Positions 1 to 64,000 of a stretch of DNA of 64,000 nt are shown piece by piece. Source of the stretch: Gemmatimonadaceae bacterium (GTDB lineage Bacteria > Gemmatimonadota > Gemmatimonadetes > Gemmatimonadales > Gemmatimonadaceae). The translations under genes were made by a program, and so were the position numbers. Numbering within the stretch: the stretch's first letter is position 1; every line of letters begins with the position of its first letter. The DNA is taken from NCBI GenBank assembly GCA_036496605.1, contig DASXKV010000054.1, positions 62,001 to 126,000 of the forward strand, read 5' to 3'. The notes below the pieces were generated by a model. It had not been told where the DNA came from, ran no database searches, and was given only the letters and a program-made list of their open reading frames with translations.

Positions 1-1939
1 CGGTGACGATCTCCGTCCAGTTCTTGCCGCCGTCTCGCGTCCGCCAGATGTGCGGGCGAAGATCATCGCGGCGGAAGGTGTTCACGGCGGCATACGCCGT
101 GTTCGCGTCGAAGTGCGACGCGTCCATGAGCGAGATCTTGCTCCACGGTGCGGCGCGGAGTACGGCCGGCGTCACGTCGCGCCAGTTCTTGCCGCCGTCC
201 GTCGTGAGATGTATGAGGCCGTCGTCACTTCCCGCCCAGATCACGTCCTCGCGCAATGGCGACAGCGCGAGAGTGTAGATCACGCCCGGATGGCGTGAAG
301 CAGCCACGGGCTCACCAGCGTACTTGCCGACATTCGGCGGCACGACCGAATCGGTGCGGGTGAGATCAGGACTGATCTGCTGCCAACTGCGTCCGCCGGT
401 GAGCGTTTTCCAAACCACGTTCGACGCGAAGAAGAGGGCGTGTGGATCGAGCGGCGAGAAAAGCAAGGGCGCGGTGCGGAGAACACGATAGTCACTCGCA
501 CGCAATGCCTTCGGCGCAATCTCCTGGACGTCCCCCGTGCGCCGATCATAGCGCGTCACTTTGCCACCGTACACGATGTCGGGATCGAGCGGATCGGGAG
601 CAACGTATCCGTACTCTTCGACTCCGACCGGATGCCAATCACGAAAAGTGATCTCACCGTCGTCGCCGCGGCTCGAGACGCACGCCGATCCCGACTCCTG
701 CTGACCGCTGCAGACGCGATACGGAAATGCGTTGTCGGTGATGACGTGATAGAATGCTGCCGTGGGCTGGTTGTACCACGAGCTCCAACTCTCGCCACCA
801 TTCACCGTCACGATCGCGCCCTGATCGCCGGCGACGAGCATCGTATTCGGATCGTTTGGGTTGATCCAGATCCTGTGATAATCGTCGCCGCCCGGCGCGC
901 CACGGAGCGCAGCGAAGGTCTTCCCCCCGTCGACGGACTTCCACGTCACCACGCTCGCCGTGTAGACGATGTCGGGATTCCTCGGGTCGACCTTGACCTC
1001 GGCGAAGTCCGACGCGCGGCCAGCGACGCGACTATCTTGAGTAACTTTATACCAGTTCTCGCCGGCATCGTCCGAGCGATAGAGACCGCTGTTGCGATTC
1101 GCGTCCACGGTCGCGAACATGCGGCTGGGCATCGTCGGCGCGACCGTGATACCGATGCGTCCGAGGCCGTCCTGCTCGAAGGTCGGAAGCCCCTTCCCGA
1201 TCTGACGCCAGGTCGTACCGCCATCGATCGATTTGAACAGGCCGCTGCCTGGCCCCGAGAACTGTCCATTCTCCCAGGGCGCCTGACGGGCCTCCCAAAG
1301 CACGGCGTACACGATCATCGGGTCGGCAGGGTCGAGAATGACGTCGACGCCGCCGGTGCTCTCGTCCTTGTATAGAACTTTCTCGAACATGGAACCGCCG
1401 TTGCTGGATCGGTAGATCCCTCGCTCGGCGTTCGGCCCGTACGGATGACCGAGGACCGCGACGAAAAGGCGATTCGGGTCGCGTGGATCGACGACGATCT
1501 GCGGTATTTGCTGACCGTCGCGCAGTCCCAGATGCGACCACGACTTCCCGCCATCGGTCGACTTGTAGATCCCGTCGCCCGTCGAGAGGTCCGGTCGCTG
1601 CAAGCCTTCGCCGCTGCCGACATAGACCACACTCGGATTCGAGGGCGCGATCGCGATGGCGCCGATCGAGCCTGTCGGTTGGTCATCGAAGATCGGCTTC
1701 CAGGTGCGACCGTAATCAGTGGTCTTCCAGACGCCGCCGTCGACCACGCCGATATAGAAGACGTTAGGCTGATTCGGGATTCCCGCCGCGGCCTTGGTGC
1801 GGCTCGCGCGGTGCGGGCCGATCATGCGCCACTTCATCTCCCCGAACAGCTGCGGAGCGACCTGTTGTGCTTTGAGTGCAGATGCGACGAGTGTAAGAAG
1901 GACTGCCATCCTGAGCGACGCAAGAAGTTGTCTCATCAT
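1..1939 (-). CDS. Exported BNR/sortilin-type beta-propeller protein (partial)
   Basis: The reading frame is open from an ATG at 1939 to the left edge of the window, so the C-terminus is missing; about 646 residues are visible. The N-terminus (MMRQLLASLRMAVLL, ending near ALKAQQ) looks like a Sec signal peptide. The body contains repeated BNR/Asp-box motifs such as GIYKSTDGGKSW, GLYRSDDAGENW and TRDGGKNW, each preceded by a WxxG/DPxxP strand, as in VPS10/sortilin-like and xyloglucanase-like propellers. The start overlaps the stop codon of the upstream acetamidase gene (ATGA), so the two are probably translated together. Members of this family are often labelled glycosyl hydrolase, but no catalytic residue is identifiable here, so the enzymatic role is open. 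Confidence 0.85.
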   Translation of the reverse strand, partial: MMRQLLASLRMAVLLTLVASALKAQQVAPQLFGEMKWRMIGPHRASRTKAAAGIPNQPNVFYIGVVDGGVWKTTDYGRTWKPIFDDQPTGSIGAIAIAPSNPSVVYVGSGEGLQRPDLSTGDGIYKSTDGGKSWSHLGLRDGQQIPQIVVDPRDPNRLFVAVLGHPYGPNAERGIYRSSNGGSMFEKVLYKDESTGGVDVILDPADPMIVYAVLWEARQAPWENGQFSGPGSGLFKSIDGGTTWRQIGKGLPTFEQDGLGRIGITVAPTMPSRMFATVDANRNSGLYRSDDAGENWYKVTQDSRVAGRASDFAEVKVDPRNPDIVYTASVVTWKSVDGGKTFAALRGAPGGDDYHRIWINPNDPNTMLVAGDQGAIVTVNGGESWSSWYNQPTAAFYHVITDNAFPYRVCSGQQESGSACVSSRGDDGEITFRDWHPVGVEEYGYVAPDPLDPDIVYGGKVTRYDRRTGDVQEIAPKALRASDYRVLRTAPLLFSPLDPHALFFASNVVWKTLTGGRSWQQISPDLTRTDSVVPPNVGKYAGEPVAASRHPGVIYTLALSPLREDVIWAGSDDGLIHLTTDGGKNWRDVTPAVLRAAPWSKISLMDASHFDANTAYAAVNTFRRDDLRPHIWRTRDGGKNWTEIVT

Positions 1940-2943
1940 TTGAAAATGTTCTTGGGAATCATGACGTGGACGCCGAGCGTCCCGTCGACGAGCTCGGTGA
2001 TATCGACATCGCACGCGACGCTTGTGAGCATATAGGCATCGTCGCGCGACAAGCCCTTCGTTGTGACGAGAAAGTTGATCGCCTCGCGCACGGCTTGCTT
2101 CGTCGCCGTGACGAGATTCGAGTCGATGCCCATCGTGATCCAGTGTGTCGGTGTCTCGGCTCGCGGCATTGTGAGATGCAGATCCTTACGGACGATGAGC
2201 TTGAAGCGCCCCGTGAGCGACGTCTCCATCGCGGTGATGTCCACCTCGCCATTGCCCTGCCCTGCGTGGCCGTCGCCGATCTCGAGAAGCGCACCCTTGG
2301 CCCAGACCGGGATGTACAGGGTCGTTCCGGCGACGAGCTCCTTGTTGTCGAGATTCCCGGCGTGAATGCCGGGCGGCGCGCTGCTGATCCGGCCCATCGA
2401 CGCTGGTGGCGCAACACCGATACTCCCGAAGAACGGATGCAGCGGCACCGTTATCCCAGGCGCGAATTGCGCCGTCATGTGCTTTTTGTCGAGCGGGATG
2501 ATCTTCGTTTTAGCGTATTCGTAATCCTCGGGCAGGAAGCCGCGACGAGGGCCGAAGCCATTGTAGGCATACGGAATCGCAAGTTCGATCGACTCGATGC
2601 GGATCTCGAGAACGTCGCCCGAGTCCGCGCCTTCGACATAGATCGGGCCCGTGAGGATATGTCCACCGGGCCCGCGGACTTTCACCGAATCGTAGATCGC
2701 GCGAAGGGATGTCTGGATGTCCGCCGGCTTCACGCCGACCTGCTCGAGACGCGTCGGACTGGACGTGATTTCCGTCCCGACGATGACCTCGTCGCCCGAG
2801 TGTACGCGAAGGACCGGTGTCGCTGCTGCATCGTAGTAACCGAAGGCCACGGTGGCCGGCGACGGCATGAGGGTATGGACGCGCTGCGCATGCGCTACGG
2901 CCGCGCTCGCAAGCATTGTGAGTGTTATCGCGAGTCGAGTCAT
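1936..2943 (-). CDS. Exported acetamidase/formamidase family protein
   Basis: The protein has 335 residues with a signal peptide (MTRLAITLTMLASAAVAHAQ). The FmdA/AmdA family core is recognisable: HSGDEVIV near residue 50, GPIYVEGADSGDVLEI near 100, PPGIHAGNLDNKEL near 190, and the hallmark GDGHAGQGNGEVD near 225. Family members hydrolyse short-chain amides to the acid and ammonia; most are cytoplasmic, so the signal peptide puts this one outside the membrane, and its natural substrate is unknown. The gene is coupled through an ATGA overlap to the downstream BNR propeller. It is divergent from the chemoreceptor gene, so a promoter should lie between 2944 and about 3078. Confidence 0.9.
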   Translation of the reverse strand: MTRLAITLTMLASAAVAHAQRVHTLMPSPATVAFGYYDAAATPVLRVHSGDEVIVGTEITSSPTRLEQVGVKPADIQTSLRAIYDSVKVRGPGGHILTGPIYVEGADSGDVLEIRIESIELAIPYAYNGFGPRRGFLPEDYEYAKTKIIPLDKKHMTAQFAPGITVPLHPFFGSIGVAPPASMGRISSAPPGIHAGNLDNKELVAGTTLYIPVWAKGALLEIGDGHAGQGNGEVDITAMETSLTGRFKLIVRKDLHLTMPRAETPTHWITMGIDSNLVTATKQAVREAINFLVTTKGLSRDDAYMLTSVACDVDITELVDGTLGVHVMIPKNIFK

Positions 2944-3078
2944 GTTCCGGAGAAGTGATGTGTCGCAGTCGGTCAGATGAGCCGGGCGAAAGGTGCGTAG
3001 AGCCGCGCGACGGTGCCAGAGGCGTGTTACACGGCACTCTCGCGGGCGTCATCTGCAGTGAGCCAACTGCCTCCGAAA

Positions 3079-4902
3079 ATGCCGATCCGCACTCCTGCCC
3101 GTGGCGCGAACGAGTCGCGGCAGAGCGGAGCCAATCCGCTCCGGGAGAAGGCGTTCGCGGCGCTCCACGGGGTGACGCGCGAGCTGAGCATCCAGCGCAA
3201 GATTCGCTTGCTGCCGACGATCGGCGGCGCGGCCATGTTCGCCATTCTCGTGATGACGATCGCGTTCGGAATGTTGAGCCGTCACAGCACAACGCGGATC
3301 CGCGACGGTTATTACCCGTCGGCACGGCTCAGCGCCGACCTGCGCGAGCGACTCGCGGCAATGGAGCACCGCTTTGATGATGCCAGCATCACGAAGCAAC
3401 CGCAGGCGCTCAGAGACGCCGACACACAGCTCGACTCGGTGATCCGAGAGCTGGACGCCGCGCGAAAAAACCCCGTGCTCGACGTCCCAACAATCGAAGC
3501 GCTGCGGACGGCCGTGCGGCACTATCATGCATCCGCACGGCGCGTGAGCGAGCGCATGATCGCCGGTGAAACCGGCGACAGCATCGCGGACGCCACGGCG
3601 TGGACCACGAAGCAATACGATGCGCTCCGTGCCGAACTGGACGCGACCGCCGTCGCCGATCAGGAGCGCATCGAGAGCGCCTTCACGTCAGCAAGCCGAC
3701 TCGAGCTCGCGACCTCGATCGCCATCGGGATCGTAGCGTTAGGCGCCGTCGCGTTTCTGTGGGTGCTGTCGCTCTTCACGGAGGAACTATTGACGCGCAC
3801 GCTCACCGATCCGATCGGCGAAGCGGCACACGTCGCCGACCGCCTCGCGCGCGGCGACGTGACGGTCACGATTCCTTCGAGCGTCGATGGCGAGGTGGGG
3901 CGGCTGCTGCGCGCGATGGAACAGATGGTCCAGTACCTGAAGGAGATGGCGACGGCCGCGGAGGCAATCGCCGCGGGCGACGTCACCGTGCACATGGAGC
4001 CGCGTTCGGCGCAGGACGCCTTCGGCGTCGCGTTCCGGCACATGACGCAGTATCTGCAGTCGATGGCGCAGGTGGCGGACAGCGTCTCGGCGGGAAACCT
4101 CGCGCAAGCGGTCGAGCCGCGCTCGTCCGCCGACACGTTCGGCCGTGCGTTCGCGTCGATGATCGGTACCTTGTCGACGGCCGTCGCCGAATTGCGCGGC
4201 GCGGCGCAGGCGATCGCCGGCGCCGCGGCCGAGGTGGCGTCGTCGGCGCAGGAGCTCTCGCAGAGCACCTCGGACGAAGCGGCCGTCGTGCAGCAGGCCA
4301 GCGCCGCAATCGACCGCGTGCATTCGCTCGTTAGGCGAAACGCCGAGACGAGCCGTGAGACGGAGGAGCTGGCGCAGCGTGGCGCGAACGACGCCGAGCA
4401 GAGCGGCCACGCGACGCAGGACACCTTGCGCGCAATGCATCGCATCACCGAGCGGATCTCCGCCGTCGGTGAGATCGCGACGCAAACGAACCTCCTCGCG
4501 CTCAACGCGGCGATCGAGGCTGCGCGCGCCGGCGAGCATGGCCGCGGCTTCGCCGTCGTCGCTGCGGAAGTCCGTCAATTGGCCGAGGGCAGTCATCAGG
4601 CGGCGCAGGAGATCCAGACGCTCGTCTCCTCGAGTCATGGCGTCGCCCAGCGGTCGAGCGAACTGTTGACGACGCTCGTTCCGGCGATTGCGCAGACCGC
4701 GGCGCTCATGCAGCGCATCGCGTCGGCATCCGCGGAGCAGACGAATGGACTGAGCGAGGTGACGAGCGCGATGCGTGGCGTCGATCAGGCGACCCAACGG
4801 AACGCCGCCGCTGCGCAGCAACTCGCCGCGACAGCCGCGGAGATGTCGGCGCAGGCTGAAGTGCTTCAGGACTTGATTAGTACGTTCAAATTGGCGGCGT
4901 AG
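3079..4902 (+). CDS. Methyl-accepting chemotaxis protein with three tandem HAMP units
   Basis: This is a transmembrane chemoreceptor that would signal to CheA/CheW. Counting from the upstream in-frame GTG at 3013 (629 residues), transmembrane helix 1 spans about 67-89 and a helical periplasmic sensor about 95-225. Transmembrane helix 2 spans about 231-255, and three consecutive HAMP-like units fall at about 258-310, 311-349 and 350-390. The cytoplasmic hairpin tip is near 485-525 and includes [20 protein letters not shown]. The ATG at 3079 removes 22 residues that match nothing and is preferred, although neither start has a strong ribosome binding site. No che genes are adjacent. The alternation of acidic and GDVTV-type segments in each HAMP unit suggests internal duplication. 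Confidence 0.92.
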
Positions 4903-4912
4903 CGCGTGGACG

Positions 4913-4984
4913 GCGGGAACCGCGGAAAGCATGAGGGGCGGAAGCCCCGTGAAATGCGGAAACCGCTTCATGCGCGGTTCCCGC
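4913..4984. repeat. Structured intergenic element, nested stems (three-way junction)
   Basis: It lies just after the chemoreceptor stop. The outer arm 4913-4924 (GCGGGAACCGCG) is the exact reverse complement of 4973-4984. Inside, GCATGA at 4929-4934 pairs with TCATGC at 4968-4973. Two hairpins sit in the middle: GGGGC/GCCCC (4935-4948, loop GGAA) and GCGG/CCGC (4956-4966, loop AAA). There is no T-tract, so a simple intrinsic terminator is not supported. It could be a structured RNA, a REP-like repeat or a protein-binding cruciform. No second copy was seen in the window. Confidence 0.55.
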
Positions 4985-5026
4985 GGTTCGCAACGCCAAG
5001 GAACACATTCTGCATGCCTTCGCTGC

Positions 5027-5677
5027 ATGACTGACGAAACAGCTCAACTTCGCCGCGAGATGGCAGGCACGCGCGACCGCATGGCGCGCGATATCGACGA
5101 ATTGCGCGATCGCGCCAGACGGCGAGTCGATGCCGGGCGATTGGTGCGTGAGCACCCATGGTCTGCGCTTGGCGCCGCGGTCGCGCTTGGTGCAGTCATC
5201 GGAGGTACCGGCGCCGATGAGAAGGTCGCGTCCGCCGCAGCGAGTGCCGTCACTGGCAGGACTGCGAAACGGCGATCTCACGAGGACCGCGACGAGAGCC
5301 AGGCGCCGGTCGTCGAGGAGCATCGCCATCGGCCCGGAATCGGCGAGCGACTGGTCGGAATGCTCGGCGCAACGGTGGCGGCCACGCTGGACCGCGTGAT
5401 CGATGAAGTGCGTGTCGCCTCACGCGAGTGGGGCGCGCGGAGGTCTCCCTCGATGCAGCGCGTGGCGCGACGAGCGCCCGTCGCCGCGGCCGCAGTGGTC
5501 GGGGCGGTGGGTCATGAAGGTGCGACCGACCGCGCCGTCGACGCCGTCCCTGTGCCTAACGAGATGGCACCTGCCGAGTTGGGGCTACGCGCTGAGGCGG
5601 TCGAGGCCGTCGGTGGCGGAACGCACGAGCCGCCCCTCGAGCCCGGAGCCGGCGAGCTCGGCGCGCGTTGGTCGTAG
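5027..5677 (+). CDS. DUF3618 family membrane-associated protein
   Basis: The protein has 216 residues. The N-terminus (LRREMAGTRDRMARDIDELRDR, roughly residues 6-28) matches the DUF3618 pattern of a short amphipathic coiled segment. It is followed by HPWSALGAAVALGAVIG, a glycine-zipper-like hydrophobic stretch resembling YqjD/ElaB-type inner-membrane proteins. A second hydrophobic segment is near residues 145-160 (APVAAAAVVGAVG). The C-terminal third is Ala/Glu/Gly-rich and poorly structured. The ATG at 5027 starts exactly at the DUF3618 segment; the frame is open upstream but would read through the hairpin region. The function is unknown in the family; a ribosome-hibernation or membrane-stress role is only suggested by YqjD. 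Confidence 0.75.
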   Translation: MTDETAQLRREMAGTRDRMARDIDELRDRARRRVDAGRLVREHPWSALGAAVALGAVIGGTGADEKVASAAASAVTGRTAKRRSHEDRDESQAPVVEEHRHRPGIGERLVGMLGATVAATLDRVIDEVRVASREWGARRSPSMQRVARRAPVAAAAVVGAVGHEGATDRAVDAVPVPNEMAPAELGLRAEAVEAVGGGTHEPPLEPGAGELGARWS

Positions 5678-5743
5678 ACGCCGCCGCGGTTGGTGATTAG
5701 TCGTGGGTGATGGGCGAATTCGGAGTCCCGCCAGCAACCGCCG

Positions 5744-6286
5744 TTAGGCGCGCATCTTTTCGAGGAACTTTTGCCGGAATTTCGCGACTTTCGGCGCGAT
5801 GACGACCTGGCAGTACGGCTGCTCGGCGTTGTTCGCGAAGTAGTCTTGATGATAGCGCTCGGCAGAATAGAACGTGGTGAGCGGTTCGATCTTCGTCACG
5901 ATCGGATCGTCCCATAGTTTCTCTGCCGTGATCTCGGCAATCACCTCGCGCGCCGTGCGCGCTTGCTCGTCCGAGTGCGTGAAGATCACCGAGCGATACT
6001 GAGTCCCGATGTCGGCGCCCTGACGATCCTCCGTCGTTGGATCATGGATCGTAAAGAAGACGTCGAGGAGCTCGCGGTACGTAACCTTTGTTGGATCGAA
6101 GGTGATCTGGACAACTTCGGCGTGCCCCGTCTGCCCGCTGCAGACTTCGCGATACGTCGGGTTCGGCGTCGTGCCACCCGCATACCCGGATTCCACTTTC
6201 TCTACGCCTCGCAGCTCGCGATAGACCGTATCGAGACACCAGAAACATCCGCCACCGAGCGTAGCTGACTCGCGCTCGCCTGTCAT
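5744..6286 (-). CDS. msrA: Peptide-methionine (S)-S-oxide reductase
   Basis: The protein has 180 residues and is a complete MsrA domain. The catalytic GCFWC motif is at residues 13-17 with the nucleophile Cys14. Further family motifs are GYAGG, GHAEVVQITFDP and FYSAERYHQDYF. It reduces methionine-S-sulfoxide in proteins using thioredoxin; no secretion signal is present, so it should be cytoplasmic. The start was chosen at 6286 because GGAGGAG lies about 9 bases upstream; the 35 residues encoded further upstream match nothing in the family. The stop codon TAA is inside a copy of the CGTTAGGC octamer. The next gene (membrane protein, 6374) is divergent. Confidence 0.95.
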   Translation of the reverse strand: MTGERESATLGGGCFWCLDTVYRELRGVEKVESGYAGGTTPNPTYREVCSGQTGHAEVVQITFDPTKVTYRELLDVFFTIHDPTTEDRQGADIGTQYRSVIFTHSDEQARTAREVIAEITAEKLWDDPIVTKIEPLTTFYSAERYHQDYFANNAEQPYCQVVIAPKVAKFRQKFLEKMRA

Positions 6287-6373
6287 TTTACACACTCCTC
6301 CTGATTTCTCTCCGAAAGTTATCGATGCTGTCCAGTCGAGCGGGGTACGGTCTTCACATGTAGCTTGAGCGCG

Positions 6374-7063
6374 ATGACCGGCCCGTCCCACTCCCCCCGC
6401 GCGGCATCAGCGCGTCAGCCCGAGCCGCGCTGGCCCGTGGCGATCGCGCTCCTCGCCGCCGCCAGTCTGCACTTCGTGTTGCCGCGCTCGCTCTTGATGG
6501 GGCCACCGTGGATGGTCCTCGGCGCGGTCGCGACTCTCATCGTTCTCGCGACGTATGCGCGCCGACGGCGGCGCTGGGCGCTCAACGAGCGGCTGAGCTA
6601 TTTCGCGCTTTTCGTACTGACGGCGGCGCTGATCTTCGGCCTCGCCGGGCTCCTGTGGGCTCTGCCTCGACGACTCGAAGCACCCGCGGCACTGCTCCGA
6701 TCAGCGGCAGTGCTGTGGGCGACGAACGTCGTGGTTTTCGCTGCCTGGTACTGGCGGCTCGACGCGGGCGGTCCCAACGCGCGAGATTTTCGCGACAAGC
6801 ACGTCCGGGGCGCGTTCCTCTTTCCTCAAATGCTGCTGCCCGGCGCCGACGAGGAGCTGACGCTGGCCGAGGATGCGTTGGACGCCAACTGGCGGCCGGG
6901 ATTCGTCGATTATTTGTTCCTCGCGTTCAACACGAGTACGGCCTTCTCACCGACCGACGTTCCGGTGCTTTCGCGATGGGCGAAGGGAATGATGATGGTG
7001 CAGTCGTGCATCTCGTTCACGAGCGTCGCCGTCATTGTCGCACGGGCCGTGAACATACTCTAA
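6374..7063 (+). CDS. Multi-pass inner-membrane protein, DUF1345-like
   Basis: The protein has 229 residues from ATG 6374 (an in-frame TTG three codons upstream is an alternative). About five hydrophobic segments are visible: 20-38, 43-60, 75-100, 110-128 and 205-228. Between segments four and five lies a soluble loop, and then GFVDYLFLAFNTSTAFSPTDVPV, which resembles the conserved DYLYFSFTIGTTFQ-SDV region of DUF1345 membrane proteins. The family has no established function. The gene is isolated: divergent from msrA and convergent with the next gene. Confidence 0.65.
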   Translation: MTGPSHSPRAASARQPEPRWPVAIALLAAASLHFVLPRSLLMGPPWMVLGAVATLIVLATYARRRRRWALNERLSYFALFVLTAALIFGLAGLLWALPRRLEAPAALLRSAAVLWATNVVVFAAWYWRLDAGGPNARDFRDKHVRGAFLFPQMLLPGADEELTLAEDALDANWRPGFVDYLFLAFNTSTAFSPTDVPVLSRWAKGMMMVQSCISFTSVAVIVARAVNIL

Positions 7064-7110
7064 TCTTCCGAGAAGTTCAGAGACCGGGCCTTCGCTCGTC
7101 GGATCGACAG

Positions 7111-7488
7111 TTATGACTTCGCTATTCGCGCACACGCTGCTTGTGCCACGATGGCGACACTCCACGCGAGTCCGGCCGCGAAGAGCAAAGTCACGGGAAA
7201 GAGCAGGCCCCACGGTAGAGCCAGCGCGCCGCCCGCGGCGCGCGCGAGCGCCCACGTACGTCCGTGCAGGCTGTCGATCACGAGCAGCAGCGCCCAGCCT
7301 CCGACCGCTCCCCACATCGCCTCGAGAGCCACTTCGGGGCGATCCCACCAGAATACGCCGGTGAGCACGGCCGCGAGCGGGACGATCCACCAGCCGACCA
7401 GCCAGCCGCCAAGCACGACGAGTGCACCGCACGCCAAAGCCGCGAGCGGCAATCGACGCGACGGTCGACGACGATGTGTGCCCGTCAT
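7111..7488 (-). CDS. Small membrane protein coupled to the acylase gene
   Basis: The protein has 125 residues. After a basic N-terminus ([12 protein letters not shown]) there are about four hydrophobic segments (13-33, 35-52, 58-72, 88-118), including WWDRPEVALEAMWGAVGGW. The ATG overlaps the stop of the penicillin-acylase gene (ATGA), so the pair should be translationally coupled. No family recognised. The context suggests a membrane partner or accessory of the acylase/histidine-kinase operon, but this is inference only. Confidence 0.75.
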   Translation of the reverse strand: MTGTHRRRPSRRLPLAALACGALVVLGGWLVGWWIVPLAAVLTGVFWWDRPEVALEAMWGAVGGWALLLVIDSLHGRTWALARAAGGALALPWGLLFPVTLLFAAGLAWSVAIVAQAACARIAKS

Positions 7489-10027
7489 TCGCGAGCCCTC
7501 AGGGTTAGGCGCGCCGAGGTCTCCTTGGCGCTCAGTTCGGGAATCCACTTCGGAACGACAAGCGCCTCGAGGTTGCCCTCGAGCCACTGCTGGAGATGAT
7601 TCTTGTAGCGCGAGCTCGCTGGATTTCCCGACTGACCACCGGGATATGTCCCCCATGCCTTGAGCTCGTTCGAGGAGAGCTCGACGACCATCCGCCAGCT
7701 CGGACCGAAGATTCCCGCGCCACTCGACGGGTTGAGCGTTCCGCGTCCGCCCTGCGTCGGGAGGTCGAGCGCCGACAGCGACGGCAGGCGCAACGGATGC
7801 CAGATGTTGACGTGCCGAACGCGGCTCCACGTCCATCCGTTCTTCGCCGGATCGCCATAGCGAGCGCGCGCCGTGTCGAGCGCGGCCGCGAGGCTCGCGG
7901 CGAGAATGTCGTCGCGCGTCTCTCGACGCGCCGTGCGCCGGTCGTCCCACCATTCGCTCGTCGAATCGGCGAGGAGCTCGGCGAGCACCTCGCTCGACGG
8001 AGTCACGACGCGTCGAATGCCGCCGCGGGTCGGCGCTCCCGGTGCGATGAGCTCGTCCCATGTTCGATTGACGAGATCTCCGTACGCAAGCTCGAACAAC
8101 ACCGCCCGTTTGTTGCCGGTCGTGTACTTGCGATCCCACTCGCCGAGGAGGCGCGCCGCCTCGGCGAGCCTCGTTGCGTCGACATCCGGAACGGGATGCG
8201 TAGCCGCCCGCTGCGCGGCATTGAGAAAATACGGGACGAAGAGATCGGCGAAGACGCTGCCTGGATCGGTCTGGAAACGCCGCATCTTGTCGACCGTCAT
8301 CGCGCTGTCGCCGCGAAGGAGTTGATTGATGCGTAGCGCGCGCCACGTCTCGTATTGTCCGCCGAACCAATAATTCGCCATGCGCGGATCGATCGGCTGC
8401 TGGTTCGCCGATGCGAGATAGCCCTGTTCCGGATCGCGTGCCTGCGGCGCGAACTCCACGGGGAGATAGCTGCGCCAGTCGCTGGCCGATGTCGTGCCGT
8501 CGCGAACAGTGAACCCACTTCCGCCGCCAGGCCTAACGGGAAAGCGACCCGTCGACCGGATGGCGATCGAGCCATGTCGATCGGCGACGAGCATGTTCTG
8601 CGCCGGTGAACGGAAGTACATGCCCATCACGCGCTGGAATTCGTCGACGTCCTTCGCCTTCGCCGCGAGACGGAAGCCTTCCGTCTCGTTCGACTGCTCG
8701 AGCACCGTCCAGCGCATCGACAGCCATTGCCCATTCTCGCGGCGGAGTGGTCCGCGATGCGTGAAGTACAGTGTGTCGACCGCGAGGATCTCGCCGCGCC
8801 GGCCGCGGTATTGCTCAATCCGCTGCTCGAGCGGCCGCCACGTGCCGTCCATGAAGTACTTGGTCGGGTGCTCGTCCTGATCGACTTTTTCGGTGTAGAA
8901 ATCGAGGACGTCCGCGCCCGTGTTCGTGAACGTCCACGCAATATCGCGATTGAAACCGAGGATGATCGCCGGCAGGCCAGGGATCGTGACGCCATAGACG
9001 TCGAGTGTGGCCGGCACCAAGAGCTGCGCCTCGTACCAGATCGAGGGAAGGCTCAACTCGAGATGCGGGTCGCCGGCGAGCAGTGCGTCGCCCGTCGCCG
9101 ACCGGCGCGGTGCGACCGCCCAATTATTGCTGGCGTAGGTTCGCGGCTCGTCGTTCCCCGTCGCCGCGGCGCTCGAGGGCATGTAGTCGTGAAGCGCAGC
9201 GATGAGCGTTTGTGAATCGACACTGTCCGGCGTGCCGGCGGGCGTGAGACGGGCAAAATCGAAGCGCGGCGCCTTCCGGCCGTTCGGCAGGATCGGCTCC
9301 TGAATCGGTGAGTTCTCGGGAAAGAGCGACGCGGCCGCGGCGGAGCCGACACGCGATGACGCGAGCGCACGCTCGAGCTCCGGCACGATGTAGGCAAGCG
9401 TCCATCCCATGCGGTTGAACAGCAGCAACGAGTTGAGCGGCTGCCACTTGGGCACGGCCTTGATTCCCAGCAGTCGAAATTCGAGCGGAAGTGCGTCGCG
9501 CGACATGTGGTCGATGTAGGCATTCACGCCGTCCGCGTATGCGCGCGTGAGCCGTGCCGTCTCCGGCGCCGTGGAGTCGATGAGCGCGAGCTTGCGCTCG
9601 GCAGACCACGGAATTGCGAGGCGCCGCATCTCCCGGTCGAGGGGCAATGCCTGCGGGCCGGCGATCTCGGTGAGTCGTCCGCTCGCCGCCATCGTTTGCA
9701 GCCAGAGCTGAAAGAGCCGGTCGCGCGCGACGACGTAGCCCAGCGCACGATAGGCATCGTCGTCCCTCGTCGCGAAGATGTGCGGCACGCCGCGCACGTC
9801 ATAGCGAATCTCGACTGTCGAGCCGAGCGTCGGCACCACATCACTCGCTTCGTTAGGCAGCTCGGCAGTCCGCGCCAGCGCCCAGACGCCGTGCGCGGGG
9901 TCGAGCAGGGGACCGAGTGCGGGCGCCCGACCGATGGGCCACGCTCCGATCCAGAGCAGCGCCGTGAATAGCACGACCCCGCCGATCGTTCGTGCGCCTT
10001 GCTTGCCAATTGGCAACGTGCCGACCT

Positions 10028-10031
<4 letters not shown>
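7485..10031 (-). CDS. Penicillin acylase family Ntn hydrolase
   Basis: The protein has 848 residues. An N-terminal hydrophobic segment ([17 protein letters not shown]) provides a signal or anchor, and the single-chain precursor layout is alpha chain, spacer, beta chain. The autocatalytic and nucleophilic serine is Ser301 in YASNNWAV, followed by the conserved [17 protein letters not shown]. Other family motifs are [30 protein letters not shown] and [20 protein letters not shown]. Family members cleave amide-linked acyl groups (beta-lactam side chains, N-acyl-homoserine lactones, other acyl amides) in the periplasm; the substrate cannot be read from sequence. The start ATG overlaps the kinase stop (ATGA), and the stop overlaps the next start, so it is the middle of a coupled set. 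Confidence 0.92.
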
Positions 10032-12949
<2,918 letters not shown>

Positions 12950-13013
12950 CCATGACCGACGGATGAGCGATGTGAAGGCAACGGCAAAGCTCCATATGCG
13001 TTCCCGCGTGCAC

Positions 13014-13655
13014 TCACCTCGCTCGCGCCAACTGCCTCTGCAGTGTCTCCGGAGTCTTATCCCCGAACTCGTGCGGTTCCAGCGGTACCCGGAGCTCGAC
13101 CCCGTTCTGACTCACAAATGCCCGATACGGTGCCTCGGACGACTCGATGCGACGCCGTTCGCCCGAGCGGCGGTCGTACACATACCACCGCTCTCCGGAC
13201 TCGGCCTGAAAGATCAAGGTTCCGTCGACGGCGCGTTCGGTGTACGCCGAGTTGCGTCGGTCACCAGCCAGACGACTGCGGCGATCTTGACGAGTCGCCT
13301 GATCCAGAATGCGTCCGAACATCTCGGCGTCCGTCGGCAGCTCGAGGTACGGTAAGCCTCGTTGCTGAGCCCAGCTGCCCGTGTCGCCTCGGTGGGTCAC
13401 GCCAAAGACGACCACGCCGATGCCACGATGCTCGGCACGCGCAAGGAAGAGATCGGATCTGAACGTGTCGACTTCACCGTCCGCGACGATGACGAGAAGT
13501 GGAACGTGGCGCGCGAGCGCGTCCTCGGGTCGCTCGTTCGGATCCGCAAACACGGGCTCGAGTTGCGAGAGCTCGACGAGCATACCGAGGAGTGCACCCG
13601 TCATTGGCTGCGGTGTGAGGATCAGCACCTTGCCCCGGTTCGTGCGTATAGCCAC
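13014..13655 (-). CDS. Receiver-like protein without a clear phospho-acceptor
   Basis: The protein has 213 residues from a GTG at 13655, which is preceded by GAAGAGG at suitable spacing; the frame is open up to an in-frame start at 13721. The first 120 residues alternate strands and helices like a response-regulator receiver: [21 protein letters not shown], then [14 protein letters not shown] where the phospho-Asp strand belongs, then [11 protein letters not shown]. The canonical LLDxxMP is absent. The C-terminal 70 residues hold a strand-rich segment ([18 protein letters not shown]). It lies 64 bases upstream of the histidine kinase on the same strand and is probably co-transcribed. The family assignment is tentative. 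Confidence 0.6.
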
Positions 13656-13819
13656 GTGGTAGCCTCTTCGCTCCTTCGTCCGCTCGATGCGCGCTAACGT
13701 CAGTTCCCGGCACGCCGGCAAGGGATACAGAATCCCGCCGCAAATATATCCTGCCCTGCTCTCGATTCAGGTACACGTTTGCACAACAAATCCTTACACA
13801 GTGGAGATCCCGAACGGTG

Positions 13820-14149
13820 ATGGTCGCTTACAATCCTCGCCCGCCGCGCGATGAGAGACGCTCGTTGTCGCCAGATGTCGCTGCGCAGCTTCAGTGTGCG
13901 CTCCGCGCGCATTGGGCCGAATCCGATGGCTCCGATGCCGAGCTGGCCGCCGCGCTCGAGGCGGTCGCTCAGGACGCGCGGGTCCGGGGACTCAGACCCG
14001 AGGAGCTCTTGCTCGCGATGAAAGCGGTCGAAGAAGAGGTCGCAGCGACCCTCAAAATCAACGTGACGCAAGATCGTGACCGTTTCCGGACTAGCCTCGT
14101 TGGCGCTTGTATGCGCGCCTTCTTCGCCGAAAAGAAACAAGACGGCTGA
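13820..14149 (+). CDS. Small helical protein of unknown function
   Basis: The protein has 109 residues and is predicted to be mostly alpha-helical. It is rich in Ala/Glu/Arg and contains DARVRGLRPEELLLAMKAVEEEV at about residues 54-77. There is no signal peptide or membrane segment. ATG 13820 follows an in-frame GTG at 13817; GGAG is 13-16 bases upstream. It is divergent from the receiver-like gene, with about 160 bases between, including an AT-rich stretch near 13740-13800 likely to hold promoters for both. Family not recognised. Confidence 0.6.
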   Translation: MVAYNPRPPRDERRSLSPDVAAQLQCALRAHWAESDGSDAELAAALEAVAQDARVRGLRPEELLLAMKAVEEEVAATLKINVTQDRDRFRTSLVGACMRAFFAEKKQDG

Positions 14150-14259
14150 ATGGTCGCTCTCCGGCCAGCAACCAACATTCGCCGGCGGCGCGGTGTACTA
14201 GGTACGAGCAGCGGCTCGGTCCCGAGTCGCACCGCAAATCCGGACCGCGCAGAGTACAA

Positions 14260-14847
14260 ATGGCCGCCGCAAGGGCACTCGTGGGCTCGATAGCGTCTGA
14301 CGATGCTCAACTCGTAGACGACCGCGAGTTGGTCGACCGCGTCAAGCATGGTGACGCCAGCGCCTACGATGCTCTGGTTCGCCGCCATCTGGCTCGCGCG
14401 ACGATGGTCGCGCGGCGGCTCCTTGGTAATATCGAGGATGCCGAAGATCTGGTGCAGGACGCGTTCATGCGCGCGCTCGATCGGATTTCGACGTTCGATC
14501 AGACTCGTGCCTTTGCGCCGTGGTTTTTTCGATTGCTCATCAACACCGGGATCAACGCGCGGAAGGCGCGAGCGCTCCGCGCCGCCGAGCCCGAGCGAGG
14601 CGACTTTCCGTCGCGCGCGGCGAATCCGCTCGAGCTCGCGGAGCGCGAAGAGCTGCGCGAGCGATTCGTTGCCGCGCTCGCGTCGCTGCCGCCCCGACAG
14701 CGACTCGTGGTCTCGATGTTCGAAGTCGACGGCTTGTCGACGGCGGAGATCGCGGAAGCGTTAGGCATCAGCCGGGAAACGGTGCGATGGCACCATCATC
14801 AAGCACGACAGGCACTCCGCCACGCGCTGGCCGCGTTTCGGGGGTGA
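14260..14847 (+). CDS. ECF-type RNA polymerase sigma factor
   Basis: The protein has 195 residues. Sigma region 2 is clear (DASAYDALVRRHLARATMVARRLLG, then the DAEDLVQDAFMRAL motif and FAPWFFRLLINTGINARK). Region 4 is also clear: SLPPRQRLVVSMFEVDGLSTAEIAEALGISRETVRWHHHQARQAL, a helix-turn-helix that would contact the -35 element. Region 3 is absent, as expected for group 4 (ECF) factors. The stop is one base before the start of the membrane anti-sigma-like gene, a typical sigma/anti-sigma arrangement. ATG 14260 begins just upstream of the first conserved residues; its ribosome binding site is weak. Confidence 0.92.
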   Translation: MAAARALVGSIASDDAQLVDDRELVDRVKHGDASAYDALVRRHLARATMVARRLLGNIEDAEDLVQDAFMRALDRISTFDQTRAFAPWFFRLLINTGINARKARALRAAEPERGDFPSRAANPLELAEREELRERFVAALASLPPRQRLVVSMFEVDGLSTAEIAEALGISRETVRWHHHQARQALRHALAAFRG

Positions 14848-14848
14848 T

Positions 14849-15331
14849 ATGGATTCATCACGAGGAGAGACGGTGAACGAGGAGCGGAGAGTGGTGTCGT
14901 TGTCTGAGCCGGAGCGTGACACCCGGTTGGCGCGCGCGATCCGCGCCGCCGAGGGCGCGCCGCTGAGTGTTGCACGATTGGAGTTGTTGCGGACGAGGAT
15001 CGCCGCCGCCGCGACGGCAGCATTGGAAGCACGGCGTGAGCGCGCATGGTGGGAGTGGATGACGCGGTGGGCGCGAACCGAAGTGGCGCTCGCGGCGGCA
15101 GCGACGATCCTGGCGGCCGTGGTCGGTAGCGCGAGCACGATTGGGCGCGCGGAGGTCGCGAGCGACACGGTGATTGCGGTGACGACCTCGTTGCGTCCGG
15201 CGGCGGCGACGCGCCTCGACAGCGTCGTCGCGCGGTCGCTCGCCACCGGGGCGTCTTCGGAACAGGTGATGAACGCGCTCGTCGGGCCGCCGAGCGGTGA
15301 GTGGCTGCTGACAGCAGCCGTGTCGCGTTGA
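14849..15331 (+). CDS. Putative membrane anti-sigma factor
   Basis: The protein has 160 residues. A cytoplasmic N-terminal half with helices (residues 20-68) leads to a single transmembrane helix at about 78-98 (EVALAAAATILAAVVGSAS) and a short periplasmic tail. No zinc-binding HxxxCxxC motif is present, so it is not a classical ZAS-domain protein. The anti-sigma role is inferred from its position, one base after the sigma gene, and its topology. It overlaps the first codons of the next gene. Confidence 0.65.
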   Translation: MDSSRGETVNEERRVVSLSEPERDTRLARAIRAAEGAPLSVARLELLRTRIAAAATAALEARRERAWWEWMTRWARTEVALAAAATILAAVVGSASTIGRAEVASDTVIAVTTSLRPAAATRLDSVVARSLATGASSEQVMNALVGPPSGEWLLTAAVSR

Positions 15332-15873
15332 GCGGAGCGCGGGGAGATGAACCGTTGCCAACATTGAGAGGATTCACACCATACGGCGCGAGCAAGCCGG
15401 CATTGGGGGCGCGTCCCGGAGCGACGCGTGCAATGGCGGTTGCCTTGCTCGTCGTGGTTGCGTTAGCGGGCATGGGACTCGGCTTCGCCGCGGACCGTCT
15501 CGCCTTGCATAACGAGCGCAACGGGTCGCGTCGCGCGCCGCCGCCATCCAGCTTCGGTGGGTCTTTCCGCGGACCCGGCCGCGAGGCCTACCGCGCACAG
15601 GGAATGCGTGAACGCCTGGCGCAGGAGCTCGACCTGTCGCCCGAGCAACAACGTCGCGTGGACTCGATCATGGCGCGGCAGACGGAGGATTTTCGCCGAC
15701 TGCAGGAGGCCATGCGGCCGCGCTTCGATTCGCTGCTCGTGAGTGCGCAGGCACGTCTCGACTCGGTGCTGACACCTGCCCAACGAGACAAGCTCAAGAC
15801 GCTTCGGTCTCGTGAGGTGTTCGGACCGCGAGACAGTTTTGGCTCGCGAGAACGGCGTCCACCGCCATTCTGA
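15301..15873 (+). CDS. Spy/CpxP-like periplasmic protein (LTxxQ type)
   Basis: The protein has up to 190 residues from GTG 15301; ATG 15433 (just before the membrane helix) is an alternative start giving about 146 residues. It has one transmembrane segment or signal anchor (AMAVALLVVVALAGMGLGFA). A periplasmic helical domain follows with LDLSPEQQRRVDSIMARQ and, about 40 residues later, LTPAQRDKLKTL, the paired motif of Spy/CpxP/CnrX-type metal- and envelope-stress proteins. It overlaps the putative anti-sigma gene, so it is likely under the same sigma factor. It could act as the periplasmic sensor that releases the anti-sigma, as CnrX does; this is inference. Confidence 0.75.
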   Translation: MAADSSRVALSGARGDEPLPTLRGFTPYGASKPALGARPGATRAMAVALLVVVALAGMGLGFAADRLALHNERNGSRRAPPPSSFGGSFRGPGREAYRAQGMRERLAQELDLSPEQQRRVDSIMARQTEDFRRLQEAMRPRFDSLLVSAQARLDSVLTPAQRDKLKTLRSREVFGPRDSFGSRERRPPPF

Positions 15874-15963
15874 TCGGTCGAGTTCGGTTCCCTCGGCGCC
15901 AGAGATCGCGTCGGCACCAGACCTGCCTTGAGAAGCGTTACGTCTCCAGGAGGAGGAACCGCA

Positions 15964-16800
15964 ATGCAGCGTAGTTATGCGACCGGCGGATTCGCGGCGC
16001 TTGGTTTGGCGGTCGCGTTCGGAATCAGCGCCTGTGGCGTCTCGCAGCAGCAGGAAGTACAGCTGGGACAGCAGGAGTCGGCGCAGATCCAGCAGCAGCT
16101 GCCGCTGGTGCAGGATGCCGTCATCAACCAGTACGTCACGTCGTTAGGTAACCAGATCGCGCAACACACGTCCCGCGCCGATCTCCAGTGGCAATTCTAC
16201 GTCGTGAACACGGATGTCGTGAACGCATTCGCGCTACCGGGCGGCATCGTTTACGTCAACCGCGGCGTGCTCGAGCGCGCGGACAGGATGGACGAGCTGG
16301 CGGGCGTGCTTGGCCACGAGATCGAGCACGTCGTGCGGCGCCACTCGGTGAAGCAGATGGAGCAGATGCAGGGCGCGAACGTGGGTGTGGCGCTCGCGTG
16401 CACGCTGACGAACATCTGCAGCAATCAGGCGGCGGCCGCGGCGATCAACGTCGGCGGCACGGCGATCTTCGCGAAGTTCAGCCGCGCGGACGAGGTCCAG
16501 GCGGACGAGGGCGGATTCCAGAACGTGATGAACGCGGGAATCAGCCCGGAGGGCATGCTCAGCTTCTTCCAGAAGCTGCTCGCCGAAGAGCAACAGAGCG
16601 GCGGCAACAGCAATGTGAGCTCGTGGTTCTCGGATCACCCGGGTACGCAGGACCGCATTGCCGATATCCAGCGGATGCTGGCGCAGGTCCCGCAGTCGAA
16701 GCTCCGCGGCCTAACGACAGACACGCAGGCGTTCCAGACGATGAAGCGACGCGTGATGAGCTTACCGCCGGCGCCGAAGCAATCGGCCAACTTGCGGTGA
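15964..16800 (+). CDS. M48 family metallopeptidase, lipoprotein
   Basis: The protein has 278 residues. The ATG is preceded by a strong AGGAGGA site. A lipoprotein signal ends at Cys24 (FGISACG). The zinc-binding motif is His118-Glu119-Ile-Glu-His122 in LGHEIEHVVRRHS, and the third ligand is likely the Glu/Asp of RADEVQADEGG downstream. This is the short, membrane-anchored BepA/LoiP-like form, which degrades or helps assemble outer-membrane proteins. Following an ECF sigma/Spy-like cluster on the same strand, it fits an envelope-quality-control regulon. A leader of about 90 bases separates it from the previous gene. Confidence 0.92.
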   Translation: MQRSYATGGFAALGLAVAFGISACGVSQQQEVQLGQQESAQIQQQLPLVQDAVINQYVTSLGNQIAQHTSRADLQWQFYVVNTDVVNAFALPGGIVYVNRGVLERADRMDELAGVLGHEIEHVVRRHSVKQMEQMQGANVGVALACTLTNICSNQAAAAAINVGGTAIFAKFSRADEVQADEGGFQNVMNAGISPEGMLSFFQKLLAEEQQSGGNSNVSSWFSDHPGTQDRIADIQRMLAQVPQSKLRGLTTDTQAFQTMKRRVMSLPPAPKQSANLR

Positions 16801-16803
16801 GTG

Positions 16804-16925
16804 GTGGTGGTTGGTAGCTGGTGATTGGTAGCTCATGATTCGGAAGGTCGGCGAGCGAAGCTCGCCGACTTTCATCGTTCTCCAACTACCAACTACCAGC
16901 CACCAACCACCAACCACCAACTACC
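16804..16925. terminator. Terminator hairpin inside a GGTTGGT/ACCAACC inverted repeat
   Basis: Directly after the M48 stop codon there is a GGTTGGTAGCTGGT-type low-complexity arm (16804-16831). A strong hairpin follows: GTCGGCGAG (16847-16855), loop CGAAG, CTCGCCGAC (16861-16869), extended by A/T pairs and a short T run. After it comes an ACCAACC-type arm (about 16890-16925). The central hairpin is a good intrinsic terminator. The outer arms are related to the inverted repeat at 43673-43729. Confidence 0.7.
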
Positions 16926-16963
16926 TCCAGTGCCAAAGCACCGCCCCCGATCGTCAGGCTTTC

Positions 16964-18316
16964 GTGACAGTCGAGCGCAGCGAAGGGCACCCGGGGTATA
17001 ACGAAGCCATCTTCTGCAGCGGCGCGCGCGTGCTGGCCAGCGGCGCCATGTTCGCCGGGCTGGCGCTCGCGCTCGGCGGCGGACACTTCACGATCGCGAC
17101 GCTCGCCGCGCTTCCCTACGCCGCGCGACTCATGCACCTCGCGATGCCCGAGTTGTTGCGTCGGCATCAAGCGGGACGAGTCGCCTTCGTGGCAACGTGG
17201 TTCGAGCGGGCGGGGTTTTTCGTCGCCGCGTTGTTCGGCATCCTGCGTCCAGGCGCGTTCACACTTCCCGGATTCCTCGCTGGATTCGCGATCGGTGTCA
17301 TCGGCCAACAACTCTACGATGGAAGCATGGCCTCGCTCCACAGCGAGGCGACAACGCCGGAGACGTACGGCCGCTACACCGCGATCAAGAGCAAGTGGGG
17401 TTCAGCGGCCGGACTTGCGTTAGGCATTCTCGCCGCCTTTGCGCTCGACGCGACGGAACGACTCGGCGTGCCGGCGCACGTCGCGCGGTCGCTTGCGATC
17501 GTTGGCGGCGTCGGCACCCATCTGCTCATTACACTACCGCTCGCGCGTCTTCGCGCTCGGGCTCGAACGATCGCGCTCGCCGAAGGAAGTGGACCATGCC
17601 TGCCGACACCGACGACGCCTAACGCGACGCAGACGCCGCAACGGACGTGGATCGTTCTCCCGCATACGCCGGAACAATGGCGACTGGTGCGCTTCGCGCT
17701 CGCGTGGGGCTTCGCCATCGGCTTCTCGACGCGCCAGGGTGAGGCCCTCGCGATCGGTCACCTCGGCGTATCGGTTGGTACGATCATGCTCCTGAGCGCC
17801 ATCGCCGTCGGGAGCGGGATCGTCGGTGCGAAATCGTGGGGGGCGCTCGGTGACCGATTCGGAGGCAAGGGACTGATGTCGATCGCTTTCGCGGGTCTCT
17901 CGCTCGATCCGATTTGGTGGCTCGCGGCGATGTTCATCCATCCGGCGTTTCTGTTCGTCGGATATCTGCTGTACGGCATCTGCAACAGCGGCTGGAACAT
18001 CACGGTGAGCATGACGCTCGTGCGGACGGCCGGCGCAGGGAGCGAGCGGATCCGCGCGTTCGTCGTCTACAGTGTCGCTTTCGGACTCGCCGCGGGCATC
18101 GCGCCGATGCTGAGCGGTGCCCTACTCGATGTCGTCGATGCGCGCTACGGACCGATTGCCGCCTACGCGGCGCTGTTCTCGATTGCGCTGGCGCTGCGCC
18201 TGTCGGCGTACCCCTGGCTCCGGCGAGTGCCGGCGCCTAACGCGGAGCGCGGATCGTATGTCTCCACTGTGATTCTACGGGCAATACGTCGGCGTGTGAT
18301 GCGCAAAGCAGCCTAA
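16964..18316 (+). CDS. MFS transporter
   Basis: The protein has about 450 residues from GTG 16964. It is predicted to have 10-12 transmembrane helices, in two halves separated by a cytoplasmic loop near residues 205-235. Typical features are FTIATLAALPYAARLMHLAMPELLRR after helix 1-2 and GAKSWGALGDRFGGKGLMS, a GxxxDRxGGK-type motif A, in the second half. The substrate is unknown. The start is uncertain: the frame is open back into the repeat element at 16835, and the first well-conserved residues are EAIFCSGARVLASG. The stop codon lies in a GCCTAACG copy, only 14 bases from the convergent protease stop. Confidence 0.8.
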   Translation: MTVERSEGHPGYNEAIFCSGARVLASGAMFAGLALALGGGHFTIATLAALPYAARLMHLAMPELLRRHQAGRVAFVATWFERAGFFVAALFGILRPGAFTLPGFLAGFAIGVIGQQLYDGSMASLHSEATTPETYGRYTAIKSKWGSAAGLALGILAAFALDATERLGVPAHVARSLAIVGGVGTHLLITLPLARLRARARTIALAEGSGPCLPTPTTPNATQTPQRTWIVLPHTPEQWRLVRFALAWGFAIGFSTRQGEALAIGHLGVSVGTIMLLSAIAVGSGIVGAKSWGALGDRFGGKGLMSIAFAGLSLDPIWWLAAMFIHPAFLFVGYLLYGICNSGWNITVSMTLVRTAGAGSERIRAFVVYSVAFGLAAGIAPMLSGALLDVVDARYGPIAAYAALFSIALALRLSAYPWLRRVPAPNAERGSYVSTVILRAIRRRVMRKAA

Positions 18317-18330
18317 CGTCTTCTTCAGAA

Positions 18331-19971
18331 CTAGGGTCGAACCGACTGCTCCTGCGCCATCTTCACCGCGGTGTACGCATTCACGACCCCGCCGGTCGCC
18401 GAGAGATCGCCGAAGCGCGCCGCGCCGCCACCCGGCTTCTGCACCGCCTGATCGCTGTGACGCACCGCCGATGCGAGGATGATGCGCTTGACGTCGGCCG
18501 CGGTGAGATTCGGGAAGTAGTCCATAAGGAGCGCCGCGAGGCCGGCGACGACGGGCGACGCCATGCTCGTGCCGCTGTCGCGCTCATAGCCGCCGGGCAC
18601 TGTCGACAGAATGTCGACGCCGGGCGCAAACACGTCGACGAGCGTGTGGCCGTAATTCGAGAACGGCGCGACGAGCGCGTCCCCAGACTTCCATGACGAC
18701 GCACCGACCTCGATCCAGTTCTGCGCGCGTCCGCCGCCGAGGTAGTTAGGCGTCGGGAAGCTCGGCTTCTCGTCGGAGTTCTCGGCATCGTTGCCGGCGG
18801 CGTGCACCATGAGAACGCCATGCGCATCCGCGTACCGAACCGCCGAGTCGACGACGCCCTTTTGTGGCGAGAAGGCCTTGCCGAAGCTCATGTTGATGAC
18901 CTTCGCGCCGTTGTCGACCGCATAACGAATGGCGTTCGCGATGTCCTTGTCACGCTCGTCGCCGTCGGGAACGGCACGAACCATCATCACCTTGACCGAC
19001 GGCGCGATGCCACCGATGCCGACCGTGCTGTTACGAACGGCGCCAATGATCCCGGCGACGTGCGTCCCGTGTTTCGCGTCGGGACCCATCACGTCGGTGT
19101 TGCCGTAGCCGCGCTGCGCCGTGTTGCTGTAGTCGTCACCGACGATCGCGCGCGCGTTGTACGTCGGATTGAGACCATATTGCATGCGCGACTCGTATTC
19201 CGTCTTCGCTTCGGCGACGTCCTTCGGTGTGATGCCTTCTTCGGCGAGGCGCAGGTAGATCGTCTTCGCGCGCGCGATATCGGCAGTCGCCGGCTGAATG
19301 GCCGACACGTTTTGTTTCGTCAACGAGTCGGTTCCCGCAGCCTTGCGCAGGATCGGAAGCATCTGCGAGAGAATCTCTTCGATCTGCGTAAACTGTTGCA
19401 GATTTTCCTGCGTCTCGTTCCGCGTCTTCTCGAACTCACTCTTGATCTGATCGCACTTGCCCTTCTCGTCAGGCGCCACCGGGCCCGGAGTCGGCCCGGT
19501 GCTCGTGCACCACGCATACAGGCGCGTCACCTCGAACGTGTCGTAGTGCACGTCCTTGCCGTCTTTGCCGCCGATGAAGTTCCAGCCATGCATGTCATCG
19601 ACGTACCCATTGTTGTCATCGTCGCGACCGTTGCCGCCGATTTCCTTCGGGTTGGACCAGAGATGCGCGCGCAGGTCGGCGTGGGCCGTGTCAATTCCGC
19701 CATCGATCACGGCAACGAGCACCGTTTGCTGCGGCTGCTTTCCCGCCAGCAACTCGTGGAGCGCGCGTTCCGAGCTGATGCCCGGCACACCATCCGCTGT
19801 TTCGTCGAGCAGCTGCCAGTTCTTCTGCGGCTCCGATGGCGGCGGCGCGGGCGTTGCGGCTCTGGGCGCCGTGACGGGGGCGGGAGCCGGCGCCGGGGCA
19901 GCCACGGTTTTTGGCGCCGCACAAGCAGCGGCGACGGCAACGATAAATGCCAGCGATGACAGAGTCTTCAT
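18331..19971 (-). CDS. S8 (subtilisin) family serine protease, lipoprotein
   Basis: The protein has 546 residues. The lipoprotein signal is MKTLSSLAFIVAVAAACAAP, followed by an Ala/Pro-rich linker. The catalytic triad is Asp90 (VAVIDGGIDTAH), His301 (KHGTHVAGIIGA) and Ser469 (SGTSMASPVVAGLAALL); the oxyanion Asn394 is in HAAGNDAEN. The Asp-to-His distance is about 211 residues instead of the usual 30-60, because of a helical insertion (roughly residues 140-285) rich in Lys/Glu with two Cys. ATG 19971 is used because the upstream reading frame only translates the repetitive intergenic region. It is likely outer-membrane anchored, facing the periplasm or exterior. Confidence 0.92.
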   Translation of the reverse strand: MKTLSSLAFIVAVAAACAAPKTVAAPAPAPAPVTAPRAATPAPPPSEPQKNWQLLDETADGVPGISSERALHELLAGKQPQQTVLVAVIDGGIDTAHADLRAHLWSNPKEIGGNGRDDDNNGYVDDMHGWNFIGGKDGKDVHYDTFEVTRLYAWCTSTGPTPGPVAPDEKGKCDQIKSEFEKTRNETQENLQQFTQIEEILSQMLPILRKAAGTDSLTKQNVSAIQPATADIARAKTIYLRLAEEGITPKDVAEAKTEYESRMQYGLNPTYNARAIVGDDYSNTAQRGYGNTDVMGPDAKHGTHVAGIIGAVRNSTVGIGGIAPSVKVMMVRAVPDGDERDKDIANAIRYAVDNGAKVINMSFGKAFSPQKGVVDSAVRYADAHGVLMVHAAGNDAENSDEKPSFPTPNYLGGGRAQNWIEVGASSWKSGDALVAPFSNYGHTLVDVFAPGVDILSTVPGGYERDSGTSMASPVVAGLAALLMDYFPNLTAADVKRIILASAVRHSDQAVQKPGGGAARFGDLSATGGVVNAYTAVKMAQEQSVRP

Positions 19972-20040
19972 GAGTCGAAATTGGAGTCGACGAAATCTAG
20001 GCGACCAGGCGTTCGGACGGCGCTTGGGATGTGTAAGAAT

Positions 20041-20221
20041 TGGGTAGTAGTGGGCAGAGGGTAGAGGGTTGGGGGCAGAGGGTAGAGGGCAGAGGGTAAT
20101 GGGTGGAGGGTAGAGCGCAGAGCGTGGCCGCCGCATAACGCTCGCTGTACCCTCTACCCTCTACCCCCTACCCTCCATCCTCTATCCTCTACCCTCTACC
20201 CTCTACTCTGTACCCTCGACC
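20041..20221. repeat. Long low-complexity inverted repeat, GGTAGAG/CTCTACC units
   Basis: On the plus strand, 20041-20125 is built from GGGTAGAGGGCAGAGG-like units, and 20144-20221 is built from the complement (CCCTCTACCCTCTACC-like units). A roughly 20-base spacer separates them. The whole forms a very large imperfect hairpin in RNA. It begins two bases after the stop codon of the aldo-keto reductase (minus strand) and ends about 70 bases before the S8 protease start. It probably acts as a 3'-end element or terminator for the reductase. The G-runs of one strand could also form a G-quadruplex. Confidence 0.7.
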
Positions 20222-20223
20222 CG

Positions 20224-21165
20224 CTACGCGGTCGTTCCGTCGTAGTACTGCTCGATTCGTTTTCGCATTGCGGTGTCAGGGAGGCGTCCGTGCGTCGCGA
20301 CCATGTTGTCGACGAGGAATTGCACGCGCTCGGTTCCCGGAATGACGCACGTCACCGCTGGGTGTGACGCGAGATACTTGAGCAGGAGCTCCGCCCACGT
20401 CGTGACCTCGAGCTCGGCCGTCCAGGACGGCAAGGGTTTCCTCTGCACACGCTCGAGCGTGCGTCCGCGGCGGAAGGGCGAATTCACGAGGACGGCCATG
20501 CCGCGATCGATCGCGAGCGGGAGAATGCGCTCCTCGACGGCGCGGGCATCGATCGAGTAATCGACCTGAATGAAGTCGAGCGTTTGCTCATGCATCAACT
20601 TCTCGAAGGCCTCGTACTGGCGCGCGAAGCTCGTCGTGATCCCGACGTAGCGGAGGCGACCGGCCTGTTTCCATTCACGAATGAGCGGCAGTCGCTGCTC
20701 GACGCCGATGAGATTGTGAATTTGCATCAGGTCGATCTTGTCGGTGTGCAGCCGGCGCATCGATTCCTCGAGCTGTCGCTGCCCCGAATCGCGATCGTTC
20801 CCAGGACTGGTGACTTTTGTCGCGAGAAAGTAGCTCGGGCGGTTCTTGAGCTCGGCGATGATGTCGCCGACAACTGATTCGGCGTTGCTGTATGACGGTG
20901 ACAGGTCGATTACCTTGCCGCCGAGTTCGGGGAAGCGCTTGATCACCTCGCGCAGCTCCGGCGTGATGGCGTCGAAATAGCGGGCGGTCCCCATGCCGAT
21001 GACGGGAATCTTCTCTCCCGTCGAAGGGATCGGCTTCTCGATCAAAGGCGCTAGCCGTGACGACGCGGCAAAAAGATCGATACGGTCGAGCGTCACGGCG
21101 AGGCCGACGCCAACGCCAATCTTCAGCGCGTCACGGCGCGAGAGACCGCCGGGTTGTCCTGTCAT
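20224..21165 (-). CDS. Tat-exported aldo/keto reductase
   Basis: The protein has 313 residues from ATG 21165, which has CGGAGA 7 bases upstream; two in-frame ATGs further upstream are less likely. The twin-arginine signal is SRRDALKIGVGVGLAVTLD. The AKR barrel shows IPVIGMGTARYFD, then DLSPSYSNAESVVG carrying the catalytic Asp/Tyr, ATKVTSPG with the catalytic Lys, MQIHNLIG with the His, and a C-terminal VTCVIPGTERVQFLVDNM. Members reduce carbonyls with NADPH. A Tat signal implies folding, probably with cofactor, in the cytoplasm before export. Confidence 0.9.
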   Translation of the reverse strand: MTGQPGGLSRRDALKIGVGVGLAVTLDRIDLFAASSRLAPLIEKPIPSTGEKIPVIGMGTARYFDAITPELREVIKRFPELGGKVIDLSPSYSNAESVVGDIIAELKNRPSYFLATKVTSPGNDRDSGQRQLEESMRRLHTDKIDLMQIHNLIGVEQRLPLIREWKQAGRLRYVGITTSFARQYEAFEKLMHEQTLDFIQVDYSIDARAVEERILPLAIDRGMAVLVNSPFRRGRTLERVQRKPLPSWTAELEVTTWAELLLKYLASHPAVTCVIPGTERVQFLVDNMVATHGRLPDTAMRKRIEQYYDGTTA

Positions 21166-21225
21166 GAAGTCTCCGTGAGAGAAGTCCCGCATGATTGTGA
21201 AGCCTCGGCGATGCACTCACAACCC

Positions 21226-21273
21226 TGTTGCGTTTCCGGTCCCGATGATATACTCCCCTCTAACACAGAGGGG
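21226..21273 (+). promoter_or_regulatory. Promoter with overlapping inverted repeat, likely PadR operator
   Basis: A -10-like TATACT is at 21249-21254, with TGTTGC at 21226-21231 as a weak -35 at 17-base spacing. Immediately downstream an inverted repeat CCCCTCT (21255-21261), AACAC, AGAGGGG (21267-21273) covers the expected transcription start and ends 6 bases before the padR ATG. Autorepression by the PadR protein is the simplest reading. Confidence 0.5.
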
Positions 21274-21279
21274 TGCAGG

Positions 21280-21627
21280 ATGCTCGATCCGGATGGTGGC
21301 GTTGTTCGCGGCACGCTCGACGTGCTGATCCTCAAAGCGCTCAGCTGGGGGCCGCGCCATGGGTACGCGGTCGCCGAGTGGATCGCGCTGGCGACTGAAC
21401 GTGAGCTACTTGTCGAGGAGGGGCCACTCTACACGGCGCTGCACCGTCTCGAGAAGAAGGGTTGGCTGGCTGGCGAGTGGGGACTCTCCGACAACAACCG
21501 GCGAGCGAAGTATTACTCGCTGAGCCCGAGCGGGCGTCGGCAGCTGCGCGCCGAGATGTCGAGCTGGGAGCGGTATGCACGCGCCGTCTCGCGGGCGCTG
21601 GCGATCACGTCGTCAGCCATCGCCTAA
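21280..21627 (+). CDS. PadR family transcriptional regulator
   Basis: The protein has 115 residues. Winged helix-turn-helix of the PadR type: RGTLDVLILKALSWGPRHGYAVAEWI, then EGPLYTALHRLEKKGWLAGEWG and the wing AKYYSLSPSGRRQLRAEMSSWERY. It is the short form, as commonly found beside ADOP permeases. The stop codon TAA lies inside GCCTAACG, and the ATG of the permease gene follows directly, with only two bases between stop and start. The permease is therefore almost certainly co-transcribed and is likely the main regulated target along with padR itself. Confidence 0.93.
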   Translation: MLDPDGGVVRGTLDVLILKALSWGPRHGYAVAEWIALATERELLVEEGPLYTALHRLEKKGWLAGEWGLSDNNRRAKYYSLSPSGRRQLRAEMSSWERYARAVSRALAITSSAIA

Positions 21628-21629
21628 CG

Positions 21630-24374
21630 ATGCGGCGCGCACTCCGGCTCATCTTCCGTCGGGCGCAGATCGCCGAGGCCGTCGACGACGAGCTCGCGTT
21701 CCACCTCGACATGCGCACGCAGCGGCTCATCGCCTGTGGCATGGCACCCGAGGCGGCGCGACGCGAAGCGCTTCGCCAGTTCGGCGACATCGACTCCGTT
21801 CGCAGCGATTGTGTCACCTTCGACGAGGAACGAGAACGCACCATGCGACGTCGTAATTATTCCGAGGAGCTGCGCCAGGACATCGCGTATGCGATCCGCA
21901 CGCTCCGGCGCAACGCGGGCTTCTCGCTCGTCGTCGTGCTCACGCTCGCGCTCGGGATTGGCGCGAACACGGCGATCTTCACGTTGATCGACTCGGTGCT
22001 CCTGCGGCCGCTCGAGGTGCCTCGGCCCGAACAGCTTGTGGCGATCGGGAATCCGTCGCGCACCGGCGGCGTGTCCCAGGGCGGTCCCCGGCTCGATCTG
22101 ATCTCCTACCCGATGTATCAGACGTTCCAGCAACGCGCCACGATGTTCCAGGGCATGCTTGCCTCGGGCCGCGTCGATCAGATGGACTTGGTCGTCGACG
22201 GACGCGCGCCCGAGCATCCGCGTGCCCGGTATGTCTCAGGAAATTATTTCCGTGTGCTCGGCGTGCCTGTCGCGCTAGGCAGGCCGTTCGGCAAGGCCGA
22301 GGATGCAGGGCCGGGAGCGTCGCCGGTGATCGTGATCAGCTACGACTACTGGATGCGCCGCTTTGCCGGCGACCGGTCGGTGATCGGAAAGAAGCTTTCG
22401 ATCAACGACGTACCGATGACGGTGATCGGCGTCGCGCGCGAAGGATACCGCGGTGAGATCGTGGGCACGTCGTACGACGTGTGGCTGCCGATCACGATGC
22501 AGCCGGTTTTGGCGCCCCACGGGAAGTGGCTTGATGACTGGACGACGAGCTGGCTCTTGCTGCTCGGGCGACTGGTGCCCGGAGCAACGGTGGAGCAAGC
22601 ACACGCCGCGATGACGCCAATCGCGCGACAGGCATTCCTGGATCATGTCGGTGCCTTTCGGTACTCGCCGCCCGCCAACATCGTCGCTGCGGCGCGCACC
22701 GACACGGTGCCGGTCTCCTCGGGCAGCCGTGGATTCTCACGTGTGCGGCGCGACTTTCATGAGCCACTCTTGATTCTGATGGCGGGAGTGGGGCTTCTGC
22801 TGCTGATCGTTTGCGCGAATGTGGCGAATCTGCTGCTCGCGCGCGCGGTGGCCCGAGGGCGAGAGATGGCCGTCCGACTCGCTTTAGGCTCCGGTCGCGC
22901 GCGGCTCGTAAGGCAGCTCTTGACGGAAAGCCTGATCCTGGGACTCCTTGGCGCGGCGGGCGGTCTTCTCGTCGCCTCGTGGGGAAGTCGGCTGCTCGTG
23001 ACGCTGGCGGCTGACGGCGGTACCATCCCGCTAGACCTCTCGGCCGATCTTCCGGTGCTCGGCTTCACGCTGCTGTTGTCGCTGGCGGCTGTCGCCTTTT
23101 TTGGGCTCGCTCCGGCGCTCCGAGCATCGCGCATCGACCTCGCGACAACGATGCGGGCGCAGTCTCGCGCGCTCGGCGCCGGCTTCGGCACCGCGACGGG
23201 GCGGCGCATGCCAATAGCGAAGTTGCTCATCGTCGGCCAGGTGGCATTGTCGGTCGTCCTGCTCACTGGGGCGGCGCTTCTCGTGCGGAGCCTGCGCGCG
23301 CTCGAAAATCAGCCGATGGGGCTCGATCGTGAGCATTTGCTTATTGTCGACATTCCCGTCGGCGAGCGCGGATATGTCGGGGCGCGGCGCGGCGCCCTGG
23401 TCATGGATCTCGCCTCGCGGTTCGGGAGCATTCCTGGCGTGGAGGGCGTGAGCTACTCGGAGAATGGCATCTTCAGCGGTACCGAGTCTGAATCTGACGT
23501 ATCCGTCGAAGGCTTCACGGCGCGCTCGGCGCAGGACTCCGCGTCGAATTACGACCAGGTCGGTCCCCGATATGCGGCAGCGATCGGTGCGCGAGTTCTC
23601 CAGGGCCGCGACATGGCGGCTCAGGATGGCGAGCATGGACGCGTCGCACTCGTAAACGAGTCGTTCGCGCGCTTCTATTTCCGGGACCGGGCCGCCCTCG
23701 GCAAGTTTTTCAGAGCCGACACGGTGCCGATCCAGATCGTCGGCGTGATCAACGACGTGCGAGATCACACCGACAATCTGCGGACCCCGCCAGCGCGCCG
23801 CTTTTATCTCCCGTACCTGCATCCCCAAGACGAGCCGATTGCGGCGCGGTTCGAGATTCGCACGCGCGGCGAGCCGGCACGCATCGGGCCGGAGGTGCGT
23901 CGCATCGTGAGTGCTGCCGACGCACATCTATCGATCGACATCGATCCACTCACGGTGCTGGTCCGGTCGACGGTGCGCGAGGAGCGCTTGCTGGCTCGTC
24001 TCGCGCTCGGCTTTGGGCTCGGCGCGCTGCTGCTCGCGGCGATCGGGTTGTATGGCGTGATGACGTACTCCGTGACCCGACGAACGGCCGAAATAGGGCT
24101 CCGGGTCGCGCTGGGCGCGCAGCGCGAGGCTGTGATCGGCCTCGTCGTCGGCGACGCGCTGCGAGTCGTCCTGATTGGTTTTGTTGTCGGACTGCCGGTC
24201 GCGTTAGGCGCGCTGCGGTTGCTCGGCGCGGAGCTCCACGGCGTCGAGGCGACCGATCCGTTGTCAATCGCGACGGCGTTGTCGGTGCTGCTCGTAAGCG
24301 CCGTCGTGGCGGTGTTGCTTCCCGCGTTCCGCGCATCGAGAGTCTCGCCCATCGTTGCGCTCCGGGAGGAGTGA
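21630..24374 (+). CDS. ADOP-type ABC transporter permease (duplicated FtsX/MacB)
   Basis: The protein has 914 residues. A cytoplasmic permease-prefix segment (RRAQIAEAVDDELAFHLDMR to EALRQFGD, about residues 10-55) is typical of the ADOP family. Two FtsX/MacB halves follow: helix 1 near 100-125 (LALGIGANTAIFTLIDSVLL) and a MacB-like periplasmic domain. A three-helix FtsX block at about 380-510 (LIVCANVANLLLARAVARGREMAVRLALGSGR) is followed by a second periplasmic domain and a C-terminal FtsX block (ALLLAAIGLYGVMTYSV, then EIGLRVALGAQ). No ATPase gene is adjacent, as is usual for these orphan permeases. The substrate is unknown; roles in macrolide/lipid export or cell-wall signalling have been proposed for relatives. 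Confidence 0.92.
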   Translation: MRRALRLIFRRAQIAEAVDDELAFHLDMRTQRLIACGMAPEAARREALRQFGDIDSVRSDCVTFDEERERTMRRRNYSEELRQDIAYAIRTLRRNAGFSLVVVLTLALGIGANTAIFTLIDSVLLRPLEVPRPEQLVAIGNPSRTGGVSQGGPRLDLISYPMYQTFQQRATMFQGMLASGRVDQMDLVVDGRAPEHPRARYVSGNYFRVLGVPVALGRPFGKAEDAGPGASPVIVISYDYWMRRFAGDRSVIGKKLSINDVPMTVIGVAREGYRGEIVGTSYDVWLPITMQPVLAPHGKWLDDWTTSWLLLLGRLVPGATVEQAHAAMTPIARQAFLDHVGAFRYSPPANIVAAARTDTVPVSSGSRGFSRVRRDFHEPLLILMAGVGLLLLIVCANVANLLLARAVARGREMAVRLALGSGRARLVRQLLTESLILGLLGAAGGLLVASWGSRLLVTLAADGGTIPLDLSADLPVLGFTLLLSLAAVAFFGLAPALRASRIDLATTMRAQSRALGAGFGTATGRRMPIAKLLIVGQVALSVVLLTGAALLVRSLRALENQPMGLDREHLLIVDIPVGERGYVGARRGALVMDLASRFGSIPGVEGVSYSENGIFSGTESESDVSVEGFTARSAQDSASNYDQVGPRYAAAIGARVLQGRDMAAQDGEHGRVALVNESFARFYFRDRAALGKFFRADTVPIQIVGVINDVRDHTDNLRTPPARRFYLPYLHPQDEPIAARFEIRTRGEPARIGPEVRRIVSAADAHLSIDIDPLTVLVRSTVREERLLARLALGFGLGALLLAAIGLYGVMTYSVTRRTAEIGLRVALGAQREAVIGLVVGDALRVVLIGFVVGLPVALGALRLLGAELHGVEATDPLSIATALSVLLVSAVVAVLLPAFRASRVSPIVALREE

Positions 24375-24377
24375 CGG

Positions 24378-24433
24378 AACTGGCGAGTGACTCGTGGCGC
24401 GGGGCGGTCCCTCGCCACTCCCGCCACTCGCCA
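24378..24433. terminator. Hairpin after the ADOP gene
   Basis: Four bases after the ADOP stop, TGGCGAGTG (24381-24389) pairs perfectly with CACTCGCCA (24425-24433). A GC-rich interior contains further partial GGCG/CGCC pairing. There is no T-tract, so it may be a processing or rho-dependent 3' structure, not a strict intrinsic terminator. It has the same position and low-complexity style as the other 3'-end repeats in the window. Confidence 0.5.
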
Positions 24434-24510
24434 CTTGCGCAACACCGTCGCTGCCGCAGATTCGTCGCGTCCCGGTATACCACGTTGACGTTCGTTTCCA
24501 GACGCGAGCC

Positions 24511-25983
24511 ATGATCCCGCGACGTCTTCTGCTCCTCGGCCTCATTGCACCGAGCCTTCTCAGTGCGCAGCAAGCTCCCGCTCGCGACCAATGGAGCTCA
24601 GTCCGCGACACGATCCATGCGCTCATGACGCGCGCGAACGTGCCTTCCGTCGCCGTCGCCGTCGCGCGTGGGCACAAGATCATCTGGGAGGAAGGATTCG
24701 GCTGGGCCGATCGCGAGCGAATGATTCGCGCGACGCCGAACACCATGTATTCGCTCGCGTCGATCTCGAAGCCGATGACAGCGACCGGGCTGTTGACGCT
24801 CGTCGAGCGCGGCAAGATCGATCTCGACAAGCCCGCGAACGACTATCTCGGCGTCGGCAAGCTCACCGGACTCGCCGGCGACGCGAGCGGCGCAACCGTG
24901 CGGCGCGTCATGAGTCACACCGCCGGACTTCCGCTGCACTACCAGTTCTACTACGCAAACCAGACGTATCCGGTCGTCTCCAATGACGAGACGATCGCAC
25001 GCTATGGGATTCTCGTGAATCCCCCCGGCGAGGTGTATGAATACTCGAATCTCGGCTACGGAATCGTCGACCAGATCATCTCACGCAGCTCGGGTCAAGA
25101 CTACGCCGACTTCATGCGCGTGAACGTGTTCGTGCCTCTCGGACTGACCCACACGAGCGTCGGGATTGCGCCGGGTCTCGAGGCGTACGCCGCCCAGCGC
25201 TACGATTTCAAGCAGAGGGCGATTCCCTTCTACGACTTCGATCACCGCGGCGCGTCGGCGATTTTCTCCAGCGCGCACGATCTCGTTCGCTTCGGGATGT
25301 TCCATCTGAAGGATCATCTCGCCGACCAGCGCGCGATCCTCAAGGACTCGACGCTCACGGCAATGGAGCAACCCGTCGCGCCGGCGAACTACGGCCTGGG
25401 GTGGATCATCGACGAACGCGGTGGACTAAAGGTCGTGTCTCACACCGGCGGCATGCCAGGAGTACAGACGGGCCTCACGCTCTATCCCGCCGAGGACGTG
25501 GCAATCGTCGTGCTGATCAACGCCGTCGCCGACGCGCCAAAGGTCACGCGCGAGATCGAGCGCATCGTACTCCCGAAGTACGCCGAGGCAGCGCGATTGG
25601 CGCAGACGCCGCCACCGGCGAAGGTGGCGTTCCAGCCACCTAACGAACTTGTCGGCGAGTGGTCCGGAACGATTCGGACGTGGGATCGCTCGATTCCGCT
25701 CACGGTCGCGATCAGACCAGACGGCGACGTGCACGTGCACGTCGAGGGTCAGCTCGAGGCGCTGCTGAACGATGCCAAGTGGGAGAAGAACGAGCTCACG
25801 GGTCGCTTCGCCGGCACGATCCCGACGAGCGACGCGAGCCGATGGCCGCACGAGATCGTACTGAGTCTGCGCCTGCGCAACGGAGCGTTGAGCGGCATGG
25901 CAGCTGCCGTGACGACGACGGATCCGGTGTATTTCGCGCTCACCTCGTATGCATCGCTGACGAAGAAGGTGGCGGCGAAGTGA
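24511..25983 (+). CDS. Exported serine hydrolase (beta-lactamase/AmpC-like fold)
   Basis: The protein has 490 residues with a signal peptide (MIPRRLLLLGLIAPSLLSAQ). Class C beta-lactamase-like active-site motifs are SxxK at Ser84-Ile-Ser-Lys87, YxN at Tyr178-Ser-Asn180 and HTGG near residue 310. A C-terminal extension of about 110 residues (from PPNELVGEWSGTIRTWDRSIPL) forms a beta-rich domain often attached to serine hydrolases and D-aminopeptidase/esterase homologues. The catalytic set is intact, so it is probably an active peptidase, esterase or amidase. Beta-lactam resistance should not be assumed. Confidence 0.9.
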   Translation: MIPRRLLLLGLIAPSLLSAQQAPARDQWSSVRDTIHALMTRANVPSVAVAVARGHKIIWEEGFGWADRERMIRATPNTMYSLASISKPMTATGLLTLVERGKIDLDKPANDYLGVGKLTGLAGDASGATVRRVMSHTAGLPLHYQFYYANQTYPVVSNDETIARYGILVNPPGEVYEYSNLGYGIVDQIISRSSGQDYADFMRVNVFVPLGLTHTSVGIAPGLEAYAAQRYDFKQRAIPFYDFDHRGASAIFSSAHDLVRFGMFHLKDHLADQRAILKDSTLTAMEQPVAPANYGLGWIIDERGGLKVVSHTGGMPGVQTGLTLYPAEDVAIVVLINAVADAPKVTREIERIVLPKYAEAARLAQTPPPAKVAFQPPNELVGEWSGTIRTWDRSIPLTVAIRPDGDVHVHVEGQLEALLNDAKWEKNELTGRFAGTIPTSDASRWPHEIVLSLRLRNGALSGMAAAVTTTDPVYFALTSYASLTKKVAAK

Positions 25984-26029
25984 ATGGCTACCCGCGAATC
26001 GCGGCTGTCCTCTCGACCCTCGTCGCGCG

Positions 26030-26491
26030 TTATCCCCTCGAGCCGTACCCTCGCGCCATGGCAACGGCCGCGAACACCATCGCGATGACCAGCGCCGCCT
26101 CGATGTAGCTGACGCGTGCGATCCGGCGCGCCGCGGCGGGGTTGGGATTCCACGCCGACGTCCCGCGGCCGGCGATCTGACGCCAGCGAATCAGCGTGAT
26201 CATCGGCCCGGCCTCGAGCAGGAGGATGATGACAAGAAACGTCATCTTCGTGAAGAAGGCGTCGTTGTGGATGTAGTAACTCGTCGCCTTCTCGGTGCCG
26301 GCGAGGAGTCGCCAGAGTCCCGTGACAATCCAGAGCACCGCGGCGGTGCCCCACCAGGTGTCGGCGCGAAAGGCGCGCACCATCGCCGCACGATCGAGCG
26401 GCCGGCTCAGCGCATTGCCGCGAGCCCAGACGGCACCCAAGCCAATGCCGAGTGCGATGAGATGGAGTGCTGCTAGAAGGAGGCGCAGCAT
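26030..26491 (-). CDS. DUF2214 family membrane protein
   Basis: The protein has 153 residues from ATG 26491. Four transmembrane helices are predicted (3-22, 44-64, 76-98, 128-148). Family signatures are LLAALHLIALGIGLGAVWARG, FRADTWWGTAAVLWIVTGLWR and EKATSYYIHNDAFFTKMTFLVIILLLEAGPMITLIRWR. The role is not known. The longer reading frame starting at 26593 would add a Cys/Arg-rich segment unlike the family and reads across an octamer copy. It is divergent from the amidohydrolase gene, with about 230 bases between holding no other gene. Confidence 0.82.
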   Translation of the reverse strand: MLRLLLAALHLIALGIGLGAVWARGNALSRPLDRAAMVRAFRADTWWGTAAVLWIVTGLWRLLAGTEKATSYYIHNDAFFTKMTFLVIILLLEAGPMITLIRWRQIAGRGTSAWNPNPAAARRIARVSYIEAALVIAMVFAAVAMARGYGSRG

Positions 26492-26724
26492 GCGCGTAAA
26501 GCTGGAGCCGCAAGGCACGAGGTGCCAGGGGCAACACCGAGTGGGTGTAGCCGTCGCCCCGGTTGCGACTCGCCTAACGGTGATGCTCATCACGGCTCAT
26601 GAATCCGAGGATGGCGCAGGGCTTGGCGGCCACGAGAAACCGAGGTCGGACAGCAGAAATCAAGCGTCCCCCTGGCGGTCGCGGCGAAATTCCAGGAAAA
26701 TCCCGGACGAACACCAAAGGGAAC

Positions 26725-28071
26725 ATGAACATGTCGCGGTCCGTGCTCGTCTTTGCCATTTGCTTTGCGGCGTTGCTCTCGAGGGCTGTTGCCGCGCAAG
26801 CACCAGTCGATTCGGCGCTCGTTACGTACATCGCCTCGATCCGGGCGATCGACAACCACGCGCATCCGATGCGGCCCGTGCAACCGGGGGAGCCGGCCGA
26901 CAGCGAATTCGACGCCCTTCCGCTGGACGGCATTCCGCCCTTCCCGCTGCCGTGGCGCTTGCGCCTCGAGAATCCGGAGTGGCGCGCCGCCGAGTCGTCG
27001 CTGTTCGATATTCCGAACACCGGCTCGGACGAGTCGTTTCGGTCGACGCTCCATTCGCGCCGCGCTGAGGAGCTTCGCGCGCGAGGCGAGAACTATCCGT
27101 CGTGGGTGCTGGACCGCGCGGGCATCGACGTCATGCTCGCCAATCGCGTTGCAGTCGGACCGGGCCTAACGCCGCCGCGCTTTCGTTGGGTCGCCTTCGA
27201 CGATGCACTCATGCTGCCGCTGGACCCGCGGGGTGAGGCCGCACGCACGCCGGATACGCGCACTCTCTATCCGAAAGAGCAAACCTTGCTGAGGCGATAT
27301 CTCCGCGGGCTGCATCTCACGAAGCTGCCGGCGACTCTCGACACCTACGTCGCCAACGTGCTTCGTCCCACGATCGTGCGGCAACATCGCGAGGGCGCCA
27401 TCGCCGTGAAATTCGAAGCGGCATACTTGCGCCCGCTCGACTTCGGAGACGCAAACGTCGCCGATGCACGCCGCATCTACGCACGCTACATCTCCGCTGG
27501 CGTGCCGACGCACGCGGAGTACAAGACGCTCCAGGACTATCTTTTCAAGGAGATCGCACGTGAAGCGGGACGGCAAGGCATGCCCGTGCACATCCACACG
27601 CTCGACACCTTTGGCGGGTTCTACAGCGCGCGCGGAAGCGCGCCGCACCAGCTCGAACCAACATTCAACGATTCCACCCTGCGCGGCACGTCGTTCGTCA
27701 TGATCCACGGTGGATGGCCGTTGTACGCACAGACGCAGTCCATGCTGTCGAAGCCTAACGTGTACGCCGACATTTCGATGATGGTTCTCGTCGCCGAACC
27801 CCGCGAGCTTGCGAATACGTTGCGCTCATGGTTGACGGCGTGGCCGGAGAAGGTGCTCTTTGGAACGGACGCGTTCGACGGCGGCCCGGATCAGGGCTGG
27901 GAAGAGGGCGTGTGGCTAGGCGCGTCCACGGCGCGGCGTGCGCTGGCGATGGCGCTCACCGGGATGATGCGCGACGGAGAGATCGATCGCCCTCGCGCCG
28001 AAGCACTCGCGCGCATGGTACTGCGTGAGAATGCAGCGAAGTTATATGGTACGTCCCTCGCGAGCCGCTGA
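26725..28071 (+). CDS. Exported amidohydrolase (Amidohydro_2-type TIM barrel)
   Basis: The protein has 448 residues with a signal peptide (MNMSRSVLVFAICFAALLSRAVAAQ). Metal-ligand motifs of the superfamily are DNHAHPM near residue 34, AVKFEAAYLRPLDF near 230, VHIHTLDTFGG near 290, MIHGGWPLY near 325 and LFGTDAFDGGPDQGWEEG near 380. The last holds the catalytic Asp. The closest recognisable shape is the Amidohydro_2/uronate-isomerase-like group. The substrate is unknown. AAAGGGA lies just upstream of the ATG at 26725; 26731 is a possible alternative. Confidence 0.85.
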   Translation: MNMSRSVLVFAICFAALLSRAVAAQAPVDSALVTYIASIRAIDNHAHPMRPVQPGEPADSEFDALPLDGIPPFPLPWRLRLENPEWRAAESSLFDIPNTGSDESFRSTLHSRRAEELRARGENYPSWVLDRAGIDVMLANRVAVGPGLTPPRFRWVAFDDALMLPLDPRGEAARTPDTRTLYPKEQTLLRRYLRGLHLTKLPATLDTYVANVLRPTIVRQHREGAIAVKFEAAYLRPLDFGDANVADARRIYARYISAGVPTHAEYKTLQDYLFKEIAREAGRQGMPVHIHTLDTFGGFYSARGSAPHQLEPTFNDSTLRGTSFVMIHGGWPLYAQTQSMLSKPNVYADISMMVLVAEPRELANTLRSWLTAWPEKVLFGTDAFDGGPDQGWEEGVWLGASTARRALAMALTGMMRDGEIDRPRAEALARMVLRENAAKLYGTSLASR

Positions 28072-28075
28072 GGTC

Positions 28076-28660
28076 ATGACTCGCATCTTTCTGCTGTCCC
28101 CAGCGCGGTGTGATGGCGAGCGCGCGAAGCTGATTCTCAGTCCAACCGCCGAGTTCCCGCTGGCGCGTGCGCTGCGCGAGCCGCCGGGCGTGGAGATCGG
28201 CGAGGTGTTCAGCTTCCTGAGTGGTCTCTACTTTCGGGGGAAGCTCGCCTACGCGCGCGCGTTCGGCGCCGAGCTGCTGGTGATCACGACTGAGCGCGGT
28301 CTCGTGCCGCCGACGCAGCGCGTCACGCGCAACGATCTCTGCTCCTTCGCGGAGGTCGATATCGGCACGGCCAGCGAGCGGTATCTCGCGCCGCTGTGGC
28401 GCGACGTCGAGCTCGTCGCGAAGCGCACCGAGGAGGTCGTGCTCCTCGGCAGCATCGCCACGGGGAAGTACGCCGACACGCTCGTTGCGGCACTTGGCGA
28501 GCGGCTGGTGTTTCCCCGCGAGTTCGTCGGACGCGGCGACATGAGCCGCGGCGGGCTTCTGCTGCGTCAGGTTCGCGAGGGGCGCGAGCTCGAGTACATC
28601 CCGGTGGCCGGAGCCGTTAGGCACGGCACTCGTCCGCCAAAGCTTGCGCCTTTGCGGTGA
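28076..28660 (+). CDS. Conserved-looking hypothetical protein
   Basis: The protein has 194 residues from ATG 28076, four bases after the amidohydrolase stop and preceded by GAGGT. It is a soluble alpha/beta protein: RIFLLSPARCDGERAKLIL, then FSFLSGLYFRGKLAYARAFG, LLVITTERGLVPPTQ and VVLLGSIATGKYADTL, ending LEYIPV. The order of an SPA..G.RA segment, an SGLYFRGKLAYA helix and a TERGLVPP turn recalls DUF6884-like/TGT-related folds, but I cannot assign it firmly. Codon use and close spacing suggest co-transcription with the amidohydrolase. Confidence 0.7.
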   Translation: MTRIFLLSPARCDGERAKLILSPTAEFPLARALREPPGVEIGEVFSFLSGLYFRGKLAYARAFGAELLVITTERGLVPPTQRVTRNDLCSFAEVDIGTASERYLAPLWRDVELVAKRTEEVVLLGSIATGKYADTLVAALGERLVFPREFVGRGDMSRGGLLLRQVREGRELEYIPVAGAVRHGTRPPKLAPLR

Positions 28661-28721
28661 GCAGCAAAGTGACGATTCGCGTTGACCTTCCACTGTTCAA
28701 CCCAGCCACCAACCAGGCCCG

Positions 28722-30620
28722 ATGCGAAGCCCGCGTGCTGCTCTGTTGCTCTTCCCGCTCTTCCTGACGTCGCCAAGCGCCTTGCGCGGGCAAATGCCGC
28801 AGGGCGCGGCCGCCGTCGCCGACACGTCGCCTTTTCGCGCGCTCACACTTCCGAGCCCTAACGAGTACCGAAGCGGATCGGGGCGCCCGGGGCCGCGCTA
28901 CTGGCAGCAGCGCGTCGACTACCGCATCACAGCAACGCTGGACCCGGCGAGGAACGAGGTACGCGGAAGCGAGACGATTCACTATACGAACAACAGCCCC
29001 GACGCCCTGCCGTATATCTGGGTGTACCTCGAGCAGAATATCTGCGCACCGAACAGCATTACCAATCTCCTCAACCAGCCGCCGCTCGTTTTCCTCGGCT
29101 CCTCCTTCGATTTTTCCTGCCAGGGGTTCAACGGCGGGCTCATGCTCGATTCGGGAAGCGCGCGCGGTGCCGTGTTCGGCACGACGATGCGCATCGACCT
29201 GGCCACGCGACTCGCCGCGGGCGCGTCGACGGACCTCCGGTTCGCCTGGCATTTCGGCGTGCCCGCGCAGGGTGGAGGACGCATGGGACACGACGGCCCG
29301 CTGTATGAGATCGCTCAATGGTATCCGCGCGTCGCCGTCTACGACGACGTGAGAGGGTGGAACCACGAGCCCTACATCGGCGCGGGCGAGTTCTACCTCG
29401 AGTATGGCCGTTTCGACGTCGCGCTCACGTTGCCCGCGTCGTACATCGTTGCCGCGACGGGACGGCTCGCCAATCCGGAGCAGGTGCTGACCAGCACGCA
29501 GCGCTCGCGCCTAACGAGTGCGCGGCGATCGAAGAAGCCGGTCGCGATCATCACCAGGGAAGAAGCGGGCCGCGCCGATCGCACGCGTCCGACGACCCAG
29601 GGCTCGCTGACCTGGCATTTCACCGCCGACAGCGTGCGCGACTTTGCCTTCGCGGCGGGTCCCGACTTTCGCTGGGATGCGACAAGCTACGATGGCATCC
29701 TCATCGAGACGTTGTACCGGCCGACGGCGGACAAATGGGAAGAGGCGATCCGCATGGCGCACGACGCGATCAAGTACTTCAGCGATCAATGGTATCGCTA
29801 TCCATATTCGCATGCGACGACGGTCGAGGGCCCGATCGAAGGAATGGAGTACCCGATGCTGACGTTCGTGCCGAATAGTCCCACGCGCGAGGATCAGCAG
29901 TGGGCGCTCTCGCACGAGTTCGGGCACGAGTGGTTCCCGATGATCGTTGGCTCGAACGAGCGGCTCTATCCGTGGATGGACGAAGGCTTCAACACGTTCA
30001 TCGATCTCGCGGGCGCGGCGAAATACTTCGCGGGCACACCCTACGGTGACTCCATCGAGGTCCATCCCCTGCACCTCTACGGCGATCACGCCCAGCCAGG
30101 TAATGAGCAACCGTTGATCGAGAAGCCAGTCGAGGTTCGCGATCTCTTCTGGGGTGGCTACCAGAAACCGGCGCTCATGATGCAATTGCTTCGTTACGAG
30201 GTACTGGGCAAAGACCGGTTCGACGCGGCATTTCGCGAATACATTCGCACCTGGGCATTCAAGCATCCGACGCCCACCGATTTCTTCCACCTCATGCGTG
30301 ACGAATCGGGGATGGAGCTCGATTGGTTCTGGCGAGACTGGATCTTCACGACGTCGCGTCTCGACCAGGGAGTTGACTCGGTCAGCAACGGCGTGATTCA
30401 TCTGGCGAATCGCGGCACGATGGTCATGCCGGCTGAGCTCGCGATCACCTTCGCCGACGGTACACGCTCTACCGTTAGGCTTCCGGTCGAGATGTGGAAT
30501 CTGGGATCGCGCTTCGACTATCGGGTGCCGGAGCGCAAACCGGTGCGGCGCGTCGAGGTCGATCCGCGGCACGCGCTCCCTGACGTCGATCGCAGCAATA
30601 ACGTCTGGCCGAGGAGCTAG
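28722..30620 (+). CDS. Exported M1 family metallopeptidase (aminopeptidase N-like)
   Basis: The protein has 632 residues with a signal peptide (MRSPRAALLLFPLFLTSPSALRGQ). The N-terminal beta domain contains NEVRGSETIHYTNNSPDALPYIWVYL. The gluzincin motif is His398-Glu399-Phe-Gly-His402, with the third zinc ligand Glu421 in WMDEGFNTF. A substrate-entry motif near GMEYPMLTF (residues 374-382) takes the place of the canonical GAMEN (here EGMEY). It ends with a short C-terminal domain lacking the long ERAP-type helical region. It probably digests peptides in the periplasm. It is convergent with the MBL gene, stop-to-stop distance 14 bases. Confidence 0.92.
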   Translation: MRSPRAALLLFPLFLTSPSALRGQMPQGAAAVADTSPFRALTLPSPNEYRSGSGRPGPRYWQQRVDYRITATLDPARNEVRGSETIHYTNNSPDALPYIWVYLEQNICAPNSITNLLNQPPLVFLGSSFDFSCQGFNGGLMLDSGSARGAVFGTTMRIDLATRLAAGASTDLRFAWHFGVPAQGGGRMGHDGPLYEIAQWYPRVAVYDDVRGWNHEPYIGAGEFYLEYGRFDVALTLPASYIVAATGRLANPEQVLTSTQRSRLTSARRSKKPVAIITREEAGRADRTRPTTQGSLTWHFTADSVRDFAFAAGPDFRWDATSYDGILIETLYRPTADKWEEAIRMAHDAIKYFSDQWYRYPYSHATTVEGPIEGMEYPMLTFVPNSPTREDQQWALSHEFGHEWFPMIVGSNERLYPWMDEGFNTFIDLAGAAKYFAGTPYGDSIEVHPLHLYGDHAQPGNEQPLIEKPVEVRDLFWGGYQKPALMMQLLRYEVLGKDRFDAAFREYIRTWAFKHPTPTDFFHLMRDESGMELDWFWRDWIFTTSRLDQGVDSVSNGVIHLANRGTMVMPAELAITFADGTRSTVRLPVEMWNLGSRFDYRVPERKPVRRVEVDPRHALPDVDRSNNVWPRS

Positions 30621-30634
30621 GAGCCGTCCTACCC

Positions 30635-31549
30635 TCAGTAGACAGCGAGATCAACGCCGGCGACCACATTCCCATTGAACCTCGACCGCACCTCCGCGAC
30701 GATCTCGTCAGCCGTCTCACCGAAGAACAAGAGATGGCTGAGTACGAGGAGCTTCGGTCGCGCACGCGTCGCGACGTCGCCTAGCTCGGTGCCGGAAGTA
30801 TGGAACGTCGAGTGGTAGCGCTGAGCGTCCGCGGGCAAGCCGTCGAAGCCCTTCTTCGAGTAGACCTCGTGCACGAGCACATCGCACCCGTTACACGCGT
30901 CGACAATCGAATCGCTCGGCCGGGTATCGCCCGACACGACGATGCTCCGCCCGGCGGCGTCGAAGCGATAGCCGAACGCGTTTTTCCAGCTGCCATGTGA
31001 CACGCGAAACGCTTTCACGGTGACGTTCGAGTCGCGATATACCTCGCCCGGCGCGACCTCGTGCACGATGATTCGATAGGCGCTGGAATCGCCGTGTTCG
31101 AGACCGTGTATGCGGAGGTCGATGTCTTCGCGATACGCCCTGAGCAGATTGTCGACCATCGCGCGAGTGCCCGGCGGGCCGTACACGTGCAGCGGTCCTT
31201 TCCGGTGCATGACGGCTGGCGTCAGCATCAGATCCGGCAAGCCCAAGGTGTGGTCGGAGTGCAGGTGCGTAATGAAAACATGGCGCAGGTTGGCGACGCG
31301 CAGCGCCGCGATCGAGTCCTGCCGCGCCGCCGCGGTCGCACGCCTGACGATTCCAGGGCCCGCGTCGACGAGATACGACGCGCCGTTGATTACGATCGCG
31401 AGGCCCGGTCCACTGCGCTCGGGATCGGGGATCGGCGTCCCCGTCCCAAGCAGCACCACCCGTGCTCGCGTCGTGTCGCGCGTGGCCTGCGCGGCACCGA
31501 TGCTCGCGAGCGCAACGCTGGCCATGACTGAAAGCAATGTCAATCGCAT
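30635..31549 (-). CDS. Exported MBL-fold metallohydrolase (RNase Z-like)
   Basis: The protein has 304 residues from ATG 31549, with GAAGGA about 8 bases upstream. It has a signal peptide (MRLTLLSVMASVALASIGAAQ). The metal motif is THLHSDH at His95-x-His97-x-Asp99-His100. Downstream ligands are probably His in VSHGSW, Asp in VVSGDTRPSD and His in VLSHLLFF. The arrangement GTGTPIPDPERSGPG and GPPGTRAMVDNLL is that of the tRNase Z/arylsulfatase-like branch. The signal peptide argues against tRNA processing and for a periplasmic esterase/sulfatase-like activity. Confidence 0.88.
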   Translation of the reverse strand: MRLTLLSVMASVALASIGAAQATRDTTRARVVLLGTGTPIPDPERSGPGLAIVINGASYLVDAGPGIVRRATAAARQDSIAALRVANLRHVFITHLHSDHTLGLPDLMLTPAVMHRKGPLHVYGPPGTRAMVDNLLRAYREDIDLRIHGLEHGDSSAYRIIVHEVAPGEVYRDSNVTVKAFRVSHGSWKNAFGYRFDAAGRSIVVSGDTRPSDSIVDACNGCDVLVHEVYSKKGFDGLPADAQRYHSTFHTSGTELGDVATRARPKLLVLSHLLFFGETADEIVAEVRSRFNGNVVAGVDLAVY

Positions 31550-31670
31550 GAAGTTGGTCCTTCGTTGTTCCATCTTGGAGCGTGTTCGGGATTCTTGAAC
31601 AGATCGATGACCTTGGGAAGGTCATAAGACAAGCGAATGCGAGGTCCATGTCATCGGACCTCGAGTCGCT

Positions 31671-31790
31671 GCCATCCGACCACGAGTCGCGGTCATCTGT
31701 CCCTGGCCCCCGTGCCATCCGACCACGAGTTGCGGTTCTCTGTCCTGGACCCCGTGCCATCCGACCACGTCTCGATGTCTCCTATCCTCA
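31671..31790. repeat. Short tandem repeat, about 2.5 units of 42-43 bp
   Basis: The core GCCATCCGACCACG starts at 31671, 31714 and 31756, and the sequence between (GAGTYGCGGT..CTGTCC.TGG..CCC) is also conserved. The gap between the MBL gene and the exonuclease gene is 314 bases (31550-31863). I see no other gene or element in it, apart from this repeat and a degenerate half unit at about 31651. The units are contiguous with no unique spacers, so it is not a CRISPR array. Confidence 0.7.
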
Positions 31791-31863
31791 ACTTTCTGTG
31801 TGCTGTCCTCGACTCGCCGAGCGGTGACCGCGTCCGGTCGGCGACCACTTCTAGATTTCGACC

Positions 31864-32898
31864 GTGCTCCTCACCGTCACCGACCGCGGCCTGTACTGTG
31901 AGGCCGGCGATTTCTATGTCGATCCCTGGCTGCCGGTACCGCGCGCGGTTATCACCCACGCGCATGGCGATCATGCGCGCTGGGGCTGCGACACCTACCT
32001 CGGCGCGCGCGATGGAGAGCGCGTTCTGCGCACACGCCTCGGCGTTGGCGCGACGATTCGCTTCGCGAGCTACGGCGAGCCGGTCAACCTCAATGGCGTG
32101 CGCGTGTCGCTGCACCCGGCGGGCCACATTCTCGGATCGGCGCAAGTGCGCATTGAGCACGCCGGCGAGGTGTGGGTGGTCTCCGGCGATTACAAGACGG
32201 AGCCAGACAGCACCTGCGCGCCGTTCGAACCGCTCCGCTGCCACACGTTCGTCACCGAATCGACGTTCGGGCTGCCCATTTATAGGTGGTCGCCCGAGGC
32301 TGTCGCCCTCGACGAGATTCGCGGTTGGTGGCGAACGAACGCCGCGTTGAGCCGTGCATCCGTGCTGTTCGCATACTCATTAGGTAAGGCCCAGAGGATA
32401 CTTGCCGGCCTCCGCGATGAAGACATCGGGCCGATCTATACGCACGGCGCGATCGAACGGCTCAATCGCGATTATCGGGATTCCGGCGTCGCGATAGCCG
32501 ACACGATCTATGCGAGCGCGCTCCCGCGCAGACACGACTTCTCGAATGGACTCATTCTCGCGCCCCCGTCCGCGGGTGGATCGCTCTGGCTCCGTCGCTT
32601 TGGTGCGATCTCGACCGGATTTGCGAGCGGCTGGATGCGCGTCCGCGGGGCCCGAAGGCGACGGACGATCGATCGGGGCTTCGTACTCTCCGATCACGCG
32701 GATTGGCCGTCGTTGCTCGATGCGATCGCCGCGACGGGCGCCGAACGCGTGTGGGTGACGCACGGCTATCGCGGACCCGTCGTGAAGTGGCTCGTCGAGC
32801 ACGGCGTCGAGGCGGAATCGGTGGTCAGTGGGTGGGAGGGCGAAGGAGAGACCGAACTTCTGGATCTCGCCGTCGCCGGCGAGGAGATCGTCGAGTGA
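31864..32898 (+). CDS. Ligase-associated DNA exonuclease (MBL/beta-CASP)
   Basis: The protein has 344 residues from GTG 31864. The MBL motif is THAHGDH at His32-x-His34-x-Asp36-His37; later ligands are in LHPAGHILGSAQ and VVSGDYKTE. A beta-CASP region follows (ESTFGLPIYRW, LFAYSLGKAQRIL) and it ends with VLSDHADWPSLLDAI and WVTHGY. These are the features of the exonuclease that accompanies bacterial ATP-dependent ligases and processes 3' ends. Its stop overlaps the ligase start (GTGA), so the two are translationally coupled. It heads a six-gene same-strand run to 39142. Confidence 0.92.
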   Translation: MLLTVTDRGLYCEAGDFYVDPWLPVPRAVITHAHGDHARWGCDTYLGARDGERVLRTRLGVGATIRFASYGEPVNLNGVRVSLHPAGHILGSAQVRIEHAGEVWVVSGDYKTEPDSTCAPFEPLRCHTFVTESTFGLPIYRWSPEAVALDEIRGWWRTNAALSRASVLFAYSLGKAQRILAGLRDEDIGPIYTHGAIERLNRDYRDSGVAIADTIYASALPRRHDFSNGLILAPPSAGGSLWLRRFGAISTGFASGWMRVRGARRRRTIDRGFVLSDHADWPSLLDAIAATGAERVWVTHGYRGPVVKWLVEHGVEAESVVSGWEGEGETELLDLAVAGEEIVE

Positions 32899-34490
32899 AG
32901 CGTTTCGCCGCGCTGGTCGCCGCAATAGACGAGACCACGCGTACGAGCGAGAAGATCGACGCGATGGTCGAATACTTCACACATGCTCAACCCGCGGACG
33001 CGGCGTGGGCCGTTCATTTTCTCAGTGGGGAGAGGCCGAAGCGGCTCATTCCGGTGCGTCGGCTCACCGAGTGGGCGACGCAGGCGAGTGGCATCGCGCC
33101 GTGGCTGTTCGACGAGTGCTATACCGCGGTCGGCGATCTCGCGGAGACGATCACGCTCCTCCTCCCGGAAAGGGACACCGCCGTCGCACGTCCACTGCAT
33201 GTGTGGATCGAAGAGTATCTCCTGGCGCTCGCCGGTCGAGACGATGGCGAGCAACGCGAGGCCATCCTGACCTCGTGGCGTGAGCTGCCGAGCGGCGAGC
33301 GCTTCGTGTGGAACAAGCTCATCACCGGCGGATTCCGCGTCGGCGTGTCACAGCCGCTCGTCATTCGGGCCCTTTCGCGAGCAAGTGGTATCGCCGAAGG
33401 TGTCATCGCGCACCGCCTAACGGGCAACTGGCAACCGAGCGCCGGGTCGTGGACGGCACTGATCGCGGTCGAGACCAACGACGCCGACATTTCGCGGCCC
33501 TATCCGTTCTTCCTCGCCTACGCGCTCGAGGAGAGCATCGAATCGCTCGGCGACATCGCTTCCTGGCAAGCGGAATGGAAGTGGGATGGCGTTCGCGCGC
33601 AACTCGTGCGCCGCGACGGACGAACGTTTCTCTGGTCACGTGGCGAGGAGCTCGTGACGGATCGTTTTCCCGAGATCAGCCAAGTCGCCGAGTGGCTGCC
33701 GGATGGCACAGTACTGGACGGCGAGATCATGCCGTGGCGCGATGGCTGTCCGCTCCCCTTCGCCCAGCTGCAGCGCCGCATTGGACGTAAGTCGTTAGGC
33801 GCGAAGATCCTCGAGGAAGTACCGGTGGTGCTCGTCGTCTACGACCTGCTCGAGGTCGCGGGTAAGGATGTTCGCGAGCAGCCCTTCTCATGGCGTCGCG
33901 CGCAGATCGTCGAGCTGCTTCAGGACCTGCGCGTCAACGGGAGGCTCATTCTCTCCCCCGCCGTGGCGGCGACAAGCTGGGCCGAGATCCGAGACGCCTG
34001 GGCCGGCGCGCGCGAGATGCACGCGGAGGGGTTGATGCTTAAGCGGCTGGACGCACCGTACGGCGTCGGACGCCGGCGCGGCGGTTGGTGGAAATGGAAA
34101 GTGCAGCCCTACGCCGTAGACGCTGTGATGATCTACGCACAAGCGGGCCACGGCCGCCGAGCGTCGCTCAATACGGATTACACTTTTGCCGTGTGGGATG
34201 GCGGCGCGCTCGTGCCCTTTGCAAAGGCATACTCGGGCCTAAGCGATGCGGAGATCCGGGACCTCGACGCGTGGATCCGTCGCAACACGGTCGAGAAGTT
34301 CGGTCCTGTGCGCAGCGTGAAGCCCGAGCAGGTCTTCGAGCTCGCGTTCGAGGGCATTCAGCCGAGCTCTCGGCACAAGTCCGGCGTCGCCGTTAGGTTC
34401 CCGCGGATCGTCCGTTGGCGAACGGACAAAAAGGCCGAGGACGCCGATACCTTGGCGACGCTTCGCTCGTTGATGCATACTCCACGTTGA
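32895..34490 (+). CDS. ATP-dependent DNA ligase
   Basis: The protein has 531 residues from GTG 32895. An N-terminal DNA-binding domain (about 1-195) precedes the nucleotidyltransferase core. The adenylated Lys229 is in EWKWDGVRAQL (motif I). Other motifs are LWSRGEELVTDRFPE, LDGEIMPW (motif III-like), AEGLMLKRLDAPYGVGRRRGGWWKWK (motifs IV-V) and a C-terminal OB domain. It seals nicks with ATP. It belongs to the bacterial repair-type ligases found with the MBL exonuclease; the partner helicase and PdeM phosphoesterase of that module are not in this window. Confidence 0.94.
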   Translation: MKRFAALVAAIDETTRTSEKIDAMVEYFTHAQPADAAWAVHFLSGERPKRLIPVRRLTEWATQASGIAPWLFDECYTAVGDLAETITLLLPERDTAVARPLHVWIEEYLLALAGRDDGEQREAILTSWRELPSGERFVWNKLITGGFRVGVSQPLVIRALSRASGIAEGVIAHRLTGNWQPSAGSWTALIAVETNDADISRPYPFFLAYALEESIESLGDIASWQAEWKWDGVRAQLVRRDGRTFLWSRGEELVTDRFPEISQVAEWLPDGTVLDGEIMPWRDGCPLPFAQLQRRIGRKSLGAKILEEVPVVLVVYDLLEVAGKDVREQPFSWRRAQIVELLQDLRVNGRLILSPAVAATSWAEIRDAWAGAREMHAEGLMLKRLDAPYGVGRRRGGWWKWKVQPYAVDAVMIYAQAGHGRRASLNTDYTFAVWDGGALVPFAKAYSGLSDAEIRDLDAWIRRNTVEKFGPVRSVKPEQVFELAFEGIQPSSRHKSGVAVRFPRIVRWRTDKKAEDADTLATLRSLMHTPR

Positions 34491-34505
34491 CAACTCTCTC
34501 ATCGT

Positions 34506-35129
34506 ATGACTTGTCGGCCCACGGCATTCCGACTGCATTCGCTGGCCCTCCCCCTCCTTCTGGGGTTGCAGACGACGGCCTGCAATACCGGCGATGGGCT
34601 CGATCCTGGCGACGTCAGCCATGTGCTGGTCACCTACAGCGGAGAGCGGAGCGGGACGTTCGACGCATCGGGACGGCCCGACAGCTCGACAAATGATAAC
34701 GTCATCGCGCGAGGAGACTACGCCGTGGGCGTCACATACGCCGGGACTACGCGCAGCGGTACCTTCAGCATCATCGCCGACGACGACGCCGGCGCGCCGT
34801 ACGGGAATATGCTGCTGTTCGGCTTCATACCGGCGCACACCGGAACGTACCCCTTGACGAGGGTTGTGACCGGGGCGCTGCTCTTCGGCGTCACCTGGGA
34901 GGGTCGGTCGTTCGGCGAAGACGCGTTCTACTCGATCGACAATGGGGAAATCACAGTTACGTCATACAGCTCGACGCGGGCGCAGGGCATGTTCACGGCC
35001 ACGGCGACTCACTATCAGTTCAATCCGAATCCTGTCGCGCTCGGCACCATCCACGTCGACGGAAAATTCAATGTTGCGTTCGACAACGTCGTTGCGATCT
35101 CCTACCGGTGCTACCTCTTTGCGTGTTGA
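34506..35129 (+). CDS. Lipoprotein of unknown function
   Basis: The protein has 207 residues. The signal ends in LQTTAC (lipobox Cys26). The mature part is beta-rich with many Thr/Ser/Gly: HVLVTYSGERSGTFDA, VTYAGTTRSGTFSI and ALGTIHVDGKFNVAF near the end. It carries a terminal Cys pair (YRCYLFAC) that could form a disulfide. It begins 15 bases after the ligase stop and ends one base before the next start, so it is inside the operon although functionally unrelated to DNA repair as far as can be seen. Confidence 0.75.
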   Translation: MTCRPTAFRLHSLALPLLLGLQTTACNTGDGLDPGDVSHVLVTYSGERSGTFDASGRPDSSTNDNVIARGDYAVGVTYAGTTRSGTFSIIADDDAGAPYGNMLLFGFIPAHTGTYPLTRVVTGALLFGVTWEGRSFGEDAFYSIDNGEITVTSYSSTRAQGMFTATATHYQFNPNPVALGTIHVDGKFNVAFDNVVAISYRCYLFAC

Positions 35130-35130
35130 T

Positions 35131-36678
35131 ATGAGCATGTGCGAAAGCGGACTGCGGCTTCTGGCGCTGCTCCTCTGCTGCGCGCTCCTCCCGGCACCGG
35201 CGCGTGCGCAACAGCCGGCACTCACCAGCGCCGATTCGGCTCTGGTCGGACGCATCCTTCTTGCCGAAGATCAGAGGGATGTGTCGAATCCGGCACTCGC
35301 CGAGGGCGCACGGCATCCCGATCAGCGAATTCAACTGCTCGCGCGTCGGGCAACGGCGCGTATTGGCGATCCGAAGTTCGCCTCGCGCGATTCCTTTCCG
35401 AAGTTGCCCGCTCCGCCTGCATATCAAGATCCCGCGTGGCGCCTTCGGTATCGGGCGCTCACGCCGAGCGACTGTCTCGCGTTGCGCGGGGCGCTCGCCG
35501 ACAGCGTGTGGGCGGTGCGCCTTCACGCCATCGATCTCGTGAGCGCAACGTGCGCCCACGATTCGCTCTGGACACGAGCGCTCATCACGTGGGTGCGCAC
35601 CGTCCCCCCTAACGCATCGCGGCTTCACGCCACGGCGTCGTGGCAACCGGCGGCGCACGCCTTGGTAGCGCTCGCGCGAACGCGCCCCGAAATCGGTCGA
35701 CGGATGCTTCCGGTTATTGCGCGCAAGCACACGGCGGCGCTGCGCGTCTACGCAGCGCGCACTGCCGCGATCCTCAACGATACGTCGGCGCTACGAACGC
35801 TGGCGCGCGATCCCGATGACAACGTCATGGAAGCGGCGATCGACGGCCTTAGCAAGGTCGCCGGTCATTCGGCGGACGACATCTATCTTCTCACCCTGAG
35901 CGCGCGCGGCTACCAGGCCGTTCGCGCCGCGGCGCGGGCGCTCGCCGGTTCGTCGCGCAAGGGTGAGGTCCTCAACGCCGCGCTCGCGGCCGAGCGACGA
36001 CTGCGGAACGATTCGAGCGAGACGTCGCGCGACGCGCGGCTCGCGCTGCTCGAGCGCGTGAGCGAACAGGCGGACCCCGCGCACGCAATGGCGATTGCTG
36101 CGCTCGCGACGGACTTCGATTGTGCGGTGGCGCAAGCCGCGGCGACGATTGCGGCGCGCCTGGCACCCACATCGGGAATGGCGCCGAAGTGCACGCGCCT
36201 TCCCGTTAGGCTCTCACCGGATGCCGTCGCGCTCGCATTGGGACGGGACGCGCGACTCCGCGTCGTCATGGCCGACTCGAGTGGCGGCGGCTCGTTCGTC
36301 GTTCGCCTGCGCGGCGACGTCGCACCCATTATGGCGGCGCGCATCCTCGAGCTCGCGCGCGCTCACTACTACGACGGTCTCACCTGGCAGCGCGTCGAAA
36401 CGGATTTCGTGATTCAAGGCGGCAGCCCGCACGCCAATGAGTACGCCGGCAACCCGCGCTTCATCCGCGACGAGCTCGGGACGGTGCCACACGTGCGTGG
36501 TGCAGTAGGGATGAGCACGCGCGGCCACGATACCGGCGACGCGCAGTGGTTCGTGAATCTGCGGGACAATCTTCGACTGAACGCGGACTACACGGTCTTC
36601 GGTGAGGTCGTAGAGGGAATCGATATCGTCGATGGTGTGCTCGAAGGTGACGTCATAGCGCGGATCGAAGTGCTGTAA
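35131..36678 (+). CDS. Exported cyclophilin-type peptidyl-prolyl isomerase with helical (HEAT-like) repeats
   Basis: The protein has 515 residues with a signal peptide (MSMCESGLRLLALLLCCALLPAPARAQ). Residues about 60-335 are short paired helices with Asp/Ala-rich turns (DPDDNVMEAAIDGLSKVAGHS, AVRAAARALAGSS), as in HEAT/PBS repeats. The last 150 residues are a cyclophilin: ILELARAHYYDGLTWQRVETDFVIQGG, then GTVPHVRGAVGMSTRG, DAQWFVNLRDN and YTVFGEVVEGIDIVDGV. Bacterial-type cyclophilins replace some active-site residues, and here Arg378-type FHR is QRVE, so catalysis may be weak. It probably assists folding of outer-membrane or periplasmic proteins. Confidence 0.88.
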   Translation: MSMCESGLRLLALLLCCALLPAPARAQQPALTSADSALVGRILLAEDQRDVSNPALAEGARHPDQRIQLLARRATARIGDPKFASRDSFPKLPAPPAYQDPAWRLRYRALTPSDCLALRGALADSVWAVRLHAIDLVSATCAHDSLWTRALITWVRTVPPNASRLHATASWQPAAHALVALARTRPEIGRRMLPVIARKHTAALRVYAARTAAILNDTSALRTLARDPDDNVMEAAIDGLSKVAGHSADDIYLLTLSARGYQAVRAAARALAGSSRKGEVLNAALAAERRLRNDSSETSRDARLALLERVSEQADPAHAMAIAALATDFDCAVAQAAATIAARLAPTSGMAPKCTRLPVRLSPDAVALALGRDARLRVVMADSSGGGSFVVRLRGDVAPIMAARILELARAHYYDGLTWQRVETDFVIQGGSPHANEYAGNPRFIRDELGTVPHVRGAVGMSTRGHDTGDAQWFVNLRDNLRLNADYTVFGEVVEGIDIVDGVLEGDVIARIEVL

Positions 36679-36728
36679 CCACATGACAGAGGCTTGCGAC
36701 GCGCTGGGCGGCGTCCCACACTAGCCGC

Positions 36729-37748
36729 ATGAGATTCCCACCACTTCTGCTCGCGCTCGTGACGCTCGGCGTCGGCGTGCACGAGACGCCGCACGGCACC
36801 ATCATCGCGAGCAACATGCGCGACAACACCGCCACGGTGATCGACGCGGCATCGGGCAAAGTGCTCGCGACCGTCACGACAAGCGAAGCGCCTCACGAAG
36901 TCGCGACGACCCACGACGGCAAATGGGCCGTCGTTAGCAACTATGGAACACGTGAGCGTCCGGGCAACAGCATTACGGTCATCGATCTGAACCGGCTCGT
37001 CGTGGCCCGCACCATCGACCTCGGCGAGTACCGTCGACCGCATGGGATGGCGTTCTTCCCCGGTGACACGCTGCTCGCAGTGACGTCGGAGGTGAGCCGC
37101 GCCGTGCTCCTCCTCGATTTCCGCAGCGGCAAAGTCATTGGCACCGTGCCGACGAGCGGGCGAACGTCGCACATGTTGGCGATGTCGTCGGCCGGCGACG
37201 AGCTGTTCACGACGAACATCGCCGATGGATCGATCAGCCGGCTCGACGTTGCGAAACGCTCAACGCGAATCGTCATTCCCGTTGCCAAACAAGTGGAAGG
37301 AATCGCGATCAGCCCAGACGGTAAACACGTGTGGGTTGGCAGCAATGCCGATGGAATTGTCGTCGTCATCGATACCGACAAAGGACAGCCGATCGACACG
37401 TTGATCGGCTTTGGGATCCCGTATCGGCTTGCCGTGTCACGCGACGGCGCGACGGCGATCGTGACCGATCCGTCCCGTGGTGAGGTCCGTATCTTCGATG
37501 CACGGACGCGCCGTCAGCGTTCTCTCATCACCGTCCCGCGCGGCGGCGTGCTGCCGACAGCAGAGGTTCCGGGTTCGCCGTCGCCCGAAGGAGTGACGAC
37601 GTCGCCGGACGGGCGCTGGGCGTTCGTGACGTTGCAGGGACGCAATCTCGTCGCCATGATCGATCTCCAGCAGGGCACCATCGTCGCCTATGCGCCGACC
37701 GGCACCTGGTCCGACGGAATCGCCTATTCGACGCTCGAGGTCCGTTGA
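36729..37748 (+). CDS. YVTN/YncE-like beta-propeller protein, exported
   Basis: The protein has 339 residues. A short N-terminal signal (MRFPPLLLALVTLGVGVHE) precedes a seven-bladed YVTN propeller: NTATVIDAASGKVLATV, NSITVIDLNRLVVARTI, AVLLLDFRSGKVIGTV, SISRLDVAKRSTRIV and GIVVVIDTDKGQPIDTL. The DGxxAxV/ISPDGKHVWVG outer strands are also visible. There are no catalytic residues; such proteins bind partners or nucleic acid, or serve as scaffolds. The stop overlaps the next ATG by one base (TGATG). Confidence 0.85.
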   Translation: MRFPPLLLALVTLGVGVHETPHGTIIASNMRDNTATVIDAASGKVLATVTTSEAPHEVATTHDGKWAVVSNYGTRERPGNSITVIDLNRLVVARTIDLGEYRRPHGMAFFPGDTLLAVTSEVSRAVLLLDFRSGKVIGTVPTSGRTSHMLAMSSAGDELFTTNIADGSISRLDVAKRSTRIVIPVAKQVEGIAISPDGKHVWVGSNADGIVVVIDTDKGQPIDTLIGFGIPYRLAVSRDGATAIVTDPSRGEVRIFDARTRRQRSLITVPRGGVLPTAEVPGSPSPEGVTTSPDGRWAFVTLQGRNLVAMIDLQQGTIVAYAPTGTWSDGIAYSTLEVR

Positions 37749-39142
37749 TGCTTCGTTACCTGATCCGCGCGGTAGTTGCGACCTCGTGCCTTCCGGTCGC
37801 GGCCCTCATCGCACAAGGCACGGTCATCGGAACCGTCACCGACAGCATCGGCCACCACCCGCTCGCGGGTGCGCTGGTGCAGATCGTCTCCGACTCGGCG
37901 AAGGTTTCCAGGAGCGCGAACTCGGACTCGCTCGGTGCGTTTCACTTCGATAGCGTCCCCGCGGGTTCGTACATCATCGGCTTCTTCCATCCCTCGCTCG
38001 ATAGTCTCGGCATCGAGCTCTCGCCGAGGCGTTTAGTCGTTAGGCAAGGAGAGACGGAAAGGGCCGCGCTGTCGATTCCGTCGGCGTGGACAATCGAGAC
38101 GCAGCTGTGCCATGCCGCACCGATGCGGGATTCGACTGGCTTGCTGCTCGGGCACGTCCGCGACGCCGACACGCAACAGCCGCGCGACGCAACGGTCACG
38201 GTGTTCTGGACGGAGCTCAGCATCGGTCAGGGCGGCATACAGCGCAACCGTCGACAGATTCCCGTAAAGACGGACGCCATGGGCTGGTTTGCGTTCTGCG
38301 GCCTTCCGAGCGACGCCGAGATAAGCGCGAGTGCGCAGGCCGGCGACGAGGCGAGCGGCGACGTGATCGTGCGCGTGCCGGCGGGCGGATTGTCGATGCG
38401 TGACTTCCTCGTGAGTAAGGCGGATTCTACCATCGCCGTTTACGCGGCCGGCGACACGACGCCCTCGGCGGCGCGCGTGCCCGTCGCGACGCTGCGTCGC
38501 GGCAATGCGCGCGTCAGCGGTGTTGTCCGCACTTACAAGGGAGAGCCCGTGAACAACGCCGAGGTGAGCGTTCCTGGTACGGGCGTGTATGGACGGACTC
38601 AGAAGGCCGGTGAGTTCGCGCTCGCTGGTCTCCCGGCGGGTACGCAGACGCTCGAGGTGCGCGTGATCGGCTTCGAGCCCAAGCACGTCATCGTCGATTT
38701 GACGCGAGACCACCTAACGACGATCCAGGTCGCGCTCGACCGGCCGGTACAGACGCTCGACGCGGTGAGGGTGTATGGCACCGGCAGCACGCGGCTCGCG
38801 GAGTTCGAGCGGCGGGTGAAGGCAGGCTTTGGCCACATTCTGACACCCGGGGACATCGAGAAGCGACACGCCACGCAGACGACCGATCTCTTCCGAACGG
38901 TTGTGGGGGTTCGCGTGGTGCCTGGACGCTTCGGCAACGTCGTGTTGCTGCGCAACTGCCGTCCCACAGTCTATCTGAACGGCATGCGCCTGGATGACAA
39001 CGCCGCCACGGAGATCGACCAGCTCGCGAATCCAGACGAGATCACCGGCATCGAGGTCTACACGACAGCTAGCAGGCCGATCGAGTTCTGGGGCAATAAC
39101 TGCGGTTCGGTCGTGATTTGGGCCGGGATGCTGCCGCGATAG
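37748..39142 (+). CDS. Carboxypeptidase-regulatory domains plus TonB plug domain, no barrel
   Basis: The protein has 464 residues with a signal peptide (to about residue 20, ALIAQ). Residues 22-95 form one CarboxypepD_reg/transthyretin-like domain (GTVTDSIGHHPLAGALVQIV), with a second degenerate one at about 125-215. A third spans about 255-335 (SGVVRTYKGEPVNNAEVSVPGTG and GEFALAGLPAGTQTLEVRVIGF). A plug-like domain follows at about 345-460 (ILTPGDIEKRHATQTTDLFRTVVGVRV), with one conserved Cys pair. It ends there: no 22-strand TonB barrel follows. It is coupled by TGATG to the YVTN gene and may work with it at the outer membrane. Confidence 0.8.
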   Translation: MLRYLIRAVVATSCLPVAALIAQGTVIGTVTDSIGHHPLAGALVQIVSDSAKVSRSANSDSLGAFHFDSVPAGSYIIGFFHPSLDSLGIELSPRRLVVRQGETERAALSIPSAWTIETQLCHAAPMRDSTGLLLGHVRDADTQQPRDATVTVFWTELSIGQGGIQRNRRQIPVKTDAMGWFAFCGLPSDAEISASAQAGDEASGDVIVRVPAGGLSMRDFLVSKADSTIAVYAAGDTTPSAARVPVATLRRGNARVSGVVRTYKGEPVNNAEVSVPGTGVYGRTQKAGEFALAGLPAGTQTLEVRVIGFEPKHVIVDLTRDHLTTIQVALDRPVQTLDAVRVYGTGSTRLAEFERRVKAGFGHILTPGDIEKRHATQTTDLFRTVVGVRVVPGRFGNVVLLRNCRPTVYLNGMRLDDNAATEIDQLANPDEITGIEVYTTASRPIEFWGNNCGSVVIWAGMLPR

Positions 39143-39165
39143 AGGGGCTAGGGGCTAACCCCTCT
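39141..39165. terminator. Bidirectional hairpin between convergent genes
   Basis: AGAGGGG (39141-39147) pairs with CCCCTCT (39159-39165), with loop CTAGGGGCTAA. The arms include bases of the stop codons of both convergent genes (plus-strand plug protein and minus-strand molybdenum hydroxylase). The AGGGGCTAGGGGCTA sequence recurs at 44725-44755 and 46993-47005. Confidence 0.6.
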
Positions 39166-41468
39166 TACGCCAGCACTTTCTCGATCAGAATCGGCAATTC
39201 GCGCACACGCCTTCCCGTCGCGTGATAGACCGCGTTCGCGATCGACGCCGCGACGCCCGTGATGCCGATTTCGCCGACCCCTTTCGCACCGACGGTGCTC
39301 ACGTGCTCGTCCGGCTGCTCGATGAACGCCGTATCGATCACCCCGACATCGGCGTTCACCGGTACGCGATATTCCGCGAGATCAGCATTTATGTAACGGC
39401 CGGTGCGCGGGTCGATGAGAGTTTCCTCCTCGAGCGCCATGCCGACGCCCCACACGACGCCGCCGTGAATCTGGCTGCGTGCCGTTTTGGCGTTCAGGAT
39501 TCGGCCCACCGCGTGCGCCGTGACGATGCGCGGCACGCGAATGATCGCAAGATCCGGGTCGACGCGCACTTCGGTGAATACCGCACCGAACGAGTGCATC
39601 GAGTACTCCTGCGTCTCGGCGCCAGGACGCGACGAACCCGCCACCTCGATTGGCTCGGCGCCGTGGCGGGCGAGCAAGGCGGCGTATGACTCGCCACGAT
39701 TCAGGTCACCGCCGAGGGTGAGTCGTCCATCCGCCGCCCGAACGTCACCCTCCGCGGCCTGGAAGAGCGGCGATTGGCGGTCGGCGATCGCGAGCTGGAT
39801 GAGTTTTTCCCGCAGCGCGACAGCGACGTCGTGCACGGCGGAGCCAGTGGAGGCCGCCGTCACCGAGCCCGTCGACGCCGGATTCTCCGGCATGTCGGTG
39901 TTGCCCAACTCGAAGCGCACGCGCGCCGGCGCGATGCCTAACGCGTCGGCGGCAATCTGCGTCATCGAGGTGTACGTGCCGCAGCCGATCTCCTGTGTTC
40001 CGGCCCGCACGTACGCCTGTCCGTCGGGCATCATGCGCGCAACAGCGCCCGCGGGCGCACGTCGAGCTGGATACGTCGCCGTCGCCATTCCCCACCCCAC
40101 CAGCCACCGGCCGTCGCGCATCGACCGCGGCTGCGGGTTCCGTTTGCTCCAACCGAATCGCTGCGCTGCCGAGTCGTAACACTCGCGCAGGCCTTTGCTC
40201 GACCAGGGCCGGCCGCTCTCCGGATCTTTCTCCGCGTAATTCTTCAAACGCAAGGCGAGCGGATCGATCTTCAGCTCGTACGCAAGCTCGTCCATCGCAC
40301 ATTCGAGCGCGTACGTGCCGGTCGACTCGCCCGGCGCACGCATGAATGTCGGCGAGCCTACGTTGACACGAACGAGGTCGTAGATGGTCTCGACGTTCTC
40401 GCATTCGTACAGCAGCCGCGTCTGATTCGTCGCCGGCTCGACCCAATCTTCGATCGTCGACGTCGTCGACTTGCTGTGATGTCTCGTCGCAGTGAGCGTT
40501 CCATCGCGGGTGGCGCCTAACGTTACCCGCTGCTCGGTGCGTGGCCGTCCGCCGACGGGTCCGAACATCTGTCGCCGCGTGAGCACGAGCTTCACCGGGC
40601 GCCCGACTTCGCGTGCCGCCATCGCGGTCAGCGTCTCGTGCGACCATGGCCCGCCTTTACTGCCGAAGCCGCCACCCGTGAAGTATGCGATGACTCGTAC
40701 TTTGTCCGGCGTCAGCCCCAGGTACCGCGCGACAGTGTTGCGGACACTCGTTATGCCCTGCGTCGATTCGTACAGCGTCAACGAATCACCGTCCCACTGC
40801 GCGATGGTGCTGTGCACCTCCATCGGGTTGTGATTCTCGAGCGGCGTCACATACGTCTGATCGACGGTGACGGATGCGGCGGCAAGCCCTTGCTCGAGAT
40901 TGCCGCGTGTGACGACGCGTTGGCCGCCTAACGGGTGAACGTCTTCCGGCGGGATCGTCGGCGCCTTGTGCCAGTCGAGAACCGGTCGCTCGCTGTCGTA
41001 CGTGACACGCACCAGGTCCACCGACTCGCGAGCGTGCTCGAATGTGTCGGCAACGACGACACCAATCGGCTGGCCGTTGTAGCGGACGACGTCATCCTGT
41101 AACAACGTCGGAAGGCGCATCGACACCGCGCTGCGAGCGCCAGGGCCCTGGCTGCCCGATTCTCGAGAGCCGCTGCTCTCCCCTGAGCTCTGCGCGTGAG
41201 GTCCTGGTGTCGGCGCGCCGGGCAGGCGCGGCACGTTGAAGGGGGTGAGGATCTTGATCACACCCGGCGCCTTCTCGGCGACAGTCGTGTCGATCGCCTT
41301 CACGCGGCCCTTGGCAATCGTGCTCGTGATGATGACGCCATGCACGATATTCGGAATCGGATACTCGGCGGCGTACTTCGCTCCGCCGGTCACCTTCAAC
41401 CGTCCGTCGACGCGGTCGAGCGGTGTGCCCACACTCTCGGTGCGTTTGGGTTTCCGCATCCAGGTCAT
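39165..41468 (-). CDS. Molybdopterin-binding subunit, PaoC-like aldehyde oxidoreductase
   Basis: The protein has 767 residues and carries the full xanthine dehydrogenase/aldehyde oxidase large-subunit fold. Features are TPLDRVDGRLKVTGGAKYAAEY, AVVRYNGQPIGVVVADT-type motifs, FTGGGFGSKGGPWSHE for Moco binding, MRAPGESTGTYALECAMDELA and the catalytic Glu in GAKGVGEIGITGVA. It would hydroxylate or oxidise aldehydes or N-heterocycles. No signal peptide is present; relatives are carried across the membrane by the Tat signal of the FeS subunit. Residues 85-116 are an unusual Gly/Ser/Pro-rich insertion. The start overlaps the FAD-subunit stop (ATGA). Confidence 0.93.
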   Translation of the reverse strand: MTWMRKPKRTESVGTPLDRVDGRLKVTGGAKYAAEYPIPNIVHGVIITSTIAKGRVKAIDTTVAEKAPGVIKILTPFNVPRLPGAPTPGPHAQSSGESSGSRESGSQGPGARSAVSMRLPTLLQDDVVRYNGQPIGVVVADTFEHARESVDLVRVTYDSERPVLDWHKAPTIPPEDVHPLGGQRVVTRGNLEQGLAAASVTVDQTYVTPLENHNPMEVHSTIAQWDGDSLTLYESTQGITSVRNTVARYLGLTPDKVRVIAYFTGGGFGSKGGPWSHETLTAMAAREVGRPVKLVLTRRQMFGPVGGRPRTEQRVTLGATRDGTLTATRHHSKSTTSTIEDWVEPATNQTRLLYECENVETIYDLVRVNVGSPTFMRAPGESTGTYALECAMDELAYELKIDPLALRLKNYAEKDPESGRPWSSKGLRECYDSAAQRFGWSKRNPQPRSMRDGRWLVGWGMATATYPARRAPAGAVARMMPDGQAYVRAGTQEIGCGTYTSMTQIAADALGIAPARVRFELGNTDMPENPASTGSVTAASTGSAVHDVAVALREKLIQLAIADRQSPLFQAAEGDVRAADGRLTLGGDLNRGESYAALLARHGAEPIEVAGSSRPGAETQEYSMHSFGAVFTEVRVDPDLAIIRVPRIVTAHAVGRILNAKTARSQIHGGVVWGVGMALEEETLIDPRTGRYINADLAEYRVPVNADVGVIDTAFIEQPDEHVSTVGAKGVGEIGITGVAASIANAVYHATGRRVRELPILIEKVLA

Positions 41469-42460
41469 GTCGTCACCTCCGTGAGCGCGCGTACGAGCGT
41501 GCGCTTGGCGAGCAACACCTTGAACGCGTTATCACGATGTGGACGTGCCTTCGCCAACGCGGCCTCGGCCGCTTCACGGAAGGTATGTTCGCTGACCGGC
41601 TTGCCAATGAGCTCGTGCTCGGCCTCCGTCGACCGCCATGGCCTGGTCGCAACGCCACCTAACCCAACACGCGCGTCCTGGATCTTTCCGCTCTGAACGT
41701 CGACGGCCACCGCGGCCGAGGCGAGAGCAAATGCGAAACTCGCGCGGTCGCGAACCTTGAGGTACAGTGAGCGCTTCGCCGCTGGGAGAGGCGGCAGATC
41801 GATCGACGTGATCAGCTCGCCCGGACGAAGCGTCGTCTCACGCTCGGGATGTGTGCCCGGCACCACGTGCAGCGACGCAAAGTCGATCAACCGATCGCCA
41901 GCACCGGGGCCGCGAATGGTCACCGTGGCGCCCAACGCGACCAGAGCGACCGCGAGGTCGCCAGGATATGTGGCGATGCAATGATCGCTCACACCGAGAA
42001 CTGCCTCGGTCCGATTGATTCCAGAGAGAGCCGAGCAACCGGAGCCCGGCTCGCGCTTGTTGCAGGGCATCGCGGTGTCGCGAAAGTACGGACAGCGCGT
42101 GCGCTGAAGGACGTTACCGCCGATCGTTGCCATGTTGCGCAACTGACCCGACGCCGCGAGCAGGAGCGCCTGGCTCACGACCGGATAGCGTTCGCGCACG
42201 CGTGCATCCCATGCGACGTCGCGCATGCGCGCAAGCGCGCCGAGTCGCAGGCCGCCGCCAGGCATGTCGGCGATCATCGACAGCGACGGGTTACGGCGGC
42301 CGAGGTCGTTGATGTCGACGACGTGGCCAGGACGCTCGACGTTGAGCTTCATGAGGTCGATGAGGTTCGTACCGCCGGCAACGTATTTCGCCGACGGTGC
42401 AGTACCGGCGCGAAGCGCAGCCTCGATGTCCGTGGTGCGGACGTACTGGAAGTCGATCAT
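41465..42460 (-). CDS. FAD-binding subunit, PaoB-like
   Basis: The protein has 331 residues. The FAD site is KYVAGGTNLIDLMKLNVERP near residues 25-45, with NMATIGGNVLQRTRCPYFRD near 120. The segment RTRCPYFRDTAMPCNKREPGSGCSAL carries the Cys pattern of the extra [4Fe-4S] cluster known in E. coli PaoB (YagS). A C-terminal CO dehydrogenase flavoprotein domain follows. It passes electrons between the molybdenum/2Fe-2S subunits and an acceptor. The start ATG overlaps the upstream gene stop (ATGA), as does the downstream junction, so the three subunits are tightly coupled. Confidence 0.93.
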   Translation of the reverse strand: MIDFQYVRTTDIEAALRAGTAPSAKYVAGGTNLIDLMKLNVERPGHVVDINDLGRRNPSLSMIADMPGGGLRLGALARMRDVAWDARVRERYPVVSQALLLAASGQLRNMATIGGNVLQRTRCPYFRDTAMPCNKREPGSGCSALSGINRTEAVLGVSDHCIATYPGDLAVALVALGATVTIRGPGAGDRLIDFASLHVVPGTHPERETTLRPGELITSIDLPPLPAAKRSLYLKVRDRASFAFALASAAVAVDVQSGKIQDARVGLGGVATRPWRSTEAEHELIGKPVSEHTFREAAEAALAKARPHRDNAFKVLLAKRTLVRALTEVTT

Positions 42461-43608
42461 TGGGTTCGCCCTCCGCCGTTCGAGGCCTGTGCGCGCCTGA
42501 CTTCCTGCACGGCGGCAACGATGCCTGGGTACGCGCCGCAACGACAGATATTGCCGCTCATCGCTTCGCGCACGTCGTCGTCACCCGGTCCCCACGGCTC
42601 GTCGAGCACGCCGACCGCCGACATGATCTGACCCGAGGTGCAGTAGCCGCACTGGAACCCGTCGTGGGTGATGAACGCCTGCTGCATCGGGTGCAGCCGC
42701 TCGCCCGACGCGAGGCCTTCGATTGTCGTTATGCGATGGCCCTCCTGCATGACGGCGAAGGTCATGCACGAGAGCTCGCGCCGTCCGTCGACGTGCACCG
42801 TACACGCGCCGCACTGTCCGTGGTCGCACCCTTTCTTCGTGCCCGTAAGACCCGCGTACTCGCGCAGCGCGTCGAGCAGCGTGACGCGCGGCTCGACGTC
42901 GAGGGTGAGGTCGCGCCCATTGACGTTGAGTGTGACGCTTTGCGCGTTCAGCGTCGAGCGCTCAGCGTTGAGCGCGGCGGCGCGCTCGGCGTGGGCTTCG
43001 AGTGGACGGAGGACCAGCGCGAAGGCGGCGGCGAGCGTCGTCGCGACGAAGTCTCGGCGCGTCCACGACAAATCGTGCGCGCACTTGTGGCCGTCGCCGT
43101 AGTCGTTGTCGTTAGGCTCGGCCACGAATGGTGCGGCCACCGCGCTGATCGCTCGCGCCACTTCGACGGGGTTCGCGAGCGATATCGGGCCGACCTGCGA
43201 CCAGCGGACGATGCCGTCCGCATCGATGACGAACACGGCCGATTCGCTGCCGGCGCCAAATCGCCGCGCGATGCTCGCGTCGGACGAGCTCAGCACTGGC
43301 AGCGAGATTGCACCGTCACTGAAAGTGAGGCTTCGCCAGGGGTCGCCGCCGCCGATCTCGAGAAGGCGCGCACCCGCGACGCCTCCGAGGCTCGCGACGA
43401 GTCGATTGTACGTCTCGATGTACTCGGCGCGCGCCGGATCCCAGTGAGCGCCGTGGAAGGCGATGACGACGGGCGAGCCGCGGAAATCGGACAGCCTGAG
43501 GCGGCCCGTACCGCTAGTCAGCTCGAAGTCCGGCGCGGCGTCGCCGGGTTCGATCACGTCACCGGCCGCGCAGGGCGCGACGGGCTCTCGATCAATGAGC
43601 GAGCGCAT
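42457..43608 (-). CDS. Redoxin domain fused to 2Fe-2S subunit (PaoA-like)
   Basis: The protein has 383 residues from ATG 43608. Residues about 20-165 are a peroxiredoxin/TlpA-like fold (PGDAAPDFELTSGTGRLRLSDFRGSPVVIAF, AVFVIDADGIVRW), but the peroxidatic cysteine is replaced (FHGAHWDPARAEY, Arg60 at that place). Residues 183-207 look like a twin-arginine signal (WTRRDFVATTLAAAFALVL, ending EAHA). Residues 222-375 are the two [2Fe-2S] domains: Cys261, 266, 269, 281 and Cys320, 323, 355, 357. In PaoA the Tat signal is N-terminal; here it is internal, so the redoxin part would stay cytoplasmic or the segment acts as an anchor. No start codon splits the frame convincingly. Confidence 0.88.
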   Translation of the reverse strand: MRSLIDREPVAPCAAGDVIEPGDAAPDFELTSGTGRLRLSDFRGSPVVIAFHGAHWDPARAEYIETYNRLVASLGGVAGARLLEIGGGDPWRSLTFSDGAISLPVLSSSDASIARRFGAGSESAVFVIDADGIVRWSQVGPISLANPVEVARAISAVAAPFVAEPNDNDYGDGHKCAHDLSWTRRDFVATTLAAAFALVLRPLEAHAERAAALNAERSTLNAQSVTLNVNGRDLTLDVEPRVTLLDALREYAGLTGTKKGCDHGQCGACTVHVDGRRELSCMTFAVMQEGHRITTIEGLASGERLHPMQQAFITHDGFQCGYCTSGQIMSAVGVLDEPWGPGDDDVREAMSGNICRCGAYPGIVAAVQEVRRAQASNGGGRTQ

Positions 43609-43672
43609 GTAGCGTGATGGGTTTTGTCGCCGCCTATCTGCGGCAAGACCCGTGCTGACGCTGCTGGCTGGT

Positions 43673-43729
43673 GGTTGGTGGCTGGTTGTTGGTGGTTGAC
43701 TACCGATTACCAACAACCAGCTACCAACC
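43673..43729. repeat. Inverted repeat GGTTGGT.../...ACCAACC after a stop codon
   Basis: The arm 43673-43693 and the arm 43709-43729 are reverse complements with one mismatch (a G-U pair in RNA) and a 15-base loop. On the minus strand the element starts 8 bases after the threonine-dehydratase stop codon. Its sequence closely matches the arms of the element at 16804-16925, so the two are members of one repeat family. A role in transcription termination or mRNA 3'-end protection is likely. Confidence 0.75.
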
Positions 43730-43737
43730 GCCGGGCC

Positions 43738-44718
43738 CTAGTTCCAGGTCAAACCCCGTAGCTGATCCAGATTCACATTGCCGCCCGACAGCACGACGGC
43801 GACGCGTGAGCCCTTCGGGAGCCTAACGAGTCCGTGCAGCAGCGCGCCGACGGGAGCCGCGGCGGCGCCTTCGACGACCAGTTTGCAGCGTTCCATCACC
43901 CAGGTCATCGCGTCGAAGATCTCGCGGTCCGGCAACGCGACGATGTCTTCCACGAATCGTTGCACGACCGAGAAGTTCAGCTCACCACATCGCCGCACGC
44001 GCAAGCCGTCGATGATCGTGCGGCAGTCGATCGTCTCGAGCCGGCCGGCCGCGACGCTCCGTTGCATCGCCGGGCCATCCGACGACTCGACGCCGATGAC
44101 CTTGGCCTTCGGGTTATGGCTCTTGATTGCCATCGAGACGCCGGAGATCAGTCCGCCGCCACCAATTGGCACGATGACCGCGTCGACCTCGGGCCAGTCT
44201 TGAGCAATCTCTAATCCCAGCGTCCCCTGTCCGGCAATGAGCTGCGGATCGTCGAACGGATGGACGTACGTGAGCCCTTCCGTGCGGACGAGCTCCTTCG
44301 CTTTCTCATTTGCCTCGTCCCAGATCATCCCGTGGAGCACGACCTCCGCGCCGTATCCCTTCGTGGCGGCGATCTTCGCTGGTGTCGCGTTCTTCGCCAT
44401 GCAGACGACCGCTCGTATTCCGTGAATCTTCGCGGCGAGCGCGACGCCCTGCGCGTGATTCCCGGCCGAGGAGCAAACGACGCCCCGTCGTTTGTCCTCC
44501 TCGGGCATCAGCGCGAATTTGTTCAACGGGCCGCGGATCTTGTACGATCCGACGCGCTGGAACATCTCGGCCTTGAGCCGAATGTCGTATCCGGTGAGCT
44601 CACTGAGCTGGCGGGATGTCAGCAGCGGCGTGCGCTTGATGTGCGGCGCGATGCGCGCGCGCACTTCCTCGAAGTCGCGCAGCGTGAGGGTGAAGGGCTC
44701 GGCGGCGATGGCGGACAT
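43738..44718 (-). CDS. Threonine ammonia-lyase / serine dehydratase-like PLP enzyme
   Basis: The protein has 326 residues and is a fold-type II PLP enzyme. The PLP lysine is Lys60 in RVGSYKIRG, the phosphate-binding Gly loop is PIGGGGLISG near residue 190, and SSAGNHAQGVA binds substrate near 85. It lacks the C-terminal ACT regulatory domain of biosynthetic IlvA, so it resembles the catabolic/short form (TdcB or serine-racemase-like). It deaminates Thr to 2-oxobutanoate via an enamine intermediate. The RidA gene lies directly upstream on the same strand, matching the need to hydrolyse the enamine/imine. Confidence 0.9.
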   Translation of the reverse strand: MSAIAAEPFTLTLRDFEEVRARIAPHIKRTPLLTSRQLSELTGYDIRLKAEMFQRVGSYKIRGPLNKFALMPEEDKRRGVVCSSAGNHAQGVALAAKIHGIRAVVCMAKNATPAKIAATKGYGAEVVLHGMIWDEANEKAKELVRTEGLTYVHPFDDPQLIAGQGTLGLEIAQDWPEVDAVIVPIGGGGLISGVSMAIKSHNPKAKVIGVESSDGPAMQRSVAAGRLETIDCRTIIDGLRVRRCGELNFSVVQRFVEDIVALPDREIFDAMTWVMERCKLVVEGAAAAPVGALLHGLVRLPKGSRVAVVLSGGNVNLDQLRGLTWN

Positions 44719-44769
44719 CGAGGAAAGGGGCTAGGGGCTAAAGACCAGGGGCTAGTGGTGGTTGCTGCT

Positions 44770-45234
44770 TCACTTCTTGACCGCAGCCGTGCATTCGATC
44801 TCGAGCAGAGCGTTGGGCACGACGAGGGCGGCGACCGCGACCGTCGAACGCGCGGGCGGATCGGTCGGGAAGAACTCTCGGTAGACTTTGTTCATCGCCG
44901 CAAAGTTCGCGGCGTCGGAGAGGAAGACCGTGCACTTGGCGACGTCGGCCATCGTGGCGCCTGCGAGCTCGAGGTTCGCCTTCACGTTCTCGAGCGCCTG
45001 CCGCGTCTGACCCTCGATACCGCCGTCGGCAAGCTTGCCTCCGGCCTGCGTGCCCATCACACCAGACAGAAAGATCAAATCCCCGACACGGACGGCCGTG
45101 GAGAGCACGCCCCCCGGGCGGGCATCGGGTCGGTTTATAACTTGCTTATTCGACGAACCTTGCTGTTGCTGAGCGGAGAGATGACTGGCCGTGGCGATGA
45201 GGGCAGCGGTGATGAGTCGACTTCGAACTGGCAC
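44770..45234 (-). CDS. RidA family protein with a signal peptide
   Basis: The protein has 154 residues. Residues 1-22 (MPVRSRLITAALIATASHLSAQ) look like a Sec signal, which is unusual for RidA. The YjgF/RidA domain follows: GVLSTAVRVGDLIFLSGVMG, QTRQALENVKANLELAGATMADVAKCTVFLSD, and the key Arg129 in DPPARSTVAVAAL that contacts the substrate carboxylate. The C-terminal IECTAAV motif is typical. The catalytic Arg is kept, so deamination of 2-aminoacrylate/2-aminocrotonate is possible, but export would separate it from the cytoplasmic dehydratase encoded next door. Confidence 0.88.
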   Translation of the reverse strand: MPVRSRLITAALIATASHLSAQQQQGSSNKQVINRPDARPGGVLSTAVRVGDLIFLSGVMGTQAGGKLADGGIEGQTRQALENVKANLELAGATMADVAKCTVFLSDAANFAAMNKVYREFFPTDPPARSTVAVAALVVPNALLEIECTAAVKK

Positions 45235-45299
45235 AATTCACCTCGCGTGAGCTTCGTCTCGACAACGGAATGGACCCCTATCGTGCCGATACTCGTGAT

Positions 45300-46985
45300 T
45301 CATCCACGCTCCCTCACCTTCGCCCACGTATCTCTCAAAGTCACCGTTCGGTTGAACACCAACATATCCGGCTTCGAGTCCACCGGATCACTCATGAAGT
45401 ATCCTGTTCTTTCGAACTGGTACCGCGTCCCTGTCGGATCCGACCCGACGCTCGGCTCGATCTTCGCCTTCGGCACGACGATCAACGAGTTCGGATTGAG
45501 AACATCGGTGAACTCCCGGCCGTCCGGAAGGTCCTCGGGATCGGGCACCGTGAACAACTTGTCGTACAGCCGGAGCTCGCAGTCGAGCGCGTGCCGCGCC
45601 GAGACCCAGTGAATCGTGCCCTGCACCTTGCGTCCGTCGGGTGCATCGCCACCGCGCGTCGCCGGGTCGTACGTGCAGCGAAGCTCGACGATCTCACCTG
45701 AAGAATCCTTGACGACGTCCGTGCACGTGATGAAGTAGCCGTAGCGCAGCCGCACCTCGCGACCCGGCGCGAGCCGGAAGAATTTCTTGGGCGGATGCTC
45801 CATGAAATCCTCGCGCTCGATGTAGAGCTCGCGCGAGAACGGCACCGGACGCGATCCTGTCAGCGGCACGTCGTGCGGGTAATACGACGCCTCGAGGTGC
45901 TCGTCGCCTTGCTCGGCGTAATTCGTGATCACCACCTTCAGCGGATTCACGACGCACATGACTCGCGGCACGCGCATGTTGAGATCGTCGCGCACGTAGT
46001 GCTCGAACGTCGCGAGCTCCGTACGGGCTGGCTTGCGCGCGACACCGATCGCCTCCGCGAAATTCCGGATGCCCTCGGGCGTCACGCCGCGACGCCGAAT
46101 GCCGGCAATCGTCGGCATCCGCGGATCGTCCCAGCCGCCGACGTAGCCCTCATTCACCAGTCGCAGAAGCTTCCGCTTGCTGAGCACCGTGTAATCCAGC
46201 TCCAATCGCGCAAACTCGATCTGCGTCGGCGGGTTCTCGAATCCTGCCTCACGCACGAGCCAATCGTAGATCTCGCGGTTGTCCTTGAACTCGAGGGTGC
46301 ATAACGAGCGCGTGATCCCCTCGAATGCATCCGACAGGCCGTGCGCAAAATCGTACAGCGGGTACACGGACCACTCGTCCCCGTGCCGATAGTGATGCGC
46401 GTGGCGAATCCGCAGCAGGAGCGGGTCGCGCATGATCATGTTCGGGTGCGCCATGTCGATCTTCGCGCGCAGCACGTGAGCGCCGTCCGGAAACTCGCCC
46501 GCCTTCATGCGTCGCAGGAGATCGAGGTTCTCGTCGACGGAGCGCGAACGATTCGGGCTGTCGACGCCGGGTGTCGTCACCGTGCCGCGGTTGACGCGAA
46601 TTTCGGTCTCATTTTGCGAGTCGACATAGGCCTTCCCTTTATTGACCAGCAGCTCGGCGATGCCGAAGAGCTTGCCGAAGTAGTCGCTGGCGTAGAACAG
46701 ACCGTCCCATTCGAAGCCGAGCCAGCGCACGTCCTGCTGGATCGACTCGACGTAACGCACGTCCTCCGTCGCCGGGTTCGTGTCGTCGAATCTCAGGTTG
46801 CATCGGCCGTCGAACTCCTGGGCGATGCCGAAGTTCAAGCAGATCGACTTCGCGTGACCGATGTGAAGGAAGCCGTTAGGCTCGGGCGGAAAACGCGTTG
46901 CGGGCGCGCGGCCGAAGCGGCCGGTCGCAACATCCTCGACGACGAGCTCGCGGATGAAATCTCGCTTCGGGGGAGCAGCAGTCAC
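45300..46985 (-). CDS. glnS: Glutaminyl-tRNA synthetase
   Basis: The protein has 561 residues from GTG 46985. It is a class I synthetase: HIGH at 41-44 in PPEPNGFLHIGHAKSICLNFG, a KMSKS-type loop VLSKRKL near residue 270, and RFDDTNPATEDVRYV. The C-terminal anticodon-binding beta-barrels include NYAEQGDEHLEASYYPHD and LYIEREDFMEHPPKKFFRLAPG. It attaches Gln to tRNA-Gln directly, so this organism does not depend solely on GatCAB amidation for Gln. The start was set at the GTG because upstream codons translate a G-rich intergenic stretch. Confidence 0.96.
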   Translation of the reverse strand: MTAAPPKRDFIRELVVEDVATGRFGRAPATRFPPEPNGFLHIGHAKSICLNFGIAQEFDGRCNLRFDDTNPATEDVRYVESIQQDVRWLGFEWDGLFYASDYFGKLFGIAELLVNKGKAYVDSQNETEIRVNRGTVTTPGVDSPNRSRSVDENLDLLRRMKAGEFPDGAHVLRAKIDMAHPNMIMRDPLLLRIRHAHHYRHGDEWSVYPLYDFAHGLSDAFEGITRSLCTLEFKDNREIYDWLVREAGFENPPTQIEFARLELDYTVLSKRKLLRLVNEGYVGGWDDPRMPTIAGIRRRGVTPEGIRNFAEAIGVARKPARTELATFEHYVRDDLNMRVPRVMCVVNPLKVVITNYAEQGDEHLEASYYPHDVPLTGSRPVPFSRELYIEREDFMEHPPKKFFRLAPGREVRLRYGYFITCTDVVKDSSGEIVELRCTYDPATRGGDAPDGRKVQGTIHWVSARHALDCELRLYDKLFTVPDPEDLPDGREFTDVLNPNSLIVVPKAKIEPSVGSDPTGTRYQFERTGYFMSDPVDSKPDMLVFNRTVTLRDTWAKVRERG

Positions 46986-47144
46986 GACAAGAAAAGGGGC
47001 TAGGGTCTGGGGCCGAGGGGCTCGGGCCTCATTGAAAGGTACAGAGCCCGTCCAATGCTGAAAATCGCCTCTGCGCACTCGGATATCGCGCAACGCACCC
47101 GCCGACGATATGCTCATGCTGTCGAGTCTACCGACGGAGCCCAG

Positions 47145-48203
47145 ATGAGCACGCGTGCATTGTCCACATCACTCGGAGCCCTGCTTGTTGCCGCGGCAAT
47201 CGTCGCCGCCAGCAGGGCGCTGCCAGCACAAGATCACGCGCGGACGTCTCCATTCGTCTTCGTGGAGAATACCAACGGCGGTGACGTCTCGATCATCGAC
47301 GCCTCGACGCTGAAGGTTGTCGGGACCATTCCCGTCGGTCTTTCCCCTGACGATATCGTCGCCGCGCCCGCGGGCGACGTGCTTTACGTGAGCCGCATCG
47401 TCCACCGCGCCGACGGCCGGCCAACAGGGACTGGCGAGCTGGTCGCGATCGACCCCCACGCTCGGCAGGTCAGCTGGCGCGTGGCCTTCCACGGGGTTCC
47501 CAATCACGTCGCCGTCTCGCCCGACGGACGACGCGTGTACGTCACCGTTGTCTCGGGGAACTACGTTGACGTCTTCGATCCCGCCAAACGCGCTCTCGTC
47601 GACAGCGTCGATGTCGGAACTGGTCCGCACGACATCGAGGTCTCGCGCGATGGCAAGACAGTCTACGTCGGTCTCATTCGCGGCACCGACGTCACCGTGT
47701 TCGACGCCGCGAGCAAACGCGTCCTGCGCAAGATTCCATTCACCGCCAACGTGCGCCCGATCGCGCTCTCTCACGACGAAAGTCGACTCTACGTTCAGCT
47801 CTCCCAATACTATGGCTTCGTCGTCGCCGATCCGCGGACGGGAAAGATCTTACGTCGCGTCGACATGCCGATGCCCAAGGGCGCGAAGACGCCCGATACG
47901 CTCCCGGTGACGACGAATCACGGCCTCCGCATCACCGCCGATGGGCGGTATCTCATCGCCAATGGCAGCATGACGGATCTCGCCGGGATCTATTCCCTGC
48001 CCGAGTTGCGCCTCGTGGCGACCGTGCCCGTCGGACGGGATCCCAACTGGGTGACGCTCTCGCCCGATGGGCGGCGCATCTTCGTCAGCAATCGCGGCTC
48101 CGACGACGTTTCGGTCATCGATCTGGCGTCGCGGAAGGAGGTCGCCCGGGTGAAGGTTGGCCGCTATCCGCAGCGCATGACGTCCGTCGCCCTCGCTCGT
48201 TAG
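47145..48203 (+). CDS. YVTN/YncE-like beta-propeller protein, exported
   Basis: The protein has 352 residues. ATG 47145 follows GGAGCC at suitable spacing. A signal peptide (to about residue 33, ALPAQD) precedes the propeller: [79 protein letters not shown] and a final [20 protein letters not shown]. It belongs to the same family as the protein at 36729 but is not its close copy. The stop TAG is part of a CGTTAGGC octamer. A Tat-dependent Rieske protein gene follows 5 bases later, suggesting an electron-transfer or redox-sensing partner. Confidence 0.85.
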
Positions 48204-48208
48204 GCTCG

Positions 48209-48625
48209 GTGTTGCGCTCCCGGCGTGAATTCCTCGGCGACGCCGCGCGTCTCGCCGCCGGCGCGGCCGCGGTCGGATGCGAGCGCTCGCATCGACCGCC
48301 ACCCCTCTTCGAGACCACCGTCGACGTGTCGACGCTCGCCACCGACGGTGCGACGCTCGTGACGTCCGCACCAGGCCTCGACGGTGCGCCAATCCTGGTG
48401 GTTCGCGACGGCGCAGGCCGCTTTCACGCTCTGTCGATGCAGTGCACCCACGAAGGCTGTCCGGTTCGGCCGCCCCTGCAGGGCGTGATCACCTGCCCGT
48501 GCCATGGGTCGCAATACGACCTCCAGGGCCAGGTACGCCGTGGACCCGCACAACTGCCGCTGGCGCGGTACGCGGTGGAGTACCATCGGTGGACGAAACG
48601 TCTCACTCTTCGAGTCGATGCGTGA
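48209..48625 (+). CDS. Tat-exported Rieske 2Fe-2S protein
   Basis: The protein has 138 residues from GTG 48209. The N-terminus is a twin-arginine signal with a lipobox-like Cys ([21 protein letters not shown]). The Rieske cluster ligands are Cys79-x-His81 (QCTHEGC) and Cys96-x2-His99 (CPCHGSQYD); Cys84 and Cys98 can form the usual disulfide. The fold ends with [22 protein letters not shown]. It is a small periplasmic electron-transfer protein like the Rieske subunits of arsenite oxidase-type or photosynthetic bc complexes, but no partner enzyme is nearby. Confidence 0.92.
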
Positions 48626-48708
48626 CGGCGGAATCCAACGCGACCTTCGTGCACTTTGTACGTTCCAGGGCGGTCAAATTGATTGCAGCAATTCTCCTTG
48701 AATCCCCG

Positions 48709-50073
48709 ATGTCGACACGACGCTCTTTAGTCATCATTTCCGTAGCAGCCGCGCTCGCGGTCGTCACCGACTGCCACTCCAAAGCGCCTGAAGTCGTTCC
48801 TCCTCCTCGCCCGTTGAGCGATTCTGCCGTCGCCGCGCTCCGCTGGGTCGACGCGCACGCCATTCCGATCACATTACGCGATTCGAATCAGCTCATCATC
48901 GACCGGGCGCCATTCGTCGGATTTGTCGGCAGCGCCCGAGTGCTCGGGGTGAGCGAGCTCACCGAGGGCACGCGCCAGTTCACGGAGATGATGTTGGGAA
49001 TCCTCGAAACGCTTTCGTCGCAGGGATTCCGCGGTATCGCGATTCAGGCCCCGATGCCTGAATCGATGGAACTGGATCGCTACGTGCGGACCGGCGTCGG
49101 CAATCCAAGGCAGTGGCTTCGCAACCTCGGATCATCGCACTGGAACACACAGGAGATCCTCGCGCTCGTCGAGTGGATTCGCAATTACGACCGCGATCGT
49201 TCGCGCGTTGACCAGATTGGCTTTTATGGCTTCGAGCTGCCAGGGGCGGGTCACGCACTCGCCGTCATTACGACACTGCCGGACAGCGTCGGCGGCTCGG
49301 CGCTGAATGCCTGGCTCCGAAGAACGATTCAGTGTGTCTCGACCGGCGAGAGCGCGGCGTGGGGTCGTGATGGTCCGGCCTCCGACAGTACGTTCTGGAA
49401 TCGCTGCCGCGGTGAGACGGCAGCGGTCGTCGACTCTCTCGACGCGTTGCGGATGCGTCTCGCTTCTCGCCCGAGCGCGCAGGCAACAGTCATCTTTGCG
49501 GAACAGATGGCCCGCCTCGCGCAGCACGACGCGGACGTCGGACTACGCCACCTTCCGCGCCATCAAACCGTGGCCGACCACATCATGTGGCTCCTGAACA
49601 GTCTCGGTCCCGACGGCCGGCTGCTCGTGTGGGGGCGTGACGTGGAATCGGGGCGCCTGACGGGCGAGGGCGGCGTCGTCCAGTCGGCCGTGCCGCTCGC
49701 GAGCGCGCTTGGGGATCGCTATCGCAATCTCGCGTTCACCGCGGGCCAGGGCGTCGTCCGCGCCCAGCCGATCAACGTGGGCCAGCGCGAGCCGGGCGGC
49801 GAGACCAACATGCGGCTGCGCCCCGTGCGCCCCGAGTCATTTGAGGATGTGCTCAACCGTGCATCGGCGAATGATTTCATGCTCGATCTGCGCACGGCCG
49901 GGAGCGAGCCCGGATCGGGCTGGCTCAAGGGACCGCATCAGGCGCGGCTCGTGAGCGGTGTGTACTCCGAGAGCGCGCTTGGCGTTTTCGAGACGCCGCT
50001 GCAATTTCCGTCGTATTACGACGGCCTTCTTTTCGCCAAGACCGTGACGCCCGCCTCACCGCTGAGACGTTAG
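48709..50073 (+). CDS. Erythromycin-esterase-like protein with altered active site
   Basis: The protein has 454 residues from ATG 48709 with a lipoprotein-type signal (VVTDCHSK, Cys22). EreA/EreB family landmarks are present: RVLGVSELTEGTRQFTEMMLGIL, SSHWNTQEILALVEWIRNYDRD, IGFYGFELP and HQTVADHIMWLLNSLGPDGRLLVWGRDVES. The family usually has GEATHGT and a later WAHNAH; here the first is SELTEGT (His to Glu) and the second GRDVE, so both catalytic histidines are missing. It is probably a periplasmic protein of other or no catalytic function. The stop TAG falls in a CGTTAGGC copy. Confidence 0.82.
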   Translation: MSTRRSLVIISVAAALAVVTDCHSKAPEVVPPPRPLSDSAVAALRWVDAHAIPITLRDSNQLIIDRAPFVGFVGSARVLGVSELTEGTRQFTEMMLGILETLSSQGFRGIAIQAPMPESMELDRYVRTGVGNPRQWLRNLGSSHWNTQEILALVEWIRNYDRDRSRVDQIGFYGFELPGAGHALAVITTLPDSVGGSALNAWLRRTIQCVSTGESAAWGRDGPASDSTFWNRCRGETAAVVDSLDALRMRLASRPSAQATVIFAEQMARLAQHDADVGLRHLPRHQTVADHIMWLLNSLGPDGRLLVWGRDVESGRLTGEGGVVQSAVPLASALGDRYRNLAFTAGQGVVRAQPINVGQREPGGETNMRLRPVRPESFEDVLNRASANDFMLDLRTAGSEPGSGWLKGPHQARLVSGVYSESALGVFETPLQFPSYYDGLLFAKTVTPASPLRR

Positions 50074-50105
50074 GCGTCAGGCTGACCCTCTGACCACACA
50101 GACGC

Positions 50106-50420
50106 ATGTGCCGGAACATCAAAACCCTGGCGAATTTCTCGCCGCCTGCGACGGATGACGAAATTCGCGCGTCGGCACTGCAGTTCGTTCGGAAGCTGAG
50201 CGGGACGACGAAGCCGTCGCGCGCGAACGAGGAACCGTTCAACCGCGCCGTCGAGGAAGTCACCGAGGCCGCCGAGCGACTCATTCGCTCGTTGCACACC
50301 AACGCAACGCCACGTGATCGTGAGGAGGAGGCGCGCAAGGCGCACGAGCGTGGGCAGAAGAGATTCGCGCAGGAGCGATCGCGGGCCGGTCGGGAAGACC
50401 GCCAAAGGAGCGGGGCGTAA
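50106..50420 (+). CDS. DUF2277 family protein
   Basis: The protein has 104 residues. The N-terminus MCRNIKTLANFSPPATDDEIRAS and the following ALQFVRKLSGTTKPSRANEEPFNRAVEEVTEAAERLI match the DUF2277 family across its full length. The C-terminal 30 residues are highly charged (KAHERGQKRFAQERSRAGRED). The function is unknown. It is the first gene of a short same-strand group (YjbR, EVE, DUF488). Confidence 0.88.
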   Translation: MCRNIKTLANFSPPATDDEIRASALQFVRKLSGTTKPSRANEEPFNRAVEEVTEAAERLIRSLHTNATPRDREEEARKAHERGQKRFAQERSRAGREDRQRSGA

Positions 50421-50483
50421 GAAGGGCGCGTCGAGAAGGCTCCGTTCTAGACACCGCCCGCATCTCTGCTCACCTTTCGACGT

Positions 50484-50852
50484 ATGCTTCGGTCTCCCCT
50501 CACGCGCGTCCGCAAGCTCTGCCTCGCTCTTCCTGAGGCGCACGAGGTGGAAGCGTGGGGTGAGCCGACCTTTCGCGTCAAGAACAAACTCTTTGCGATG
50601 TACGCCTCGTCAGGCAATCACCACGGCGCTGGCCGTCCCGCGATCTGGATGAAAGCGCCTCCCGGCAATCAGGATATCATGGTGCGCGCTCAGCCCGATC
50701 GTTTCTTCGTTCCGCCGTACGTGGGACCGAGCGGCTGGATCGGCGTCAATCTCGACGCCGACGTCGATTGGAAAGAGCTCGACATGCTGCTGCGCGACTC
50801 GTATCGGCTCATCGCGCCGAAGCGCCTCGCCGCGCGCGTGGAGGGCGAATGA
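50484..50852 (+). CDS. MmcQ/YjbR family protein
   Basis: The protein has 122 residues. It is a typical YjbR/CyaY-like fold: RKLCLALPEAHEVEAWGEPTFRVKNKLFAMYA, then AIWMKAPPGNQDIMV and the conserved PYVGPSGWIGVNL. It was proposed to bind DNA, with no defined role. It is coupled by ATGA overlap to the EVE gene. Confidence 0.9.
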   Translation: MLRSPLTRVRKLCLALPEAHEVEAWGEPTFRVKNKLFAMYASSGNHHGAGRPAIWMKAPPGNQDIMVRAQPDRFFVPPYVGPSGWIGVNLDADVDWKELDMLLRDSYRLIAPKRLAARVEGE

Positions 50853-51376
50853 CGCCCACCGAGCATGGCGAAGGACGATGGGCCGCCGCCTTCACACCAC
50901 GGGCACCTAACGAGAAACGTTACTGGCTCGTGAAATCCGAGCCCGACGTGTTCTCCTTCGACGACCTCCGTGCCGCGCCCAAGCAGACTACGCAATGGGA
51001 CGGCGTGCGCAATTTCGCCGCGCGCAACTTCCTTCGCGACGGAATGAAGCGCGGCGACCACGTCTTCTTCTACCACTCGAGCTCCAACCCGCAAGCAATC
51101 GTTGGCATCGCCGAAGTCGCGCGCGACGGCTACCCCGATCCAACCGCGACGGACAAGAAGCATCCCGCATTCGATCCAAAGTCCGACGCGAAGGATCCAA
51201 CCTGGTATGCCGTCGACATCAAGGCCGTTGCGCCGCTGCCGCGGCCGGTGACGCTCGCCGAGATCAAGGGGGACAAGGCGCTCGCCGACATGGCGCTCGT
51301 CCGCATCGGCCGGCTCTCGGTTTCGCCAGTGACGCCGAAGGAGTGGGCGACGATCGTCGCGATGGCCGACCGCTGA
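50849..51376 (+). CDS. EVE domain protein
   Basis: The protein has 175 residues. The domain begins with RYWLVKSEPDVFSFDDL, then WDGVRNFAARNFLRDGMKRGDHVFFYHSSSNPQAIVGIAEVARDGYPD and VDIKAVAPLPRPVTLAEIKGDKALADMALVRIGRLSVSPVT. EVE domains are PUA-like and are known to bind modified bases in DNA or RNA. The start overlaps the YjbR stop and the stop overlaps the DUF488 start (TGATG), so expression is coupled. Confidence 0.93.
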   Translation: MTPTEHGEGRWAAAFTPRAPNEKRYWLVKSEPDVFSFDDLRAAPKQTTQWDGVRNFAARNFLRDGMKRGDHVFFYHSSSNPQAIVGIAEVARDGYPDPTATDKKHPAFDPKSDAKDPTWYAVDIKAVAPLPRPVTLAEIKGDKALADMALVRIGRLSVSPVTPKEWATIVAMADR

Positions 51377-51765
51377 TGGCGATCTGTGTCGTTAGGCTCG
51401 GAGAGCCGCGCGAATCGAACGAGGGACTGCGGCTCGGTACCGTCCGCCGGCCCCCGCGCGGCGTCCGCAAGGAGGATTTCGCGACCGGCGACTGGTTCGA
51501 TCTCTGGCTCCCTGATCTTGCGCCGACAGCCGCCATCGTCAAATGGGCATTCTCCGAGCCGTGGACACAGGCACGCTGGGAGAAGTTCGCGCGCGCCTAC
51601 CGCCGCGAGATGCGTGCGCCCGAGCAGCAGCGCCTCATTGCGCTTCTCGCGGCCTTGTCAAAGCAAGCGAATTTCTCGATCGGCTGTTACTGCGAAGACG
51701 CCTCCCACTGCCATCGGACGCTGCTCGCCGAGCTTCTCGTCGACGCCGGCGCGACGGTCGTCTAA
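51376..51765 (+). CDS. DUF488 family protein
   Basis: The protein has 129 residues. The N-terminal Rossmann-like part is short (RLGEPRESNEGLRLGTVRRPPRGV, DLWLPDLAP). The C-terminal signature NFSIGCYCEDASHCHRTLLAELL, with two Cys and the HCHR box, is diagnostic of DUF488. The function is unknown; the CxC...HCHR box suggests metal binding or a thiol enzyme. It is the last gene of the coupled group. Confidence 0.88.
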   Translation: MAICVVRLGEPRESNEGLRLGTVRRPPRGVRKEDFATGDWFDLWLPDLAPTAAIVKWAFSEPWTQARWEKFARAYRREMRAPEQQRLIALLAALSKQANFSIGCYCEDASHCHRTLLAELLVDAGATVV

Positions 51766-51768
51766 CGA

Positions 51769-52119
51769 CTATCGCACCATCACCTGGATCGAGGAGGTCG
51801 CGTCCGAGTGATCGGACCGCGCCAGTACCGTCACGACGCCGGTGTGAAGACCGGTAATTCGCCCGGTGCTCTGGTTCAGTGAGACGTAGAGACTGTCGCC
51901 CGGGCGGCTGAAACTCCAGTTCGGCGACCCATGTGACTGATGTCCGCCGTCACACCAACTGTCGCTCGCGTTAGGCGTGAATGATTCGCCAACGGCGACG
52001 ATGACGACGCCAGGCGTGATGACGACCGCTGCCCCGGCCCCCGAGCAGGTGGGATCGCCGACAATGACGCAACCGGAAACGGCAAGGAGCAGCAGCGCTG
52101 CGGCAAGAACGCGTTGCAT
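51769..52119 (-). CDS. Small lipoprotein with an Ig-like (BIG2) domain
   Basis: The protein has 116 residues from ATG 52119, which has GGAGAGG about 7 bases upstream. The lipobox is LLAVSGC (Cys17). The mature part is a bacterial Ig-like domain: VVIVAVGESFTPNAS, WSFSRPGDSLYVSLNQSTGRITGLHTGVVTVLARS and SIQVMV. A further Cys pair (PTCSG, SWCDG) may form a disulfide. Its stop is 3 bases from the convergent DUF488 stop. The 224 bases upstream, to the start at 52344, hold no other gene I can recognise. Confidence 0.8.
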   Translation of the reverse strand: MQRVLAAALLLLAVSGCVIVGDPTCSGAGAAVVITPGVVIVAVGESFTPNASDSWCDGGHQSHGSPNWSFSRPGDSLYVSLNQSTGRITGLHTGVVTVLARSDHSDATSSIQVMVR

Positions 52120-52343
52120 GACGACCTCTCCGAGTGTGAGTTCGACCTGTCGTGCCCAAGGCGAGAGGAATGCCGCGGCCTCGGGCACTTTCGCGTTCAC
52201 GGAACTTGGCTCGGCACGGGGACTTGGCGTTTACGCCGGCTCGTTCGGGATGTCACGCTGTGTCACTCTGGGCGTCTCGCGGCGTGTCGAGTTGCAGCGC
52301 TCACGCACGTCCGGGCGACCAGCCCCGTTGGAACATCCCCTGC

Positions 52344-52946
52344 ATGGCTCGTACATACCTCTTCCCGGAGCTCTCCGTGGCGAACGAGACTATTGACTGG
52401 CAGAAGGACGTCGACGCCGCGCTCGCGCAGGCGGCTCATGAGAACAAGCCTCTTCTTCTCGACGTCACCGCTGCGCCAACCTGAACGGGCTGTGCTCGGC
52501 TGGAAGCCGAGGTGTATCCGGATCCACGCGTCGGCGCGTTCATTGCGCGGCGATTCGTACCCGTGCGTATCCACGTCAAAGATCAGCCGACGATGTGGAA
52601 GCGCTTCGAGATTCGCTGGACGCCGACGGTGCTGGTCCTGGCGCCAGACGGCAGCGAGGTCCGGCGGGTCGAGGGCTTTCTCCCCAAAGAGGAACTACTC
52701 GGTCAGCTGGGTCTGGCGTTAGGCTATCTCGGCGTGAAGCGCAAGGACTGGACGGCCGCGCGGCAGGAGTTCGACGATGTGGTCCAACAGTACCCGGACA
52801 CGAGCGCCGGCCCTGAAGCACTCTATTGGAGCGGAGTGGCGAAATACAGCGCGAGCCATGACGCGTCGGAGCTCAGAGCACTGGGGAAGCAGTTTAAAGA
52901 ACGTTATACGGACACCGCATGGGCAAAGCGGGCCTCGATCTGGTAA
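52344..52946 (+). CDS. Candidate selenoprotein: thioredoxin-like with in-frame TGA (UxxC) plus TPR
   Basis: The frame is continuous from ATG 52344 to TAA 52944-52946 (200 residues), except for one TGA at 52482-52484, codon 47. Before it: AAHENKPLLLDVTAAPT. After it: TGCARLEAEVYPDPRVGAF, then RFVPVRIHVKD and RWTPTVLVLAPDGSEVRR, a complete thioredoxin-like domain. TGA therefore occupies the first position of the redox motif, giving Sec47-Thr-Gly-Cys50. A C-terminal TPR-like segment follows (KDWTAARQEFDDVVQQYPDTSAGPEALYW). A hairpin 17 bases after TGA fits a bacterial SECIS. Alternatives are a nonsense mutation or a short gene starting at GTG 52512, but this would leave half a thioredoxin fold on each side. 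No sel genes are in the window. Confidence 0.78.
52486..52520 (+). promoter_or_regulatory. SECIS-like hairpin directly downstream of the in-frame TGA
   Basis: The upper stem is CTCGGCT (52495-52501) with AGCCGAG (52505-52511), seven perfect pairs, and the apical loop is GGA (52502-52504). Below it is a symmetric 5x5 internal loop and a 4-bp lower stem (52486-52489 with 52517-52520). The distance from the TGA to the loop is 17 bases. Published bacterial SECIS rules (loop with G in its first two positions, 16-37 bases from UGA) are met. Confidence 0.7.
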
Positions 52947-52954
52947 GGCGCGCG

Positions 52955-54658
52955 CTAGCGCGCCTTCCACATCGACCTCACCACGCCGAGCAGCAACACC
53001 ACGGCGGCAACGACGCCAGTCGTCGCCGTGAAGTGATCGCCGCGCACCCGCGCCAGATAGGCAATGATGCCCGCGCCAGCGGCGAGAACACCGAACACCA
53101 ACTGCTGCGCCGCGTCGTACACGAGATTCGCGCTCTCGCGTAGCCCCTGAACGCGGATCTCGACGTCGCCGCGATTCGCCCGAGCGACGAGGCGGTTGAG
53201 CCCCTCCGGTAGCGTCAGGACCGAGAGTGCCATGTCCTTCACTGCGGACCTAACGAGTGTCACCCAGTCCTGTCCGCGGCCGAGGACGAACTCCTCGAGA
53301 TATGGTTGAATCGTCCGCATCGGCGCCATCGTGGGATCCAGGGTCGTGCACAGGCCGAGCAGAAGGAGGATCGTCCGCTCGAGAAGCACCCAATCCTTCG
53401 GCACCCGGAATGTACGGGTCAACTCGCGAAACGAGACGTCGAGCTTCCGCAGGTCGGCGAGCATCTCGGCCTTGGCGCGCACGTCGACCTGAACGTCGCG
53501 GAGGCTGAAGGACTCGAGTGAGACCTGCTCGAGAAAGCGCCGCTGGAAGTATTCGATCACGCGTTCGGCGACGTCTTCCTCGTCGGGCGCTCGGCCGTCG
53601 GCTTCGACGCGCGCAACGAATCCCATCCGACGCAATGCACCCGTGATCCGCGACGACTCGCGTTTGAAAATGCCGTCGAGGAACTGCGGAATCCCCTCCT
53701 TCATGTCGCGCGACAACAGCCCAACGGCGCCGAAGTCGACGAAGACGATGCTTCCGTCGTCTCGCACGAGAATGTTGCCGGGATGCGGATCGGCGTGATA
53801 CACGCCGTCGACGAAGATCATCTGGCAGTACGCCGTGAGGATACGCTGCGCCAGCGCCGGGCGATCGATGCCGCGGCGCTCGAGCTCGGCGAGATCGGTC
53901 ACCTTCGTCGCCTCGATGAGCTCCGTCGTCAACACTTTCTCTGTTGAGAAATCTCGAATCACGACGGGAAACTCGACCATCGGGTCGCTGCCGAAGCGCG
54001 ACCCGATGAGCGCGATGTTCTCCGCTTCCTTCCGGAAGTCGAGCTCGTCGCGAATCATCGCGCTGATCTCGCTGTGGTACGACTCGATGCCACGGACCCG
54101 CGTGACGAACTGGACGATGCCGAGGATGCGCCTAATCGCGGTGAGATCGAGCTGCGTGATCTCGTCGATGTCGGCGTGCTGCACCTTGACCGCGACACGT
54201 ACTCCATTGTGCAGCCGCGCCTCATGGACCTGCGCGAGCGAGGCACTCGCCATCGGCTCGGGATTCCACCAGGCGAACAGCGAGTTCGGTCCTCGCCCGA
54301 ATTCCCGTTCGATGCGTTCGACGATCTGCTCCAACGGCCGCGCGGGAATCGAATCCTGCAGTCCTTCGAGCTCGCGCCGGAATTCTTCGGGTAGAAAATT
54401 GGCGAGAATGCTGATGAGCTGCCCGACTTTGATGAATAGTCCGTCGAGCTCGATGATCGCGCGCTCGATGCGCCGCGCGTTGACGCGATGCTTCTCGAAG
54501 AGCCTGCGCTCGTACCCGTCAGGCGTGAGAAACGGACGGCGCAGCCGCAATACCAGATAACTCGCGAGCACGCGCAACGTGACGCCGTAGGCTTTCGCGA
54601 GCCGGAAGCGCGGCCGGTCGTGGTCGAGTCTCACGGGCGAAAGCTCGCCAGCCCCCAT
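52955..54658 (-). CDS. UbiB/ABC1 family atypical kinase, membrane anchored
   Basis: The protein has 567 residues. UbiB hallmarks are the KxGQ motif (DGLFIKVGQLISI near residue 76), the Ala-rich loop ASASLAQVHEA near 137 replacing the P-loop, VAVKVQH with the Lys, DELDFRKEAENI, VYHADPHPGNILV (catalytic Asp/Asn) and VFVDFGAVG (metal Asp). Two C-terminal transmembrane helices (about 515-560) anchor it. The family supports ubiquinone/quinone lipid biosynthesis or trafficking through ATPase activity. It is convergent with the candidate selenoprotein gene (8 bases apart). Confidence 0.93.
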   Translation of the reverse strand: MGAGELSPVRLDHDRPRFRLAKAYGVTLRVLASYLVLRLRRPFLTPDGYERRLFEKHRVNARRIERAIIELDGLFIKVGQLISILANFLPEEFRRELEGLQDSIPARPLEQIVERIEREFGRGPNSLFAWWNPEPMASASLAQVHEARLHNGVRVAVKVQHADIDEITQLDLTAIRRILGIVQFVTRVRGIESYHSEISAMIRDELDFRKEAENIALIGSRFGSDPMVEFPVVIRDFSTEKVLTTELIEATKVTDLAELERRGIDRPALAQRILTAYCQMIFVDGVYHADPHPGNILVRDDGSIVFVDFGAVGLLSRDMKEGIPQFLDGIFKRESSRITGALRRMGFVARVEADGRAPDEEDVAERVIEYFQRRFLEQVSLESFSLRDVQVDVRAKAEMLADLRKLDVSFRELTRTFRVPKDWVLLERTILLLLGLCTTLDPTMAPMRTIQPYLEEFVLGRGQDWVTLVRSAVKDMALSVLTLPEGLNRLVARANRGDVEIRVQGLRESANLVYDAAQQLVFGVLAAGAGIIAYLARVRGDHFTATTGVVAAVVLLLGVVRSMWKAR

Positions 54659-54710
54659 TCAACGGTCCAGAGCGAGTTGAACAAATTATTCAGAATTCGT
54701 TCGGAGGATG

Positions 54711-54775
54711 CGGCCCGGGATGCGCGCGCCGCACCCGGGCCGTATCATTGTGCGCCTCGACAGTAGCGAGGCGCA
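54711..54775. other. Two consecutive perfect hairpins in a divergent intergenic region
   Basis: CGGCCCGGG (54711-54719) pairs with CCCGGGCCG (54734-54742). TGCGCCTCG (54751-54759) pairs with CGAGGCGCA (54767-54775) around loop ACAGTAG. They lie between the divergent UbiB and DCC genes (266 bases), where no terminator is needed for either. They could be operators, a small structured RNA or the end of an unannotated transcript. Confidence 0.5.
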
Positions 54776-54889
54776 TGACGACGCAGCTGCTGGAGTCGAC
54801 TCGTCAGAGTCCATGACACATCTGACACGGAGCGGAAGGCAAAGATCCGTCGCAGGCGTGGGGCACGGCTCGGCGCATCGGCTTTCGTT

Positions 54890-54918
54890 TTGTATTTACT
54901 TATCTCGTCCTCTACAAT
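54890..54918 (+). promoter_or_regulatory. Sigma-70-like promoter for the DCC gene
   Basis: TTGTAT (54890-54895), a 17-base spacer and TACAAT (54913-54918) lie in an AT-rich pocket. The GTG start codon is at 54925, seven bases after the -10 element, with no Shine-Dalgarno sequence. Transcription would start at or next to the start codon, which points to a leaderless mRNA. Confidence 0.5.
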
Positions 54919-54924
54919 CTGCCC

Positions 54925-55398
54925 GTGGCTATCACCGGATCAACGAGCTCCCCTTCAACCGCTGACGCCGCGTCGGCAGTCGCCGGCGCCGGACCAATCC
55001 TGCTCTACGACGGGAGCTGCGGCTTCTGCGCACAATCCGTGCAGTGGATTCTCCGACACGAGCGCCGTCGACGCGACCTCCGTTTCGCTCGGCTCGAAGG
55101 CGCTCTGGGCACCACGCTCCGCGCTCGGCATCCGGAGCTCGCCGCGATCGACTCGCTGATCTGGTACGAGCCCGCGACGACCACTGCGTCCGAGCAACTG
55201 CTCTGGCAATCGCGCGGCGTCCTTCGTGTGGCCCGCTACGTCGGCGGCGTCTGGGCCGCACTGGGCTCGTTAGGTGCAATAATGCCACGCCCCTTCTCGG
55301 ACTCGGTGTATGCGTGGATTGCCAGGCACCGCCGCGATCTGGCGCCAGAGTCGTGCATCGTACCAACACCGGAGCAGCGGCAGCGGTTCATCGCCTGA
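54925..55398 (+). CDS. DCC family thiol-disulfide oxidoreductase-like protein (DUF393)
   Basis: The protein has 157 residues. The DUF393 signature is ILLYDGSCGFCAQSVQWILRHERRR, with the DxxCxxC motif at about residues 29-35. Then RFARLEGALGTTLRARHPEL, SLIWYEPATTTASEQLLW and VARYVGGVWAALGSLGAIMPRPFSDSVYAWIARHRRDL. Small proteins of this family are predicted disulfide/thiol proteins, with no proven reaction. Likely leaderless. The next gene begins 3 bases after its stop. Confidence 0.9.
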   Translation: MAITGSTSSPSTADAASAVAGAGPILLYDGSCGFCAQSVQWILRHERRRRDLRFARLEGALGTTLRARHPELAAIDSLIWYEPATTTASEQLLWQSRGVLRVARYVGGVWAALGSLGAIMPRPFSDSVYAWIARHRRDLAPESCIVPTPEQRQRFIA

Positions 55399-55401
55399 TG
55401 A

Positions 55402-55848
55402 ATGGATAGGAGCCACTTGCTCGCGTTTCTTCGTGCGCATCGACTGGCCATCCAGGCGACCGCATCGCTCGACGGCGCGCCACAAGCCGCCGTCGTCGGC
55501 TACGCGGTCACCGACGATCTCGAGCTCGTGTTCGACACCCTCGCGTCGACGCGCAAGGCGCAGAACCTCCGCGCCAACCCGCGCGTCGCCTTCGTCATCG
55601 GCGGCTTGAAGAGAGCCGACGAGCGCACCGTGCAATACGAGGGCATTGCCGATGAACCTGTCGGCGAGGAGCTCGAACGTCTCAAGAGGATCTATTACGA
55701 TGTCTTCCCCGACGGTCCGAGCCGCTTGAGCTGGCCGGGTCTCATCTACGTGCGCGTGCGCCCCATGTGGCTGCGCTACAGCGACTACAACACCGATCCG
55801 CCCGAGATAATGGAGTTCCGCGCGGACGAGTTGAGTGCGACTCGATGA
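55402..55848 (+). CDS. Pyridoxamine 5'-phosphate oxidase-like FMN protein
   Basis: The protein has 148 residues. It is a split-barrel PPOX-class domain: MDRSHLLAFLRAHRLAIQATASLDGAPQAAVVGYAVTDDLELVF, TLASTRKAQNLRANPRVAFVIGG and RLKRIYYDVFPDGPSRLSWPGLIYVRVRPMWLRYSDY. It is probably a flavin- or F420-binding protein of unknown substrate, not PdxH itself (which is longer). It is translated right after the DCC gene (3-base gap). Confidence 0.85.
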   Translation: MDRSHLLAFLRAHRLAIQATASLDGAPQAAVVGYAVTDDLELVFDTLASTRKAQNLRANPRVAFVIGGLKRADERTVQYEGIADEPVGEELERLKRIYYDVFPDGPSRLSWPGLIYVRVRPMWLRYSDYNTDPPEIMEFRADELSATR

Positions 55849-55917
55849 CTGCTTTGGAAACGCCAGTCGAGATTGGCGCGCGGAGCGAGCCCTTGACGCG
55901 GCGCGAACTTTCACCGC

Positions 55918-57045
55918 ATGCAAATAGGCATGTACACGTTCGCTGAGACCACGCCCGACCCGCGCACGGGGCATCGCATCACGCCGGGCCAGCGATTACG
56001 CGACCTCATCGAGGAGATCGAGCTCGCCGATCAGCTCGGACTCGACGTCTTCGGTGTCGGCGAACATCACCGGCCGGATTTCGCCGTCTCCTCGCCGGCC
56101 GTCGTGCTCGCCGCGGCGGCCGAGCGCACGAAACAGATCCGCCTGACGAGTGCGGTGACCGTGCTCAGCTCGGACGATCCCGTTCGCGTGTTTCAAGACT
56201 TTGCAACGCTCGACCTGCTCTCGGATGGACGCGCCGAGATCATGGCCGGGCGCGGCTCGTTCACCGAGTCCTTCCCACTATTCGGTTATGACCTCGGTGA
56301 CTACGATGAGCTGTTCGCCGAAAAGCTCGAGCTGTTGCTCGCATTGCGCGCCGACGAGCGCGTGACCTGGCATGGCCGGCATCGCGCGGCGCTCGACAAC
56401 CTCGGCGTCTATCCCCGTCCGGAACATGAGATCCCGATCTGGGTCGCCGTCGGCGGAACACCGCAGTCAGTCGTCCGTGCCGCGAACCGCGGCCTCCCGG
56501 TGGCACTCGCGATCATCGGCGGAGCGCCCGAGCGATTCGTGCCCCTCATCGACCTCTATCGTGAGAGCGCGCGGCGCGCGGGACGTGATCCCTCGACGAT
56601 GGCCGTCGGCATCAACTCACACGTCTGGATCGCCGACGACTCGCAGCGCGCCGCCGACGAGTTCTTCCCCTCGTATGCCGACGTGATGACGCGGATCGGG
56701 CGCGAGCGCGGCTGGCCGCCGACGACGCGAGCGCACCTCGACGGGCTTCGGTCGCCGCGCGGCTCGCTGCTCGTCGGCAGCCCGCAGGAAGTGATCGACA
56801 AGATGCTCTTCGAGCACGAGCTCTTTCACTACGATCGCTTCCTCGCGCAAATGACTGTCGGCTCGATGCCGCACGACCGTGTCCTGCACGCGATCGAGCT
56901 ACTCGGCACCGTGGTCGCGCCAGCCGTTAGGCGTGCCACGGTGAACGCGACGACGACCGCCGACCCTGATGCCCCAGCTGCCCTTAACGGTCGGTCTGCC
57001 TTGATCCCCAGATCGCGGGCGTCCCCGCAACGCCCGTGCGACTGA
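55918..57045 (+). CDS. LLM-class flavin-dependent oxidoreductase
   Basis: The protein has 375 residues. It has a bacterial-luciferase-like TIM barrel: [87 protein letters not shown] and [23 protein letters not shown]. These are typical of the oxidoreductases using FMN/F420. The last roughly 40 residues (after [10 protein letters not shown]) are a low-similarity extension, and the final 62 bases overlap the convergent GHL10 gene. Confidence 0.92.
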
Positions 57046-58654
57046 TCGGTGTCACCGCGATCCACTGAGCACCTAACGTGTCAGCTGCCGAAAGCGCGAG
57101 CGCCGGACTATCCGCGCGCACGAGACGTTCGCGCCATCTGCGATCGGTGCTGAATGTCTGGATCATCCACCAGCGCACCGCGACGCTGTCGCCCGGCGAC
57201 GCGACCAGCACGGCGTGCGCGCCGTCCGATGTTGCCGGCCCATCGCCGCTGCTGCCGTTCTGTAGCGGCGGATCGTCGTCCGGTACGTCGATCAGCGGCC
57301 TCGCCGGTTGCGCTGCGCCGAGCCACGGACTTGCGGGCGGCAGCGCCGGCTCGGCGTACTCCTGCGCGCGAAGCTCGTCGCCGAACGTCGCGCTATCGCC
57401 CGCGCTCAGTCGCTCGGCGAAGGTTCCAAGGCGGAAATGAACGTGGCCTAACGACTCCGTCGTGCCCTGCCGCGCCGCGCGCAATGCGTCGACCTCGCGC
57501 GCGATCTCCTCCGCCGGCCACGGATCATAGCGCGAACCAACGCGCATCGTGAATAGCCCCGGCCAGAGATGACGGCCGCGGACGTTCTCGCTCCGCCACC
57601 ACGCGTCCAGCTTCGTGAAGCGCTGCTGGTAATTCTCGAGTGGCCAGTAGAGCTGCGGCGCGAGATAGTCGACCCACCCTTCGCGCAGCCACCGGCGTGC
57701 ATCGGCAAAGATCTCGGCGTAGGAATCGAGGCCCGTGACCCCTTCCGGATAGCCCGGCCGCCAGATGCCGAACGGACTGATCCCGACGAGCACCCACCGC
57801 TTTCGCGCCTTCACCTCGCGATACAGCGTTTGCACGAAATCGTCGATGTTGGCCCTTCGCCAGGCGTCGCGGTCGGTCCAGCCGCGCGCCAAACCGTAGC
57901 GCTTCCACGACACATCGTCGGGAAAGTGCAACGTCACGCGGCGCGTGATCCGACGCCGATGTTTGCCGTGCTTGACGACGCGCGTGACAGTCGCCTCCTC
58001 CTGATACGGGTAGAAGTAGTCGTCGAGATGCACGCCATCGATATCGTATCGGTCGACGACTTCGAGAATCGCGTCGAGCACCGCACGACGCGCCGCCGGA
58101 ATGCCGGGATCGATCCAGGTCGACTTGCCGTAGTGGCGCACCCACTCAGGATGCGTGCTCGTGACGTGGCCGGCGATCGGCTTCCCCAGATCGTCGGGCG
58201 GCATCGCGCGGAAGGGATTGAACCAGGCGTGCAGCTGCAGGCCACGCGCGTGCCCTTCGCTGATGGCGAGCGCCAGCGGATCGTAACCGGCGTAATCGCC
58301 TAACGACGACGCGTCACGGCCGACGAGGTACCGCGACCAGGGCGCGCGATGCGTCGGATAGAGCGCGTCGGCCGCCGTGCGCACGTGCAGAAGCACGGCG
58401 TTGAGCCCGTCGGCTTTCGCGCGATCGAGAATCGCGGCGAGCTCGAATTTCTGTTCGTCGATGCTCAGACCCGGCCGCGATGGCCAGTCACCTCCCTCGG
58501 TCGGCGAGATCCATGCGGCGCGGAATTCTCGCGCGAGCGCTGGCGGAGTCGGCGTCGGCTGCGCTCGCGCCGTGGACACCGCCAGTCCAAACCATAGGAC
58601 AACCGAGGCGCCGCGCCCGCGTCGGGCGGCGAATTGCTTTGACATCGATGACAC
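56984..58654 (-). CDS. Exported GHL10-type glycoside hydrolase-like protein
   Basis: The protein has 556 residues with a signal peptide (to AVSTARAQ). The GHL10 (YngK-like) barrel is complete: [93 protein letters not shown] and [12 protein letters not shown]. Also [27 protein letters not shown]. The DGVHLDDY region holds the presumed catalytic Asp. A beta-rich C-terminal tail follows (about 440-556). Such enzymes are linked to peptidoglycan or polysaccharide cleavage, but activity on a given substrate is not shown. Confidence 0.9.
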
Positions 58655-58801
58655 TGCTTCGAGACGAAGTTCTTGGCATGGAACGAGGAAGTGAGCGCGT
58701 GATGCGCTCCTTCCGCAGTGTATCCTCGATCACACTCAATGCAAACCCTGGCCCATTGATTCCGAATGCGGATCGGCCACAGCGCGTGAACGCTCTCGAG
58801 T

Positions 58802-61800
58802 CTATCGGTCGTGTGGTTTGAGCTCGGCGAGGAGGCTGTCAAGAACGTCGACGAGCCGATCTGCATCGTCGAGATCGAATGGCATCGGCGGCCGGATCTT
58901 CACGACATTGTGAAACGGCCCATCGGTACCCGCGAGTATTCCCTCGCCGCGCATCCGGTTGACGACGTACGATGCTTCACGGTCGGCCGGCTCGAGCGTC
59001 GCCCGGTCACGCACGAGCTCGACGCCGAGGAAGAGCCCCGATCCCCGCACGTCGCCGACGAGCTCATGACGCACCACGAACGGCCGGAGTCCACTGAGCA
59101 AACGCTCACCAATGCGTCTTGCGTGCTCCTGCAGGTCTTCGTCGCGCACGACATCGAGAACGGCGAGGCCGATCGCGCAGGACACCTGGTTGCCACCGAA
59201 GGTCGAGAAGTACTCCATCCCGTTGTCGAACGATTCGGCAATCTCCCGTCGCACCGCGACCGCTCCCAAGGGATGCCCGTTGCCTAACGGCTTTCCCATG
59301 ACGACGATGTCCGGTACCACGTCCTGGGCCTCGAAGGCCCAGAAATGCGTCCCGATCCGGCCGAGGCCCGTCTGCACCTCGTCGGCGATGCAGACGCCGC
59401 CGGCTGCCCGCACGATCGCGTACGCCGCACCCAGGTATCCGGGCGGGAACATGATCTGCCCGCCGACGCTCGGACTGCTCTCGGCGATGAAGCCGGCAAT
59501 GCCGCGACCTCGTGCCCGTGCGCGCGCGACGAGCGCGCCGATTGGATCGGCGTATTTCCGTCCTGCATCGGGATCGCTGCGCTTGAACGGCCCGCGATAG
59601 TCGTCGGCGAGCGGCGCCACGTGCACCCACTCGGGCGCACCGTGTCCGCCTGGACCGGAATGTTTGTACGGACTGATGTCGATGAGTGAAGTCGTGTTGC
59701 CGTGATACGCCGCCTCGAGCACGATCATGTCGCGCTCGCCGGTGTGCCCCCGCGCGAGCCGCAGCGCCAACTCGTTCGCTTCACTCGCCGAGTTGACGAG
59801 ATACACAACTCCATCGGCGAGCGCGCCAGGCAGCGTTGCTCGCAGCCGCGCGGCGTACTCGTTGACGAGATCGCTCGGATAGCGCGTATTCGTGTTCAGG
59901 ATTGCCATCTGCGCCTGGCCGGCGCCGACGACACGGGGATGGCAATGGCCGACATGCGGGACGTTGTTGTAGGCGTCGATGAACTGACGGCCGGTGTCGT
60001 CGTAGAGATATTGCATCCATCCTCGCTCCGCCTTCACCGGCAAGCGATAGGCAATGCTCAGATTCCCGCCGAGGCGCTCCCGGCGCGCAGCGAGCGTCGT
60101 TAGGCCATCGGGCTCGTGTCGGGGAAAGCGATCCGCCGGGACGCCGACGATCAGATTCGGATCCGGCGACAAGCTTCGCCACACCGCGCGCTGGCTCGCC
60201 GGCGCGACGCCAGGGAAGTCGGTCCCCAGGCCGAGCAGGTCGGTGATGATTTGCAGATGGAGATGCGGTGTCCACCCGAGGTTCTCGTTAGGTGTTCCAA
60301 GGGACGCGAAGCGACCTCCCCTGGCGATGCGCCGGCCGAGGACGAGCCCGTCGAGCGACGACCGGCTCAAGTGGCCGTACAGTGTGAAGAACACGTCGCC
60401 CGCGTCGGTCTCGTGGCGGAGGATGACGACGGGTCCGTAGTCCTGTGCCACGGCGTTGTTCGCAAAGGCGTGCACGACACCGTCGAGCGGCGCATGTACG
60501 GCAGTCCCCGAATCCGCGAAGAGATCGAGGCCGATGTGAATCGTTCTCCGTTCGCTCGCCGGCTTTGGGCCCCCGAAGAATGGCGCGGTGTAGAGTAGTC
60601 GCGCTTCGTCGTATCGCCCAACTGCGACTCGCACGCCCGCATCCTCCATCGCGGCCGCGATGCGCGTCGTGACCTTCGGCTCGGCATTCTCGCCTGGGTT
60701 GCCGCTCACGAGCGGGCTCGCGACTCCGAGATCGAGGACGATGGTGCGCTCCGCACTCAGATCGACATCGAGCACGGGCGCGAAGGACCCGCCGTTCGCG
60801 CGGAGCCACTCACGCGCGCGCGCGCTGCGGGCGACGGGTTCGAGTCCGGCCGCCTCGCGCACCACGGCAACTGAGAGCGCGTGCGGGATGCGCATCAGCG
60901 TTGGGAGCGTTCGATGGATGCTCGATTGACTGACGCCGAGGTATTCGTTGTCGGGTCGAGCTTTCTGCTGCCCGACGGCGATCGCGGCGCTCAGCGCCAA
61001 CCGCAGACACGCCAGCTCGAACAACACTTCGAGCTCACGATCGTCGAAGGCGCACTCGCGCCGCGCTCCGCGGACCAACGACGCAAGAATCGCGAGCGGA
61101 TCATCCGCGTCGAGCATGAGGTACGCCGCCGCAATCGCGAGATCGGCGATGCGCCACCCATACACCATGTCGCCGAAGTCGACGACGCCGCTCACGCGAT
61201 CACCGTTGATGAGAATGTTGTGATCGTTGAGATCGTTATGGATCACGCCGCGCCGCAGCTCCCCGGCCAGCGGTACCACGTAACGGTTCATACGCGCGAG
61301 CGTGGCGTCGATCGCCATGCCTAACGTCTCACCGATGATCGAAGAGCGCGCTGCGGCGATCAGATCGGCCGCCCGAGCAAGATCCCAGTGGAAGTCCCGC
61401 TCGAGCGCCGGCTGCTGAATCTGCTCGAGGGACCTCGTCAGCCTGCCGATCGTCGCGCCAAGGTCGTCGAGCAGCTCGCGGGACCGGTAACGCCCGTCGG
61501 CGAGGAGGTTGCCAGGGAGGTGCGTAATCGCCCACGCAAAATGGCACTCGCCGTTCGCGCCAGATAACTCGGTGATCGCGTCGCCGCCCGTGGTGCACAC
61601 GACGCGCGGTACGGCAACATCGCGCTCCGCGAGCACGGACAGAACCTGTTGCTGCGCCTCGAGCAATGCTCGCGTCTCGAGCGCATTCGCAATCTTGAGC
61701 ACAAGCGCGGGCGCGCCGTTGCTCCCCTCAATCAAGAAATTCTGATCGCGCTCGCTGGTGAGCGCGCGAGCCCGGCCACTACGACCGTAACGTTCGCGCG

Positions 61801-61849
61801 CTATTCGTTCAGCGTCATCGAGCGTAAAGGTCGGGCTATGGTCGAGCAT
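58802..61849 (-). CDS. Triple fusion: APH-type kinase, M23-like domain, class III aminotransferase/phospho-lyase
   Basis: The protein has 1015 residues. Residues 1-340 are an aminoglycoside-phosphotransferase-like kinase with His204-Asn-Asp206...Asn211 ([11 protein letters not shown]) and Asp224 in VVDFGD. Residues about 400-545 are an M23/LytM-like domain, with His438 and Asp442 in [20 protein letters not shown] and His529/His531 in TPHLHLQI. Residues about 580-1010 are a class III PLP enzyme with Asp823 and the PLP Lys853 in [10 protein letters not shown]. Kinase-plus-phospholyase fusions of this type are related to hydroxylysine kinase and the AGXT2L phospho-lyases, which phosphorylate an amino alcohol and then eliminate phosphate. 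The substrate is unresolved. No signal peptide. Confidence 0.9.
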
Positions 61850-61909
61850 TGTACCGAGCAGTTCGTGTCACCCTGAGGAACGAAGGCGCTTGCCTCGACA
61901 GCCGCGCGC

Positions 61910-64000
61910 TCATTCCTCGCGCAACGCAATCGTCGGATCGAGCGCCGCCGCGCGGCGAGCGGGCATCCACGACGCCAGCACCGCGATCGCTACGAACAAT
62001 ACTACGATTGCCACAAACGTCAGCGGATCACTCGGCGTCACTTCGACGAGCATGCTGCGCATCGCCCTCGTCAACGCAAACGCGCTCGCCCCGCCGATCA
62101 CGATCCCCATCGCGCTGAGGCGCAGTCCCTGCCCCACGATGAGCCGCATGATACTCCACTGCTGCGCACCGAACGCCATCCGCAGCCCGATCTCCGCCGT
62201 GCGCATTCGCACCAGTGTCGACAACACGCCATACAGACCGACCGACGCGAGAATCACCGCGATCGTCGCGAAGACTCCAATCAGCACGAGCGAGAAGCGC
62301 GTTTGCGCCATCGCGCGGTCGACGTAGGCCGAGTACGGCTTGACGTTCGCGACGAGGAGCGAGGGATCCATCTCGCGGATCACTGCACGAATGGGTGCGG
62401 CGAGTGTCGTCGGATCGACGTTCGTTCGCACGACCCAGGTCGTCGCCGCAAAATGATTGAAGATGCCATCGGTGAAGAACATCTCTTCCGGGCCGTTGGT
62501 CGCGAGCGATTCGTGGCGCTCGTGGTCGACGATGCCGATCACGTCGAACCATTCCGGTTCCTCGGTTCGCACGCGGACGAGCAAACGTTGACCGACGGCG
62601 TTCCTGTTCGGAAATGCTTTCGCCGCTAACAGCTTGTCGACGATGATGACCCTGGCACTGTCTCGGTTGTCCACCGACGTGAATGTGCGCCCGGCGATCA
62701 GCCTCGTACGCATCGTCTCGAAATAGCCAGGATACACGGCGATCGTCGTCGCCTGCTTGAATTTCGCTGGATCAGCTGCGGCTTCCGCCGTCCCGTAGCG
62801 CGCATTCGAGAGCGAGCCGTCGAGTGGCAGCACCGAGGTCACGGTGACGCCGCGCACCCCTGGCAACGCCCCGAGTCGCTCGTGCACATTGTCCTTGAAC
62901 ACCGCCTGCTCGTCCGGCTTGTTGAGTCGTGGATTCACGAGCGTGAAGGTGAGGACGCGATCCGGATCGTAGCCTGGATCGACGTGCGACAGGGCGACGA
63001 AGCTGCGCACCATGAGTCCCGAGCCAATCAGGAGCACGAAGGAAAGCGCAACTTCTGCGGTCACGACGCCATTGCGCAGCAGCTTGGCTCCGCCGAGCCC
63101 CGGTGAACGTCCGGCGGCACGCAGCACGTCCGCGAGATCGGGACGCGACGCTCGCCACGCGGGCACGACGCCGAACAGCACCGCCGACACGACGGCGCAG
63201 GTAATCGTGAACGAGAGCACAAAGGGATCGAGCGAGACCGTGTCGAGACGCGGCAGATTCGCCGGCGCCATCGCGATGAGCAGTCGGATCCCGAGCTGCG
63301 CCAGCGCAAGGCCGAGCAATGCGCCACCGCCCGCGAGCAGGAGACTCTCGGCGAACATCTGCCTGACGAGTCGCCAGGGCGATCCACCCAACGCGGCGCG
63401 CACCGCCAGCTCACGCTCTCGGACCGACGACCGGACGAGCAACAGATTGGCGACATTCGCGCACGCGATCAGCAGCACGAACACCACCGCGCCCATGAGC
63501 GCCAGGATCGCGGGCTTTACCTCCGCGACCATGTTCTCGTGCATCCCATCGACGTCGATGTTGAAGTTCGCCGTCTGATCGATGGGAAAGCGTCGCCGCA
63601 GATCGGCCGCGATGCCGTCGGCCTGCGCCTGCGCCTGCGCCATCGTCACCCCCGGCTTCATCCGGCCGATGACGCGCAGAAAGACATTTTTCCGCGATGA
63701 ATTCTCGTAGTCGATGCGCTGAGCGAACCAGATGTCGGGCGTGGGCTCGATCGACGCTTTCGGTGGGAAGAGCAGCTCGAAGCCCGGTTGCAGAATGCCG
63801 ACGACCGTCGCGCTGGCACCGCCGACGTCGATCGCCTTCCCAAGGATGGTCCGGTCACCGCCAAAGCGACGCTCCCAGAATTCGTGGCTCAGGATGGCGA
63901 TGAGCGGAAGCCGCGGTCCCGGCGGTGCCGGCGCCACACCGGCAACCGGCTGCGGCGGGCGTGGCTGCGGCATCCCGTCATTGTCCGTGAAATCGCGTCC
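61910..64000 (-). CDS. ADOP-type ABC transporter permease (N-terminus beyond window)
   Basis: About 697 residues are visible; the frame runs past 64000 without a start (GRDFTDNDGM at the edge), so the N-terminal prefix and first helix are missing. Visible parts: MacB periplasmic domain (LSHEFWERRFGGDRTILGKAIDVGG), first FtsX block (VLLIACANVANLLLVRSSVRERELAVRAALGGSPWRLVRQMFAESLLL), second periplasmic domain, and C-terminal FtsX block (VILASVGLYGVLSTLVRMRTAEIGLRMAFGAQQ). It ends MPARRAAALDPTIALREE, as ADOP permeases do. No ATPase or PadR gene is in view. It is the second ADOP in the window (see 21630); they are homologous but not near-identical. Confidence 0.93.
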   Translation of the reverse strand, partial: GRDFTDNDGMPQPRPPQPVAGVAPAPPGPRLPLIAILSHEFWERRFGGDRTILGKAIDVGGASATVVGILQPGFELLFPPKASIEPTPDIWFAQRIDYENSSRKNVFLRVIGRMKPGVTMAQAQAQADGIAADLRRRFPIDQTANFNIDVDGMHENMVAEVKPAILALMGAVVFVLLIACANVANLLLVRSSVRERELAVRAALGGSPWRLVRQMFAESLLLAGGGALLGLALAQLGIRLLIAMAPANLPRLDTVSLDPFVLSFTITCAVVSAVLFGVVPAWRASRPDLADVLRAAGRSPGLGGAKLLRNGVVTAEVALSFVLLIGSGLMVRSFVALSHVDPGYDPDRVLTFTLVNPRLNKPDEQAVFKDNVHERLGALPGVRGVTVTSVLPLDGSLSNARYGTAEAAADPAKFKQATTIAVYPGYFETMRTRLIAGRTFTSVDNRDSARVIIVDKLLAAKAFPNRNAVGQRLLVRVRTEEPEWFDVIGIVDHERHESLATNGPEEMFFTDGIFNHFAATTWVVRTNVDPTTLAAPIRAVIREMDPSLLVANVKPYSAYVDRAMAQTRFSLVLIGVFATIAVILASVGLYGVLSTLVRMRTAEIGLRMAFGAQQWSIMRLIVGQGLRLSAMGIVIGGASAFALTRAMRSMLVEVTPSDPLTFVAIVVLFVAIAVLASWMPARRAAALDPTIALREE

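Follow-up and report, generated by a model that had tools for sequence, protein, structure and literature searches.

A predicted selenocysteine-containing thioredoxin-like protein with a TPR-like tail and its relatives in Gemmatimonadota and Acidobacteriota

We found that a UGA codon at position 52482 of a Gemmatimonadaceae contig is very probably read as selenocysteine (Sec) in a thioredoxin-like protein. The region analyzed, hereafter the window, is a 64,000-nucleotide stretch of contig DASXKV010000054.1, and the features of the selenoprotein gene given below lie on its forward strand. Judged on sequence comparisons, the protein appears to be a thioredoxin-like UxxC selenoprotein whose relatives form a family that we did not find in current catalogues. 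With rather less assurance, we favor the broader view that these proteins constitute an uncatalogued family of stand-alone, cytosolic thioredoxin-TPR proteins, nearly all containing Sec, with a patchy and partly lateral distribution between Acidobacteriota and Gemmatimonadota, two placements of the SECIS element, and possibly a role as a Sec-based chaperedoxin. A selenoprotein had been proposed at this locus from the letters of the DNA, and that interpretation was supported, with corrections to the start codon and to the weight given to the hairpin alone.

Results and Discussion

A single in-frame UGA at the active site

The original prediction described a frame at 52344-52946 that was intact on either side of one TGA (52482-52484), and a reading-frame check confirmed that the frame is otherwise open. 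Its extent stands, apart from the start, which we moved from ATG 52344 to GTG 52377. The latter is probably the true initiator, because it aligns with the homologue starts (e.g., MATTTETTKWQRDV in the nearest homologue) and has a Shine-Dalgarno-like GGAG (52367..52370) 6 nt upstream, with an equivalent motif upstream of the start in most homologues. In contrast, ATG 52344 is without a clear ribosome-binding site and its 11 extra residues are unmatched in homologues. The predicted gene (52377..52946) would thus extend from this GTG to a TAA stop (52944-52946) and encode 189 amino acids, with Sec at residue 36.

The TGA sits in the context ...DVTAAPT-U-TGC-ARL..., where it is the first residue of a CxxC motif (U-T-G-C), followed by the resolving Cys39 (52491..52493). 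When translated through the TGA, the protein matched Pfam Thioredoxin_2 (E 1.5e-12) and Thioredoxin_7 (E 4.9e-12), as well as Thioredox_DsbH, and the TGA fell at the CxxC position of the first two profiles, in agreement with its proposed location at the first active-site cysteine of a thioredoxin domain.

Conservation of the UGA across two phyla

We searched 395 genomes of the phylum Gemmatimonadota and 396 of the phylum Acidobacteriota, and the homologues recovered came mostly from draft genomes. Among the former, 15 genomes yielded 17 matches that each contained a single internal TGA, and there was one Cys form (L023, with the motif C-K-G-C); the aligned Gemmatimonadota homologues were 28-78% identical to the window's protein. 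The Acidobacteriota contributed 24 full-length or nearly full-length matches with one TGA and again one Cys form (L084). Relatives in named public genomes included Gemmatimonas sp. and members of Acidobacteriota groups 6 and 7. Across the 44 aligned proteins, the codon at Sec36 was TGA in 42 and TGC, encoding Cys, in two, so that the alignment of full homologues at this codon, proposed at the outset as a check, exposed no other residue, and the second cysteine was invariant. Moreover, each of the 42 TGA-form homologues had exactly one in-frame TGA, always at the same codon.

A stop within a gene usually signifies a nonsense mutation or a sequencing error, here in an ordinary CxxC thioredoxin-like gene that would have become a pseudogene, and a hairpin beside it could by itself be due to chance. 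The conservation of the TGA refutes this explanation: the codon is shared by homologues from two phyla that have no other in-frame stop, and its identical occurrence in dozens of independent genomes rules out an error of sequencing. Additionally, the coding sequence on both sides of the UGA is under purifying selection. Against the nearest relative, dN/dS for the window's gene was 0.14 over the 142 codons that follow the UGA, a value which argues that the frame is not dead, and 0.33 over the codons that precede it; comparisons with relatives gave 0.14-0.28 after the UGA. We consider a pseudogene to have next to no likelihood.

Selenocysteine machinery accompanies the TGA form

If the UGA encodes Sec, selA, selB, selD and tRNA-Sec were expected elsewhere in the genome, as the original prediction had it, and all four were found in the source assembly (5.97 Mb, 97% complete) with scores over their cut-offs. 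Specifically, profile searches matched selA at 542 bits, selB at 361 bits, and selD at 377 bits, while tRNA-Sec scored 78 bits and was called by ARAGORN as tRNA-SeC with anticodon tca. The selD gene (L058) itself has one internal TGA, and because this sits in the context CAG-U-AAK, SelD of the source genome is also predicted to be a selenoprotein. The tRNA-Sec and selD genes adjoin each other on contig C9, about 100 bp apart.

The machinery was likewise present in genomes that carry the TGA form. Matches to selA were recovered in 14 of the 15 Gemmatimonadota genomes (one a fragment) and in 28 of 28 Acidobacteriota genomes (two being fragments at contig ends), while in the fifteenth Gemmatimonadota genome (G378) tRNA-Sec was present and selA unmatched. 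Thus, selA and/or tRNA-Sec occurred in 43 of 43 sampled TGA-form genomes, whereas neither was detected in the two Cys-form genomes (G285 and G721). Fisher's exact test on these 43 versus 2 genomes gave p ~0.001, a rough value given that the genomes are related. One acidobacterial genome (G528) had two tRNA-Sec matches of equal score on separate contigs (C18 and C32), one of them at a contig end; the pair probably reflects an assembly duplicate.

Synonymous sites of the downstream hairpin are nearly frozen

The hairpin originally described, with a 7-bp stem and a GGA loop beginning 10 nt after the TGA, is present as a candidate SECIS apical hairpin (CTCGGCT-GGA-AGCCGAG, 52495..52511, loop 52502-52504), but its stability alone was not above chance. 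Compared with shuffled sequences its z-score was -1.13, and 27 of the 200 shuffles were at least as stable; compared with synonymous recoding p was 0.27. We therefore dropped stability as evidence, and the Cys-form control L023 even folds significantly well in the same kind of thermodynamic test, which shows that stability alone is misleading. The Rfam model SECIS_1 had no match in the source genome and was silent in all of the control genomes too, which makes its silence here uninformative.

The significance of the hairpin, as we read the alignments, rests on codon conservation and not on energy. Codons +4 to +9 after the UGA comprise both arms and the loop and are near-invariant at synonymous sites. 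In 32 main-group sequences from the two phyla, the counts were GCT 28/31, CGG 32/32, CTG 31/32, GAA or GAT at the fourth position, GCC 31/31, and GAG 32/32. For the first 17 sequences, codon identity (mean pairwise, counted at shared residues) was 1.0 at +4, +5, +6, +8, and +9 versus 0.50 elsewhere. The six hairpin codons showed zero synonymous differences in eight of eight pairs, with dS of 0.13-1.6 in the rest of the gene. No covariation was seen in the stem within the main group, the subgroup to which the window belongs, where most base pairs never vary and the remaining ones only break.

A sister subgroup of 10 sequences (L024, L025, L080-L083, and L085-L088) has the motif PGULGC or NPxUIGC and retains Sec, and its hairpin (GGATGC-CGTGAC-GTATCC) lies 7 nt further downstream. 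Within this alignment 98% of pair cells were standard, and sliding the pairing partner abolished pairing. Covariation appeared modest, in that one pair changed from A-U to G-C and two cells were double-changed, a number reached by 31 of 500 shuffles. Since the displaced hairpin is built of other codons, the RNA signal, on this comparison, has moved within the coding sequence between the subgroups. Together, the frozen codons and the displaced sister hairpin point to a SECIS hairpin directly downstream of the UGA with selection acting on the RNA.

These observations also bear on how the UGA is read. Any code that assigns an amino acid to UGA would leave the frame open, so that leaky read-through or reassignment to Trp or Gly could in principle explain it. 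However, 22 of the 44 family members themselves terminate with TGA, from which it follows that UGA is not globally reassigned, and the aligned alternative residue is Cys, never Trp or Gly. Nor would such readings account for TGA tracking the Sec machinery across genomes or for a hairpin frozen at synonymous sites, and we regard them as highly improbable. In the preferred reading, the hairpin just downstream would direct SelB and tRNA-Sec to decode the UGA as Sec.

A predicted thioredoxin fold with a helical tail

An AlphaFold2 model built from the 44 sequences (mean pLDDT 96.5, pTM 0.91) contained a thioredoxin fold followed by a helical tail. The thioredoxin-fold domain (residues 5-111, 52389..52709) is delineated by Pfam, by the model, and by its match to the C-terminal domain of DsbD (Z 13.6, rmsd 1.8 over 107 residues); DsbH was matched as well. 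Sec36 immediately precedes helix 37-46, which puts UxxC at the N-terminal end of that helix, the first of the active site, and Pro83 of a WTPT motif (52623..52625) is invariant in the 44 homologues. We take Pro83 to be the cis-proline expected beside the active site of thioredoxins.

The model also speaks to the possibility that the locus encodes two proteins, a 35-residue peptide terminated by the UGA and, starting from GTG 52512, a second protein of 144 residues. An open reading frame initiated by that GTG does exist (52512-52946) and is what a gene caller would annotate. Yet the split would fall inside the active-site helix of the thioredoxin fold, the active-site residues on either side are conserved together, and the model forms one domain across the site, which leaves two separate proteins very unlikely and a single Sec-containing protein as the preferred product.

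The tail (residues 104-186, 52686..52934) is TPR-like, with five modeled helices (104-121, 125-138, 144-160, 164-176, and 181-186), and is followed by a conserved end, WAKRASIW. It matched BamD with Z 13.7 and rmsd 1.7 over 87 residues, although a Z of this size between helical repeats may only mean a common arrangement; the TPR domain of YbgF was also matched, and the TPR_6 profile was matched in 13 of the 44 members. No hydrophobic N-terminal segment was found in any member (the highest 12-residue mean hydropathy was 1.03), and because no signal peptide was seen we infer a cytosolic location.

A reductase with a docking tail is, in our estimation, the somewhat better bet for the function. 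By analogy to the superfamily, the thioredoxin-fold domain with its U-T-G-C site would reduce disulfides or other oxidized thiols. The Sec36 selenolate would act as first attacker and Cys39 would resolve the resulting selenenyl-sulfide, with Pro83 beside the site. Less confidently, the TPR-like tail and its conserved WAK[KR]AS[VI]W end may bind a partner or client, which would make the protein a dedicated reductase and not a general thioredoxin.

Alternatively, the selenoprotein might be a chaperedoxin like CnoX/YbbN, that is, a holdase that protects client thiols, and not a catalytic reductase. CnoX combines a thioredoxin domain with a TPR domain, has chaperone and redox functions, and hands its clients to GroEL (PMC8129009). 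The window's protein has the same domain order, a thioredoxin domain followed by TPR-type helices, and YbbN structures were among the Foldseek matches (3qou, E 4.6e-6; 3qdn, E 9.8e-6). However, the superposition on YbbN is poor (rmsd 11.6 for 3qou), with 16% identity in the structural alignment, and the tail is far shorter, with five helices versus two subdomains of five in CnoX. Furthermore, E. coli CnoX has SxxC, whereas UxxC or CxxC is retained in every member here, including the catalytic UxxC of the window's protein. We thus view a chaperedoxin as a doubtful, though not negligible, alternative to the reductase with a docking tail.

Relationship to known selenoproteins

The window's protein had no match near a curated cut-off in NCBIfam: its best matches scored 43.5 bits against VPGUxxT type 2, for which the cut-off is 275, and 43 bits against TsoB, for which it is 805. 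A 2026 inventory lists 119 prokaryotic selenoprotein families and subfamilies, from which a thioredoxin-TPR protein is absent (PMC13188914), and our literature search found no paper on a thioredoxin-TPR selenoprotein or on Gemmatimonadota selenoproteins.

The nearest in kind is a PF13098 thiol:disulfide interchange protein with UxxC (WP_011366075.1), known from early bacterial selenoproteome surveys (PMC13188914, Table 1). It shares a Thioredoxin_2-type domain and Sec at the first CxxC position, while the table mentions no TPR tail; a distant common family is possible. The inventory also lists a VPGUxxT family (PMC13188914), represented in NCBIfam by NF041383 and NF041382, for which the match noted above spans residues 5-157 and a P-x-U context is common to both. 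In contrast, VPGUxxT is by name U-x-x-T, and not U-x-x-C, and its profile has a length of 287 versus 189 residues for the window's protein. Membership in NF041383 was rejected on the score and because every member of the present family has UxxC or CxxC. Finally, the C-terminal domains of DsbD and of the selenoprotein TsoB (profile E 1e-11 for the latter), together with DsbH, have the same thioredoxin subfold, but in DsbD and TsoB it is one part of a large multi-domain protein, whereas the window's protein stands alone, bears a helical tail, and has no signal peptide.

Standard gene callers truncate the gene at its active site, and the family is thus easily missed. Its recognition would add to the selenoproteins known from two phyla that are abundant and poorly cultured. 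Moreover, with Sec in nearly all members found and Cys in only two, both from genomes without detected Sec machinery, it is well suited to examining what maintains the use of selenium, and its near-frozen hairpin codons supply many natural sequences with which to study how SelB recognizes SECIS elements.

Distribution and gene surroundings

The gene is patchily distributed within the window's own taxonomic family, with matches at E 1e-22 in 11 of 179 genomes, the weakest of which covered the thioredoxin part only. Lateral transfer between the phyla is likely, since the tree required at least five changes of phylum membership and grouped the window's protein with an Acidobacteria gp7 protein (support 98/91). 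A plasmid search returned no match.

No conserved gene neighborhood was recognized within 1.5-3 kb, and recurrent neighbors were shared between close relatives only, so gene context does not indicate a substrate. Upstream of the selenoprotein gene are ORFs that we take to be EVE-domain-like and DUF488-like (window 50768-51765; L040), and these are common to the closest relative. Immediately 3′ of the stop codon, a palindrome (GGCGCGCGCTAGCGCGCC, 52947-52964) lies between convergent genes, the minus-strand neighbor ending at 52955; it is without a T-run and absent from the scan output, and is possibly a terminator shared by the two genes.
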